Part shown: piece by piece, positions 1 to 37,177 of the stretch | Position numbering within the stretch: the stretch's first letter is position 1 | Layout: each line of letters starts with the position of its first letter | Assembly: GCA_947498025.1 (NCBI GenBank) | Contig: CANMJR010000029.1 | Location: 1-37,177, forward strand | Origin: Helicobacteraceae bacterium | GTDB taxonomy: Bacteria > Campylobacterota > Campylobacteria > Campylobacterales > Sulfurimonadaceae | DNA: 37,177 nt | Direction: 5' to 3' | Notes under the pieces: generated by a model | What the model saw: the letters and a program-made list of their open reading frames with translations, nothing else | The model's database searches: none | What the model was told of the DNA's origin: nothing | Program-made: the position numbers and the translations under genes

Positions 1-732
1 ATTCTCTGTAGCAATTATCTCTGTATTTGACGATAATTTATTCATTCTCTCTTGAAATATATCCATTTTACTGTTTGAGCTTTGAGACAATTCTTCCATA
101 GCTTTTGAGTGCGTATGAACTTCTTGTGTATTTTGCTTTAGGCTTTGAACCGTGATTTCAACTTCACTAGTAGCTTTTTGAGTTCTCTCAGCCAGTTTTC
201 TGACCTCATCGGCGACAACTGCAAATCCTCGTCCATGCTCGCCGGCTCTTGCGGCTTCTATTGCTGCATTGAGTGCCAAAAGATTTGTTTGGTCGGAGAT
301 ATCTTTAATAAGGTTTATAACATTTGAGATGCTCTCAACATTAGAGTTCAGAGTATTCACCTGCTCATAAGTGCTTGTAATATGCTCAAGAAGAGAGTTC
401 ATGTCATTAGCTAAATCGTTCACATCTGCTTGCGTATGTTGTGTATATTCACCATTTATTTGATTTCTGCTATCAACATCTTCAAGGTTTTTGAGGTTAC
501 TGCCCAAATCGCCTTGAATTATTTTTAAGTCTCTTTCACAGCCATCCGTAAGACTTTTCGTTAAAGAACGAGTAAGCTCATTCATAACATGTTCAGATGC
601 ATTCCCTCTTGCCGTCTCTTCCAATTGTGAAATTTTTGCATGCGCATTTTCAAGCTCATTTTTAAGAGCATAAATCTCTTCCTCTTTTTTCTTTAAAGAA
701 ACCTCTAACTCACGATTATTTCCAAAAAACAT
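1..732 (-). CDS. Methyl-accepting chemotaxis protein, C-terminus cut by window edge
   Basis: Reads 244 codons without a stop from an ATG at 732 to base 1, so the C-terminus lies outside the window. The first ~80 residues are rich in Glu, Lys and Leu with a heptad look (coiled coil), and no membrane segment is seen, so this part looks cytoplasmic. The signalling hairpin tip that contacts CheA and CheW is unmistakable ([19 protein letters not shown], then [19 protein letters not shown]). This tip is almost the same as in the transducer encoded at 5107-6543. The start was chosen because the other nearby ATG (736) hits a stop after a few codons. The purine-rich ribosome site contains a run of eight G. 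What it senses cannot be told; soluble MCPs of this type often carry a C-terminal CZB domain, which would lie off the edge. Confidence 0.9.
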
Positions 733-736
733 ACAT

Positions 737-744
737 CCCCCCCC
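737..744 (-). repeat. G8 homopolymer tract in the ribosome-binding region of the MCP gene
   Basis: On the coding strand the MCP leader reads AAGAAG-GGGGGGG-ATGT-ATG, with eight consecutive G ending four bases before the start codon. G tracts of 8 or more are known slippage sites in Campylobacter and Helicobacter. Here a length change would alter the spacing or pairing of the ribosome site rather than the reading frame. Confidence 0.6.
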
Positions 745-810
745 TTCTTTTACTATAGGTAACAATTCAGTGACATAGTATATAAAAAACTATATTAAAG
801 TATAATTTTT

Positions 811-2736
811 TTATTTTAGCTCAATCATCTCCGTAGCTCGACCTTGAATAACAAATATATCTTTTGCTTCAAGCTTGCCTAGTGTCTCTAAATCCATCAC
901 TCCTGTTGCGATGAGTGAAATGCCTATTGTGTCCGTAATAAGTCTTAGAGCCGATAAAGCTTGCTCGCTTTGGCTTAAAAAGTAGCTTGTTTCGCCTTTT
1001 ATGTAGGCAGGTCTTAAATCTTGCAGATATTGATAATCTGCACTCTCACCGATAAACTCATAAATTCCCATCTCAATATTATATTTCTCAAAAAGAGCTT
1101 TATACTGTTTTATCTGCTCAGAATTTTTACGAACAAGTCTATCGGGTATCTCCATAATCAGCTTAAACGGAAGGTGTTTTGCATACTCTCTAAAGAGGTT
1201 GCTAAGCTCATGGTAGGTCTCTTTCATATCCAAATACTCAAAGGAGAGTCTAAGAGAACAGGTTAAACCTTTTAGATTGCTATCTGGAGTTTTAAACATC
1301 ATATTTATAACATTCTTATAGATTTGTGAACTAATACCTGCCTGATTTGCCGGTGCCATAAATTGACCGTAGTAGTATGTTTTGCCATCTTTGTCTTTAA
1401 GGTTCAGACTCAGCGCATGATGTGCCACTTTTTTGGCTTTTGCATCCACCGCAGTCCATGAGACAAAATTAAAGTTACTTGAATTCAATGCTTCATTTAT
1501 AATGCCTCTCCAAGCATCTTTGCCCATAACTTCAATTGCATTCTCTGCTTTTTCCAAGTGTATATGCGTGTCGTTAAACTTAGCTTGAGAGAGAGCGTTG
1601 TCTGAGAGAGAGAGGAGCTGACCGATATTTTGTGTGTAGTTGTACTCGTAAAGTCCAAGTGAGATATAGGTTGCGCTCAAATCAAGTCCACAAGACATAA
1701 TAAGGTTACTCACCGATTTATAGATATTTTTAGCAAGCACTAAACCATCTGCATCATTACAATCCGGAAGCAAAATAGAGAACTCAGTACCGTTCATTCT
1801 TGAGACTATCGAGTGTTCATATTTCTCTGTTTGGCTTTTAAATACATTGGCAATATCAATAAAAAGTTTATCTACATCACGGAAGCCTATCTTGTCATTC
1901 GCTTCTATTACTCCGCTGAAAGCTATCATCATATTGATACCGCCCTTGGAGCTTGCATCAATTTTAAGATACTCCGGCAGTTTATCTATAAGGTATTTAC
2001 GATTTCTAAGTTTTGTTGTCGGGTCTATGTACTCCAGCTCTTTTTGTCGTTTTAGCTCCTCGTTTCCTTTATCAAACATAGCTTTAACTTTTGAAACCAT
2101 ATTGTTCATGCCAAGAACAACATCTTTGAACTCTTTTGTATTGGGGATGCTATTTTGTATAATAAACTCATTTCTCCCGACCGCCTCTGCCTGTCTTTGA
2201 ACCTCTTTGAGCGGCTTAAGTATCGCTGCGAGTATCAGGTTAAGAATAGTAAGGGCAATAATTGCAATGATGCTAAAAGATACAAGAAGACTCATTAAAA
2301 TCGTATATAACTGCTTATATGCATAGCCGACATCGCTCTGAACATTGAGAATGCCAACCTGACTCCAACCGGCTGAAACATTTGCAGATGCGACCGGAGC
2401 ATGAATCTTCACCACTTTTAAAAACCATTCAGGTACTGCTATTCGCTGATTTTCTGATTTTCTCTCATACAAAATTATATTATCAACATCCACAAGTGAA
2501 ATGTAGAGATAGTTGCCGCTATCAAAATTGGCATTAATCATAGTTGACATGACGGATGTATCGCCGGCGGCAGTTCCAAGGGAGAGACTAAGAGAAGTTG
2601 CCGTATTTTTGGCATCCTCATAGAGCCTCTCCTGAACGGAAGTGTTAGCACTCTTGAAATTGAGTGTCAAAACGGTTCCCAAAATAATGAGTAAAAATAT
2701 CGATAGCATAATGGCTATCTGCTTGAAGAGAGTCAT
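811..2736 (-). CDS. lapD: LapD-like inner-membrane c-di-GMP receptor (degenerate GGDEF-EAL)
   Basis: Membrane protein of 641 residues: TM1 about 8-27, a periplasmic LapD/MoxY-type domain about 28-140, TM2 about 145-170, HAMP about 171-223, a GGDEF domain with NGTEF (315-319) in place of the catalytic motif, and a C-terminal EAL-type domain from about 405 that lacks the EAL signature. In the LapD family both domains are inactive; c-di-GMP binding in the EAL domain is passed through HAMP to the periplasmic part, which holds the protease LapG. The start ATG overlaps the stop of the lapG-like gene by four bases (ATGA), so the two are translationally coupled. The partner gene is what makes LapD the best call over a generic GGDEF-EAL enzyme. 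The usual target, a large adhesin with its type I exporter, is not in the window. Confidence 0.85.
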   Translation of the reverse strand: MTLFKQIAIMLSIFLLIILGTVLTLNFKSANTSVQERLYEDAKNTATSLSLSLGTAAGDTSVMSTMINANFDSGNYLYISLVDVDNIILYERKSENQRIAVPEWFLKVVKIHAPVASANVSAGWSQVGILNVQSDVGYAYKQLYTILMSLLVSFSIIAIIALTILNLILAAILKPLKEVQRQAEAVGRNEFIIQNSIPNTKEFKDVVLGMNNMVSKVKAMFDKGNEELKRQKELEYIDPTTKLRNRKYLIDKLPEYLKIDASSKGGINMMIAFSGVIEANDKIGFRDVDKLFIDIANVFKSQTEKYEHSIVSRMNGTEFSILLPDCNDADGLVLAKNIYKSVSNLIMSCGLDLSATYISLGLYEYNYTQNIGQLLSLSDNALSQAKFNDTHIHLEKAENAIEVMGKDAWRGIINEALNSSNFNFVSWTAVDAKAKKVAHHALSLNLKDKDGKTYYYGQFMAPANQAGISSQIYKNVINMMFKTPDSNLKGLTCSLRLSFEYLDMKETYHELSNLFREYAKHLPFKLIMEIPDRLVRKNSEQIKQYKALFEKYNIEMGIYEFIGESADYQYLQDLRPAYIKGETSYFLSQSEQALSALRLITDTIGISLIATGVMDLETLGKLEAKDIFVIQGRATEMIELK

Positions 2737-3374
2737 ATTTTTTTCCTTTTAATGTTGAGGTTGAGTTCATCCCAGTTTTTGTGGATTTTTTCATTTTCTA
2801 TCTTTTCTCCGGCACTATCTCCCGAAGCTTTATAGAGAGAGGTTCCGCTAAAGTTATAAATAGGAGTAAGGTCTGTTCTTTTTGATGCAGGGAGGACTCT
2901 GTGGTTGTTGTTATCTAGAACAAGAGGCTCACTTCTGGCAGTTGCAAAGTATGTTAAAACCATGTGCGCCTCTTTGAACTGCGTGGAGCGGACATAAGTA
3001 AAAAACAATTTTTTAGAATCAATTCCAAGATAAACCAGAGCGAAGTATTTTGCTATTACATAATCTTCGCAATCGCCCGTATCTTTAGCCAAAAATTCCG
3101 AAGGGGTAGCCCAATAATCGCTTATGCCATACACCTTCATGTCAGCTGCATATTTGACTTCATTATAGAAGGTATTCACCTCTTCGAGCTTCTGTGCATC
3201 ACTTTTTCCCGCAAGTGCATCCAAACTTTGCTGAAGATATACAAATCTTTTTTTTGCAAACTCATCATACTTCTGTCCGACTTGTGCAATCAAAGCTGCA
3301 TCAATGTAAGGCTGCCCTGCATAAAGAGTATCCAGTGCCAGTAAAACGAATAATACTATTTTTAAAAAAATCAT
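2733..3374 (-). CDS. lapG: LapG-like periplasmic cysteine protease (transglutaminase-like)
   Basis: A 213-residue protein with a signal peptide (residues 1-19, ending LYA). It carries a bacterial transglutaminase-like cysteine protease fold with the triad Cys102 (GDCEDY), His137 (AHMVL) and Asp154 (LDNNN). In the known LapD-LapG system this protease clips the N-terminus of a surface adhesin and so releases cells from a biofilm; it is freed when c-di-GMP falls. The acidic context around the Cys (DCEDY) fits the calcium-dependent LapG group. It lies between the radical SAM gene (13 bases upstream) and lapD (4-base overlap). The family call is firm; the substrate is unknown because no adhesin is nearby. 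Confidence 0.88.
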   Translation of the reverse strand: MIFLKIVLFVLLALDTLYAGQPYIDAALIAQVGQKYDEFAKKRFVYLQQSLDALAGKSDAQKLEEVNTFYNEVKYAADMKVYGISDYWATPSEFLAKDTGDCEDYVIAKYFALVYLGIDSKKLFFTYVRSTQFKEAHMVLTYFATARSEPLVLDNNNHRVLPASKRTDLTPIYNFSGTSLYKASGDSAGEKIENEKIHKNWDELNLNIKRKKI

Positions 3375-3387
3375 TTTTTATTATACA

Positions 3388-4890
3388 TTAATTTTGTCTT
3401 TTATTAAAACCTGCAGTTCCCTCTTTTGCATCTGAAGAAAAGTCTTTGGCATGTGCCCTTAAGTAACTCGGGATTGCTCTGCCTTTGACCTTCATCATGT
3501 CTTCAAGCATCTCTTTTGCGACAATATCCGGTGAGAGTTTTTTGATTTGTGTTAGGTATATAAAGAGTAGTTCGCCGAGCCTTTGAAGAGAGATTTGCCA
3601 AGTGGAATCGGTCTGTTGATATATCCACATGCCAAACGCATAAAAGTTTTCGTAAACGCTCTCATCTTGCCAGATAAGTTTAACACTCTTTTTGAAATTT
3701 CCGCTGTTATAAGTTAAATCCCAAAATCTCGCAAACCTTTTCATAATCTGTATATCATTAAAACTGAGCTGAGAGTTTTGCAAAATATCATAAGGTGGAA
3801 TATCACTATAAACCATGCTATGTTCAATATCATGGCGGTTTATAAATGTTCCAGAGAGTTTTTTAAGTATCCCTATCTGTATCTCGCAACTGCTGAGTTT
3901 TACTAATTCATCAAGATTCCTGCCAAAACTCTCTAGCGATTCATTGGGAAGCCCGACTATCAAATCAAGATGTATGTGCGCCTCGGTTTCATTTTCTAAA
4001 AAGCTTATATTTTCTTTAATCTTTTCTAGGTTCATCTCTCTTGATATATTTTTTGCAATCTCTAAGTTAAGCGTTTGTATCCCTATTTCAAGCTGCAAGG
4101 CACCATGAGGGAACTTTGCGATTTTCTCTTTTATGGAAGCTGGAAAATGGTCTGGGATTACTTCAAAGTGAGCAAAATAGGGAGGCTCTTTTGCCAAAAA
4201 AAAGTCTAATATTCTGTTGGCTGTCTTCATGTTGAGGTTAAAAGTTCTATCCACAAATTTGAAGTTTCTAGCGCCTCTTTGCCATAAAAGCTCAAACTCT
4301 GCTAAAACAGCATCCAAATCAAATGCTCTGACCCGCTCATCCATAGAAGAGAGACAGAACTCACAGTGAAATGGGCAACCTCTTGACATTTCTACATAGA
4401 TGTAGCGGTTTTTTATATCATCGTCTGTGTAGTATCTGTATGGAAGTTCTACTGTTTTAAGCTCTGGAGTGTTCATTTTAATGATTTTTGCTATTGGCGG
4501 ATTTTTATCAAAAATATTTTTACAAAGCTCATAAAAAGCCAAGTCACCTTCACCTTGAATAATAAAATCAGCCTCATCAAAATTGACACGAAATGGTGTG
4601 TGGGTCACTTCAGGACCGCCTAAAACTATGAGGGTTTGTGGTGAGATTTTTTTTAAAATGTGAACAAGTTCTTGCACCTCTTTAGCATTCCAGATATAAA
4701 CGCCAATACCAATAACATCCGGCATACAAAAGAGCAGTTTCTCCACTACTGTCTGAAGAGCATCGTTTATGCTAAATTCTAAAATTTCAGCCTCTTCTTG
4801 CAACTCTTTTAGATTAGCATACAAATATCTAAGACCTATAGAGCTGTGAGTGTATCTTGAATTTAAGGTAGTTAGGATGATTTTTTTCAT
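3388..4890 (-). CDS. B12-binding-domain radical SAM protein
   Basis: A 500-residue cytoplasmic enzyme. Residues 1-130 form a cobalamin-binding-like domain (VLGGPEVTHTP at 89-99 is typical), and residues about 160-370 the radical SAM core with the cluster motif CxxxCxxC (Cys172, Cys176, Cys179 in RGCPFHCEFC). The C-terminal third resembles the domain of unknown function seen in radical SAM proteins of this layout. Such enzymes use SAM and often cobalamin to alkylate or rearrange a substrate; which one cannot be told. It is the first gene of an apparent three-gene transcript with lapG and lapD, whose meaning is unclear. No good Shine-Dalgarno sequence precedes the ATG at 4890, but the conserved N-terminus (KKIILTTLNSRYTH) begins there. 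Confidence 0.85.
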   Translation of the reverse strand: MKKIILTTLNSRYTHSSIGLRYLYANLKELQEEAEILEFSINDALQTVVEKLLFCMPDVIGIGVYIWNAKEVQELVHILKKISPQTLIVLGGPEVTHTPFRVNFDEADFIIQGEGDLAFYELCKNIFDKNPPIAKIIKMNTPELKTVELPYRYYTDDDIKNRYIYVEMSRGCPFHCEFCLSSMDERVRAFDLDAVLAEFELLWQRGARNFKFVDRTFNLNMKTANRILDFFLAKEPPYFAHFEVIPDHFPASIKEKIAKFPHGALQLEIGIQTLNLEIAKNISREMNLEKIKENISFLENETEAHIHLDLIVGLPNESLESFGRNLDELVKLSSCEIQIGILKKLSGTFINRHDIEHSMVYSDIPPYDILQNSQLSFNDIQIMKRFARFWDLTYNSGNFKKSVKLIWQDESVYENFYAFGMWIYQQTDSTWQISLQRLGELLFIYLTQIKKLSPDIVAKEMLEDMMKVKGRAIPSYLRAHAKDFSSDAKEGTAGFNKRQN

Positions 4891-4911
4891 AATGTGATTT
4901 TAGCATAAAAG

Positions 4912-4946
4912 TCTCAAGCTCTGTAAAGGGGGTTAAGAGCTTGAGA
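4912..4946 (-). terminator. Perfect 11-bp stem-loop between aerotaxis and radical SAM genes
   Basis: TCTCAAGCTCT (4912-4922) pairs exactly with AGAGCTTGAGA (4936-4946) across a 13-base loop. On the minus strand it is followed by CTTTTATG, a weak T run. It may end the aerotaxis transcript or act as a leader element of the radical SAM gene 22 bases further on. A second AT-rich inverted repeat (5034-5043 with 5065-5074) lies between this and the aerotaxis stop codon. Confidence 0.45.
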
Positions 4947-5106
4947 AGGGTTATAGAAAATTTATAGGAGTTTATCTTTATCTCTATATGAAAGGGGGAA
5001 AACATATTTGAGATGCGTAATTATATTTATTATAAATAAATAGCAAGTTAACCATATTTTATTCCTATTTATTTAAGCTATTCTTAATAGTTCTCTCTTT
5101 GAGAAA

Positions 5107-6543
5107 CTATTTTGATTGCCCATACTCCTCTATCATAGCATCAAGTTTAGTAAAGAGTTCAACAGATGCCTCTTCCATTGCAGAAAAATTTGCTACTATA
5201 TGTTTCGGATTATCAAATTTTAGCGTTGTGCCATGTTTTACAAACTCTATATTTTTAAATACTGAGTTATGGACTACGGCATGAGGAGCATCCATCTGTG
5301 CAAAGGCTTTTGTATTGCCAAATCTATCATGCCCGATACCAAGATACCATTTACCCATACGGCAATTTTTGTGATCAGCAAAAACAGCAGATGCATCAGC
5401 TTCCAAAACAGTAGAATACGCTTTAGATTTAAAAATAATGTGATCAACTTTCACAAGCGTTGTAAAGAGACGATTCTGAACTTTTATAGCTGAATGAGAT
5501 GCACTGTTTGCAAGAGAGTTGAGTTCTTTAAATGTATCTTCAAACGCATGTATAACTATATTTGAAGTATCTGCAATCTCTGAAATATTGTCAGAATTTG
5601 TTCTTATCTCATTTGTCTCTTGTTGCAATGCTTTGATAGTGATTTCTATTTGGGTTGTTGCCTTTTGTGTTCTCTCGGCAAGTTTACGAACCTCATCTGC
5701 TACAACTGCAAATCCTCGCCCATGCTCACCGGCACGTGCGGCTTCAATTGCAGCGTTAAGAGCTAAAAGGTTTGTTTGATCTGCTATATCTTTAATGAGT
5801 CCGACAACCTCTGAAATCTCTGCTGAGCGTTGTTCCAAGTTTATTATACCGCCATGAGAAGAGGCTATAAGCTCTACGAGTTCACCTAATCTTTGACTTA
5901 TTTCAGCAACTGTATCCAAACTTTTTGACGACTCTTCTGCGGTTTTGTTAGCAACACCGACAATTTCAAAAGAATCTTCGGAACAAAAACTTATATCTTT
6001 TTGAATAACTAAAAGACCTTGACTCACTCCACCACCTAAATTGGCTAATTCATGTGAAAGTTCTCCTCTTATTTTTGTATCATTACCCCTTGCTATAGAT
6101 GAGATTGCCTTATTGAGTGTTTTTGCAGTTGTATAAAAAACCCCATGAAGACCTTCCGAATAAGTTCTTCTATATGTTTGACCTGCAGAAGCCTTTTCTA
6201 TAGTAGTTACAGTATCTCTCATAAAAGCTTCTAGTTGGTCAAGAACATCATTAAGGCTCCATGCAAAATCTGATTCAGCAGAGTCGTCATCCGGTATATG
6301 CGTAACACGATCTTCTAGCTTACCATTTGCTGCATTTTTTAAAACCCTTTGCATTGCAAGACGTAATTCTGAAGATGATTCAGAGTTAGAACCCGCTGGG
6401 ACAAAGATAGACAGTAGTAAAATAAAAAGTACAACTAAAGCTAAAATATAGCCTCCGGTAGCCAAAGCAAATATCGCTACACCTGCAAGTGCAACTAAAA
6501 GTAAAATAGTTTGATTACTCTTGAATAGAGATGATAAGTTCAT
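5107..6543 (-). CDS. Aerotaxis/energy-taxis transducer (MCP) with C-terminal CZB zinc domain, CetA-like
   Basis: A 478-residue transducer. Two closely spaced hydrophobic helices (about 12-30 and 32-49) form a membrane hairpin with almost no periplasmic part, so it does not sense an outside ligand by itself. HAMP-like repeats follow (about 53-160), then the MCP signalling domain with tip [19 protein letters not shown] (255-273), then a CZB domain with the expected zinc ligands His368, Cys394 (CRMGKW), His421 and His425. The upstream gene encodes an Aer-type PAS protein and overlaps it by 29 bases, the split arrangement of Campylobacter CetA/CetB energy taxis. It probably relays the redox state read by the PAS partner to CheA. 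The CZB domain is an extra zinc or oxidant input. Confidence 0.85.
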
Positions 6544-7000
6544 CGTAACTCACTCCTTTTTCAGTTAATATATCTGTTAAAATTTTAGTTGAAGCTTCTA
6601 CACCGCTTCTCTTCTCGGCTTCAAGCATCTTTGCGTAAAGAGGTTTTATAATATCAAGAGCTTTTGCACTTGGCTTTCGTCTGACTGAGTAGTAGCCGAT
6701 AAGATTCCCTTTTTCATCTAATGAGGCAGTAACATATGCAAATACCCAGTAATCATTCCCATTTTTTGTTTTATTGATTACATAAGCAAATATCTCCTCT
6801 TTTTTACTCACTCTTTCCCAAAGAAGTTTGAAGACAGCTTTTGGCATATCCGGATGGCGAATTATACTATGAGGCTTACCAAGTAACTCCTCCTCTTTAT
6901 ACTCTGCCATCTGCATAAAAATTTTATTTGTATAAGTTATGCGACCTTTGAGGTCAGTTTTTGAAACAATAAAATCATTTTGTTGCATCTCTTTAAGCAT
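6515..7000 (-). CDS. Aer/CetB-type PAS redox sensor
   Basis: A 161-residue protein made of one PAS domain (about 5-125) and a short helical tail. The Aer signature is plain: [17 protein letters not shown] at 41-57, and [11 protein letters not shown] near 80-90 with the aromatic Trp85 at the place used for FAD binding in E. coli Aer. FAD in such domains reports respiratory redox state. There is no membrane segment or signalling domain, so it must act through the MCP encoded just downstream (29-base overlap). The frame is open to a TTG at 7045, but the ATG at 7000 has a good ribosome site (AAGGGG, nine-base spacing) and starts exactly where the Aer PAS homology begins. Confidence 0.87.
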
Positions 7001-7089
7001 ACAAAGAATCCCCTTTTCTGAAATTGTAGTACAAATGTATTGCAAATGTACTTAAATAATACCACTTAAAATTGAATATATATTTTAAA

Positions 7090-8187
7090 CTATAACTTCC
7101 CGTACATCTCATTATAAAATGAGATAGCATGTCTGTCGCTCATATTCGCTATGTAATCGGCTACAACTCTATGTTTACTTCTAAAATGCAACTGTTTGAA
7201 GTAGAACTCCGGTAGCATCTTCTCCTCTTGCATAAGCCCTTTGTAAAGACCTTTTATCGCCTGTTTTCCTGCAAACATTTTTATAACTATATTTTTGTGT
7301 TGATAGAGTTTATTGAAGAGAAGTTTTTTAAGCTTTTTGATTTTTCTCTCTAGTTCCGGTTCAAAACCGATAGGAATTTCACTTTTACTATCAATTGTTG
7401 CACTCAAGACTTCACCTCTTTGAATTTTATCTTTGGAGAACTCTAAAAGTGAATAGACAAGATGGTTGATAAGATGAGAACTAAAACGATACCGAAACAT
7501 CTCATCGTTCTCAAATCCAACGCCCTCAAATGCAACTTTTTCTAGAATCTCACAAATCAACTCGCTCTCTTTTAAATCATCAAAACTGATAAGTCCTGAA
7601 TTGACTCCATCGTCAATATCGTGGCTTATATAGGCTATCTCATCCGCGCGGTCAACAACCATTGCTTCTATGGAAGGATGTGTGTCGAGATTGAATTGTT
7701 CATGGATAATTGCCGGTAAAAAGCTTTTTTTGTAGGGATAGGAGTGTTTTAGAATTCCCTCTAGCGTTGCAAAAGAGAGGTTTAGCCCGTTGTAACTATT
7801 GTATCTTTTTTCTAAAAGTGAGACAACTCTAAAGCTTTGAAAATTATGCTCAAATCCGCTTGCAAAGCCATCTTCTCTCAGACACTCATCTAAAGAGTCT
7901 CCGCCGATGTGACCAAAAGGGGTGTGACCTAAATCATGTGCTAAAGCAATAGCCTCTGCCAACGCTTCGTTGAGCCCAAGGGTAGAAGTGATAGAACGGG
8001 CGATTTGTGAAACTTCTATGGAGTGGGTAAGACGGGTGCGAAAGAAATCGCCCTCTTGATTTAAAAAAACCTGAGTTTTGTACTCAAGCTTTCTAAAACT
8101 GCCGGAGTGGATAATTCTATCTCTGTCTCTGGCATAAGGTGAACGAAAATCGTCCTCTATTTTGTAAAATCTCTCGTATGGCTTCAT
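7090..8187 (-). CDS. dgt: dGTPase-like deoxynucleotide triphosphohydrolase
   Basis: A 365-residue HD-superfamily enzyme that hydrolyses dNTPs to deoxynucleosides and triphosphate. The family marks are the N-terminal SPYARDRDRIIHSGSFRKLEYKTQVF region (about 16-42), the metal-binding His of RTRLTHSIEV, and the HD pair in ALAHDLGHTPFGHIG, with a second Asp in VDRADEIAYISHDIDDG. The length suits the shorter dGTPase-like group rather than the ~500-residue E. coli enzyme; substrate range in this group varies. Two dNTP-supply genes, nrdB and thyX, lie 5-8 kb upstream. It is separated from the PhnA-like gene by 82 bases, so it may have its own promoter. Confidence 0.9.
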   Translation of the reverse strand: MKPYERFYKIEDDFRSPYARDRDRIIHSGSFRKLEYKTQVFLNQEGDFFRTRLTHSIEVSQIARSITSTLGLNEALAEAIALAHDLGHTPFGHIGGDSLDECLREDGFASGFEHNFQSFRVVSLLEKRYNSYNGLNLSFATLEGILKHSYPYKKSFLPAIIHEQFNLDTHPSIEAMVVDRADEIAYISHDIDDGVNSGLISFDDLKESELICEILEKVAFEGVGFENDEMFRYRFSSHLINHLVYSLLEFSKDKIQRGEVLSATIDSKSEIPIGFEPELERKIKKLKKLLFNKLYQHKNIVIKMFAGKQAIKGLYKGLMQEEKMLPEFYFKQLHFRSKHRVVADYIANMSDRHAISFYNEMYGKL

Positions 8188-8269
8188 TTAATACCTCCTT
8201 TTGTCAAAAGCCGAGCTTCATCTAAAATTCCTCTCACTAAAGCTTTGCCTATCGGCAAGAAACAAAACA

Positions 8270-8824
8270 TTATACTTTTTTCAAAAACTCTGTTTTTAGG
8301 AAGATTTTTGTGCCGTTTACTCTTCCCTCAATATGGTCGTCAATATCGGCGGGAAGTGCGATACGAGTTACGGTTGTGCCTCGTTTTGCAGTAAAACCTG
8401 CACCCTTCACTTCTAAATCTTTTAAGATAACTACGCTATCACCGGCTTGAAGGATTACACCGTTTGCATCTTTATGAACTAATTTATTTGCAGAGGCATT
8501 GAGAGTCGAATCTGCCCATTTTTTTTCATCCTCTTCCAGATACATCATCTCAACCAAATCTTGACGACCAAGTTTGTTTAGCAAAATATAGGACATTACT
8601 TTCACAGCAGGAACTTCACTCCACATGCTGTCGTTTAAACAGTTAAAGTGGTTTTCATCTAATGTTCCAGAGCTAATCTGCTCTTTACATGTTGCACATG
8701 CATATATAGACTGCTCAGTGCTGCCGTCTGTTGCACCGACTTCCAAAACACTCAAACCCTCACTGCTTCCGCAAAGTTCACAAATTCCGCCACTTCTAGC
8801 ACTTAATTCTTTTTCTGTATTCAT
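8270..8824 (-). CDS. PhnA/YjdM-like zinc-ribbon protein
   Basis: A 184-residue cytoplasmic protein. The N-terminal zinc ribbon has Cys15/Cys18 (CELC) and Cys43/Cys46 (CATC). The C-terminal ~65 residues are the small PhnA beta domain (GDSVVILKDLEVKGAGFTAKRG onward, given here in outline). Despite the family name, most members are not shown to act in phosphonate breakdown, and no phn genes are near, so the role is open. The start ATG has AAGG eight bases upstream. The sequence between it and the next gene upstream carries a stem-loop (8852-8868). Confidence 0.8.
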   Translation of the reverse strand: MNTEKELSARSGGICELCGSSEGLSVLEVGATDGSTEQSIYACATCKEQISSGTLDENHFNCLNDSMWSEVPAVKVMSYILLNKLGRQDLVEMMYLEEDEKKWADSTLNASANKLVHKDANGVILQAGDSVVILKDLEVKGAGFTAKRGTTVTRIALPADIDDHIEGRVNGTKIFLKTEFLKKV

Positions 8825-8851
8825 ACATTCTACCTTTTTTCATTTTATTTA

Positions 8852-8868
8852 GAGTTCTTGCAGAACTC
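8852..8868. other. Short perfect stem-loop, 7-bp stem and 3-base loop
   Basis: GAGTTCT-TGC-AGAACTC. It sits between the diguanylate cyclase stop and the PhnA-like start, in a gap that also holds a GC-richer imperfect repeat (8879-8900). There is no T run for a classic terminator. Similar small hairpins recur in other gaps of this window. Confidence 0.4.
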
Positions 8869-8930
8869 ATCGTTGTTACGCTAGCCGCGTTATGGCGCTA
8901 AAGTAATAGAATTATACCAAAAAGCCTCTA

Positions 8931-10094
8931 TTAACCTTTTATTACCTGATTTCTTCCGGCTTCTTTAGCTTTATAGAGTGCGTTATCTGCTCTTTTCATG
9001 GCTGCAAACGGGTCTTTATCTTTTTGAGAGTTTTGAACTATTCCTGAGGAGATATTAATATAGATAGTTTTAGAGCTCTTTTTATTTCTTACAATAAAGG
9101 GGGATGTGGCTATTTTTTGTCTTAGAGCATCTACATGCACAAACGATTCATCCACCTCTTTGGATGGAAAAAGAATCACAAACTCCTCTCCGCCGTATCT
9201 ATACGCTTTACCGTCCCCACCGACACCGACAAGTTTTGAAGCGACCATTTTTAAAACTTCATCGCCCGTATCATGCCCGTAGGTATCGTTAAATTTTTTA
9301 AAGAAATCTATATCAATCATAGCAAGTGAGTACTTTCTTCCAAGTTTTGCCATATCTTCCACAAGTGCACGCCTGCCAGGCATAGAAGTCAGCTCGTCAT
9401 AAAAGGCTAATCTGTAGGACTCTCGAATAAGCAGGGCAAAAATAATGACGCTTATTGCAAGCAAAGATATTTCATTGGCATGTGGAGTTTTAAGAAAAAA
9501 TAGACCCATATAAAATGTAATAATAATGACTAAAAATGTGCTGTTGTACATTAAATATCTGTTAAAAACGACTACTGCACCCATGATTAAAACAGTGAGT
9601 ATTCCAATAATAGCCGTAACATCTTTGAGTGGATAAAAAGATATCGCAAATATTTTTACCTCAAGCAACTCTTTGAGTGCGGCACTCGGATAAAAAACAA
9701 AATACAATACAATCGCTATTTCAAAGACAAAAAATACTATCTTGAATATGCCCCAAATAGAAAAAAGCCCCCGCTCTTTTAAAAATAAAAACAAAATGAT
9801 GTGTAGGGGATACAATAAAGAGCTGTACAAAAATAGGTCAGTGGCTCTCTGTGCGCTCAGATATTGAAATCCTATATGCATAATTATGAGCGGTATGATA
9901 ATAAAAATAAATCTGTTACGATTAAACTCCCAAGAGACCCATAAGATCATGGCACTCACAGCATAAAATATATAAGGAGTCAGACTAAATATGATACCCG
10001 GTATTTTTGCACCATTCATAATCAATAGTAAAAAAACCAAAGATATAAGCAGCGGCATCAATAAATTGAGTGCTATATATTTTAAAGAGTTCAT
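8931..10094 (-). CDS. Membrane diguanylate cyclase
   Basis: A 387-residue protein. Residues 1-225 hold about six to seven hydrophobic helices with only short loops, so any sensing is probably within the membrane. The C-terminal GGDEF domain (about 230-387) has an intact active site, RYGGEEF (301-305), and the conserved DELTSMPGRRAL entry. It should make c-di-GMP from two GTP. The usual inhibitory RxxD site ahead of the motif is absent (GGDG in its place), so product feedback may be weak. It starts eight bases after the RNA helicase stop, so the two are probably co-transcribed. It is the only clearly active GGDEF domain in the window. Confidence 0.88.
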   Translation of the reverse strand: MNSLKYIALNLLMPLLISLVFLLLIMNGAKIPGIIFSLTPYIFYAVSAMILWVSWEFNRNRFIFIIIPLIIMHIGFQYLSAQRATDLFLYSSLLYPLHIILFLFLKERGLFSIWGIFKIVFFVFEIAIVLYFVFYPSAALKELLEVKIFAISFYPLKDVTAIIGILTVLIMGAVVVFNRYLMYNSTFLVIIITFYMGLFFLKTPHANEISLLAISVIIFALLIRESYRLAFYDELTSMPGRRALVEDMAKLGRKYSLAMIDIDFFKKFNDTYGHDTGDEVLKMVASKLVGVGGDGKAYRYGGEEFVILFPSKEVDESFVHVDALRQKIATSPFIVRNKKSSKTIYINISSGIVQNSQKDKDPFAAMKRADNALYKAKEAGRNQVIKG

Positions 10095-10102
10095 TACAAC
10101 TA

Positions 10103-11341
10103 CTATTTTCTACCTTTTGGAGATGGGCGAGTTCTGTTACTAGGACGAGACCTATTATTTGAACCTGAACCTCTTTTTTGCACAATCGGCTCAGCTTTTA
10201 TAGACGGGTCAGGTGCAAAACCTTTTACTACAAATCTGTGAATATCTTTTTTAATCAGTTTCTCTATATTTTCAAGAAACTCTTTTTCGTCTATACAAAC
10301 AAGCGAAAGTGCTTCTCCTATATTTCCTGCACGACCTGTTCGCCCTATGCGGTGAACATAATCTTCCGGAACATTTGGAAGCTCAAAATTGACTACATGC
10401 GGGAGTTGGTCGATATCTATGCCGCGTGCCGCAATATCTGTTGCAACAAGAACTCGTACAGTTGAATCTTTAAAATCAGCCAGAGCTTTAGTTCGTGCAT
10501 TTTGACTCTTATTTCCATGGATTGCCGTAGCTGTTATGCCCTCTTTTTCAAGATATTCACTTAGCTTATTCGCACCATGTTTTGTTCTTGTAAAAACAAG
10601 CACCTGCTTCCAGTCACCCTCTTTTATGAGGTGTGAAAGCAACTCTTTTTTTCTCTCTTTATCTACCGGATGTATAACCTGTTTTACCTGCTCGGATGAC
10701 ATGTTTGCACGAGCCACTTCTATAAGCGTCGGTGCATTTAACAGATTATCTGCAAGTCTTTTTATCTCATCAGAAAAAGTAGCAGAGAAGAGAAGATTTT
10801 GTCTATTTTTTGGCAAAATTGCTAAGATTTTTCTAATATCGTTTATAAAGCCCATATCGAGCATTCTATCCGCTTCATCCAAAATCAAAAAATCAACTTT
10901 TGATAGGTCAATAGTTTTTTGAGAAATATGGTCTAAAAGCCGCCCCGGAGTTGCGATAACAATATCAACACCTTTTCTAAGTGCTACAAGCTGAGGGTTT
11001 ATCTTGACCCCGCCAAATATGACAGTCGATTTAAAAGGAAGATGTTTTCCATAAATATCTACACTCTCGGCAACTTGAGATGCAAGTTCTCTTGTTGGAG
11101 TTAAAATAAGCGCACGAATCTCCGGTTTGTTGTGTGCTCGCTTATGCTGACTTAAAAGTTGAAGCATCGGGAGTGTAAAACCTGCTGTTTTTCCTGTTCC
11201 GGTTTGTGCACCTGCAAGAATATCTTTTTTGGCTAAAATAACAGGAATTGCCTGCTTTTGAACGGGAGTAGGTTCTGTGTAACCCTGCTCTTGTATGGCT
11301 TTTAGAAGTGGCTCAATGAGCCCGAGTTGTTTAAATGACAT
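10103..11341 (-). CDS. rhlE: DEAD-box RNA helicase, RhlE type
   Basis: A 412-residue ATP-dependent RNA helicase. The motifs appear in order: Q motif ([10 protein letters not shown]), Walker [39 protein letters not shown], and in the second RecA domain [11 protein letters not shown] and [10 protein letters not shown]. The tail from about 385 is basic and rich in Arg, Ser, Asn and Pro, a typical RNA-binding extension. Enzymes of this group remodel structured RNA and help ribosome assembly or mRNA decay, often in the cold. Its promoter is a TGCTATAAT box at 11384-11392, back to back with a promoter for the helicase-derived protein at 11490. The diguanylate cyclase follows at once. Confidence 0.92.
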
Positions 11342-11383
11342 TAACTACCTTTTACATTAGCTTAAATAGGCTAAATTTGGGGC

Positions 11384-11392
11384 ATTATAGCA
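11384..11392 (-). promoter_or_regulatory. Extended -10 promoter of the rhlE gene
   Basis: On the minus strand the site reads TGCTATAAT, an extended -10, about 43-50 bases ahead of the start codon, with TTCATT 16 bases further up as a possible -35. Confidence 0.6.
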
Positions 11393-11432
11393 GATTCTGC
11401 GTAAGAATGAAACTCTCACGACACATTTACGC

Positions 11433-11438
11433 TATAAT
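11433..11438 (+). promoter_or_regulatory. -10 box of the helicase-derived repeat protein gene
   Basis: TATAAT in the context ACGCTATAATCATG, about 50 bases ahead of the ATG at 11490, with no clear -35, as is common in Campylobacterota. A 6-bp hairpin (ATGCAA 11440-11445, TTGCAT 11451-11456) would lie at the 5' end of the transcript. Confidence 0.5.
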
Positions 11439-11489
11439 CATGCAACAATTTTGCATCGTTCTACGGCTGCAAACCACTCAAGGATTTCT

Positions 11490-12506
11490 ATGCCATCTTC
11501 TACCCCAACTCTAAAACGCCACAATCACCGTGTTCATCCATGTCAATCAGAGAAAAAACATGAGCTTTTAAACCTGCTTCTCACGAAGAATGAGGGAAAA
11601 AATATTATTGTTGTCACCTGTGAAACAATTGAAGAGGGTGAAAATTCAAAAAATATCACTTTTATAAATGATGATGATTTGCTAAGCGCACCGGAACTTA
11701 AAGCTGAACTTCTCATTAGTTACAACTTACCCGACAAAGCCATTGCTTACATGGCTAGAATTGCCCACGCAACTTCGCATGCACTCATTTTACTCGACCA
11801 AGAAGAGGAGAAATTCCTCTATCCGATAGAGACGCTCATCGGGCGAACTATTATGCAAGAGCCGATTGAAGGCTTCGGACCGGCTATTGTTGTAAAGCCG
11901 GAAGTTGTAAAAAAAGAGTACGCACCAAGAGAAGAGAGAAAAGATTTTAAACCAAGAAACAGCGACTTCAAAGGTGAAAAGAAAAAATTCGGTGATAGAC
12001 CATCAAGAGATGACAAACCTCGTTCCGCAAAGCCTTATGACAGAGATAAAAAGGATGAAAAGTCTGGCTTTAAAAAGCCATTTGATAAAGATAAATCCGG
12101 TTTCAAAAAGCCTTATGATAAGGACAAAAAAGATGATAAGTTTGGCGCGAAGAAGCCTTGGGACAAAGATAAAAAAGATGACGGCAAGCCTAGCTTCAAA
12201 AAACCATGGGATAAAGATGACAAATCCGCTGCTAAAAAACCGTGGGATAAAGATAAAAGAGATGATAAGTCCGGTTTTAAGAAACCTTTTGACAAAGACG
12301 GCAAATCCGGATTTAAAAAGCCTTATGACAAAGATAAAAAAAGTTCAACATTTTTAGGGAAAGATGAAAATGGTAAAGCTATCTTTTCTGGCAAATCAGG
12401 TGATAGAAATCATCGTCATGACGGCTCTAAAAGAGAATCCGCTCCAGTGCTTACCGGCAAAAAAATAAATATAAAATCTCTTAAAAAACCGGCAGGCAAA
12501 GAGTAA
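11490..12506 (+). CDS. Helicase-derived protein with RecA2-like domain and aromatic/charged repeat tail
   Basis: A 338-residue protein of unknown function. Residues about 14-130 follow the second RecA domain of the neighbouring RhlE: HRVHPCQSEKKHELLNLLL resembles [18 protein letters not shown], and EEEKFLYPIETLIGRTI-EPIEGF resembles [21 protein letters not shown]. The arginine motif HRIGRTGR is replaced by MARIAHATSH and there is no first RecA domain, so it cannot be an ATPase. From residue 140 it is a disordered polyampholyte with seven copies of (F/A)KKP(F/Y/W)DKD plus a weaker first copy (residues 179-281), and a basic tail. The start at 11490 was preferred over a TTG at 11451 because AAGGA lies five bases ahead. 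It is transcribed divergently from rhlE, and an RNA-related role is an inference. Confidence 0.75.
   Translation: MPSSTPTLKRHNHRVHPCQSEKKHELLNLLLTKNEGKNIIVVTCETIEEGENSKNITFINDDDLLSAPELKAELLISYNLPDKAIAYMARIAHATSHALILLDQEEEKFLYPIETLIGRTIMQEPIEGFGPAIVVKPEVVKKEYAPREERKDFKPRNSDFKGEKKKFGDRPSRDDKPRSAKPYDRDKKDEKSGFKKPFDKDKSGFKKPYDKDKKDDKFGAKKPWDKDKKDDGKPSFKKPWDKDDKSAAKKPWDKDKRDDKSGFKKPFDKDGKSGFKKPYDKDKKSSTFLGKDENGKAIFSGKSGDRNHRHDGSKRESAPVLTGKKINIKSLKKPAGKE
12024..12332 (+). repeat. In-frame degenerate repeats coding (F/A)KKP(F/Y/W)DKD
   Basis: Seven full copies and one weaker first copy (AKPYDRD) spaced 11-17 residues apart, with linkers of Lys, Asp, Ser and Gly. The aromatic place is always Phe, Tyr or Trp, while codons differ between copies, so the pattern is kept at the protein level. 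Confidence 0.85.
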
Positions 12507-12514
12507 AAATTCTT

Positions 12515-12745
12515 TTATTCTTTATTAAACTCTAAACTTTCTTTTGACTGAATTTTTTCAGATGGTTTGATAGACGCTTTTGCAGCCTCTTCTTCGCTAT
12601 ATTTCATACACTCCTGAGGCATAGTCGCCTGAGGGTCTAATCTTATATTCTGACACATCTGGGCATTAAATGTCATATTTGCACATCCGCCAAAAACAAC
12701 TACTGATGCCAAACACAACTTCCAAAATAATATTTCTTTTGACAT
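12515..12745 (-). CDS. Small predicted lipoprotein
   Basis: A 76-residue protein with a lipoprotein signal peptide: Lys-containing start, hydrophobic stretch, then VVFGGC with the lipid-bearing Cys at 21. The mature part is polar with two further Cys. AAGGAG stands five bases ahead of the ATG. It follows thyX by 14 bases and is probably the last gene of that transcript; it meets the repeat-protein gene tail to tail. The family is not recognised. Confidence 0.7.
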   Translation of the reverse strand: MSKEILFWKLCLASVVVFGGCANMTFNAQMCQNIRLDPQATMPQECMKYSEEEAAKASIKPSEKIQSKESLEFNKE

Positions 12746-12759
12746 GTGGACTCCTTTCT

Positions 12760-13593
12760 TTATAATTTCTTTTTAATAATTAAATCTAAATATTTCGACG
12801 GTGTTGACCGCATCATCTCTTGAGCGAGCCAACGAATTTGAAAATATGCTGCACCGCTATCTCTGAGTGTAAAATAGTTTTTTAAACTTCTGAGATTAAA
12901 AGTCACAACCATGTCAACTTTTACATTATCTGTAATGATATGTTTAAAAGCGTCACCCACATTCTTTTTCTTTTTACCGGCTTCGAGGGCTTCAAAGAGT
13001 GCTTGTGGATTTGTGTTCAACGCTTCTAAGAGTGGCAAAGAACTCTTCGCCACCGCCATATCATAAAAATCTTCCACTTTTTTTGATTGATATTCAAGTT
13101 TATCATACATTGCACCGATTTCAACTCTGTTGTACTCTTTATCTGTTGTTACAAACATGTCAAAATTCAAAATTTTATCTATGAAAAACTCTCTATCTCC
13201 TCCATGTTTTGATGCGACAAAAGCATTGATGACAGAACTCATAGTATAACGGGTACTTCGTACGGATATAGCCTGAATGCGGTGTCTTGCATGCTCTTGA
13301 AGTACGCCTCTTGAAGTGCCTCGAATTAAAAAACTGAGGTTTGCATGTTCTAAAATAGAGTGATGGAAGTAGGTCCATGCCAAGTCACTTAAAAGAGTTG
13401 AATCTTCAATAGAGTTTATCGCACTGCATTCCTCCGCCTCCGGCATGTTGGTTTCAATATGTTTGATTACCTCATTTTCGCTATTTTCAAACGAGTCATA
13501 ACATGTTCGTGCAGCAGCCTCAGCTACCCCAATACCCGTATCTTGAAGTAAAACTACTTTTGGTTGTGAATATTTTATACCGTACATTTCCAT
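12760..13593 (-). CDS. thyX: FAD-dependent thymidylate synthase ThyX
   Basis: Makes dTMP from dUMP with methylenetetrahydrofolate and FAD. The ThyX signature RHRx7S is present (RHRIQAISVRS, residues 103-113), preceded by the conserved HHSILEHANLSFLIRG region and followed by LRSLKNYFTLR near the C-terminus. About 277 residues, somewhat longer than many ThyX proteins. The frame is open further up, but the site GGAGGT at 13598-13603 points to the ATG at 13593 (4-base spacing) or the one at 13587 (10-base spacing). An ATG at 13605 overlaps the pcm stop codon and is less likely. It is in an operon with pcm and a nitrilase-family gene, downstream of nrdB. Confidence 0.92.
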   Translation of the reverse strand: MEMYGIKYSQPKVVLLQDTGIGVAEAAARTCYDSFENSENEVIKHIETNMPEAEECSAINSIEDSTLLSDLAWTYFHHSILEHANLSFLIRGTSRGVLQEHARHRIQAISVRSTRYTMSSVINAFVASKHGGDREFFIDKILNFDMFVTTDKEYNRVEIGAMYDKLEYQSKKVEDFYDMAVAKSSLPLLEALNTNPQALFEALEAGKKKKNVGDAFKHIITDNVKVDMVVTFNLRSLKNYFTLRDSGAAYFQIRWLAQEMMRSTPSKYLDLIIKKKL

Positions 13594-13604
13594 AGATACC
13601 TCCA

Positions 13605-14243
13605 TTATTTTTGTATGCCATCCAAAATAGGAACAAAATCGCACGCTTCTAATTCGGTTTGTTCAATGTTTACACCGTTTTTTTTAAAGCGGGTTATTAT
13701 CTGCTTGCCGGCTTTTTCTATAGGTGCTATTAAAATCCCGCCATCCGTTAGTTGCTCAAAGATTTTTTGCGGTATCACTTTTGCCGAGGCTGAGAATAGT
13801 ATTCTATCATAGGGAGAGTATTGCTTCCAGCCATTTTGTCCATCATCTATTTTTGTATGGATATTGTTTATGTTGAGCTCTTTAAAGCGAGCTTTTGCTT
13901 CGAACATCAAAGACTCGATTCTCTCTATGGTAAAAACTCCGCGAAACATGTGCGAGAGCACTGCTGCTTGATAGCCGCTTCCACACCCAATCTCCAGAAC
14001 TTTATAACCACCTTTAGGCTCTAAATATTGGCTCATTTTAGCAACAGTCAAAGGAGAGCTTATCCACTGCGCATACCCCATCGGCAGGGCATCCAGTTTA
14101 TAGGCATTATGTTTAAGCCCCATCGGGACAAAAGCCTCTCTGTTTGTATTTGCTATAGCATTTTTAACTTCAGGGCTGAGAGCAAATCTTTGGTGGCAGT
14201 CCTCTGCTAACCTAGTTGTTTTTGTAGCCGTTATCCTATCCAT
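13605..14243 (-). CDS. pcm: Protein-L-isoaspartate O-methyltransferase
   Basis: A 212-residue SAM-dependent methyltransferase that starts the repair of isoaspartyl residues in aged proteins. It has the family lead-in PMGYAQWISSPLTVAKM (about 54-70) and the SAM-binding loop VLEIGCGSGYQAAVL (about 82-96). The length matches the bacterial family. Its start overlaps the end of the nitrilase-family gene by eight bases, and its stop lies 11 bases before the chosen thyX start, so all three are probably co-translated. Confidence 0.92.
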   Translation of the reverse strand: MDRITATKTTRLAEDCHQRFALSPEVKNAIANTNREAFVPMGLKHNAYKLDALPMGYAQWISSPLTVAKMSQYLEPKGGYKVLEIGCGSGYQAAVLSHMFRGVFTIERIESLMFEAKARFKELNINNIHTKIDDGQNGWKQYSPYDRILFSASAKVIPQKIFEQLTDGGILIAPIEKAGKQIITRFKKNGVNIEQTELEACDFVPILDGIQK

Positions 14244-14958
14244 CTATACCAACATCCATGTATCTTCTCATTAAGGTTATCTCTTTTTCAATATAATCTA
14301 CTTCTAAGCAAGCTCTATTCCCATTACGACGTACTTTACCGTTTGGAGCTATGATACCACTCATTTTTGTACAATCTTCGTTTAAACTATCACTTGCAAT
14401 CACATAACACTGATTCATTATCGCTAATGCTCTTGTAAGTGTTTTGAAGTGTTCTGTTCGTAAAACTCCCCACCATGAGGGCGTTGCAATGACATCGCAT
14501 CCTTCTAACTTTTTCCATAACTCTTTAAAACGAAGTTCAAAACAAATAAGTACTCCTATCTTTATACCTTCTATTTCAATAATTTTAAGGGCATCATCGC
14601 TACCTTCAGAAAAATATTTTTCCTCTCCGCCAAAGCGAAACAATCTTGCTTTGGCTCTCTCGTACATAACTTCACCGTTATGAAAAATTTTGACAAAATT
14701 AAAAACTTCATCTCCTCTTTTTTCGATGATAGTTAAGATAATAATTTTATCTGTTGAGGCTTTTTTTATCTCTTCTATGGCTATCGGTGCAAAGGAGCAA
14801 ACTTTCTCAAAGTTATCATAATCAAAACCGCTCAAACATACCTCTGGAGCTACAATGAGTGAATCTTTTGGGGCTTGATTTATAAGTGTTAGCAGTGTTT
14901 GTAAGTTAGTGTTATAGTTGTTAGTTGTTATAAATGAGAGTGAGCATAGTTTGTACAT
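14236..14958 (-). CDS. Nitrilase-family carbon-nitrogen hydrolase
   Basis: A 240-residue cytoplasmic amidase-type enzyme. The Glu-Lys-Cys triad of the family is visible: Glu39 in VAPEVCLSGF, Lys103 in ERAKARLF and Cys139 in GVLICFELRF. It is close to the shorter branches of the family (omega-amidase, repair amidases, predicted amidohydrolases); the substrate is not clear from sequence. Its place beside pcm hints at damage repair, an inference only. A hairpin (14971-14986) stands right ahead of its ribosome site, TTAGGATTTTGAATG. Confidence 0.85.
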   Translation of the reverse strand: MYKLCSLSFITTNNYNTNLQTLLTLINQAPKDSLIVAPEVCLSGFDYDNFEKVCSFAPIAIEEIKKASTDKIIILTIIEKRGDEVFNFVKIFHNGEVMYERAKARLFRFGGEEKYFSEGSDDALKIIEIEGIKIGVLICFELRFKELWKKLEGCDVIATPSWWGVLRTEHFKTLTRALAIMNQCYVIASDSLNEDCTKMSGIIAPNGKVRRNGNRACLEVDYIEKEITLMRRYMDVGIDG

Positions 14959-14970
14959 TCAAAATCCTAA

Positions 14971-15040
14971 AAGCAATAAGTTGCTTGAGCTTTCTGCTGA
15001 AGAAAACCAAGCGTTAGCGTAGCAAATTGAGCTTTGCTCA
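14971..15040. other. Two short stem-loops between nrdB and the nitrilase-family gene
   Basis: AAGCAA-TAAG-TTGCTT (14971-14986) and TGAGC-TTT-GCTCA (15028-15040). The second can also refold as AGCAAA/TTTGCT (15021-15038). Neither has a long T run, so termination of nrdB is possible but unproven. The first may affect translation of the downstream gene, because its ribosome site follows directly. Confidence 0.4.
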
Positions 15041-15056
15041 TTTTGTGTAATAATAA

Positions 15057-16079
15057 TTAGAAATCGTCATCAAATGATAAGCTACCTTTTGAGTAGTTCG
15101 TTACGGTTCCCTCAAAAAAGTTAGTTTTTTGATCATTAAATTTTGCAAAGTCATTCACCCACTTAATCGGATTTGTAACATTGTAAATCTTATCAAATCC
15201 AACTGCATTGAGCCTCTCATCTGCTAAAAATTGAATATATTGTTCAACAATATCATCTGTCAAACCCAAAATCTGACCTTGAGTGATGTATCTTCCCCAA
15301 TCTGCTTCGAGCTTTACAGCCTCTTTGAACATTTCAATAACTTCTGCTTTTAGTTTGTCGCTAAAAAGATCCGCTCTCTCTTTTCGAAGTGTATTTATAA
15401 GATTCTGAAAAAGAACTAGATGTGTAACTTCATCTCTTTGAATAAACCGAATCATCTGTGCTGAACCCAACATCTTTCCTGATCTTGCAAGGGTATAGAT
15501 GTATGCAAAACCGCTGTAAAAATAGATTCCCTCTAAAATCTGATTTGCAAAACAGGCTTTAACAAAGTTATATTCGGATGGATTTTTTGCAAGCTCTTGA
15601 TAAACTCTTGCTATTGCATCATTTTTACCCTTCAGCATCATATCGCGACGCCATAAATCATAAATTTCAGCCGAATTTTGTGAGATGCTATCAACCATAA
15701 CCGCATAACTTTGTGAGTGAAGTGCCTCTTCAAAGGATTGACGAACCAAAATAAGGTTAATCTCCGGTGCAGTTACATAGGGATTTATATTATCAATTAA
15801 ATTGTTTGTTTGGAGTGAATCCATAAATATCAATTGAGAAAGTGCCTTATCATACGCTGTTTTTTCGGCATCTGTTAGTTGTTTATAGTCATTTACATCC
15901 CTTGTCATATCAACTTCTTTTGGGAACCATGTGTTATTAAGCATAACCTCCCAAAGATTGTATGCCCACTGATATTTTATATTATTTAACTCAAAAATAC
16001 CCGTTGGATTTCCACCAAAAACTCTTCTATCATTTACATTTTCAGTTGAATTCGGATTATATATCTCTTTTCTATTCAC
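15057..16079 (-). CDS. nrdB: Ribonucleotide reductase class I, beta subunit
   Basis: A 340-residue subunit that holds the di-iron centre and the tyrosyl radical for dNTP synthesis. Iron ligands are in place: Asp87, Glu118 and His121 (EEALHSQSY), Glu183 ([10 protein letters not shown]), Glu217 and His220 (RDEVTHL). Tyr125, four after His121, is at the radical position of class Ia enzymes. The partner nrdA is not in the window. The start codon is GTG, with only a weak purine-rich stretch ahead. A promoter about 235 bases up gives an unusually long leader with three hairpins. DnaA-box-like sequences lie in the leader and over the start codon. Confidence 0.93.
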
Positions 16080-16080
16080 T
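16072..16080 (+). promoter_or_regulatory. DnaA-box-like site over the nrdB start codon
   Basis: CTATTCACT, one base from the CTATTCACA boxes of the origin in this window; the last base is variable in known Campylobacterota boxes. The nrdB GTG start lies within it. Confidence 0.35.
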
Positions 16081-16133
16081 TTCTTACTCTCTCTTTAATT
16101 AATGTTACACGTCAAAACGAACAAAACAAGGGA

Positions 16134-16230
16134 ATCGCTCGCGAAGCGATGTTTCTTTAGAAGTCCATTTTGGCGGCAGGGACAAATGTCCCTTGCAACC
16201 CCCTAAAGCTACAAAAAACTTTGTTTTTTG
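16134..16230. repeat. Cluster of three perfect stem-loops in the nrdB leader
   Basis: ATCGCT-CGCGA-AGCGAT (16134-16150), AGGGACA-AA-TGTCCCT (16178-16193) and CAAAAAAC-TTT-GTTTTTTG (16212-16230). Three words in this block recur, inverted and in another order, in the dnaN-gyrB gap: ATGTTTCTT (16149), CTAAAGCTAC (16203) and AACTTTGTTTTT (16217). It reads as a mosaic intergenic repeat; no protein is encoded here. Confidence 0.55.
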
Positions 16231-16279
16231 GGAATTACAAGGAGTTTAACGCACTTTTAATAAAAATGCGTAAGGTCAG

Positions 16280-16288
16280 CTATTCACT
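16280..16288 (+). promoter_or_regulatory. DnaA-box-like site in the nrdB leader
   Basis: CTATTCACT, the same nine bases and orientation as the site at the nrdB start, about 25 bases downstream of the probable nrdB -10 box. Confidence 0.35.
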
Positions 16289-16300
16289 AACATAAAAATT

Positions 16301-16320
16301 TATAATCTATGATTATAGCA
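16301..16320 (-). promoter_or_regulatory. Probable nrdB promoter within a palindrome
   Basis: The palindrome TATAATC-TAT-GATTATA (16301-16317) places TATAAT on both strands. The minus-strand copy has an extended -10, TGCTATAAT (16312-16320), pointing at nrdB. Transcripts would begin near 16305, leaving a leader of about 225 bases. Confidence 0.5.
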
Positions 16321-16359
16321 TCGGAAGTTTTTGTTTAATTGAAGCCGACAGAAGCTTCT

Positions 16360-16623
16360 CTATTTTTGTGACTCTTTTTTTACTTTTTCTGTATCTTTTA
16401 TATTGGTATCATATTTATCGACAAATTTTTCAGCGGATTTATCAACAGAGTTTATCATCCTGTTTTTAAATTCTGTAGCAGTGTGACCTGTTTCATGGGA
16501 ATAAATTATATAAGCACCCACGGCAATTGCCAATAACATTAACTTTGTGCTATTCGTTCTATTGAATGTAAAAATCAGTAAAGCCACTAAAATCAACGAA
16601 CCAATATATAGTAGATTATCCAT
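16360..16623 (-). CDS. Small membrane protein of unknown function
   Basis: An 87-residue protein. Two hydrophobic stretches (about 4-21 and 27-45) are followed by a charged tail rich in Lys, Asp and Glu, probably in the cytoplasm. The ATG at 16623 has AAGGAT seven bases ahead and begins a natural membrane N-terminus; the frame is open to a TTG at 16665 but that start has no ribosome site. It stands alone between typA and nrdB. The family is not recognised. Confidence 0.65.
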   Translation of the reverse strand: MDNLLYIGSLILVALLIFTFNRTNSTKLMLLAIAVGAYIIYSHETGHTATEFKNRMINSVDKSAEKFVDKYDTNIKDTEKVKKESQK

Positions 16624-16712
16624 TTTTTTTATCCTTTTTATTGAGGAAGTATATCGACATTTCAAAAATAAAAAGTATTTTGACTGTTCAGAAGGTTTTA
16701 ATACGAGGTAAG

Positions 16713-16740
16713 AATTTCACAGGCAAAAGCCTGTGAAATT
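16713..16740. terminator. 12-bp perfect stem-loop after typA
   Basis: AATTTCACAGGC-AAAA-GCCTGTGAAATT, 13 bases past the typA stop. The stem is strong; T runs are short on both sides (TTTT on the plus strand, ATTCTT on the minus strand). It is the most likely end of the typA transcript. Confidence 0.65.
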
Positions 16741-16753
16741 TTAAAGCAAGAGA

Positions 16754-18556
16754 CTATTTACGAGAGTATCTTTTTCTTTCTGCTTCTGTTAAATATCTTT
16801 TACGGATACGAATAGATTTTGGTGTAACTTCAAGAAGTTCATCATCTTCAATCCACTCTAAGGCACGCTCTAAAGACATGTCTCTTGGTGGAATAAGTTT
16901 AATAGCTTCATCAGCACCGGATGAACGAACATTCGACTGCGCTTTACCTTTAATAGCATTTACTACTAAATCGTTAGAGCGGGAGTGTTCACCAACAATC
17001 ATTCCTTCATATATTTTAGTTTGTGGCCCTATAAAAAGAACACCACGGTCTTGAATGTTAAAGAGTGAATACGCTAATGTTTCACCATTTTCCATAGATA
17101 CAAGTGCACCGTATGTTCTTGACTCAACTGTACCACTATAAGGACGAAATTCTAAGAAAGAGTGATTCATAATTCCCTCTCCCTTTGTGTCTGTTAAGAA
17201 TTGTCCACGGAATCCGATAAGTGCACGAGCCGGGATTTCAAACTCAATTCTTTGAAAGCCTTGACCCATTGGAACCATTGCTTTCATTTCTGCTTTTCTT
17301 TTACCAAGTTTTTCAATAACTGAACCGCTGAACTCTTCTGGAACATCTACAACTAAATGCTCAAATGGTTCACATTTAACACCTTCGATTTCTCTAACGA
17401 TAACTTCTGGACGGCTAACACCAAATTCAAAGTTTTCACGACGCATATTTTCAGCAAGAATAGTTATTTGTAACTCTCCACGACCTGAAACTTTAAATTT
17501 ACCCTCTCCAACAATTTCTAACTTCATAGCAACATTTGTTGTCATTTCAGCTTCAAGACGGTCTTTTAGCTTATTTGAAGTAACATGTTTACCCTCTTGA
17601 CCAGCAAGCGGAGAATCATTTACAGAAAATATAACTGTTAAAGTAGGCTCTTCGATGTGCATTGGGTCAAGTGGCATAGGATTTTTAGGATCACAAATAG
17701 TATCACCAACATCCACAGTTTCTAAACCTGCAAATGCAACGATATCGCCCGCTTCAGCTTCTTGAATTTCCATACGGTTAAGACCATGGAAACCAATAAG
17801 TTTAGTGATTTTACCTTTTACTAATTCACCGTCAGCTTTTGCCAACATAACATTGTCACCTTTTCTGATAACACCGTTGAAGATACGAGAAATACCTATC
17901 TTACCGACATAGTTGTCATAGTCAAGTGTAAATACCTGTGCCTGAGTATGGTTTTCTCTATCACCCTCTGGCTCAGGAATATGTTTTAAGATAGTTTCAA
18001 AAATACATTGAAAATCTCCACCCTCTTCATCCATATCTAATTTTGCAATACCATCACGAGCAGCAGCATAAATAATAGGGAAATCTTGTTGATCATCCGT
18101 TGCACCCATAGCTGCAAAAAGGTCAAACATCTCATCTACAACGCGCTCAGGATCAGCTGAAGGTTTGTCAATTTTGTTAATAACAACAATTGGTTTTTTA
18201 CCAAGTGCTAACATTTTCTTAACAACGAATTTCGTTTGAGGCATAACACCCTCATACGCATCCACAAGTACTAAAACGCCGTCAACCATTTTAAGAACGC
18301 GTTCAACTTCTCCACCAAAATCCGCGTGACCCGGAGTGTCGATAATGTTAATCTTGTAATCTTTATAACGAATAGCTGTGTTTTTAGAAAGAATCGTAAT
18401 ACCACGCTCTTTTTCTAAATCATTACTATCCATAGCTCTTTCATCATGTTGCTCATGAGCACCATATGTTCCTGATTGCTCTAACAATCCATCAACCAAT
18501 GTAGTTTTGCCGTGGTCAACGTGTGCAATAACTGCAATATTTCTAATCTTTTGCAT
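16754..18556 (-). CDS. typA: Ribosome-associated GTPase TypA/BipA
   Basis: A 600-residue translational GTPase related to EF-G and LepA. GTPase motifs: HVDHGKTTL (G1), ERGITI (G2), [11 protein letters not shown] (G3) and NKIDK (G4). Domains II and III, the V-like domain and the TypA-specific C-terminus ([12 protein letters not shown] at the end) complete the usual length. It binds the 70S ribosome and helps late 50S assembly, mainly under stress or cold. The ATG at 18556 has AAGGA six bases ahead. The gene stands alone, with its own promoter and end hairpin. Confidence 0.95.
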
Positions 18557-18618
18557 GGGGGTTCCTTGAGTATTCGTTTCTTTAAAGTTTAATGAAACAA
18601 AGGGTAAAAATTTTCGCG

Positions 18619-18624
18619 ATTATA
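18619..18624 (-). promoter_or_regulatory. typA promoter, -10 box
   Basis: On the minus strand TTTTTTGGATATAATCG holds a perfect TATAAT after a T-rich stretch, the usual Campylobacterota housekeeping promoter shape, about 65 bases ahead of the start codon. Confidence 0.6.
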
Positions 18625-18705
18625 TCCAAAAAATCGTTATATATTCATAAAAGTAGTGATATACTTGACAATCTGAATCAAAAAATTCACACTGTTGAGA
18701 TATAA

Positions 18706-19968
18706 ATGATTAAATATCCTAGTTATCTAAAAAAAATATTTGACAAATTACACATGAGTGGCGCGTCATGTGTCATTGTCGGCGGTTATATTCGTGATAA
18801 CTTTTTAAATATTGCATCTAAGGATATAGATATTGAGGTTTATAATATATCTTCATTTGATGAACTTGAAGGGCTTTTAACAGAGTTTGGCAGTGTAAAC
18901 AGTTTTGGTAAAAGCTTTGGTGTCTGCAAATTACGCATAAAAGATTTAGATATAGATTTTACTCTACCCAGAACAGATAGTAAAATTTCCTCTGGGCATG
19001 TAGGTTTTGATGTAAAAATTCAATCAAACTTAAATTTTATTACTGCTGCAAGTCGCCGTGATTTTACTATAAATGCTATCGGATATGAGGTACTTAATAA
19101 TAAAATATTAGATCCTTTTAATGGCATAAGTGATTTAAAAAATAAAATTCTTAGGGCAGTGGATAAGAATAAATTTTCAGATGATCCGCTAAGGGTTTTG
19201 AGAGCTGTGCAATTTTGTGCAAGATTTGATTTATTAATGGATAATGAACTCTTTAAACTTTGCAAAGAGATGATAGCTCATAACATACTCTATGAACTTC
19301 CCAAAGAGAGAGTGTTTGAAGAGATTAAAAAACTTCTATTAAAATCATCTAAGCCGTCCCTTGGATTAGAACTCTTAAAAGAGCTTGGTGCAATAAAATA
19401 TTTTTCTGAACTTGGCACTTTAAATAATAACGACTGGATACATACTTTGCAAACAGTAGATGAAATTGCAAAACAAGAAATTACAAATAAAAGTACAAAA
19501 ACTGTTTTGATGTTAGCAGGAGTTTGTTATAAGTTTGATGAGATACTAACAATCAGTTTTGTATCAAAACTAACAAATGAAAAAGAGCTGCTAAAAAGAG
19601 TTTTGCCTTTGATTCATAATCATATAAAAATTAAGCAGAGCAATGCGGAACTATTTAAACTTGCTACAAAAGTAAATATAGAGAATTTTTTAATTTTAAA
19701 AAAGGCAATATACAAAAACTCAAATAATGGGCTTTACATGGCTTGTGATGAGATAAACGAACAGGCAAAAAGATTAAATATTTCAAATAAGAAAGCTGTT
19801 CCATTTTTAAGAGGAAGAGATATATTGGCATGTGGAAACGTAGCATCCAAAGAGTTTTCAAAAATTTTAGAAGATGCCTATGAAGCCCAAATGAATGAGG
19901 AATTCAGCTCTTATGATGAGGCTCATGCGTGGTTAAAGAATCATTTAGCACATTTTCTTTTCTACTAA
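18706..19968 (+). CDS. cca: CCA tRNA nucleotidyltransferase / poly(A) polymerase family protein
   Basis: A 420-residue class II nucleotidyltransferase. The active-site region is VIVGGYIRDNFL (about 23-34) with the catalytic pair in KDIDIEVY (38-45); the RRDFTINAIGYE region (about 118-129) and the flexible RVLRAVQFCARFDL element (about 163-176) follow. It adds CCA to tRNA 3' ends; a poly(A) polymerase cannot be ruled out by eye, but no second family member is seen. The gene is on the plus strand left of the origin, so it runs against replication, unlike most neighbours. Its last 65 bases overlap the convergent gene at 19904-20410. The ribosome site is weak. Confidence 0.9.
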   Translation: MIKYPSYLKKIFDKLHMSGASCVIVGGYIRDNFLNIASKDIDIEVYNISSFDELEGLLTEFGSVNSFGKSFGVCKLRIKDLDIDFTLPRTDSKISSGHVGFDVKIQSNLNFITAASRRDFTINAIGYEVLNNKILDPFNGISDLKNKILRAVDKNKFSDDPLRVLRAVQFCARFDLLMDNELFKLCKEMIAHNILYELPKERVFEEIKKLLLKSSKPSLGLELLKELGAIKYFSELGTLNNNDWIHTLQTVDEIAKQEITNKSTKTVLMLAGVCYKFDEILTISFVSKLTNEKELLKRVLPLIHNHIKIKQSNAELFKLATKVNIENFLILKKAIYKNSNNGLYMACDEINEQAKRLNISNKKAVPFLRGRDILACGNVASKEFSKILEDAYEAQMNEEFSSYDEAHAWLKNHLAHFLFY

Positions 19969-20410
19969 AATCGGTTTTAGTATTTACGATTCGAATCGCA
20001 TTTTTTATAGAATTTTTTAATTTTAAACCATATATCTGCTTATACTTTGTATCATAATCAGCAATTATGTCGGTGTACTCATTTATAAATTCTTGAATTA
20101 GTTCTATCGCATCAATAGTGATTCTAATATCCGATGCAATAACCAAAACTAATTCGAAGCAATTTTTAATTTTACTATCCATGTCGTCATTTGCTAAATA
20201 TCTCTCAGAAGTTTCTTCATTCACAGTTGTCAATTTTTTTAGAATTTCAATAACACCCTCTTCCGAAGGTTCAAAACCTTGCATACTGCCTTTCATATAG
20301 GCTCTCATGTCAATCAAATTCATTTTAGATATTTTATCTATCATTTCTAACTTTTTTTTGTCGGAGCTACTATCACTATTTTTCAGCATATTAATAATGT
20401 TTTCAAACAT
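19904..20410 (-). CDS. Hypothetical cytoplasmic protein
   Basis: A 168-residue, mostly helical, charged protein without signal peptide, membrane segment or known motif. AAAGGAG five bases ahead of the ATG makes a real gene likely, and it follows queF by 24 bases in the same direction, probably as the end of the gyrB-side transcript. Its last ~21 codons overlap the 3' end of cca on the other strand. The function is unknown; the family is not recognised. Confidence 0.65.
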   Translation of the reverse strand: MFENIINMLKNSDSSSDKKKLEMIDKISKMNLIDMRAYMKGSMQGFEPSEEGVIEILKKLTTVNEETSERYLANDDMDSKIKNCFELVLVIASDIRITIDAIELIQEFINEYTDIIADYDTKYKQIYGLKLKNSIKNAIRIVNTKTDFSRKENVLNDSLTTHEPHHKS

Positions 20411-20434
20411 GTCAACTCCTTTATTAGATAAAAA

Positions 20435-20812
20435 TTAAACTCTTGCGCTATCTACCTCAATTACCGTATGCACATTTCCTCTTGGATTGTAATCTGCTAC
20501 TATTTTCATATATTTTGGTTTTAATTTTCTATCAAGAACTTCATATATCTCATTTGCAGAGTTCTCATGCGAAATGTGTCTATCTCTAAAACTATTGATA
20601 TAAAGCTTTATTGCCTTTAGCTCTACAACCCACTCATCAGGCGTATATTCTAGATAGATTGTGGCAAAATCCGGATATCCGCTTCTAGGACAAAGACAAG
20701 AAAATTCAGGCAGAGTCATCTTTATAAGATAGTTTCTTTTGTGTTCATTTGGCCAAATTTCTAAATCTTTTTCAACATCAAATTCATTAACTATTTTTTC
20801 ACCGTACTTCAT
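20435..20812 (-). CDS. queF: NADPH-dependent 7-cyano-7-deazaguanine reductase (queuosine pathway)
   Basis: A 125-residue enzyme of the short (unimodular) QueF class. It reduces preQ0 to preQ1, the queuosine precursor placed at the tRNA wobble base. The catalytic Cys is in the stretch FSCLCPRSGYPDFA, with the Asp of PDFA, followed by the family signature ELKAIKLYINSFRDRHISHE. The ATG at 20812 is preferred: AAGG lies six bases ahead of it, while the ATG at 20818 touches that site directly. It lies 8 bases past the GGDEF-EAL gene stop, so it is part of that run. Confidence 0.93.
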   Translation of the reverse strand: MKYGEKIVNEFDVEKDLEIWPNEHKRNYLIKMTLPEFSCLCPRSGYPDFATIYLEYTPDEWVVELKAIKLYINSFRDRHISHENSANEIYEVLDRKLKPKYMKIVADYNPRGNVHTVIEVDSARV

Positions 20813-20820
20813 TTTCATCC

Positions 20821-22215
20821 TTATTTTTCATAAATTTTTTCTAGCTCACTAAGATATTTCCCTTGAAGATAGCCAACTTGAAGCTTTATAGCTTCTATTT
20901 TTGTATCTTCTGATTCAATCATCTTCATCCATGTTTTTACGCCTCTGGCTTGTGCCATTGCGATAAAACCAATTATTATACTATTATAGTTTTTCTTTCT
21001 TATCTCTTTTGTTAATTGAGAATCAAACCGAACCGCATCTATTTCTAAATCTCTCATATATAAAAAGCTTGTGTGCATTGCACCGAGCTTATCAATGGCA
21101 ATTAATATCCCCATTTCTCTTAATGATTTCAAAATATTGTTAAATTTGTCAATATGTGAATAGTACTCTTGTTCACTTATTATAAACATTATTTTGTTAC
21201 TTTTTTTTATTAGCTCTTTTATTTTCATTAAAAAGATTGGGTTTCTAAGTGAGGTTGCTGCTATTGTAAGAGCAAATATTTCACTATTTTGATTATTTAT
21301 ACAGGCAATTATTTTTTCTAAAACCATTAAATCAAAATCAACCATGAGCCCGAGTTTATTGATTACATTCATATAGCTTTTTTGATGGAGCAGTTTAGCG
21401 TTTGGCGTTTTTAGTTTTACAAAACACTCTTTTATAACACTTTTGTCATTTTCAAAAACATTTTGTGTCAGTAAAATAAAAGTTCTGTTTTTAATTGCAC
21501 TTATAATAAAAGATTCCAACTCATTTGGATTTATCTCCTCATTACTAGAAGTTTGCTTCTGATATTTAATCTCCTCTTGAATTTCAAAAAGATTTTCTAT
21601 CATGTAATCTAAATTATTTGAAAAAGATGTGTCAACAATCGCACCCGATATTTTAACCTCTATATCATCTACTTTATATTCACTGCTTTTTAAGCAAAAA
21701 AGGTCCAAAATTGTATTGTACTGACTTTTATTGCCTTTAAGTCCGATAACAAAATCACCACCTTTTACATGTCCAATAGCAATGTTATAAATATTTTTAC
21801 TCTCTAAATATTTACTCACATATTTGGCTACTTGATAAAGGATTTTATCTCCATTTTTTATGCCATAACGAGCGTTTATATAATTTAAATTATCTATACT
21901 GATAAGAATCAGTGTGTATTCTCTCTCTTTTTTTAATTCTTTATTTAAATATTTATAGAGGTACTCTCTAGTAAATGTTTTTGAAACAGCCTCTGTTATT
22001 TTTTCATCAAAACCACGATATATAAGATAAAAAATAAAATAGATACTAAATGCCAAAAGCAGAATAGATTCAATATAAAAAGTTATCTGCAGACTATCAT
22101 ACGTCGTAATAAGAGTATTTGAGATGAGGGCTAAAATAAGGGCAAAAATAGGGAGTCCCATTCTAAGTGCTAACTTAAAACGGTATTCTCTCTCTTTTGT
22201 TTGTGGAAGTGACAT
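20821..22215 (-). CDS. Membrane protein with degenerate GGDEF and EAL-like domains
   Basis: A 464-residue protein. Two membrane helices (about 20-38 and 46-66) are followed by a GGDEF domain with DNLNYINARYGIKNGD (about 108-123) and the altered signature KGGDF (151-155), then a C-terminal EAL-type fold (about 225-464) in which the EAL motif is replaced (ECFVKLKTP) though later landmarks remain (GILIAIDKLGAMHTSFLYM). It is unlikely to make c-di-GMP or break it down; a binding or docking role like that of LapD is more likely, but this is inference. It starts six bases after gyrB, with no Shine-Dalgarno sequence, so it probably relies on coupling to gyrB. A perfect DnaA box (TGTGAATAG, 21155-21163) lies inside it. 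Confidence 0.75.
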   Translation of the reverse strand: MSLPQTKEREYRFKLALRMGLPIFALILALISNTLITTYDSLQITFYIESILLLAFSIYFIFYLIYRGFDEKITEAVSKTFTREYLYKYLNKELKKEREYTLILISIDNLNYINARYGIKNGDKILYQVAKYVSKYLESKNIYNIAIGHVKGGDFVIGLKGNKSQYNTILDLFCLKSSEYKVDDIEVKISGAIVDTSFSNNLDYMIENLFEIQEEIKYQKQTSSNEEINPNELESFIISAIKNRTFILLTQNVFENDKSVIKECFVKLKTPNAKLLHQKSYMNVINKLGLMVDFDLMVLEKIIACINNQNSEIFALTIAATSLRNPIFLMKIKELIKKSNKIMFIISEQEYYSHIDKFNNILKSLREMGILIAIDKLGAMHTSFLYMRDLEIDAVRFDSQLTKEIRKKNYNSIIIGFIAMAQARGVKTWMKMIESEDTKIEAIKLQVGYLQGKYLSELEKIYEK

Positions 22216-22221
22216 GTGGAG

Positions 22222-24570
<2,349 letters not shown>

Positions 24571-24632
24571 TTATCAAAATTTTACTAAAAGGAAGTTTTA
24601 TGACTTTTGGATTGGTTTTGAGATTATTCTCG

Positions 24633-24702
24633 AAAAACAAAGTTTTACTCAAGAAACATTTTCGCTTTGCGAAAAGCGCTTCGCTTGTTTTCGTAGCTTT
24701 AG
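24633..24702. repeat. Intergenic mosaic repeat with stem-loop, dnaN-gyrB gap
   Basis: Holds a perfect hairpin TTTTCGC-TTT-GCGAAAA (24659-24675) that could end dnaN transcripts. It shares three words, inverted, with the nrdB leader: AAAAACAAAGTT (24633-24644), AAGAAACAT (24651-24659) and GTAGCTTTAG (24693-24702). The order differs between the two copies. The rest of the 24532-24767 gap holds a TAAAAT -10-like box for gyrB (GATAAAATAA near 24570) and no open frame. Confidence 0.5.
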
Positions 24703-24767
24703 AAGGTTGTAGGAACATAAGTAGCTACCACTTAAACGGATATATTCCTTTAGATGTGTAACATCAG

Positions 24768-25835
24768 TTATATAACTATCGGCATTACAACTGTTTTAAA
24801 GTTTTCATCACTCAATACAAAAGGTAAATTTCCTTCGTTTAGACCTAAACTAAACTCCGAAGAGTTAATAGCATTTAAAAAGTCGAGTAAATATCTACTG
24901 TTTATAGCAATTGTAAATGGTATTGTATATCCTGTAGAAAAATTTATTTCTGTTTTTGCTTCTATATTATCATCACTGAGTGATTCAAAAGTAATTAAAT
25001 CATTTAAAAATGTAATTTTAACATCTGTAGAAATAGTAGTAATTTGCTTAATAGATTCTATCATTACAGATTTTGGTAAAACAAGAGTATTTGCTATTTC
25101 TTTGGGAATTATTCTGGAATACTCTGGAAATTTCCCATTGATTAGTTTTGTAAAAAATGTATATTGGTCTGAATGAATTATTAAATTTGTTTGATCATAA
25201 TAGAGTTCAATATTATCAAAAAACAGTTTTTGAATTTCTATAATAGCTTTTCTTGGAAGTATAATGGAAAGCTCTTGGGAACTCTCTTTAGTAATAGTTA
25301 CAACAGCTAATCTACGAGTGTCGGTTGATGCAAAATTGATGCTCTCATGTTTTATATCTATCAAGGCGCCATTGAGCTCAAATTTTGGATTATTAATATC
25401 AATTGCCGGAGTTATTTTTTTAAGTGAATCTATAAGAAAATGTGAATCTATAGAAATTTGAGATTTTCCCTCATAGTTTGGAAATTCAGGAAAATCACTA
25501 TGAGAGAAAGTAGGTAATTTAAATTTTGAGTGTGATTGAGAAATATATAAGATATCGTTTTTTACCTCTAAACTTATTTCACCATCTTTTAAAATTCTAA
25601 TAATATCTATAAATTTTTTACCGTTTGCTGTTGTACTGCCTTCAGACATTACATTTATTTTATTAGTCGTTACTAAATATCCTATCTCATAATCTGTAGC
25701 TTTGAGGGTTAATATTGAGTTAGATACATTTAAATACACATGCGATGTAATTTGCGAAGTATCTTTTTTTTCTAAAAAAGGTTGAGCATGGTTTAAAATA
25801 TTTTCGATAATCGATTTTGAAACCGTAATTTTCAT
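24768..25835 (-). CDS. dnaN: DNA polymerase III sliding clamp (beta subunit)
   Basis: A 355-residue clamp that tethers the polymerase to DNA. The three repeated clamp domains are visible by spacing: the N-terminal part (MKITVSKSIIENILNHAQPF), the middle domain with the family stretch FASTDTRRLAVV (about 173-184), and the C-terminal part ending PFVLSDENFKTVVMPIVI, with the usual hydrophobic-Met-Pro end. AGGA stands six bases ahead of the ATG. The gap to dnaA holds the probable unwinding site of the origin. Confidence 0.96.
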   Translation of the reverse strand: MKITVSKSIIENILNHAQPFLEKKDTSQITSHVYLNVSNSILTLKATDYEIGYLVTTNKINVMSEGSTTANGKKFIDIIRILKDGEISLEVKNDILYISQSHSKFKLPTFSHSDFPEFPNYEGKSQISIDSHFLIDSLKKITPAIDINNPKFELNGALIDIKHESINFASTDTRRLAVVTITKESSQELSIILPRKAIIEIQKLFFDNIELYYDQTNLIIHSDQYTFFTKLINGKFPEYSRIIPKEIANTLVLPKSVMIESIKQITTISTDVKITFLNDLITFESLSDDNIEAKTEINFSTGYTIPFTIAINSRYLLDFLNAINSSEFSLGLNEGNLPFVLSDENFKTVVMPIVI

Positions 25836-25842
25836 CTTAAAT

Positions 25843-25965
25843 CCTATATATTTATTATAATTTTAGTATGTAGTAGTAGATGCCTGTGAAAATGTGAATA
25901 ACACTCATTCACTCCTATCTCAAGGGTTACAACTGTAACTCTAATACAAGCCTCTCTTTTCACAC
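25843..25965. other. oriC: Replication origin, unwinding part (oriC2-type) between dnaA and dnaN
   Basis: In order on the plus strand: an AT-rich stretch (about 25843-25870), three exact TAG repeats (25871-25879) that match the DnaA-trio motif, a short GC-bearing spacer ATGCC, then two tandem DnaA boxes, TGTGAAAAT (25885-25893) and TGTGAATAA (25893-25901). The order and orientation match the basal unwinding layout known from Bacillus. Further box-like sites on the other strand are TCATTCACT (25905-25913) and TTTTCACAC (25957-25965). The hairpin GTTAC-AACT-GTAAC lies between them. The place downstream of dnaA matches oriC2 of Helicobacter. Confidence 0.8.
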
Positions 25966-26002
25966 TTACTCACTTTATGAATTATATCTTTTTTTTTATA
26001 TT

Positions 26003-27310
26003 TTATGAAGATGATGTTATTTTATTTGTTAATTCTTCAATTTTCACTTTAAAATCTTCATCATTTTTCATAAGTTCATTTATTTTTTTAAGCGTGTGGC
26101 TAATAGCCGTATGGTCTTGCATGCCAAAGTATTGGGCAAGCTGAGGCATTGTATTTTGTGTGAGTTCACGACAAAGATATATTGCAATTCTTCTAGCATA
26201 AACAAGATTTTTGCTTCTTCCTTTTGAGCGGATTTCACTTGGCTTTATATTTAAATCTTTTGAAACACTCTGCACTATTAAGTCAAGTGTTATATTTGCA
26301 CGATTTTCTTGAAGTTGGTCTTTTAATACATTTTTAGTAAAAGCTAAATCAATATCTACATTTATCAGTTGAGAATAAGCATGTAGCTTAGATAAAATAC
26401 CCTCTATTTCACGCACATTACTATCAATTACGGTTGCTATATAATTGATAATATCTTTAGAAAGTTTTACTTTATTTAGTCTGCATTTATTTTCTATAAT
26501 TGCAATTTTTGTTTCAAGTTCCGGTGGATGAATATCTGCAACTAACCCATGTTCAAAACGGCTTCTAAGTCTCTCTTCCAATCCTGCAATTTTTTTTGGG
26601 TGTTTATCAGCTGTTAAAATTATCTGTTTTCCTGCACCTTTAAGGGCTTCGAAAGTGTGAAAAAACTCCTCTTGAATTCCCTCTTTGTTACTTAAAAATT
26701 GAATATCATCTATAAGAAGTACATCACATTTACGGTACTTTTCTTGAAATCGTTCCATTGTTTTGTTTCTTAAATGTCTTATAAAATCGTTCAAAAATTG
26801 TTCAACAGTGGTGTAGATAACAACTTTTCCCTGATTTTGCAGTACATTGCCGGCAGCCTGCATAAGGTGGGTTTTGCCAAGTCCTACACCGCCATAGATA
26901 AAAACAGGATTATAAAGAGTTCCCGGTTTTTCACTCACGCTTTTAACGGTTGCATAGGCGAATTGATTTGAGCCACCAACCATGAAGTTATCAAATGAGT
27001 GCGATGGATTTAAAAGTGAGTGCTGCGTTTTTTCTTCAGTAGGTTTTTTACTTTTTTTACTGTCTATCTGATTTTTCAGTGTTATCATAACACTTACTTT
27101 TGAGCCTGTTTTGACCTCAAAAAGATGTGATATTTTCTCTGTATATTTACTTTTTATCCAGTTTGAGACTAAGGCATTCTGAGCGTAAAATATTGCAAGG
27201 TCGCTTGTTGATTTTTTAGCATCATAAGCTAAGAACTTAATATATCTATTATATTCAATTTCTGTAATCTCTTCTTTGAGTGATTTTAAAACTTCTTGAC
27301 CGATATCCAT
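26003..27310 (-). CDS. dnaA: Chromosomal replication initiator DnaA
   Basis: A 435-residue initiator. Domain I is at about 1-80, a short linker with SKKSKKPTEEKTQ follows, then the AAA+ domain with Walker A GGVGLGKTHLMQA (about 139-151), Walker B VLLIDDIQFLSNKEG and the Arg-finger region RLRSRFEHGL. The C-terminal DNA-binding domain carries the signature MQDHTAISHTLKKI. It binds the boxes on both sides of its gene. AAGG stands close ahead of the ATG. A -10-like TACTAT (27340-27345) overlaps the first upstream box, so self-repression is likely by position. Confidence 0.97.
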   Translation of the reverse strand: MDIGQEVLKSLKEEITEIEYNRYIKFLAYDAKKSTSDLAIFYAQNALVSNWIKSKYTEKISHLFEVKTGSKVSVMITLKNQIDSKKSKKPTEEKTQHSLLNPSHSFDNFMVGGSNQFAYATVKSVSEKPGTLYNPVFIYGGVGLGKTHLMQAAGNVLQNQGKVVIYTTVEQFLNDFIRHLRNKTMERFQEKYRKCDVLLIDDIQFLSNKEGIQEEFFHTFEALKGAGKQIILTADKHPKKIAGLEERLRSRFEHGLVADIHPPELETKIAIIENKCRLNKVKLSKDIINYIATVIDSNVREIEGILSKLHAYSQLINVDIDLAFTKNVLKDQLQENRANITLDLIVQSVSKDLNIKPSEIRSKGRSKNLVYARRIAIYLCRELTQNTMPQLAQYFGMQDHTAISHTLKKINELMKNDEDFKVKIEELTNKITSSS

Positions 27311-27334
27311 AACATGCCTTAATTATTTTTTGTA

Positions 27335-27410
27335 TGTGAATAGTATCTGTTTTTTGCATAAGCAGAGTTAAAAAAAGTGTGAATAGCTAAGATGTGAATA
27401 GTGTGAATAG
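27335..27410 (+). other. oriC: DnaA box cluster upstream of dnaA (oriC1-type)
   Basis: Four identical boxes TGTGAATAG, all in one direction: 27335-27343, 27378-27386, 27393-27401 and 27402-27410, the last two directly joined. An AT-rich stretch (TATATTATTTGTATATAATT, 27411-27430) follows. No TAG-type trio is next to these boxes, so this cluster looks like the binding rather than the melting part of a bipartite origin. It also covers the dnaA and ruvC leaders. Confidence 0.85.
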
Positions 27411-27462
27411 TATATTATTTGTATATAATTTGCAAGAAAATCCACATGTCAAGCAGGAAAAG

Positions 27463-27957
27463 ATGATAATACTAGGAATTGACCCGGGAACAAGAAATAT
27501 GGGTTATGCTCTTATCTCTCTGGATGGTGGTAAAATTTCGCTTGTTGAGGCAGGGCTTATTAAGATGAAGGCAGAAGATTTGCAGTTTCAGATACCTCAG
27601 ATGGTTGAGGGGCTAACTACAGTATTTGAAAATCATAAAATTGATGAAGTGGCGATGGAAGATATTTTTTATGCGCACAATCCTGCCACCACAATAAAAC
27701 TGGCGCAATTTCGCGGTGCAATCATGTTGAAACTTCTCCAAGAGTTCGGACAGTTCCATGAATATACGGCTTTACAGGTAAAAAAGGCTCTTACAGGAAA
27801 AGCAAAAGCCGGTAAGGAACAAGTTGCATTTATGGTAAAAAAACTTTTAAACATAAAAAAAGAGATAAAGCCCCTTGATATTACTGATGCGATGGCGGTT
27901 GCAATAACTCACTCCCAAAGGGTTAGGCTGAAAAACCAAAGTACAACGCTAAAGTAG
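27463..27957 (+). CDS. ruvC: Holliday junction resolvase RuvC
   Basis: A 164-residue endonuclease that cuts four-way junctions together with RuvAB. The acidic active site is visible: Asp in [13 protein letters not shown] (residue 6), Glu in [14 protein letters not shown], and the Asp pair in [12 protein letters not shown]. The frame is open up to 27394, but the family N-terminus begins at the ATG at 27463, which has AGGA four bases ahead. It is transcribed away from dnaA across the upstream box cluster. Confidence 0.94.
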
Positions 27958-28031
27958 GGTAAAAACATGTTTCAATTAAGTTGCTAAAAGATGGTAAAAT
28001 CTGTTAAATATTTGTTGTAGAGGGTATTTTT

Positions 28032-28703
28032 TTGAATGTTTTGATTATAGAAGATGATGAATCCACAGCTAAACAACTCTTAAAACTTTTAAAAAGTGAA
28101 AGTTACTCTTGTGATGCTGCATGTGGATATTTTGAAGCAAAAGAGTATCTTGACAGAAATAGCTACTCAATAATACTGCTTGATTGGAATTTGGGGGATG
28201 GAGATGGGCTCTCTCTTTTAAAAGAGATTCGAGACAATGGTTTTATAACCACACCCATACTTATGCTTTCTGCTAATTCTGAGATTGATGATAGGGTTAA
28301 AGTTCTTGATTCCGGTGCTGAAGACTATTTGTGTAAACCCTACTCCAACATTGAATTACTGGCAAGAATGAGAGTTTTGCTGAGAAAAGGTTCAAAAGAA
28401 AAATCTTCTGTAATTAGTGTCGGCGATATAGTGCTAAATATTTCAACGCATGAAGTTTTTGTAAACGGTGTGCTTGTTGATCTGACAACGGCGGAGTTTG
28501 ATTTGCTGGAGCTATTTATGAGAAATCAAAATATAGTTCTAACTAAGTATCAATTGAGCGAACATCTAAATAAAGATAACTACTCAATAAAGCATAGTAA
28601 TATAGTAGAAGTGCATATAAAAAATATAAGAAAAAAGTTAAATAGAAAAGATTTTATACAAAATGTTAGAGGTGTAGGATACAAAATTCATAAATCTTCA
28701 TAG
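28032..28703 (+). CDS. OmpR/PhoB-family response regulator
   Basis: A 223-residue regulator. The receiver domain (1-~118) has the acidic pair at 8-9, phospho-acceptor Asp51 (LLDWNLGDGDG) and the Lys of YLCKPY. The C-terminal winged-helix DNA-binding domain is at about 128-222 (TTAEFDLLELFMRN, then IRKKLNRKDFIQNVRGVGYKI). The start is a TTG with AGAGGG seven bases ahead. No kinase is next to it; the nearest is at 33622. The gap to the cytochrome gene is 57 bases with no terminator, so it may control or share a transcript with it. The target is not known. Confidence 0.9.
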   Translation: MNVLIIEDDESTAKQLLKLLKSESYSCDAACGYFEAKEYLDRNSYSIILLDWNLGDGDGLSLLKEIRDNGFITTPILMLSANSEIDDRVKVLDSGAEDYLCKPYSNIELLARMRVLLRKGSKEKSSVISVGDIVLNISTHEVFVNGVLVDLTTAEFDLLELFMRNQNIVLTKYQLSEHLNKDNYSIKHSNIVEVHIKNIRKKLNRKDFIQNVRGVGYKIHKSS

Positions 28704-28760
28704 TATCTTCATTTATATATAATAATATTTTGTTAAATTTAGTACAAAGGGAGAGATTTA

Positions 28761-31091
28761 ATGAAATCTTTATTTTTTTATATATCTGTTGCAGCACTTT
28801 TGTTGAGCGGATGCAATAGCAGCACGGGGAGTTCGTCTACTGTTGTAGCAACGGGGTCAACCGGGGATGTGGGGTTGTTCTTGGATGCACCTGTAGTGGG
28901 GCTGGAATATAGTTCAAAATCACATAGCGGGTTTACAAATTCTAGCGGTTATTTTAATTACAATTCAGGTGAAGAGGTAACCTTTAAAGCAGGGAAAGTA
29001 ACATTAGGTAAAATAAAAGTAACTCCGGCAAATAGTACCGTGACACCTATTAGTATAGTTCCAAATGGTACTATTGATGATACAAGAGTAGTTGAAATTT
29101 TAAGAGTACTCCAAACGCTAGATAGTGATAATAATTCTGCAAATGAGATTGTAATCCCAGCTGTATTAAATAGTACGACTGCTATTGATTTATCAGAAAA
29201 TCACACTAAATTGAATGATTCTCAGTTGGCATCTCTGATTGGAGTAAATAGAACTGCTTTAATCACTGAAACTCAGGCAAAAACTCATTTTAGTGATTCA
29301 TTAAGTAATAAAAGCCAATATGAAACACAATTAGAAAATGACATAAATTATCATGCAAATTATGGTTCAGATTCTGACAATGACAGCTCTGATAATGACG
29401 ATGACAGCTCTGATAATGACGATGACAGCTCTGATAATGACGATGAAGGCTCTACGACCGACGGAACAACCACGACACCTTCGACGGGCGGAACAACAAC
29501 GGGCAGTACTACAGCTACACCGACAACAGGCGGGACATACACACTTCTCGCATGGAATGATTTAGGAATGCACTGCTTTGACGGGAGTGATTTTTCTATC
29601 TTTTCAATACTTCCGCCCTACAACAATCTAAACGCACATCTCATTACCAAAGTAGGAACATCAAACAAACATGTAACCGCAAATGTAACACTCACTTATG
29701 AGTCATTAACTTATAACGGGCATACAAATACACAAAGCAGTACAAAAACGAATTTTTGGAGTTACTTAACTTCTCTTTTTCCAGGTGTATCAAGTGTAAG
29801 CGATATAGGTTTAACAGGCAATGCTACTCCTTCAACAGTTCCGCATGCTATGGCATATAATGTGAGTGGCGGTAAGTGGGAAGCGGATGGAATCCCGATA
29901 GTGAATCGCGATGATAATAACGCAATAAATTACTATCCAATGGTAAGAGTAGTAGCAAAAAACACAGCCGGAACAACTTTGGCAACGGCGGATGTTGTAC
30001 TTCCTGTGAGTGATGAGATGGATTGTAAAAAGTGTCATGCAAGTACAGTAACCTCAACCGCAGCAAGACCGGTAGCCGGCTGGGAAAACTCTGCGGATGC
30101 TTTGAAAGATTATAAACTTAATATTTTAAAACTTCATGATGAGAAGCACCCTATAAATACAGCCGATTTGAGTGCAGTAAAAGCGAAGGGATATGCAAAC
30201 TATCAGGCAAGTTTATATGCAACAGCAAAAGCAGGCACACCGATTTTATGTGCATCATGCCACAGCTCAAATGCATTAGCCACAACCAATATCGGAAATG
30301 CTAAACCGCTTACAACATCACTGCATGCAAAACATGCAAGCGTTATTGACCCTAGTAATGGCTTAACTCTTAATAATTCTACAAACAGAGATGCATGTTA
30401 TAGCTGTCACCCGGGAGCTGCTACGGAGTGTTTGCGAGGTGCCATGGGGAGCGCAAAAAATGCAGACGGTACGCAAATGATGCAGTGTCAAAGTTGCCAT
30501 GGGAGTATGAATGATGTTGGAAATGCGAATCGTACTGGATGGATGGACGAGCCAAATTGTCAGGTTTGTCATCAAAACGGACAAAGATATTCCAATGCAA
30601 TAGTCGGCGGAAGTATGAGAAGCGCACTTGATACAAGATTTGCAACCAACCCAAATACCCCTTCGGCCGGAGTAAGTCTATACAAACTCAGCACAGGACA
30701 TGGAGATTTGCAATGTTCATCATGCCACGGTTCCACACATGCTATATTTCCAAGCACTCATGCTGAAGATAACGTAATAAGCAATCAGATTCAAGGTCAT
30801 AGCGGTACAATTGCAGAGTGTACGGCATGTCATACAACTGTGCCATCAACAACAACCGGCGGTCCACACGGCATGCATAGTGTTGGGCAAGGCTGGGTAA
30901 GCTCGCATCAAAATGTTGCAGAGCGTAATGCTGCGCAATGTACTTCATGCCATGGAGCTGATTACAGAGGTTCTGATTTATCTAAAACATTCAGTGCAAG
31001 AACACTGAGCGTAGAAGGTAGAACTAAAACATTTGCTAAAGGTGCTAAAGTTGGCTGTTATGATTGTCATAACGGTCCAAGCGGCGATTAG
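28761..31091 (+). CDS. Nine-heme c-type cytochrome lipoprotein
   Basis: A 776-residue exported lipoprotein. The signal ends LLLSGC with lipid-bearing Cys18. Residues about 35-150 are a beta-rich module of the type found in surface proteins. Residues 203-230 are an Asp/Ser/Asn repeat and 231-258 a Thr/Gly/Ser linker. From 260 comes a domain starting LLAWNDLGMHCFDGSDF. Nine CxxCH heme sites follow, beginning at 422, 497, 546, 576, 600, 652, 687, 727 and 766, with extra His for second ligands. It should carry electrons outside the inner membrane; placement on the outer membrane is inferred from the lipid anchor and the long flexible linker. GGGAG precedes the ATG. The closest named family is not recognised, and an electron acceptor cannot be told. 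Confidence 0.88.
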   Translation: MKSLFFYISVAALLLSGCNSSTGSSSTVVATGSTGDVGLFLDAPVVGLEYSSKSHSGFTNSSGYFNYNSGEEVTFKAGKVTLGKIKVTPANSTVTPISIVPNGTIDDTRVVEILRVLQTLDSDNNSANEIVIPAVLNSTTAIDLSENHTKLNDSQLASLIGVNRTALITETQAKTHFSDSLSNKSQYETQLENDINYHANYGSDSDNDSSDNDDDSSDNDDDSSDNDDEGSTTDGTTTTPSTGGTTTGSTTATPTTGGTYTLLAWNDLGMHCFDGSDFSIFSILPPYNNLNAHLITKVGTSNKHVTANVTLTYESLTYNGHTNTQSSTKTNFWSYLTSLFPGVSSVSDIGLTGNATPSTVPHAMAYNVSGGKWEADGIPIVNRDDNNAINYYPMVRVVAKNTAGTTLATADVVLPVSDEMDCKKCHASTVTSTAARPVAGWENSADALKDYKLNILKLHDEKHPINTADLSAVKAKGYANYQASLYATAKAGTPILCASCHSSNALATTNIGNAKPLTTSLHAKHASVIDPSNGLTLNNSTNRDACYSCHPGAATECLRGAMGSAKNADGTQMMQCQSCHGSMNDVGNANRTGWMDEPNCQVCHQNGQRYSNAIVGGSMRSALDTRFATNPNTPSAGVSLYKLSTGHGDLQCSSCHGSTHAIFPSTHAEDNVISNQIQGHSGTIAECTACHTTVPSTTTGGPHGMHSVGQGWVSSHQNVAERNAAQCTSCHGADYRGSDLSKTFSARTLSVEGRTKTFAKGAKVGCYDCHNGPSGD
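29382..29444 (+). repeat. Three perfect 21-bp tandem repeats in the cytochrome gene
   Basis: The unit GACAGCTCTGATAATGACGA-T (DSSDNDD) occurs three times exactly, with partial units on each side. It codes for an acidic, flexible linker between the N-terminal module and the heme part. Exact copies suggest recent gain or loss of units; the frame is kept. Confidence 0.9.
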
Positions 31092-31138
31092 TTTTAAATA
31101 GAAGATATGTTATTTTATGAAAAGTAGAGGGGTTGTTT

Positions 31139-32164
31139 TTGTTTAAAATTATTACAGTTTTAGCGTTAGTGCTATCTTTATATGCGGAAGAGGAGTACCG
31201 GCTGGGTGAAGGGGTGCAAGTTGCATCTCTCCCGTTTTTTGTTGGCGGCTATTTTTCATCTGATTATAGAAATATGAACAACGAAAATAGATACAGACTT
31301 GATGACATAGCTGTTATTGGCTATGGAAGTTATGATAAATTCTCTTACATGGCTGAATTTGAATACAAAGCATTTTATGTAGAGACATATACAGGTGACA
31401 CAAAAAATATTACAAGAGATACAAAAATACATACAGAAAGAGTTTATCTGGATTATAAATTGGATGAAAACTATATGTTTAGAGTTGGCAAATATAGCAA
31501 TCCTATTGGTTTTTGGAATCTGTTGCCCGTCAATGTACTGCGAGATACAACATCTACCCCGGTGAGTGTGAATATTCTTTTTCCAAAGTTTACAACGGGA
31601 GCGAGTGCTTCGTACTCATCCTATGATGAAGGTGAATTAAAAATAGATTTAATGATTCAAAATAATAATGATTTAGACCATGATTATAATAATTATATAG
31701 TTGACAAACATTATGGTTTCAACCTCTCCTATGAACAGGGCGACTACACTCTAAAAGCCAATGGGGGTTACTTTCGTAATGTTATGTCCTATGACCCTTC
31801 TGAAGCCGATGAGCCATATGAGTCTTTAACAAATCCCGAAGAACTCTATTATTTTCTTCTCTCAGGTAAATATGACACGCAAAAATATCAATTCTTAAGC
31901 GAGATTGGTACGCAAAGAAAAGAGAGTGAAATTACTACAAATTATGCGGGATATATACAGGGTTTGTATCACTTTACTGAGCAGCATGCGGGGATTTTGA
32001 GAGTTGAGTCCTATGATGACAAGCTTAACAATAAAAGTGATGCTATCGCGATAGTCGGTCACACCTACAGACCGATATATCCGGTAGCAATAAAGTCTGA
32101 ATATCAGTTTCATTCTTTGCATGCAGAGAATCAATTTTTATTCTCATTGTCGGTGATGTTCTAA
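31139..32164 (+). CDS. Outer-membrane beta-barrel (porin-like) protein
   Basis: About 341 residues with a signal peptide (FKIITVLALVLSLYA, then EEEYRLG). The mature part alternates polar and hydrophobic residues with many aromatic and acidic residues, and ends in Phe (FLFSLSVMF), as outer-membrane barrels do. No closer family is recognised. The TTG at 31139 has AGAGGGG six bases ahead and is preferred over the TTG at 31133. It follows the nine-heme cytochrome by 47 bases and overlaps the next gene by one base (TAATG). A pore for the binding-protein-like partner, or a barrel partner for the cytochrome, are both possible. Confidence 0.75.
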   Translation: MFKIITVLALVLSLYAEEEYRLGEGVQVASLPFFVGGYFSSDYRNMNNENRYRLDDIAVIGYGSYDKFSYMAEFEYKAFYVETYTGDTKNITRDTKIHTERVYLDYKLDENYMFRVGKYSNPIGFWNLLPVNVLRDTTSTPVSVNILFPKFTTGASASYSSYDEGELKIDLMIQNNNDLDHDYNNYIVDKHYGFNLSYEQGDYTLKANGGYFRNVMSYDPSEADEPYESLTNPEELYYFLLSGKYDTQKYQFLSEIGTQRKESEITTNYAGYIQGLYHFTEQHAGILRVESYDDKLNNKSDAIAIVGHTYRPIYPVAIKSEYQFHSLHAENQFLFSLSVMF

Positions 32165-32577
32165 TGAAAAAGATTGCAATATCTTCGGTCATGCTAATAC
32201 TTGTGCCACTTTTATCTCTTGGAGATGAGTATGTCGTTATTTCAAATAAAAATATAAAAGAACTTTCACAGAGTGAAATAAAAGCAATATTTTTGAAAAA
32301 GTTAACGTTGATTGATGCTATTGCAGTGGTTCCCGTAAATCTGGAAGCCGGAGATTCATTAAGAGTGAAGTTCGAAGAGAAACTTTTGGACATGAGTTTC
32401 GAGAGACTGAAATCCTACTGGACAAAAGAGCACTATTTAGGACACAGACCCCCGGTAAATATGAAATCAGAAGAGAGTATAAAGGCTTTTGTTAAAAAAG
32501 TGGATGGTGCCATTGGATATATAAATGCAAATAGCGTCGATGATGGTGTAAAAGTTTTATATAAATGGAGCGATTGA
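32164..32577 (+). CDS. Small periplasmic phosphate-binding-protein-like (PstS-like) domain protein
   Basis: A 137-residue protein with a signal peptide (about 1-19, ending SLG). The mature part matches the PBP-like domain related to PstS: YVVISNKNIKELSQSEIKAIFL at 24-45 in outline, a central VVPVNLE, SYWTKEHYLGHRPP, and the closing GAIGYINANS. It is about half the size of a full PstS and has no ABC transporter genes nearby, so transport is unlikely. Small proteins of this type often lie next to barrels and sensor kinases, which fits here: it overlaps the barrel gene by one base and the HD-GYP gene by one base. A ligand-presenting role for the kinase is an inference. Confidence 0.78.
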   Translation: MKKIAISSVMLILVPLLSLGDEYVVISNKNIKELSQSEIKAIFLKKLTLIDAIAVVPVNLEAGDSLRVKFEEKLLDMSFERLKSYWTKEHYLGHRPPVNMKSEESIKAFVKKVDGAIGYINANSVDDGVKVLYKWSD

Positions 32578-33632
32578 TGGCGACGGTACTATTATGCGAT
32601 GATGAGTTGATGAATAGAAAAGTTGCTTCAAAAATATTGGAAAAAGAGGGCTTTAGCGTTATTGAAGTACAAAACGGCAAAGAAGCTATTGAAGTTTTAA
32701 CGCATAAAAAAATTGATTTGATATTGATGGATTTGATGATGCCCGTCATGGACGGGTACGAAGCTACAAAAATTATCAAAAATGATGATGAATTTTCAAC
32801 GATTCCACTTATAATTATTTCTGCCCTTTCAGACAAAGAAGCTATTACAAAGGGGTTAGAACTCGGTGCCGACGAATATTTAACGAAGCCTTTTGATATT
32901 GTAGAGTTTAGACTTCGAGTAAAAAATGCGATAAAAATCGGCATCTATCAAAACATGCTAAAAGAGCATAAATCACTTTTGGAATTCCAGGTAAAAGAGA
33001 AGACAAAAGAGCTGCAAAATGCACTGATTGAAGTTCAAAAAAGTGAAAAAGATATTATTTCAATATTAAGTAAAACAGCCGAATATCGAGACAATGAGAC
33101 ATCAGCGCATACCCTGCGGGTCGGAGAGATGGCGGCGCTTATTGCCAAAAAATTTGGCTGGTGCGAAGAGGATGTAGAGCTCATCCGTCTTGCAGCTCCC
33201 ATGCATGACATCGGTAAGGTCGGCATTGAAGATAGTGTGCTTTTAAAACCCGGCAAGCTTGATGAGGAAGAGTTTGCAATTATGAAAACTCACTCTGCCA
33301 TAGGATACTCTATCCTTTCTCAAAAAGAGACACCACTTTTAAAGCTGGCAGCAGAAATTGCACACTCTCACCATGAGAAATACAATGGTCAAGGGTATCC
33401 AAGAGGGCTGAGCGGTGATGAAATACCGCTTTGTGGAGCAATTGTGGCTGTTGTCGATGTTTTTGACGCACTTCTGAGTGAGAGACCTTATAAAAAAGCT
33501 TTTACACTTGAAAAAGCATTGGAGATTATAAAAAATGATTCAGGCACACATTTTCATCCTAAGGTTGTTTCGTTCTTTTTTGAGAGTTTAGACGAAACTT
33601 TAGAGATAAGAAAAAGCTTAAATGATGTTTGA
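32577..33632 (+). CDS. Response regulator with HD-GYP c-di-GMP phosphodiesterase domain (RpfG-like)
   Basis: A 351-residue two-domain protein. The receiver domain has the acidic pair at 8-9, phospho-acceptor Asp52 (LMDLMMPVMDG) and Lys104 (YLTKPF). A coiled coil (about 125-160) links it to the HD-GYP domain: HTLRVGEMA, the HD pair 210-211 in MHDIGKVG, and HHEKYNGQGYP at 265-275. All key residues of an active c-di-GMP hydrolase are present. The ATG at 32577 was chosen because GGAG lies six bases ahead and the stop of the previous gene overlaps it (TGATG); an ATG at 32565 would add four residues. The histidine kinase gene begins before this one ends (11-base overlap), so it is the natural partner. 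Confidence 0.9.
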   Translation: MATVLLCDDELMNRKVASKILEKEGFSVIEVQNGKEAIEVLTHKKIDLILMDLMMPVMDGYEATKIIKNDDEFSTIPLIIISALSDKEAITKGLELGADEYLTKPFDIVEFRLRVKNAIKIGIYQNMLKEHKSLLEFQVKEKTKELQNALIEVQKSEKDIISILSKTAEYRDNETSAHTLRVGEMAALIAKKFGWCEEDVELIRLAAPMHDIGKVGIEDSVLLKPGKLDEEEFAIMKTHSAIGYSILSQKETPLLKLAAEIAHSHHEKYNGQGYPRGLSGDEIPLCGAIVAVVDVFDALLSERPYKKAFTLEKALEIIKNDSGTHFHPKVVSFFFESLDETLEIRKSLNDV

Positions 33633-35691
33633 TTATTTTCAAAAATCTTTACGAAAGAAACTTCTCGCAACATTTATAGCCATCGGTTTTTTGCCATTTC
33701 TTACTCTTTTGGTTTACACACTTTTCTTGAGTGAAACTAAGATGGTGAGAAAAATTGTAGTTGAGCAGTTTGATAGAACTGAAGCGGTCATAAAACTGAT
33801 AGATAACCATTTGGCATCCCTAGAAAAAGAGGTAAATTTTTTAAGCTCACTCGATATGATGGATGATTTTTTGGCAGAAGATCTTGATAAAAGAATTTCA
33901 AGACTTTTGATACAAAAATCAAATGATATTAATCTGAATTTAACGCTTATGGCGGTAAACATGGAGGCGAATATAATTGCCTCTTCAGTTAAGAGTGACA
34001 TGTTGAGTAAATTTGATTTAAGCAAACTAACACACAAACATGGCGAATACATAGAGGATAAAAAATTATATATCTATTCAAATGTTACAGCTTCCTTTGA
34101 TGAGAATAAGCAGCTTGGTTTTTTAGTTTTGGAGTATGATTTAGATAATCTGGATATGTATCTTACGCATAAAAATAGTATTCACTCCTATATTGTAAAT
34201 CGTGGGAATGGTTTTACAATAGGTGAAAATTTGACTTTAAACCTTAATTTCAGCAAGGATGAAAACAGCGCAATAACCTCTGAACATGTTATAGTTTATA
34301 AAAAATTATCTTCTATTATGAGTGATTGGAGCATAGTTTATGCGGTTGACAAGAGTGTTGCGTTAGCATTCTTATATGACTTTATTCGTTTCATGCTTTC
34401 TATATCGGTTGTTATCTTTGTGTTGATTATATTTGTTTCTGTCAAATATTCTAGGGGTATTGTCAAGCCCATAGAGGAGCTGACGGCAATAACAGATGAG
34501 ATAACAAACACACATAACTATTCGATGGAGTTACATGTTGATTCTAAAGATGAGATTGCAATACTAACACACTCCTTTAACACAATGATAAAAACTACAT
34601 CATCCGCACTTGAAAAACTTGAAGAGGAGAATAAGTTAAGATTAAAGAGGTTTATTCAACTTATAGAGATTTTTAACACAATTATTCAGACAAAAAATGA
34701 AGATGAGTGTATCGAAACTTCAATGGAGCAGATAAAAATACTAACAAACAAAAGTGATTTACATTTTAATAAAGAAAAATTTCATCACCCCAAGGGCATT
34801 TCCTCATTCACAGCACATGCAGATGAAGAGTATATCGCTCTTTTTGTTACAGATTTTGAAAAAAATGAAAAGCTCTATTTCGGTTCAATAGAGTTGGGAC
34901 TGGATAACTTTGAAGATAAAAATGAGAAAGATTTTTATAACTCAATTGCTTCGATGATTACCCTGCAACTTGATAGAATTAGGCTAATAGATAGAACAAT
35001 GTCGGCATCACGTGCTAAATCTGCATTCATATCAAATATGTCGCATGAACTTAGAACCCCGTTAAACGCAATTATCGGCTTCACACAGTACATGATAGCC
35101 TATGAAGAGCTAAATGAAGACCAACTAGATACGATGGGTAATATAGAATCATCCGCACACTATTTGCTTGGCATGATAAATGAGATTTTAGATATTGCAA
35201 AAATAGAAGCTGGAAAGATGGAAGCACATATTGAGGATGTAAATATTTTAGAGTTAGTTCAAAGTTCACATTCTATGCTTCAACCGCTGGCAAAAGATAA
35301 AGATATAAGCTTTGATTTTGTTGTAGAAAATTTTGAAAATAGGTATTATAAAACAGACCCTAAAATGTTCAAGCAAATTGTTATAAATCTTATCTCCAAT
35401 GCAATAAAATTTACACAAGAGGGATTTGTGACATTAGAGCTCTATAACAACGCTAACACAATCTTTGTTAGTGTGAAAGATAGCGGAATCGGTATTTCTA
35501 AAGAAGATATGAAACAGCTTTTTAATGACTTTACTCAGGTTGAGAATGTGATGCAAAAACAGCACAAGGGAACGGGTTTGGGTCTTTCTCTTAGCAAAAA
35601 AATGGCTCATATTTTACATGGAGATGTTGAGCTGCAAAGCGAGGGAATAGGACATGGAACCACATCGGTTTTTTCAATTAAAATAGTATAA
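33622..35691 (+). CDS. Membrane sensor histidine kinase
   Basis: A 689-residue kinase. TM1 is about 14-36, then a periplasmic sensor region of about 215 residues (37-255) with a Cache-like look, TM2 about 257-276, HAMP about 276-330, a GAF-like stretch about 340-455, the HisKA domain with His475 (NMSHELRTPLNAI), and the ATPase with Asn593, DSGIG (620-624) and GTGLGLSLSK (650-659). There is no receiver domain, so the phosphoryl group should go to a separate regulator, most likely the HD-GYP protein encoded just upstream (11-base overlap). What it senses is unknown; the PstS-like protein of the same operon is a candidate partner outside the membrane. Confidence 0.9.
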   Translation: MMFDYFQKSLRKKLLATFIAIGFLPFLTLLVYTLFLSETKMVRKIVVEQFDRTEAVIKLIDNHLASLEKEVNFLSSLDMMDDFLAEDLDKRISRLLIQKSNDINLNLTLMAVNMEANIIASSVKSDMLSKFDLSKLTHKHGEYIEDKKLYIYSNVTASFDENKQLGFLVLEYDLDNLDMYLTHKNSIHSYIVNRGNGFTIGENLTLNLNFSKDENSAITSEHVIVYKKLSSIMSDWSIVYAVDKSVALAFLYDFIRFMLSISVVIFVLIIFVSVKYSRGIVKPIEELTAITDEITNTHNYSMELHVDSKDEIAILTHSFNTMIKTTSSALEKLEEENKLRLKRFIQLIEIFNTIIQTKNEDECIETSMEQIKILTNKSDLHFNKEKFHHPKGISSFTAHADEEYIALFVTDFEKNEKLYFGSIELGLDNFEDKNEKDFYNSIASMITLQLDRIRLIDRTMSASRAKSAFISNMSHELRTPLNAIIGFTQYMIAYEELNEDQLDTMGNIESSAHYLLGMINEILDIAKIEAGKMEAHIEDVNILELVQSSHSMLQPLAKDKDISFDFVVENFENRYYKTDPKMFKQIVINLISNAIKFTQEGFVTLELYNNANTIFVSVKDSGIGISKEDMKQLFNDFTQVENVMQKQHKGTGLGLSLSKKMAHILHGDVELQSEGIGHGTTSVFSIKIV

Positions 35692-35714
35692 TACGCCCAA
35701 AAAAAAGGTGAAAA

Positions 35715-36026
35715 ATGTCAAGTTTTAAAAATGTAAGTGTAGTGAAGAAAGCAAATATTTATTATGACGGAAAGGTTACAAGTCGCACTGTTGAGTTTAA
35801 TGATGGTTCCGTTAAAACATTAGGAATTATGCTTCCGGGTGATTATACTTTTGGTACAAATGAAGCGGAAATTATGGAAATTATGAGCGGTGATTTGGAT
35901 ATAAAACTTCCGAATGAAGAGTGGAAAACGCTAAATACACCGGAAACTTTTGAAGTTCCTGCCAATGCATCTTTTGATTTAAAGATAAGAAGTGTAACCG
36001 ATTACTGTTGTTCATACATCAAGTAA
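35715..36026 (+). CDS. ppnP: Pyrimidine/purine nucleoside phosphorylase PpnP
   Basis: A 103-residue small cupin protein of the YaiE/PpnP family, which splits several nucleosides with phosphate to base and ribose-1-phosphate. The family stretches are [13 protein letters not shown] (about 14-26), [19 protein letters not shown] and the cupin core [12 protein letters not shown], with PANASFDLK near the end. AAAAGG stands five bases ahead of the ATG. It follows the kinase gene by 23 bases without a terminator and may be read through from it, though a shared role is not evident. Confidence 0.88.
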
Positions 36027-36031
36027 TCATT

Positions 36032-36080
36032 AACTCTTTATGGTGTGTGTAAATTCTCACATGCCAAGAGTTGTTTTTTT
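36032..36080 (+). terminator. Intrinsic terminator of ppnP
   Basis: Stem AACTCTT (36032-36038) with AAGAGTT (36066-36072), a three-base bulge, then GGTGTGTG (36042-36049) with CACATGCC (36058-36065), followed by seven T (36074-36080). It ends the plus-strand run just ahead of the convergent thioredoxin gene. Confidence 0.8.
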
Positions 36081-36501
36081 AAATAAATTGCGAAACTAGC
36101 CCGCTTAATTTTGCCTCGTCTAAAGCTCCGGAGACTCTATGAACCTCTTTTGAATCTTTAAATATTACAAGTGTGGGAATACTTCTAATACCAAATCTTG
36201 AACCTAAAATTTGCTCATTTTCCGTATTTACTTTTGCAAAAAGCACTTTGAGCGGGAATTTTGCGGCACTCTTTTCAAAATTTGGAGCCATCATCTTGCA
36301 TGGTTCACACCAAGGCGCCCAAAAGTCGATAATTACCGGCAAGTCACTGTTTACTACAACTTCATCAAAAGTGCTGTTAGTAAGTTCTATAGGCTTAGTT
36401 TCGAGTAACGATTTTTTGCACTTCCCACAATTTGCCTTTGTGTAAGACTCTTTATGGGGAATGTTGTTAACGCTTAAGCAGTGAGGACAGATTACACGCA
36501 T
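36079..36501 (-). CDS. trxC: Thioredoxin 2-like protein with N-terminal zinc finger
   Basis: A 140-residue cytoplasmic thioredoxin. The N-terminal zinc site has Cys5/Cys8 (CPHC) and Cys25/Cys28 (CGKC), as in TrxC. The thioredoxin fold follows (about 35-140) with active site WCEPC (64-68) in FWAPWCEPCKMMAP and the cis-Pro of IRSIPTLVIF. The usual motif is WCGPC; the Glu in place of Gly may shift the redox potential. The start lies one base after the fliW stop with no ribosome site of its own, so it probably depends on coupling to fliW. Confidence 0.9.
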   Translation of the reverse strand: MRVICPHCLSVNNIPHKESYTKANCGKCKKSLLETKPIELTNSTFDEVVVNSDLPVIIDFWAPWCEPCKMMAPNFEKSAAKFPLKVLFAKVNTENEQILGSRFGIRSIPTLVIFKDSKEVHRVSGALDEAKLSGLVSQFI

Positions 36502-36502
36502 T

Positions 36503-36886
36503 TTATAATTTAAAAGACTTTATGCATTCCGTCATTCCAAAATCTGGATGTCTTTTAGGGTTAAGTACAGCCTGAGCTACTCTATTGTTATCGTTATTAA
36601 CAATGACAGGTGCGAGAAAGTTTATAGTTGAATTTTCAAGTGGGTGTTGAACAACAACTACATTATAAACACTGATATTAGAATCCGCATTAATTTCTAA
36701 TAGTACTTTTATATCAGACGGTACATCAAATGAATACTCCCTTAGAGCATAAGGATTAACTAGAGTAAAAGATATGACCTTATTATTAGCGTCTTGCATT
36801 GTTGAAAAAAGCTCATCAACCTTCTCTATCTCCACTTTTACAGTATCTTCAAAACCTAAAATTGTTCCTCTTACTTCATAACTCAT
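36503..36886 (-). CDS. fliW: Flagellar assembly factor FliW
   Basis: A 128-residue protein of the FliW family (start MSYEVRGTILGFEDTVKVEI, FTLVNPYALREYSFDVP in the middle, and NFLAPVIVNNDNNRVAQAVL near the end). FliW binds and blocks the RNA-binding regulator CsrA and also binds flagellin, so it couples flagellin translation to export. No csrA or flagellar gene is in the window. The ATG at 36886 has AAGGAGT four bases ahead, better than the upstream in-frame start at 36910. It is followed at once by the thioredoxin gene. Confidence 0.9.
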   Translation of the reverse strand: MSYEVRGTILGFEDTVKVEIEKVDELFSTMQDANNKVISFTLVNPYALREYSFDVPSDIKVLLEINADSNISVYNVVVVQHPLENSTINFLAPVIVNNDNNRVAQAVLNPKRHPDFGMTECIKSFKL

Positions 36887-36982
36887 CTTGACTCCTTTGC
36901 AGTATCGCAATTAGAAAGCACCCTCTTGAAATTTTAAATCTGAACACACAACAAAGCATGCAGAATTTTTAGTGCTTGGGAT

Positions 36983-37011
36983 ATTATAGCACTCATCAAT
37001 CCCAAAAGCAA
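36983..37011 (-). promoter_or_regulatory. fliW promoter
   Basis: On the minus strand TTGCTT (37006-37011) and TATAAT (36983-36988) stand 17 bases apart, a near-ideal housekeeping promoter about 97 bases ahead of the start codon. The insertion-sequence end begins 18 bases past the -35 box, so the promoter is intact. Confidence 0.65.
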
Positions 37012-37029
37012 ATATAGTATCATTATTTA

Positions 37030-37177
37030 CACGGCTGTTTCATACTAAAATATTACATAACTTCTGAATATTTCCGCCAATCATACGAATAGCTTGAGGA
37101 AAATTAATAAAGTTTTCTCTTCTAAGCACATTCATTGCAATATTTCTAACAATCGAAAAATTAGTCGGGGCATTGCC
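37030..37177 (-). mobile_element. End of an ISAs1-type insertion sequence, cut by window edge
   Basis: The outer end is probably CACGGCTGTTTCAT (37030-37043), which resembles the ISAs1-family terminal repeat. Inside it lies the 3' end of a transposase gene whose stop codon overlaps the repeat. The other end lies outside the window. Confidence 0.6.
37040..37177 (-). CDS. ISAs1-family transposase, C-terminal 45 residues
   Basis: Open from the window edge to a TGA at 37040-37042. The peptide begins GNAPTNFSIVRNIAMNVLRR, which fits the conserved C-terminal stretch of ISAs1-family DDE transposases (a KGNAPENxxxxRxxALNLL pattern). Only the end is present, so intactness cannot be judged. Confidence 0.7.
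   Translation of the reverse strand, partial: GNAPTNFSIVRNIAMNVLRRENFINFPQAIRMIGGNIQKLCNILV

Follow-up and report, generated by a model that had tools for sequence, protein, structure and literature searches.

The locus analyzed here raises the question of what a protein that consists of half a helicase and a long tail might do next to the gene of an intact DEAD-box helicase. The window, that is, the whole stretch of DNA that was analyzed, comprises 37,177 nt, and the part of interest is organized as follows.

11490..12506, + strand: RecA2-remnant gene, 338 aa (open frame, Shine-Dalgarno motif AAGGA at 11480-11484, homologs)
10103..11341, − strand: rhlE, DEAD-box RNA helicase of 412 aa, the divergent partner (NCBIfam RhlE, E 1.3e-200; Pfam DEAD and Helicase_C)
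11342..11489, no strand: shared intergenic region with two outward-facing −10 boxes (boxes conserved in relatives)
11433-11438, + strand: TATAAT −10 box on the RecA2-remnant side
11384-11389, − strand: TATAAT −10 box on the rhlE side

The RecA2-remnant gene starts at the ATG at 11490, with the AAGGA motif 5' of it; a TTG at 11451, given in the ORF list, was rejected as an alternative start because the homologs begin at the ATG instead. The gene and rhlE are arranged in a head-to-head orientation, just as the earlier note had described it, and both the DEAD and the Helicase_C domains encoded by rhlE are complete. In the examined species, RhlE ends in a short basic tail of 19-42 residues, which is often RG/GN-rich and has a species-dependent length. 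On the other side, a lipoprotein-like ORF of 76 aa without a clear family (12515-12745, − strand) is located between the RecA2-remnant gene and a thyX-like gene (12760-13644). The window contained no Rfam match and no tRNA. A phage origin of the gene and a role of its product in defence were also considered and rejected, with no match among phage records and no PADLOC match, respectively. The nearest named homologs of the 338 aa protein (92-95% identity) are encoded in metagenome-assembled genomes labelled Sulfurimonas or Campylobacterales, which most likely assigns the window to Sulfurimonas, family Sulfurimonadaceae. The protein itself can be divided as follows.

11490..11900, + strand: residues 1-137, N-terminal trimmed RecA2 fold (hhalign, AlphaFold, Foldseek, VIA-align)
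11901..12350, + strand: residues 138-287, disordered basic linker (low pLDDT, net charge +20)
12069..12335, + strand: seven (F/A)KKP(F/Y/W)DKD units (exact matches, codon table)
12348..12425, + strand: residues 287-312, C-terminal motif FLGKDENGKAIFSGKSGDRNHRHDG, a predicted beta-hairpin (near-invariance, model)
12450..12503, + strand: basic C-terminal peptide LTGKKINIKSLKKPAGKE (GKKISIKARKPK-like end conserved across homologs)

Residues 6-129 of the 338 correspond to a trimmed RecA2 domain of an RhlE-type DEAD-box helicase. When the family profile, a 69-row homolog alignment, was compared by hhalign with an alignment of RhlE RecA2 domains, the match was collinear over residues 13-137 with a probability of 96.7 (E 3.9e-10), whereas the probability for the same profile against RhlE RecA1 was 0.9. 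The comparison thus bears out two previous claims, namely, that the N-terminal half follows the RecA2 domain of RhlE and that the whole RecA1 has been lost. Indeed, the frame starts at RecA2, and neither the RecA1 motifs (Walker A, DEAD, SAT) nor a Pfam DEAD match was found. AlphaFold2, run on the 69-row alignment, predicted five strands with alternating helices for the domain (pLDDT 85.9). The top matches of this model in a Foldseek search against the PDB were RecA2 domains of DEAD-box proteins, and VIA-align superimposed 117 residues on the RecA2 domain of YxiN with a Z score of 15.8 and an rmsd of 1.6 Å, so that residues 14-130 are predicted to adopt the RecA2 fold, as had been anticipated.

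The segment that joins motif IV to motif V in RhlE has lost about 28 residues, comprising a helix-strand-helix with motif IVa and the HGNKSQ..R stretch. Motif V was not recognizable in a residue-by-residue comparison with RhlE, and motif VI reads YMARIAHATS, with five residues missing, versus HRIGRTGR in RhlE. The previous statement that the arginine motif is gone applies to the two finger arginines, both of which are lost, but not to the first arginine of motif VI (R90), which is invariant across the family. Other RhlE-like features are also kept, that is, the order of the elements, the NYDLP-Y-R segment, and a GF(x)P segment that follows the core. RNA and ATP are bound, in known structures of DEAD-box proteins, by the parts that have been deleted or altered here. 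Therefore, as far as the sequence goes, catalysis as well as classical RNA clamping appear to be excluded. Taken together, the fold of the model, the descent from an RhlE-type RecA2 domain, and the loss of the motifs mark the protein as a predicted catalytically dead derivative.

Neither Pfam nor NCBIfam provides a dedicated model for the RecA2-remnant family. The protein of the window had no Pfam match at E 1, Pfam Helicase_C was touched by 3 of 69 family members with E values of 0.014 or worse, and the NCBIfam RhlE model yielded 25.8 bits versus a cut-off of 743. Thus, no Pfam or NCBIfam match exceeded a curated cut-off, in line with the former remark that no named family with such a layout was known. 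In a tree of RecA2 domains, the family formed one clade (support 100/99), the sister of which was another group of stand-alone RecA2 proteins (94/93), with both placed close to RhlE-type helicases. A tree in which the family was constrained to RhlE was worse (p-AU 0.033). The idea that the gene arose recently in situ, by duplication of the neighboring rhlE, was considered but is not supported, since the family groups with the stand-alone RecA2 proteins, a placement that is uncertain given the long branches. The second family of degenerate stand-alone RecA2 proteins (about 215 aa) occurs sporadically, in 8 of 299 genomes of Campylobacterales, and was located at the following positions.

Contig C3:52012-52653, − strand: second-family RecA2 protein in the source genome
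L092:4010-4654, as well as L043, L044, L045, and L046: second-family RecA2 proteins in other loci
L042:1693-2346 and 4610-5248: a second-family pair, 2.3 kb apart

Like the RecA2-remnant proteins, these proteins consist of RecA2 only, have lost motif VI, which is replaced by YFxRLxxVDEVGES, and carry a basic tail, ending in KDKKKKPRHRKKK. Unlike the RecA2-remnant family, they keep the HGN stretch (HGNHR) and a motif-V-like TTDMILKSLEL, and they lack the C-terminal motif.

This C-terminal hairpin motif, LGKDENGKAIFSGKSGERNH, had been overlooked in the earlier note (residues 287-312 in the window protein). It is usually conserved in the family, being absent from some short homologs, and among the homologs that have it (F/Y)LGKDENGKAIFSGKSGERNHRYDG is nearly invariant. 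Across 200 genomes of the order, the motif was restricted to the RecA2-remnant family, one marginal match aside. The RecA2 remnant and, usually, the hairpin motif are the parts that are conserved family-wide. That the motif contacts RNA or the ribosome would be a guess.

The tail is a different matter. In the full-length model, the pLDDT values of the linker are mostly between 42 and 55 by block, and 20 aromatic residues are found between residues 144 and 299, with spacings of 4-16. The seven units that had been reported are exact in the window protein, starting at residues 194, 205, 220, 236, 248, 263, and 275. At the codon level, six of the eight positions vary synonymously only, one alternates between F and A, and one between F, Y, and W, so that an aromatic residue is indeed kept in every unit. 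The proposed even balance of Lys and Asp was not found: the linker (residues 138-287) contains K47 and R8 versus D29 and E6, a net charge of +20, and the pI of the tail is 9.9. Across the homologs, the number of such units varies from 0 to 8, the length of the linker from 20 to 150 residues, and the aromatic fraction from 0 to 12%. In the pattern K(x)P-X-(D/E/G)(K/R/D), the X was aromatic in 218 of 291 places, which are non-independent owing to repeat copying, versus about 8% aromatic residues in whole tails. In Sulfurimonas the repeats precede the C-terminal motif, whereas in Sulfuricurvum KKPYGDK-type repeats follow it, suggesting that low-complexity sequence of a similar kind has grown independently in the two genera. 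KKPYGDK or RKPYDGEK repeats 3' of the motif were seen in L093, L094, L101, L142, and L144, all of which are Sulfuricurvum or likely Sulfuricurvum, and in L155. The repeats are thus a lineage-specific elaboration, and the description as a gained aromatic sticker tail fits the lineage of the window, but not the family, many members of which are devoid of repeats.

A comparison of the window sequence with its two nearest relatives yielded dN/dS values of 0.13-0.18 for the domain, about 0.05 for the tail, and 0.01-0.03 for the C-terminal motif, indicative of strong purifying selection on all three regions. The value for the tail suggests that the tail matters and is constrained over short times, despite the rapid turnover of its length and its repeat across the family. 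One copy of the gene was detected with the domain profile in 131 of 147 Sulfurimonadaceae genomes with a completeness of at least 90%; one genome (G477) was scored as lacking it because the profile matched only a 429 aa frame of helicase length. In Sulfurimonas, 78 of 85 genomes keep an open RecA2-remnant gene. Among 399 genomes of the order, strong matches to the domain profile were confined to Sulfurimonadaceae, and the weak matches outside of this family were mostly full-length helicases, along with some second-family proteins comprising RecA2 only. The counts for the 147 and the 85 genomes, obtained by profile search, are free of the bias of the 80 named loci discussed below, which were gathered via patterns of the C-terminal motif and therefore under-represent homologs without it.

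In 58 of the 80 named loci, rhlE is immediately divergent from the RecA2-remnant gene. In three further loci it is located further off, in 17 loci it is missing from an upstream sequence of more than 1.2 kb, and two loci were too short to tell. Thus, homologs are found adjoining the gene of an RNA helicase, so that neither of the two results that, according to the earlier note, would have refuted its reading was obtained, that is, neither another fold of residues 14-130 nor homologs that are never near such a gene. In the linked set, the neighbor across the intergenic region was rhlE in 50 of 55 cases, and the outer neighbors fell into 21 clusters beyond rhlE and 18 clusters on the other side. 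This stability of the pair amid varied surroundings suggests that it was kept through many rearrangements. Outside of Sulfurimonas, the linkage is mixed: by their coordinates, the genes also form a divergent pair in the genera g89, g90, and g94, so that this arrangement is probably ancestral, whereas in certain other genera, Sulfuricurvum among them, they are apart.

The two −10 boxes of the shared region are separated by exactly 23 bp in 36 of 52 loci (linked loci, L119-L190) and by 43 bp in the window. With such a close spacing, the footprints of RNA polymerase at the two boxes would probably overlap. The rhlE side of the region contains a near-invariant block, AAATTATGCTATTATG. This block was considered as an operator specific for the pair and rejected, since nearly the same block is present in L055, where rhlE is situated about 3 kb from its partner; therefore, it reads as the extended −10 element of rhlE itself. 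A palindromic operator in the 23 bp spacer was considered as well; the palindromicity of the spacer is 0.38 versus 0.27 after shuffling, part of which may be explained by overlap with the −10 elements.

The two genes also tend to be present or absent together. Among the 147 Sulfurimonadaceae genomes, 122 contain both genes, 11 contain neither, nine contain only the RecA2-remnant gene, and five only the window-type rhlE, with orthologs of the latter delimited at E 1e-140, a cut-off that was set once the identities had been seen to fall into two separate groups, at about 65-100% and about 50%. Genomes with neither gene are thus more frequent than the expected 2.2 (Fisher p 4.5e-8), and co-occurrence was also observed in the genera other than Sulfurimonas (p 2.4e-4), where most sampled members have the genes apart; both values ignore shared ancestry and genome reduction, and several of the genomes that lack both genes are 1.4-1.7 Mb in size. 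Joint absences outside of Sulfurimonas were observed in g23, g25, g26, g27, and g28, and in the loci examined from g25-g28 the genes are not adjacent. Draft assemblies can lose both neighbors together, and some of the genomes with a single gene are fragmented assemblies. Every checked genome that lacks both genes has a second RhlE-like paralog, about 50% identical. The nine and five genomes with only one of the genes indicate that neither gene strictly needs the other. In one genome, the rhlE ortholog contains two internal TAG codons (G440:C67:2689-3921, locus L220), possibly due to decay or a sequencing error; the RecA2-remnant gene was not found in that genome.

These observations give genetic support, in the form of the conserved divergent pairing and the correlated absence, to the previous proposal that the protein is a partner or regulator of RhlE; the contact of the two proteins, the binding of RNA by the tail, the direction of the effect, and condensates are what we infer. 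The chances that the RecA2-remnant protein serves RhlE as a partner without catalytic activity, and with a tail that binds RNA, seem to us evenly balanced. It would be a pseudohelicase adaptor made up of an RhlE-type RecA2 domain, a disordered tail that is long and basic, and a small, conserved C-terminal hairpin. The RecA2 remnant would offer a surface for protein docking, while the basic aromatic tail, perhaps together with the hairpin, would interact non-specifically with RNA or with RNA-protein particles and might thereby keep RhlE close to its RNA substrates or tune the local concentration of both. A limit of this reading is that the needs of expression can by themselves preserve a shared promoter region, with no contact between the two proteins. 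More tentative, and rather doubtful, is the extension to a family-wide two-protein system, in which the dead RecA2 copy encoded back to back would provide RhlE in trans with an RNA-binding, possibly condensate-forming tail.

Alternatively, the protein might act on its own as an RNA-binding scaffold or condensate former, with RecA2 as a structural knob and with rhlE sharing only its expression, for example under cold or stress. The basic and aromatic tail (218 of 291 repeat positions across homologs), the independent expansion of like-flavored repeats in Sulfurimonas and Sulfuricurvum, and the nine genomes that keep the gene without a window-type rhlE would fit such a function. However, RecA2 is kept in every homolog, some linkers have 20-50 residues and almost no aromatic ones, and the gene tends to be missing along with rhlE, which makes this explanation unlikely. 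We regard as still less probable a role like that of Utp25, in which the dead domain would be bound to a pre-ribosomal particle and would mark the site of action of RhlE. Pseudohelicases of ribosome assembly do exist (PMC9539457), the RhlE of E. coli is listed with the DEAD-box proteins taking part in ribosome biogenesis (PMC3814787), and the basic tail and the C-terminal peptide may be likened to extensions of ribosomal proteins; yet no link to ribosome genes was noticed among the examined loci, and Utp25 retains both RecA domains. Being a RecA2 copy expressed from a closely spaced divergent promoter, the protein might also be a decoy or brake that competes with the RecA2 domain of RhlE for RecA1, RNA, or a regulator, with overlapping promoters balancing the two products. 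Since motifs IVa, V, and VI, with which RecA2 closes onto RecA1 and RNA, are deleted or changed, direct competition is unlikely, and only competition for a regulator that binds the outer face would be possible; we hold such a decoy or brake to be very improbable. The loss of motifs and of one domain could finally be taken as the sign of a decaying pseudogene or a relic of an rhlE duplication, a reading that is refuted by the open gene in 78 of 85 genomes of the genus and 131 of 147 of the family and by dN/dS values far below 1 in all three regions, leaving it a negligible probability. Judged by the genetic evidence, the partner idea thus appears to be the best-supported explanation. In any case, the RecA2-remnant proteins are a real, unnamed family; the core of the earlier note was right, and the tail had been over-read.

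Pseudohelicases are known mainly from eukaryotes. With the terms used, a search of the available literature revealed no paper about inactive DEAD-box helicases of bacteria, nor any about members of the DEAD-box family in Sulfurimonas. A bacterial half-helicase that lacks the ATP and RNA motifs, is kept nearly universally in Sulfurimonadaceae, and is coupled to an intact RhlE through the order of the genes, the layout of the promoters, and correlated absence offers a compact natural system for testing whether a DEAD-box helicase can be steered by a dead RecA domain that carries a disordered tail. It also supplies a testable label for a gene that lacks a curated family name in the genomes of Sulfurimonas and Sulfuricurvum.

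Among known systems, the RhlE-type RecA2 domain is nearest in profile and tree, with the same fold and order of elements; in the RecA2-remnant protein, RecA1, about 28 residues, and the finger arginines are gone, and the repeat tail and the C-terminal motif have been added. Utp25/Def, a eukaryotic ribosome-assembly factor with a helicase fold without working motifs, has been called the first fully validated pseudohelicase (PMC9539457). The RecA2-remnant protein shares with it a helicase fold with non-functional motifs, in one RecA domain versus the two of Utp25; the searches made revealed no bacterial counterpart of Utp25. Small partners of DEAD-box helicases, as proposed here, include the LOTUS domain, a non-catalytic regulator that docks on the RecA2 domain of Vasa (PMC5458760), and RraA, which acts on the RecA2 domain of SrmB and also binds RhlE (PMC3814787). 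However, LOTUS and RraA have unrelated folds, whereas the RecA2-remnant protein is itself derived from RecA2. In E. coli, SrmB and RhlE are found in the same foci as DeaD condensates (PMC12758526), which combine a helicase-family protein with RNA, as might the RecA2-remnant protein; in the latter case, the tail is part of a separate, catalytically dead protein.

Follow-up and report, generated by a model that had tools for sequence, protein, structure and literature searches.

The dnaN-dnaA gap (25836-26002, 167 bp) of the 37,177-nucleotide stretch of DNA analysed here (the window) is very probably oriC2, that half of a bipartite chromosome origin at which the DNA opens. An unwinding site of such an origin had been proposed here by the initial annotation. 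The sequence argues for it through DnaA boxes, a spacer, DnaA-trios and an AT-rich DNA unwinding element (DUE) that match the published order, orientation and spacing, through conservation in relatives and position at a broad local skew minimum, and through the P1 nuclease precedent of S. denitrificans. Comparison of the relatives further suggests that, in most of the order, the distance between two groups of DnaA boxes is kept almost constant.

Probable origin locus and parts of oriC2

The source genome consisted of 2.93 Mb in 102 contigs. Pfam analysis gave the gene order gyrB-dnaN-dnaA-ruvC, with the first three genes on the minus strand and the last on the plus strand, and the ruvC-dnaA-dnaN-gyrB locus of the epsilonproteobacterial bipartite oriC was present in the window. 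The features were as follows.

22222-24549, minus strand: gyrB (Pfam DNA_gyraseB and others)
24768-25835, minus strand: dnaN (three Pfam DNA_pol3_beta domains)
25836-25863: AT-rich part of the putative DUE, between the trios and the dnaN start codon (from AT content)
25864-25868, plus strand: TAGTA, extra trio-like units, placed one base out of the 3-nt register by a 2-base linker (25869-25870)
25871-25879, plus strand: three perfect DnaA-trios, TAGTAGTAG, i.e., 5'-TAG-3' three times on the plus strand (from sequence)
25880-25884: spacer from the proximal boxes to the trios, ATGCC on the plus strand and GGCAT on the minus strand (from sequence)
25885-25892, minus strand: proximal DnaA box 2, TTTTCACA (plus strand TGTGAAAA), with TTCAC core
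25893-25901, minus strand: proximal DnaA box 1, the stronger, TTATTCACA (plus strand TGTGAATAA), which fits the S. denitrificans consensus HHATTCACA (PMC5043019)
25902-25956: linker between the box arrays, poorly conserved in sequence and nearly constant in length in relatives
25957-25965, plus strand: distal inner DnaA box, TTTTCACAC, opposite to the proximal pair, with 66 bp between its core and that of proximal box 1
25966-25974, plus strand: distal outer DnaA box, weak, TTACTCACT, core 76 bp from proximal box 1
25981-25993, minus strand: AAAAAGATATAAT, probable -10 region of a dnaN promoter, with 7 bp between its end and the distal cores
26003-27310, minus strand: dnaA (Pfam Bac_DnaA, Bac_DnaA_C and DnaA_N; PDB match 8btg, a DnaA)
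27335-27409, minus strand: oriC1, a set of four DnaA boxes in one direction, TATTCACA, in the dnaA-ruvC gap
27463-27957, plus strand: ruvC (Pfam RuvC)

Read on the minus strand, the order was TATAAT (25986-25981), 7 nt, two reverse cores (GTGA, beginning at 25973 and 25963), the linker, TTATTCACA and TTTTCACA, GGCAT, CTACTACTA, 2 nt, TACTA, AT-rich DNA, and dnaN. A trio block, a short GC-bearing spacer, two abutting boxes and an AT-rich neighbour in the order and orientation of the basal unwinding system (BUS) of Bacillus had been described by the initial annotation, and the coordinates confirmed all of these. The proximal boxes abutted with an 8-bp step and lay 5 and 13 bp from the trios, both in the Bacillus direction, the 13 bp being the distance from the stronger box (ending at 25893) to the first trio. 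The AT content was 86% over 25836-25870, compared with 65% for the window. The 35-bp stretch at 25834 had nearest-neighbour energies within the least stable 0.05% of the window and ranked fifth in low stability among its non-overlapping stretches.

The box cluster that had been claimed on the other side of dnaA was also found, as four TGTGAATA boxes in one direction at 27335, 27378, 27393, and 27402, in the gap running from 27311 to ruvC. The 63 distinct dnaA-ruvC gaps of relatives contained 2-5 forward and 0-1 reverse TTCAC. The window thus has these features of the epsilonproteobacterial bipartite oriC: TTCAC-core DnaA boxes on both sides of dnaA, and an AT-rich site with a trio and an outward-facing distal pair in a dnaA-dnaN gap adjacent to dnaN. 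DnaA residues I177, L180, and R251 aligned with I190, I193, and R264 of B. subtilis (numbers counted by hand on the alignment), and the protein kept its Walker motifs as well as the single-strand-binding residues and arginine finger expected for a BUS. HobA, a DnaA scaffold of the group, was encoded in the genome. A second full-length dnaA-like gene occurred in two relatives (G027:C4:1737524-1738831 and G165:C13:3191-4462), 56% and 47% identical, respectively, to the dnaA of the window; G165 is listed with 8% contamination, so its second gene may reflect a mix.

The cumulative G-C skew had a local minimum at 24547 and was nearly flat to 27 kb, spanning the locus, a reading that covers one of 102 contigs and is confounded by the flip of gene direction at the locus. 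The closest named relatives (DnaA 97-99% identical) were MAGs titled Sulfurimonas or Campylobacterales. An Rfam search of 25600-27600 gave no family at gathering score; the best sub-threshold match, to AsdA, an antisense RNA of dnaA mRNA, was recorded at 26835-26896 on the plus strand (26.1 bits, gathering 52, E 0.012). Past ruvC and a response regulator, 28761-31091 (plus strand) encoded a multihaem cytochrome-like protein with MtrC/MtrF-like and cytochrome c7 domains.

Comparison with known origins

By the published rules, a BUS needs three or more consecutive trios (3'-NAN-5') and, no more than 16 bp from them, a correctly oriented box, usually in a tandem pair, the commonest distance between stronger box and trios being 10-13 bp; BUS mutations in H. 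pylori gave no transformants (PMC8287927). The window had three consecutive trios with boxes at most 16 bp away in the right direction, and its distance of 13 bp fell at the published 10-13 bp peak. Its tandem boxes, short GC-bearing spacer and trios were like those of the B. subtilis incC BUS (PMC6669920; Pelliciari et al. 2021, PMC8287927). The distal boxes of B. subtilis are essential and act via a loop with helical phasing; they are active in either orientation, and placement 132, 297, or 462 bp upstream also restored activity (PMC6669920), whereas the direction and distance of the distal box are nearly fixed in nature in the present group.

In locus, in boxes flanking dnaA and in the TTCAC core typical of the group, the window was like the oriC of S. 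denitrificans, Arcobacter butzleri, and Wolinella succinogenes (Jaworski et al. 2016, PMC5043019). It shared with them tail-to-tail oriC2 arrays and a dnaA-dnaN gap holding the trio and the opening site, opening being predicted in the window. All three species have trios, and boxes flank dnaA on both sides; P1 nuclease revealed DnaA-dependent opening in vitro in the dnaA-dnaN gap of each, and only in oriC2 (PMC5043019). According to the same source, DnaA loops joining oriC1 and oriC2 were seen by electron microscopy in relatives, and in the three species DMS footprinting confirmed one proximal box rather than two.

The H. pylori oriC (PMC8235120) is similar in its two halves, its opening in oriC2 and its trios behind a tandem pair. 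In contrast to H. pylori, the neighbour of the window's gap is dnaN and the distal pair faces outward, which places the window outside the H. pylori type. In one relative without a dnaN neighbour (L156), the distal box was reversed in direction at about 67 bp (by eye), and we infer that this locus is H. pylori-like. Campylobacter jejuni oriC (PMC6052347) likewise opens in the dnaA-dnaN gap and has twin boxes with a one-base overlap and a degenerate trio; unlike the window, it is reported as probably monopartite and requires boxes in the dnaA 3' end. Since that origin is probably monopartite, oriC1 need not be essential.

The melting part lying ahead of dnaN had been presented in the initial annotation as a departure from the known arrangement. 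In B. subtilis, incC/oriC2 likewise lies ahead of dnaN. As a contrast with H. pylori, which lacks dnaN as the neighbour, the observation holds; it is no exception, since this position is usual in the group (PMC5043019). By its sequence, the window origin appears to be a member of both the epsilonproteobacterial bipartite oriC and the BUS, with predicted opening; it extends a known class by one member, to which the 2016 model carries over.

Conservation of trios, box spacing and TATAAT

Relatives were collected as 170 loci; 11 without recognised dnaN were omitted, and the remaining 159 gave 136 non-redundant gaps, from 82 near relatives, 19 other genera and 35 other families. The near set (110 loci, L001 and L003-L111) was chosen by DnaA similarity, and a few members are probably of other genera (one is titled Sulfuricurvum; L069 appears equal to an other-genus genome). 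Sampling at the phylum level yielded genomes of the same order only, and the spacing counts cover that order. The near-relative alignment contained 79 of 81 reference sequences; L057, with an insertion-interrupted gap, and L065, with the longest module, were left out.

Exact TAGTAGTAG occurred once in the 37-kb window. Allowing up to one mismatch gave 12 matches, against an expectation of 6.0, and the triplet is therefore weak evidence on its own. The loose box-plus-trio pattern had one match in the 2.93-Mb genome and its reversed control also had one, so this pattern is not rare alone. When all elements were combined (TATAAT, distal pair, proximal pair, trio), the composite had a single match in the genome (control 0) and was present in 89 of 147 family genomes, with control matches in 0/147. 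The case for the origin is carried by context, not by single motif pieces.

Perfect CTACTACTA (three CTA) was found behind the box in 80/82 near relatives, 6/19 other genera and 3/35 other families, and across the 136 non-redundant gaps it was found neither on the opposite strand nor in shuffles. Trios were degenerate beyond the near set; when three of five YTD triplets were allowed, 18/19 other genera and 30/35 other families could be anchored. A separate, laxer pattern (three YTD) was less clean, matching 55/82 near relatives and 17/82 on the opposite strand. A constant TACTA followed CTACTACTA at 2 bases in 56/81 near relatives and at 1 base in 24/81, and was altered in 1/81. Past the third trio, the 3-nt register was often broken in near relatives by the 1- or 2-base linker before TACTA. 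The core of proximal box 2, at the same 8-bp step, was TTCAC in 51/82, ATCAC in 25/82, and CT in 2/82, with a pattern misfit in 4/82.

For the spacing counts, gaps were anchored on the proximal box and trios alone, with the distal boxes unused; anchoring failed in 1 of 82 near, 1 of 19 other-genus and 5 of 35 other-family loci. A distal GTGA core lay at 64-67 bp in 77/81 near relatives, 17/18 other genera and 26/30 other families (anchored loci), compared with shuffled means of 2.3, 0.4, and 0.6 and maxima of 7, 4, and 3 (200 shuffles). The outer core lay at 74-77 bp in 80/81, 18/18, and 15/30 anchored loci, so that half of the other-family loci were without it. Counted by group, 14 of the 16 other families that had a usable gap, and 13 of 13 other genera, had at least one locus with the spacing, here on a slightly wider range (62-68 or 72-78). 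Exceptions were L142 (98 bp), L158 (119 bp), and L120 (63 bp). The excess over 66 is 32 in L142 and 53 in L158, close to three and five turns of the helix; nothing is proved by two cases.

No conserved box arrangement was reported among the four species studied in 2016 (PMC5043019), and the kept spacing is either new or was invisible with four species. In the passages searched of PMC5043019, PMC8287927, PMC8235120, PMC6052347, and PMC6669920, neither fixed spacing nor a dnaN promoter was mentioned. The initial annotation missed both the near-fixed 66/76-bp spacing of the distal pair and the TATAAT fused to that pair.

TATAAT followed by 7 nt and GTGA was found in 81/82 near relatives, 10/19 other genera and 3/35 other families (shuffled means at most 0.07). 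The 13-mer AAAAAGATATAAT had 8 copies in the genome, compared with 1 for the reversed control, and all 8 copies had a same-strand ORF (at least 60 aa) starting within 6-145 nt; because 49% of random window positions likewise precede such an ORF, this is moderate support. The promoter scan paired TATAAT with TTCATA (10 of 12), and its 14 sites against 9.0 expected were uninformative by themselves. AAAAAGATATAAT is likely to be part of a dnaN promoter. A start about 7 bases past TATAAT would hit the distal boxes, and bound DnaA should therefore block the predicted promoter; actual repression of dnaN by DnaA is put forward tentatively, at somewhat less than even chance. The conservation suggests that the candidate dnaN promoter is coupled to the origin in near relatives.

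The linker of the near set also contained interleaved inverted repeats (alignment columns 21-67; about 25920-25966 of the window) with paired changes, e.g., GATGTGA/TCACATC and GACGTGA/TCACGTC. For columns 21-29 with 49-57 and 31-40 with 58-67, double changes exceeded those in any of 500 shuffles and reached up to about twice those of slid versions, with pairing in only 66% of cells. An RNA or cruciform stem was rejected: RNAalifold gave box-against-box pairs only, without double change, and the window's own sequence did not keep the pairs (by eye). The palindrome GTTACAGTTGTAAC of the window's linker was discarded as well; it was whole in L004, partial in L003 and unseen in the other relatives printed.

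Competing explanations and proposed mechanism

The region could instead be only a DnaA-regulated dnaN promoter and leader, its boxes and AT-rich DNA serving transcription and the origin lying elsewhere. TATAAT is strongly conserved at a fixed distance from the distal boxes, and the same word stands upstream of ORFs elsewhere in the genome, as this explanation would have it; yet it leaves the trios and proximal pair, fixed beside the AT-rich stretch, unexplained. In other families TATAAT keeps its spacing in only 3 of 35 loci while the boxes and trios stay (26/30 anchored), and relatives open in the dnaA-dnaN gap in vitro (PMC5043019), which makes a promoter without an origin very improbable. 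Opening in the dnaA-ruvC gap (oriC1), with the dnaN side as a mere helper array, would agree with the four good boxes there and with DoriC, which puts the S. denitrificans oriC upstream of dnaA (PMC5043019). It is opposed by the confinement of P1 opening to oriC2 in the three relatives (PMC5043019) and by the 153-bp gap itself, in which no trio block was seen beside the boxes (by eye), and we give it hardly any credence.

The constancy of the 66/76-bp distance might have been inherited without selection, given few indels and boxes held by their own function alone. Common ancestry does link the near relatives, and the 79 sequences in the alignment do not count as independent. Against this, the mean pairwise identity of the linker in the near set was 0.50, yet its length, measured from distal GTGA to the first proximal TTCAC, was within one base in nearly all (58 nt in 12, 59 nt in 61 and 60 nt in 6 of the 79 aligned sequences). 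The spacing also persisted in 14 of 16 other families, where total gap length ran from 121 to 377, and the oriC2 module lay at a variable 4 to 37 nt from the dnaA stop in 80/81 near relatives. The outlier was 1314 nt, in L057, whose dnaA-dnaN gap is 1468 nt and whose inserted stretch looks coding at its start. Inheritance without selection is thus rather unlikely, and functional constraint on the near-fixed distance is quite probable.

For the gap as oriC2, we infer function in the window's organism from its sequence as follows. DnaA would bind the tandem proximal boxes (25885-25901) and be passed onto the plus-strand TAG trios (25871-25879), where it would polymerise via its single-strand-binding motif and arginine finger and open the AT-rich DNA at 25836-25870. 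The opposite-facing distal pair (25957-25974; 66 and 76 bp off) would bring more DnaA through a short, near-fixed loop or wrap. The simplest reading of the spacing may be a B. subtilis-like delivery of DnaA to the trios by a stiffer bridge. oriC1, beyond dnaA, would probably join by a larger loop and be regulatory. The TATAAT, at 7 bp from the distal pair, probably marks a dnaN promoter, which could be blocked by DnaA bound to the distal boxes.

A broader proposal is that oriC2 in most Campylobacterales is a machine of fixed geometry: a DnaA-DnaA bridge, tied to a single helical face and a single loop size, would hold the opposite-facing distal boxes about 66 (and 76) bp from the proximal pair. 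In Sulfurimonas and its near kin, the distal pair would lie at the start site of the putative dnaN promoter, so that a single DnaA assembly would open the origin and also stop clamp synthesis. We regard this proposal as a possibility, with the balance leaning somewhat against it. The placement of the putative promoter offers a testable tie of initiation to clamp supply. The spacing carries more weight than the origin itself, being a distance kept through a linker whose sequence is not kept. If the spacing is real, it would provide a length and phase for direct test and a natural contrast to the flexible loop of B. subtilis, and would serve as a simple origin finder across the order.
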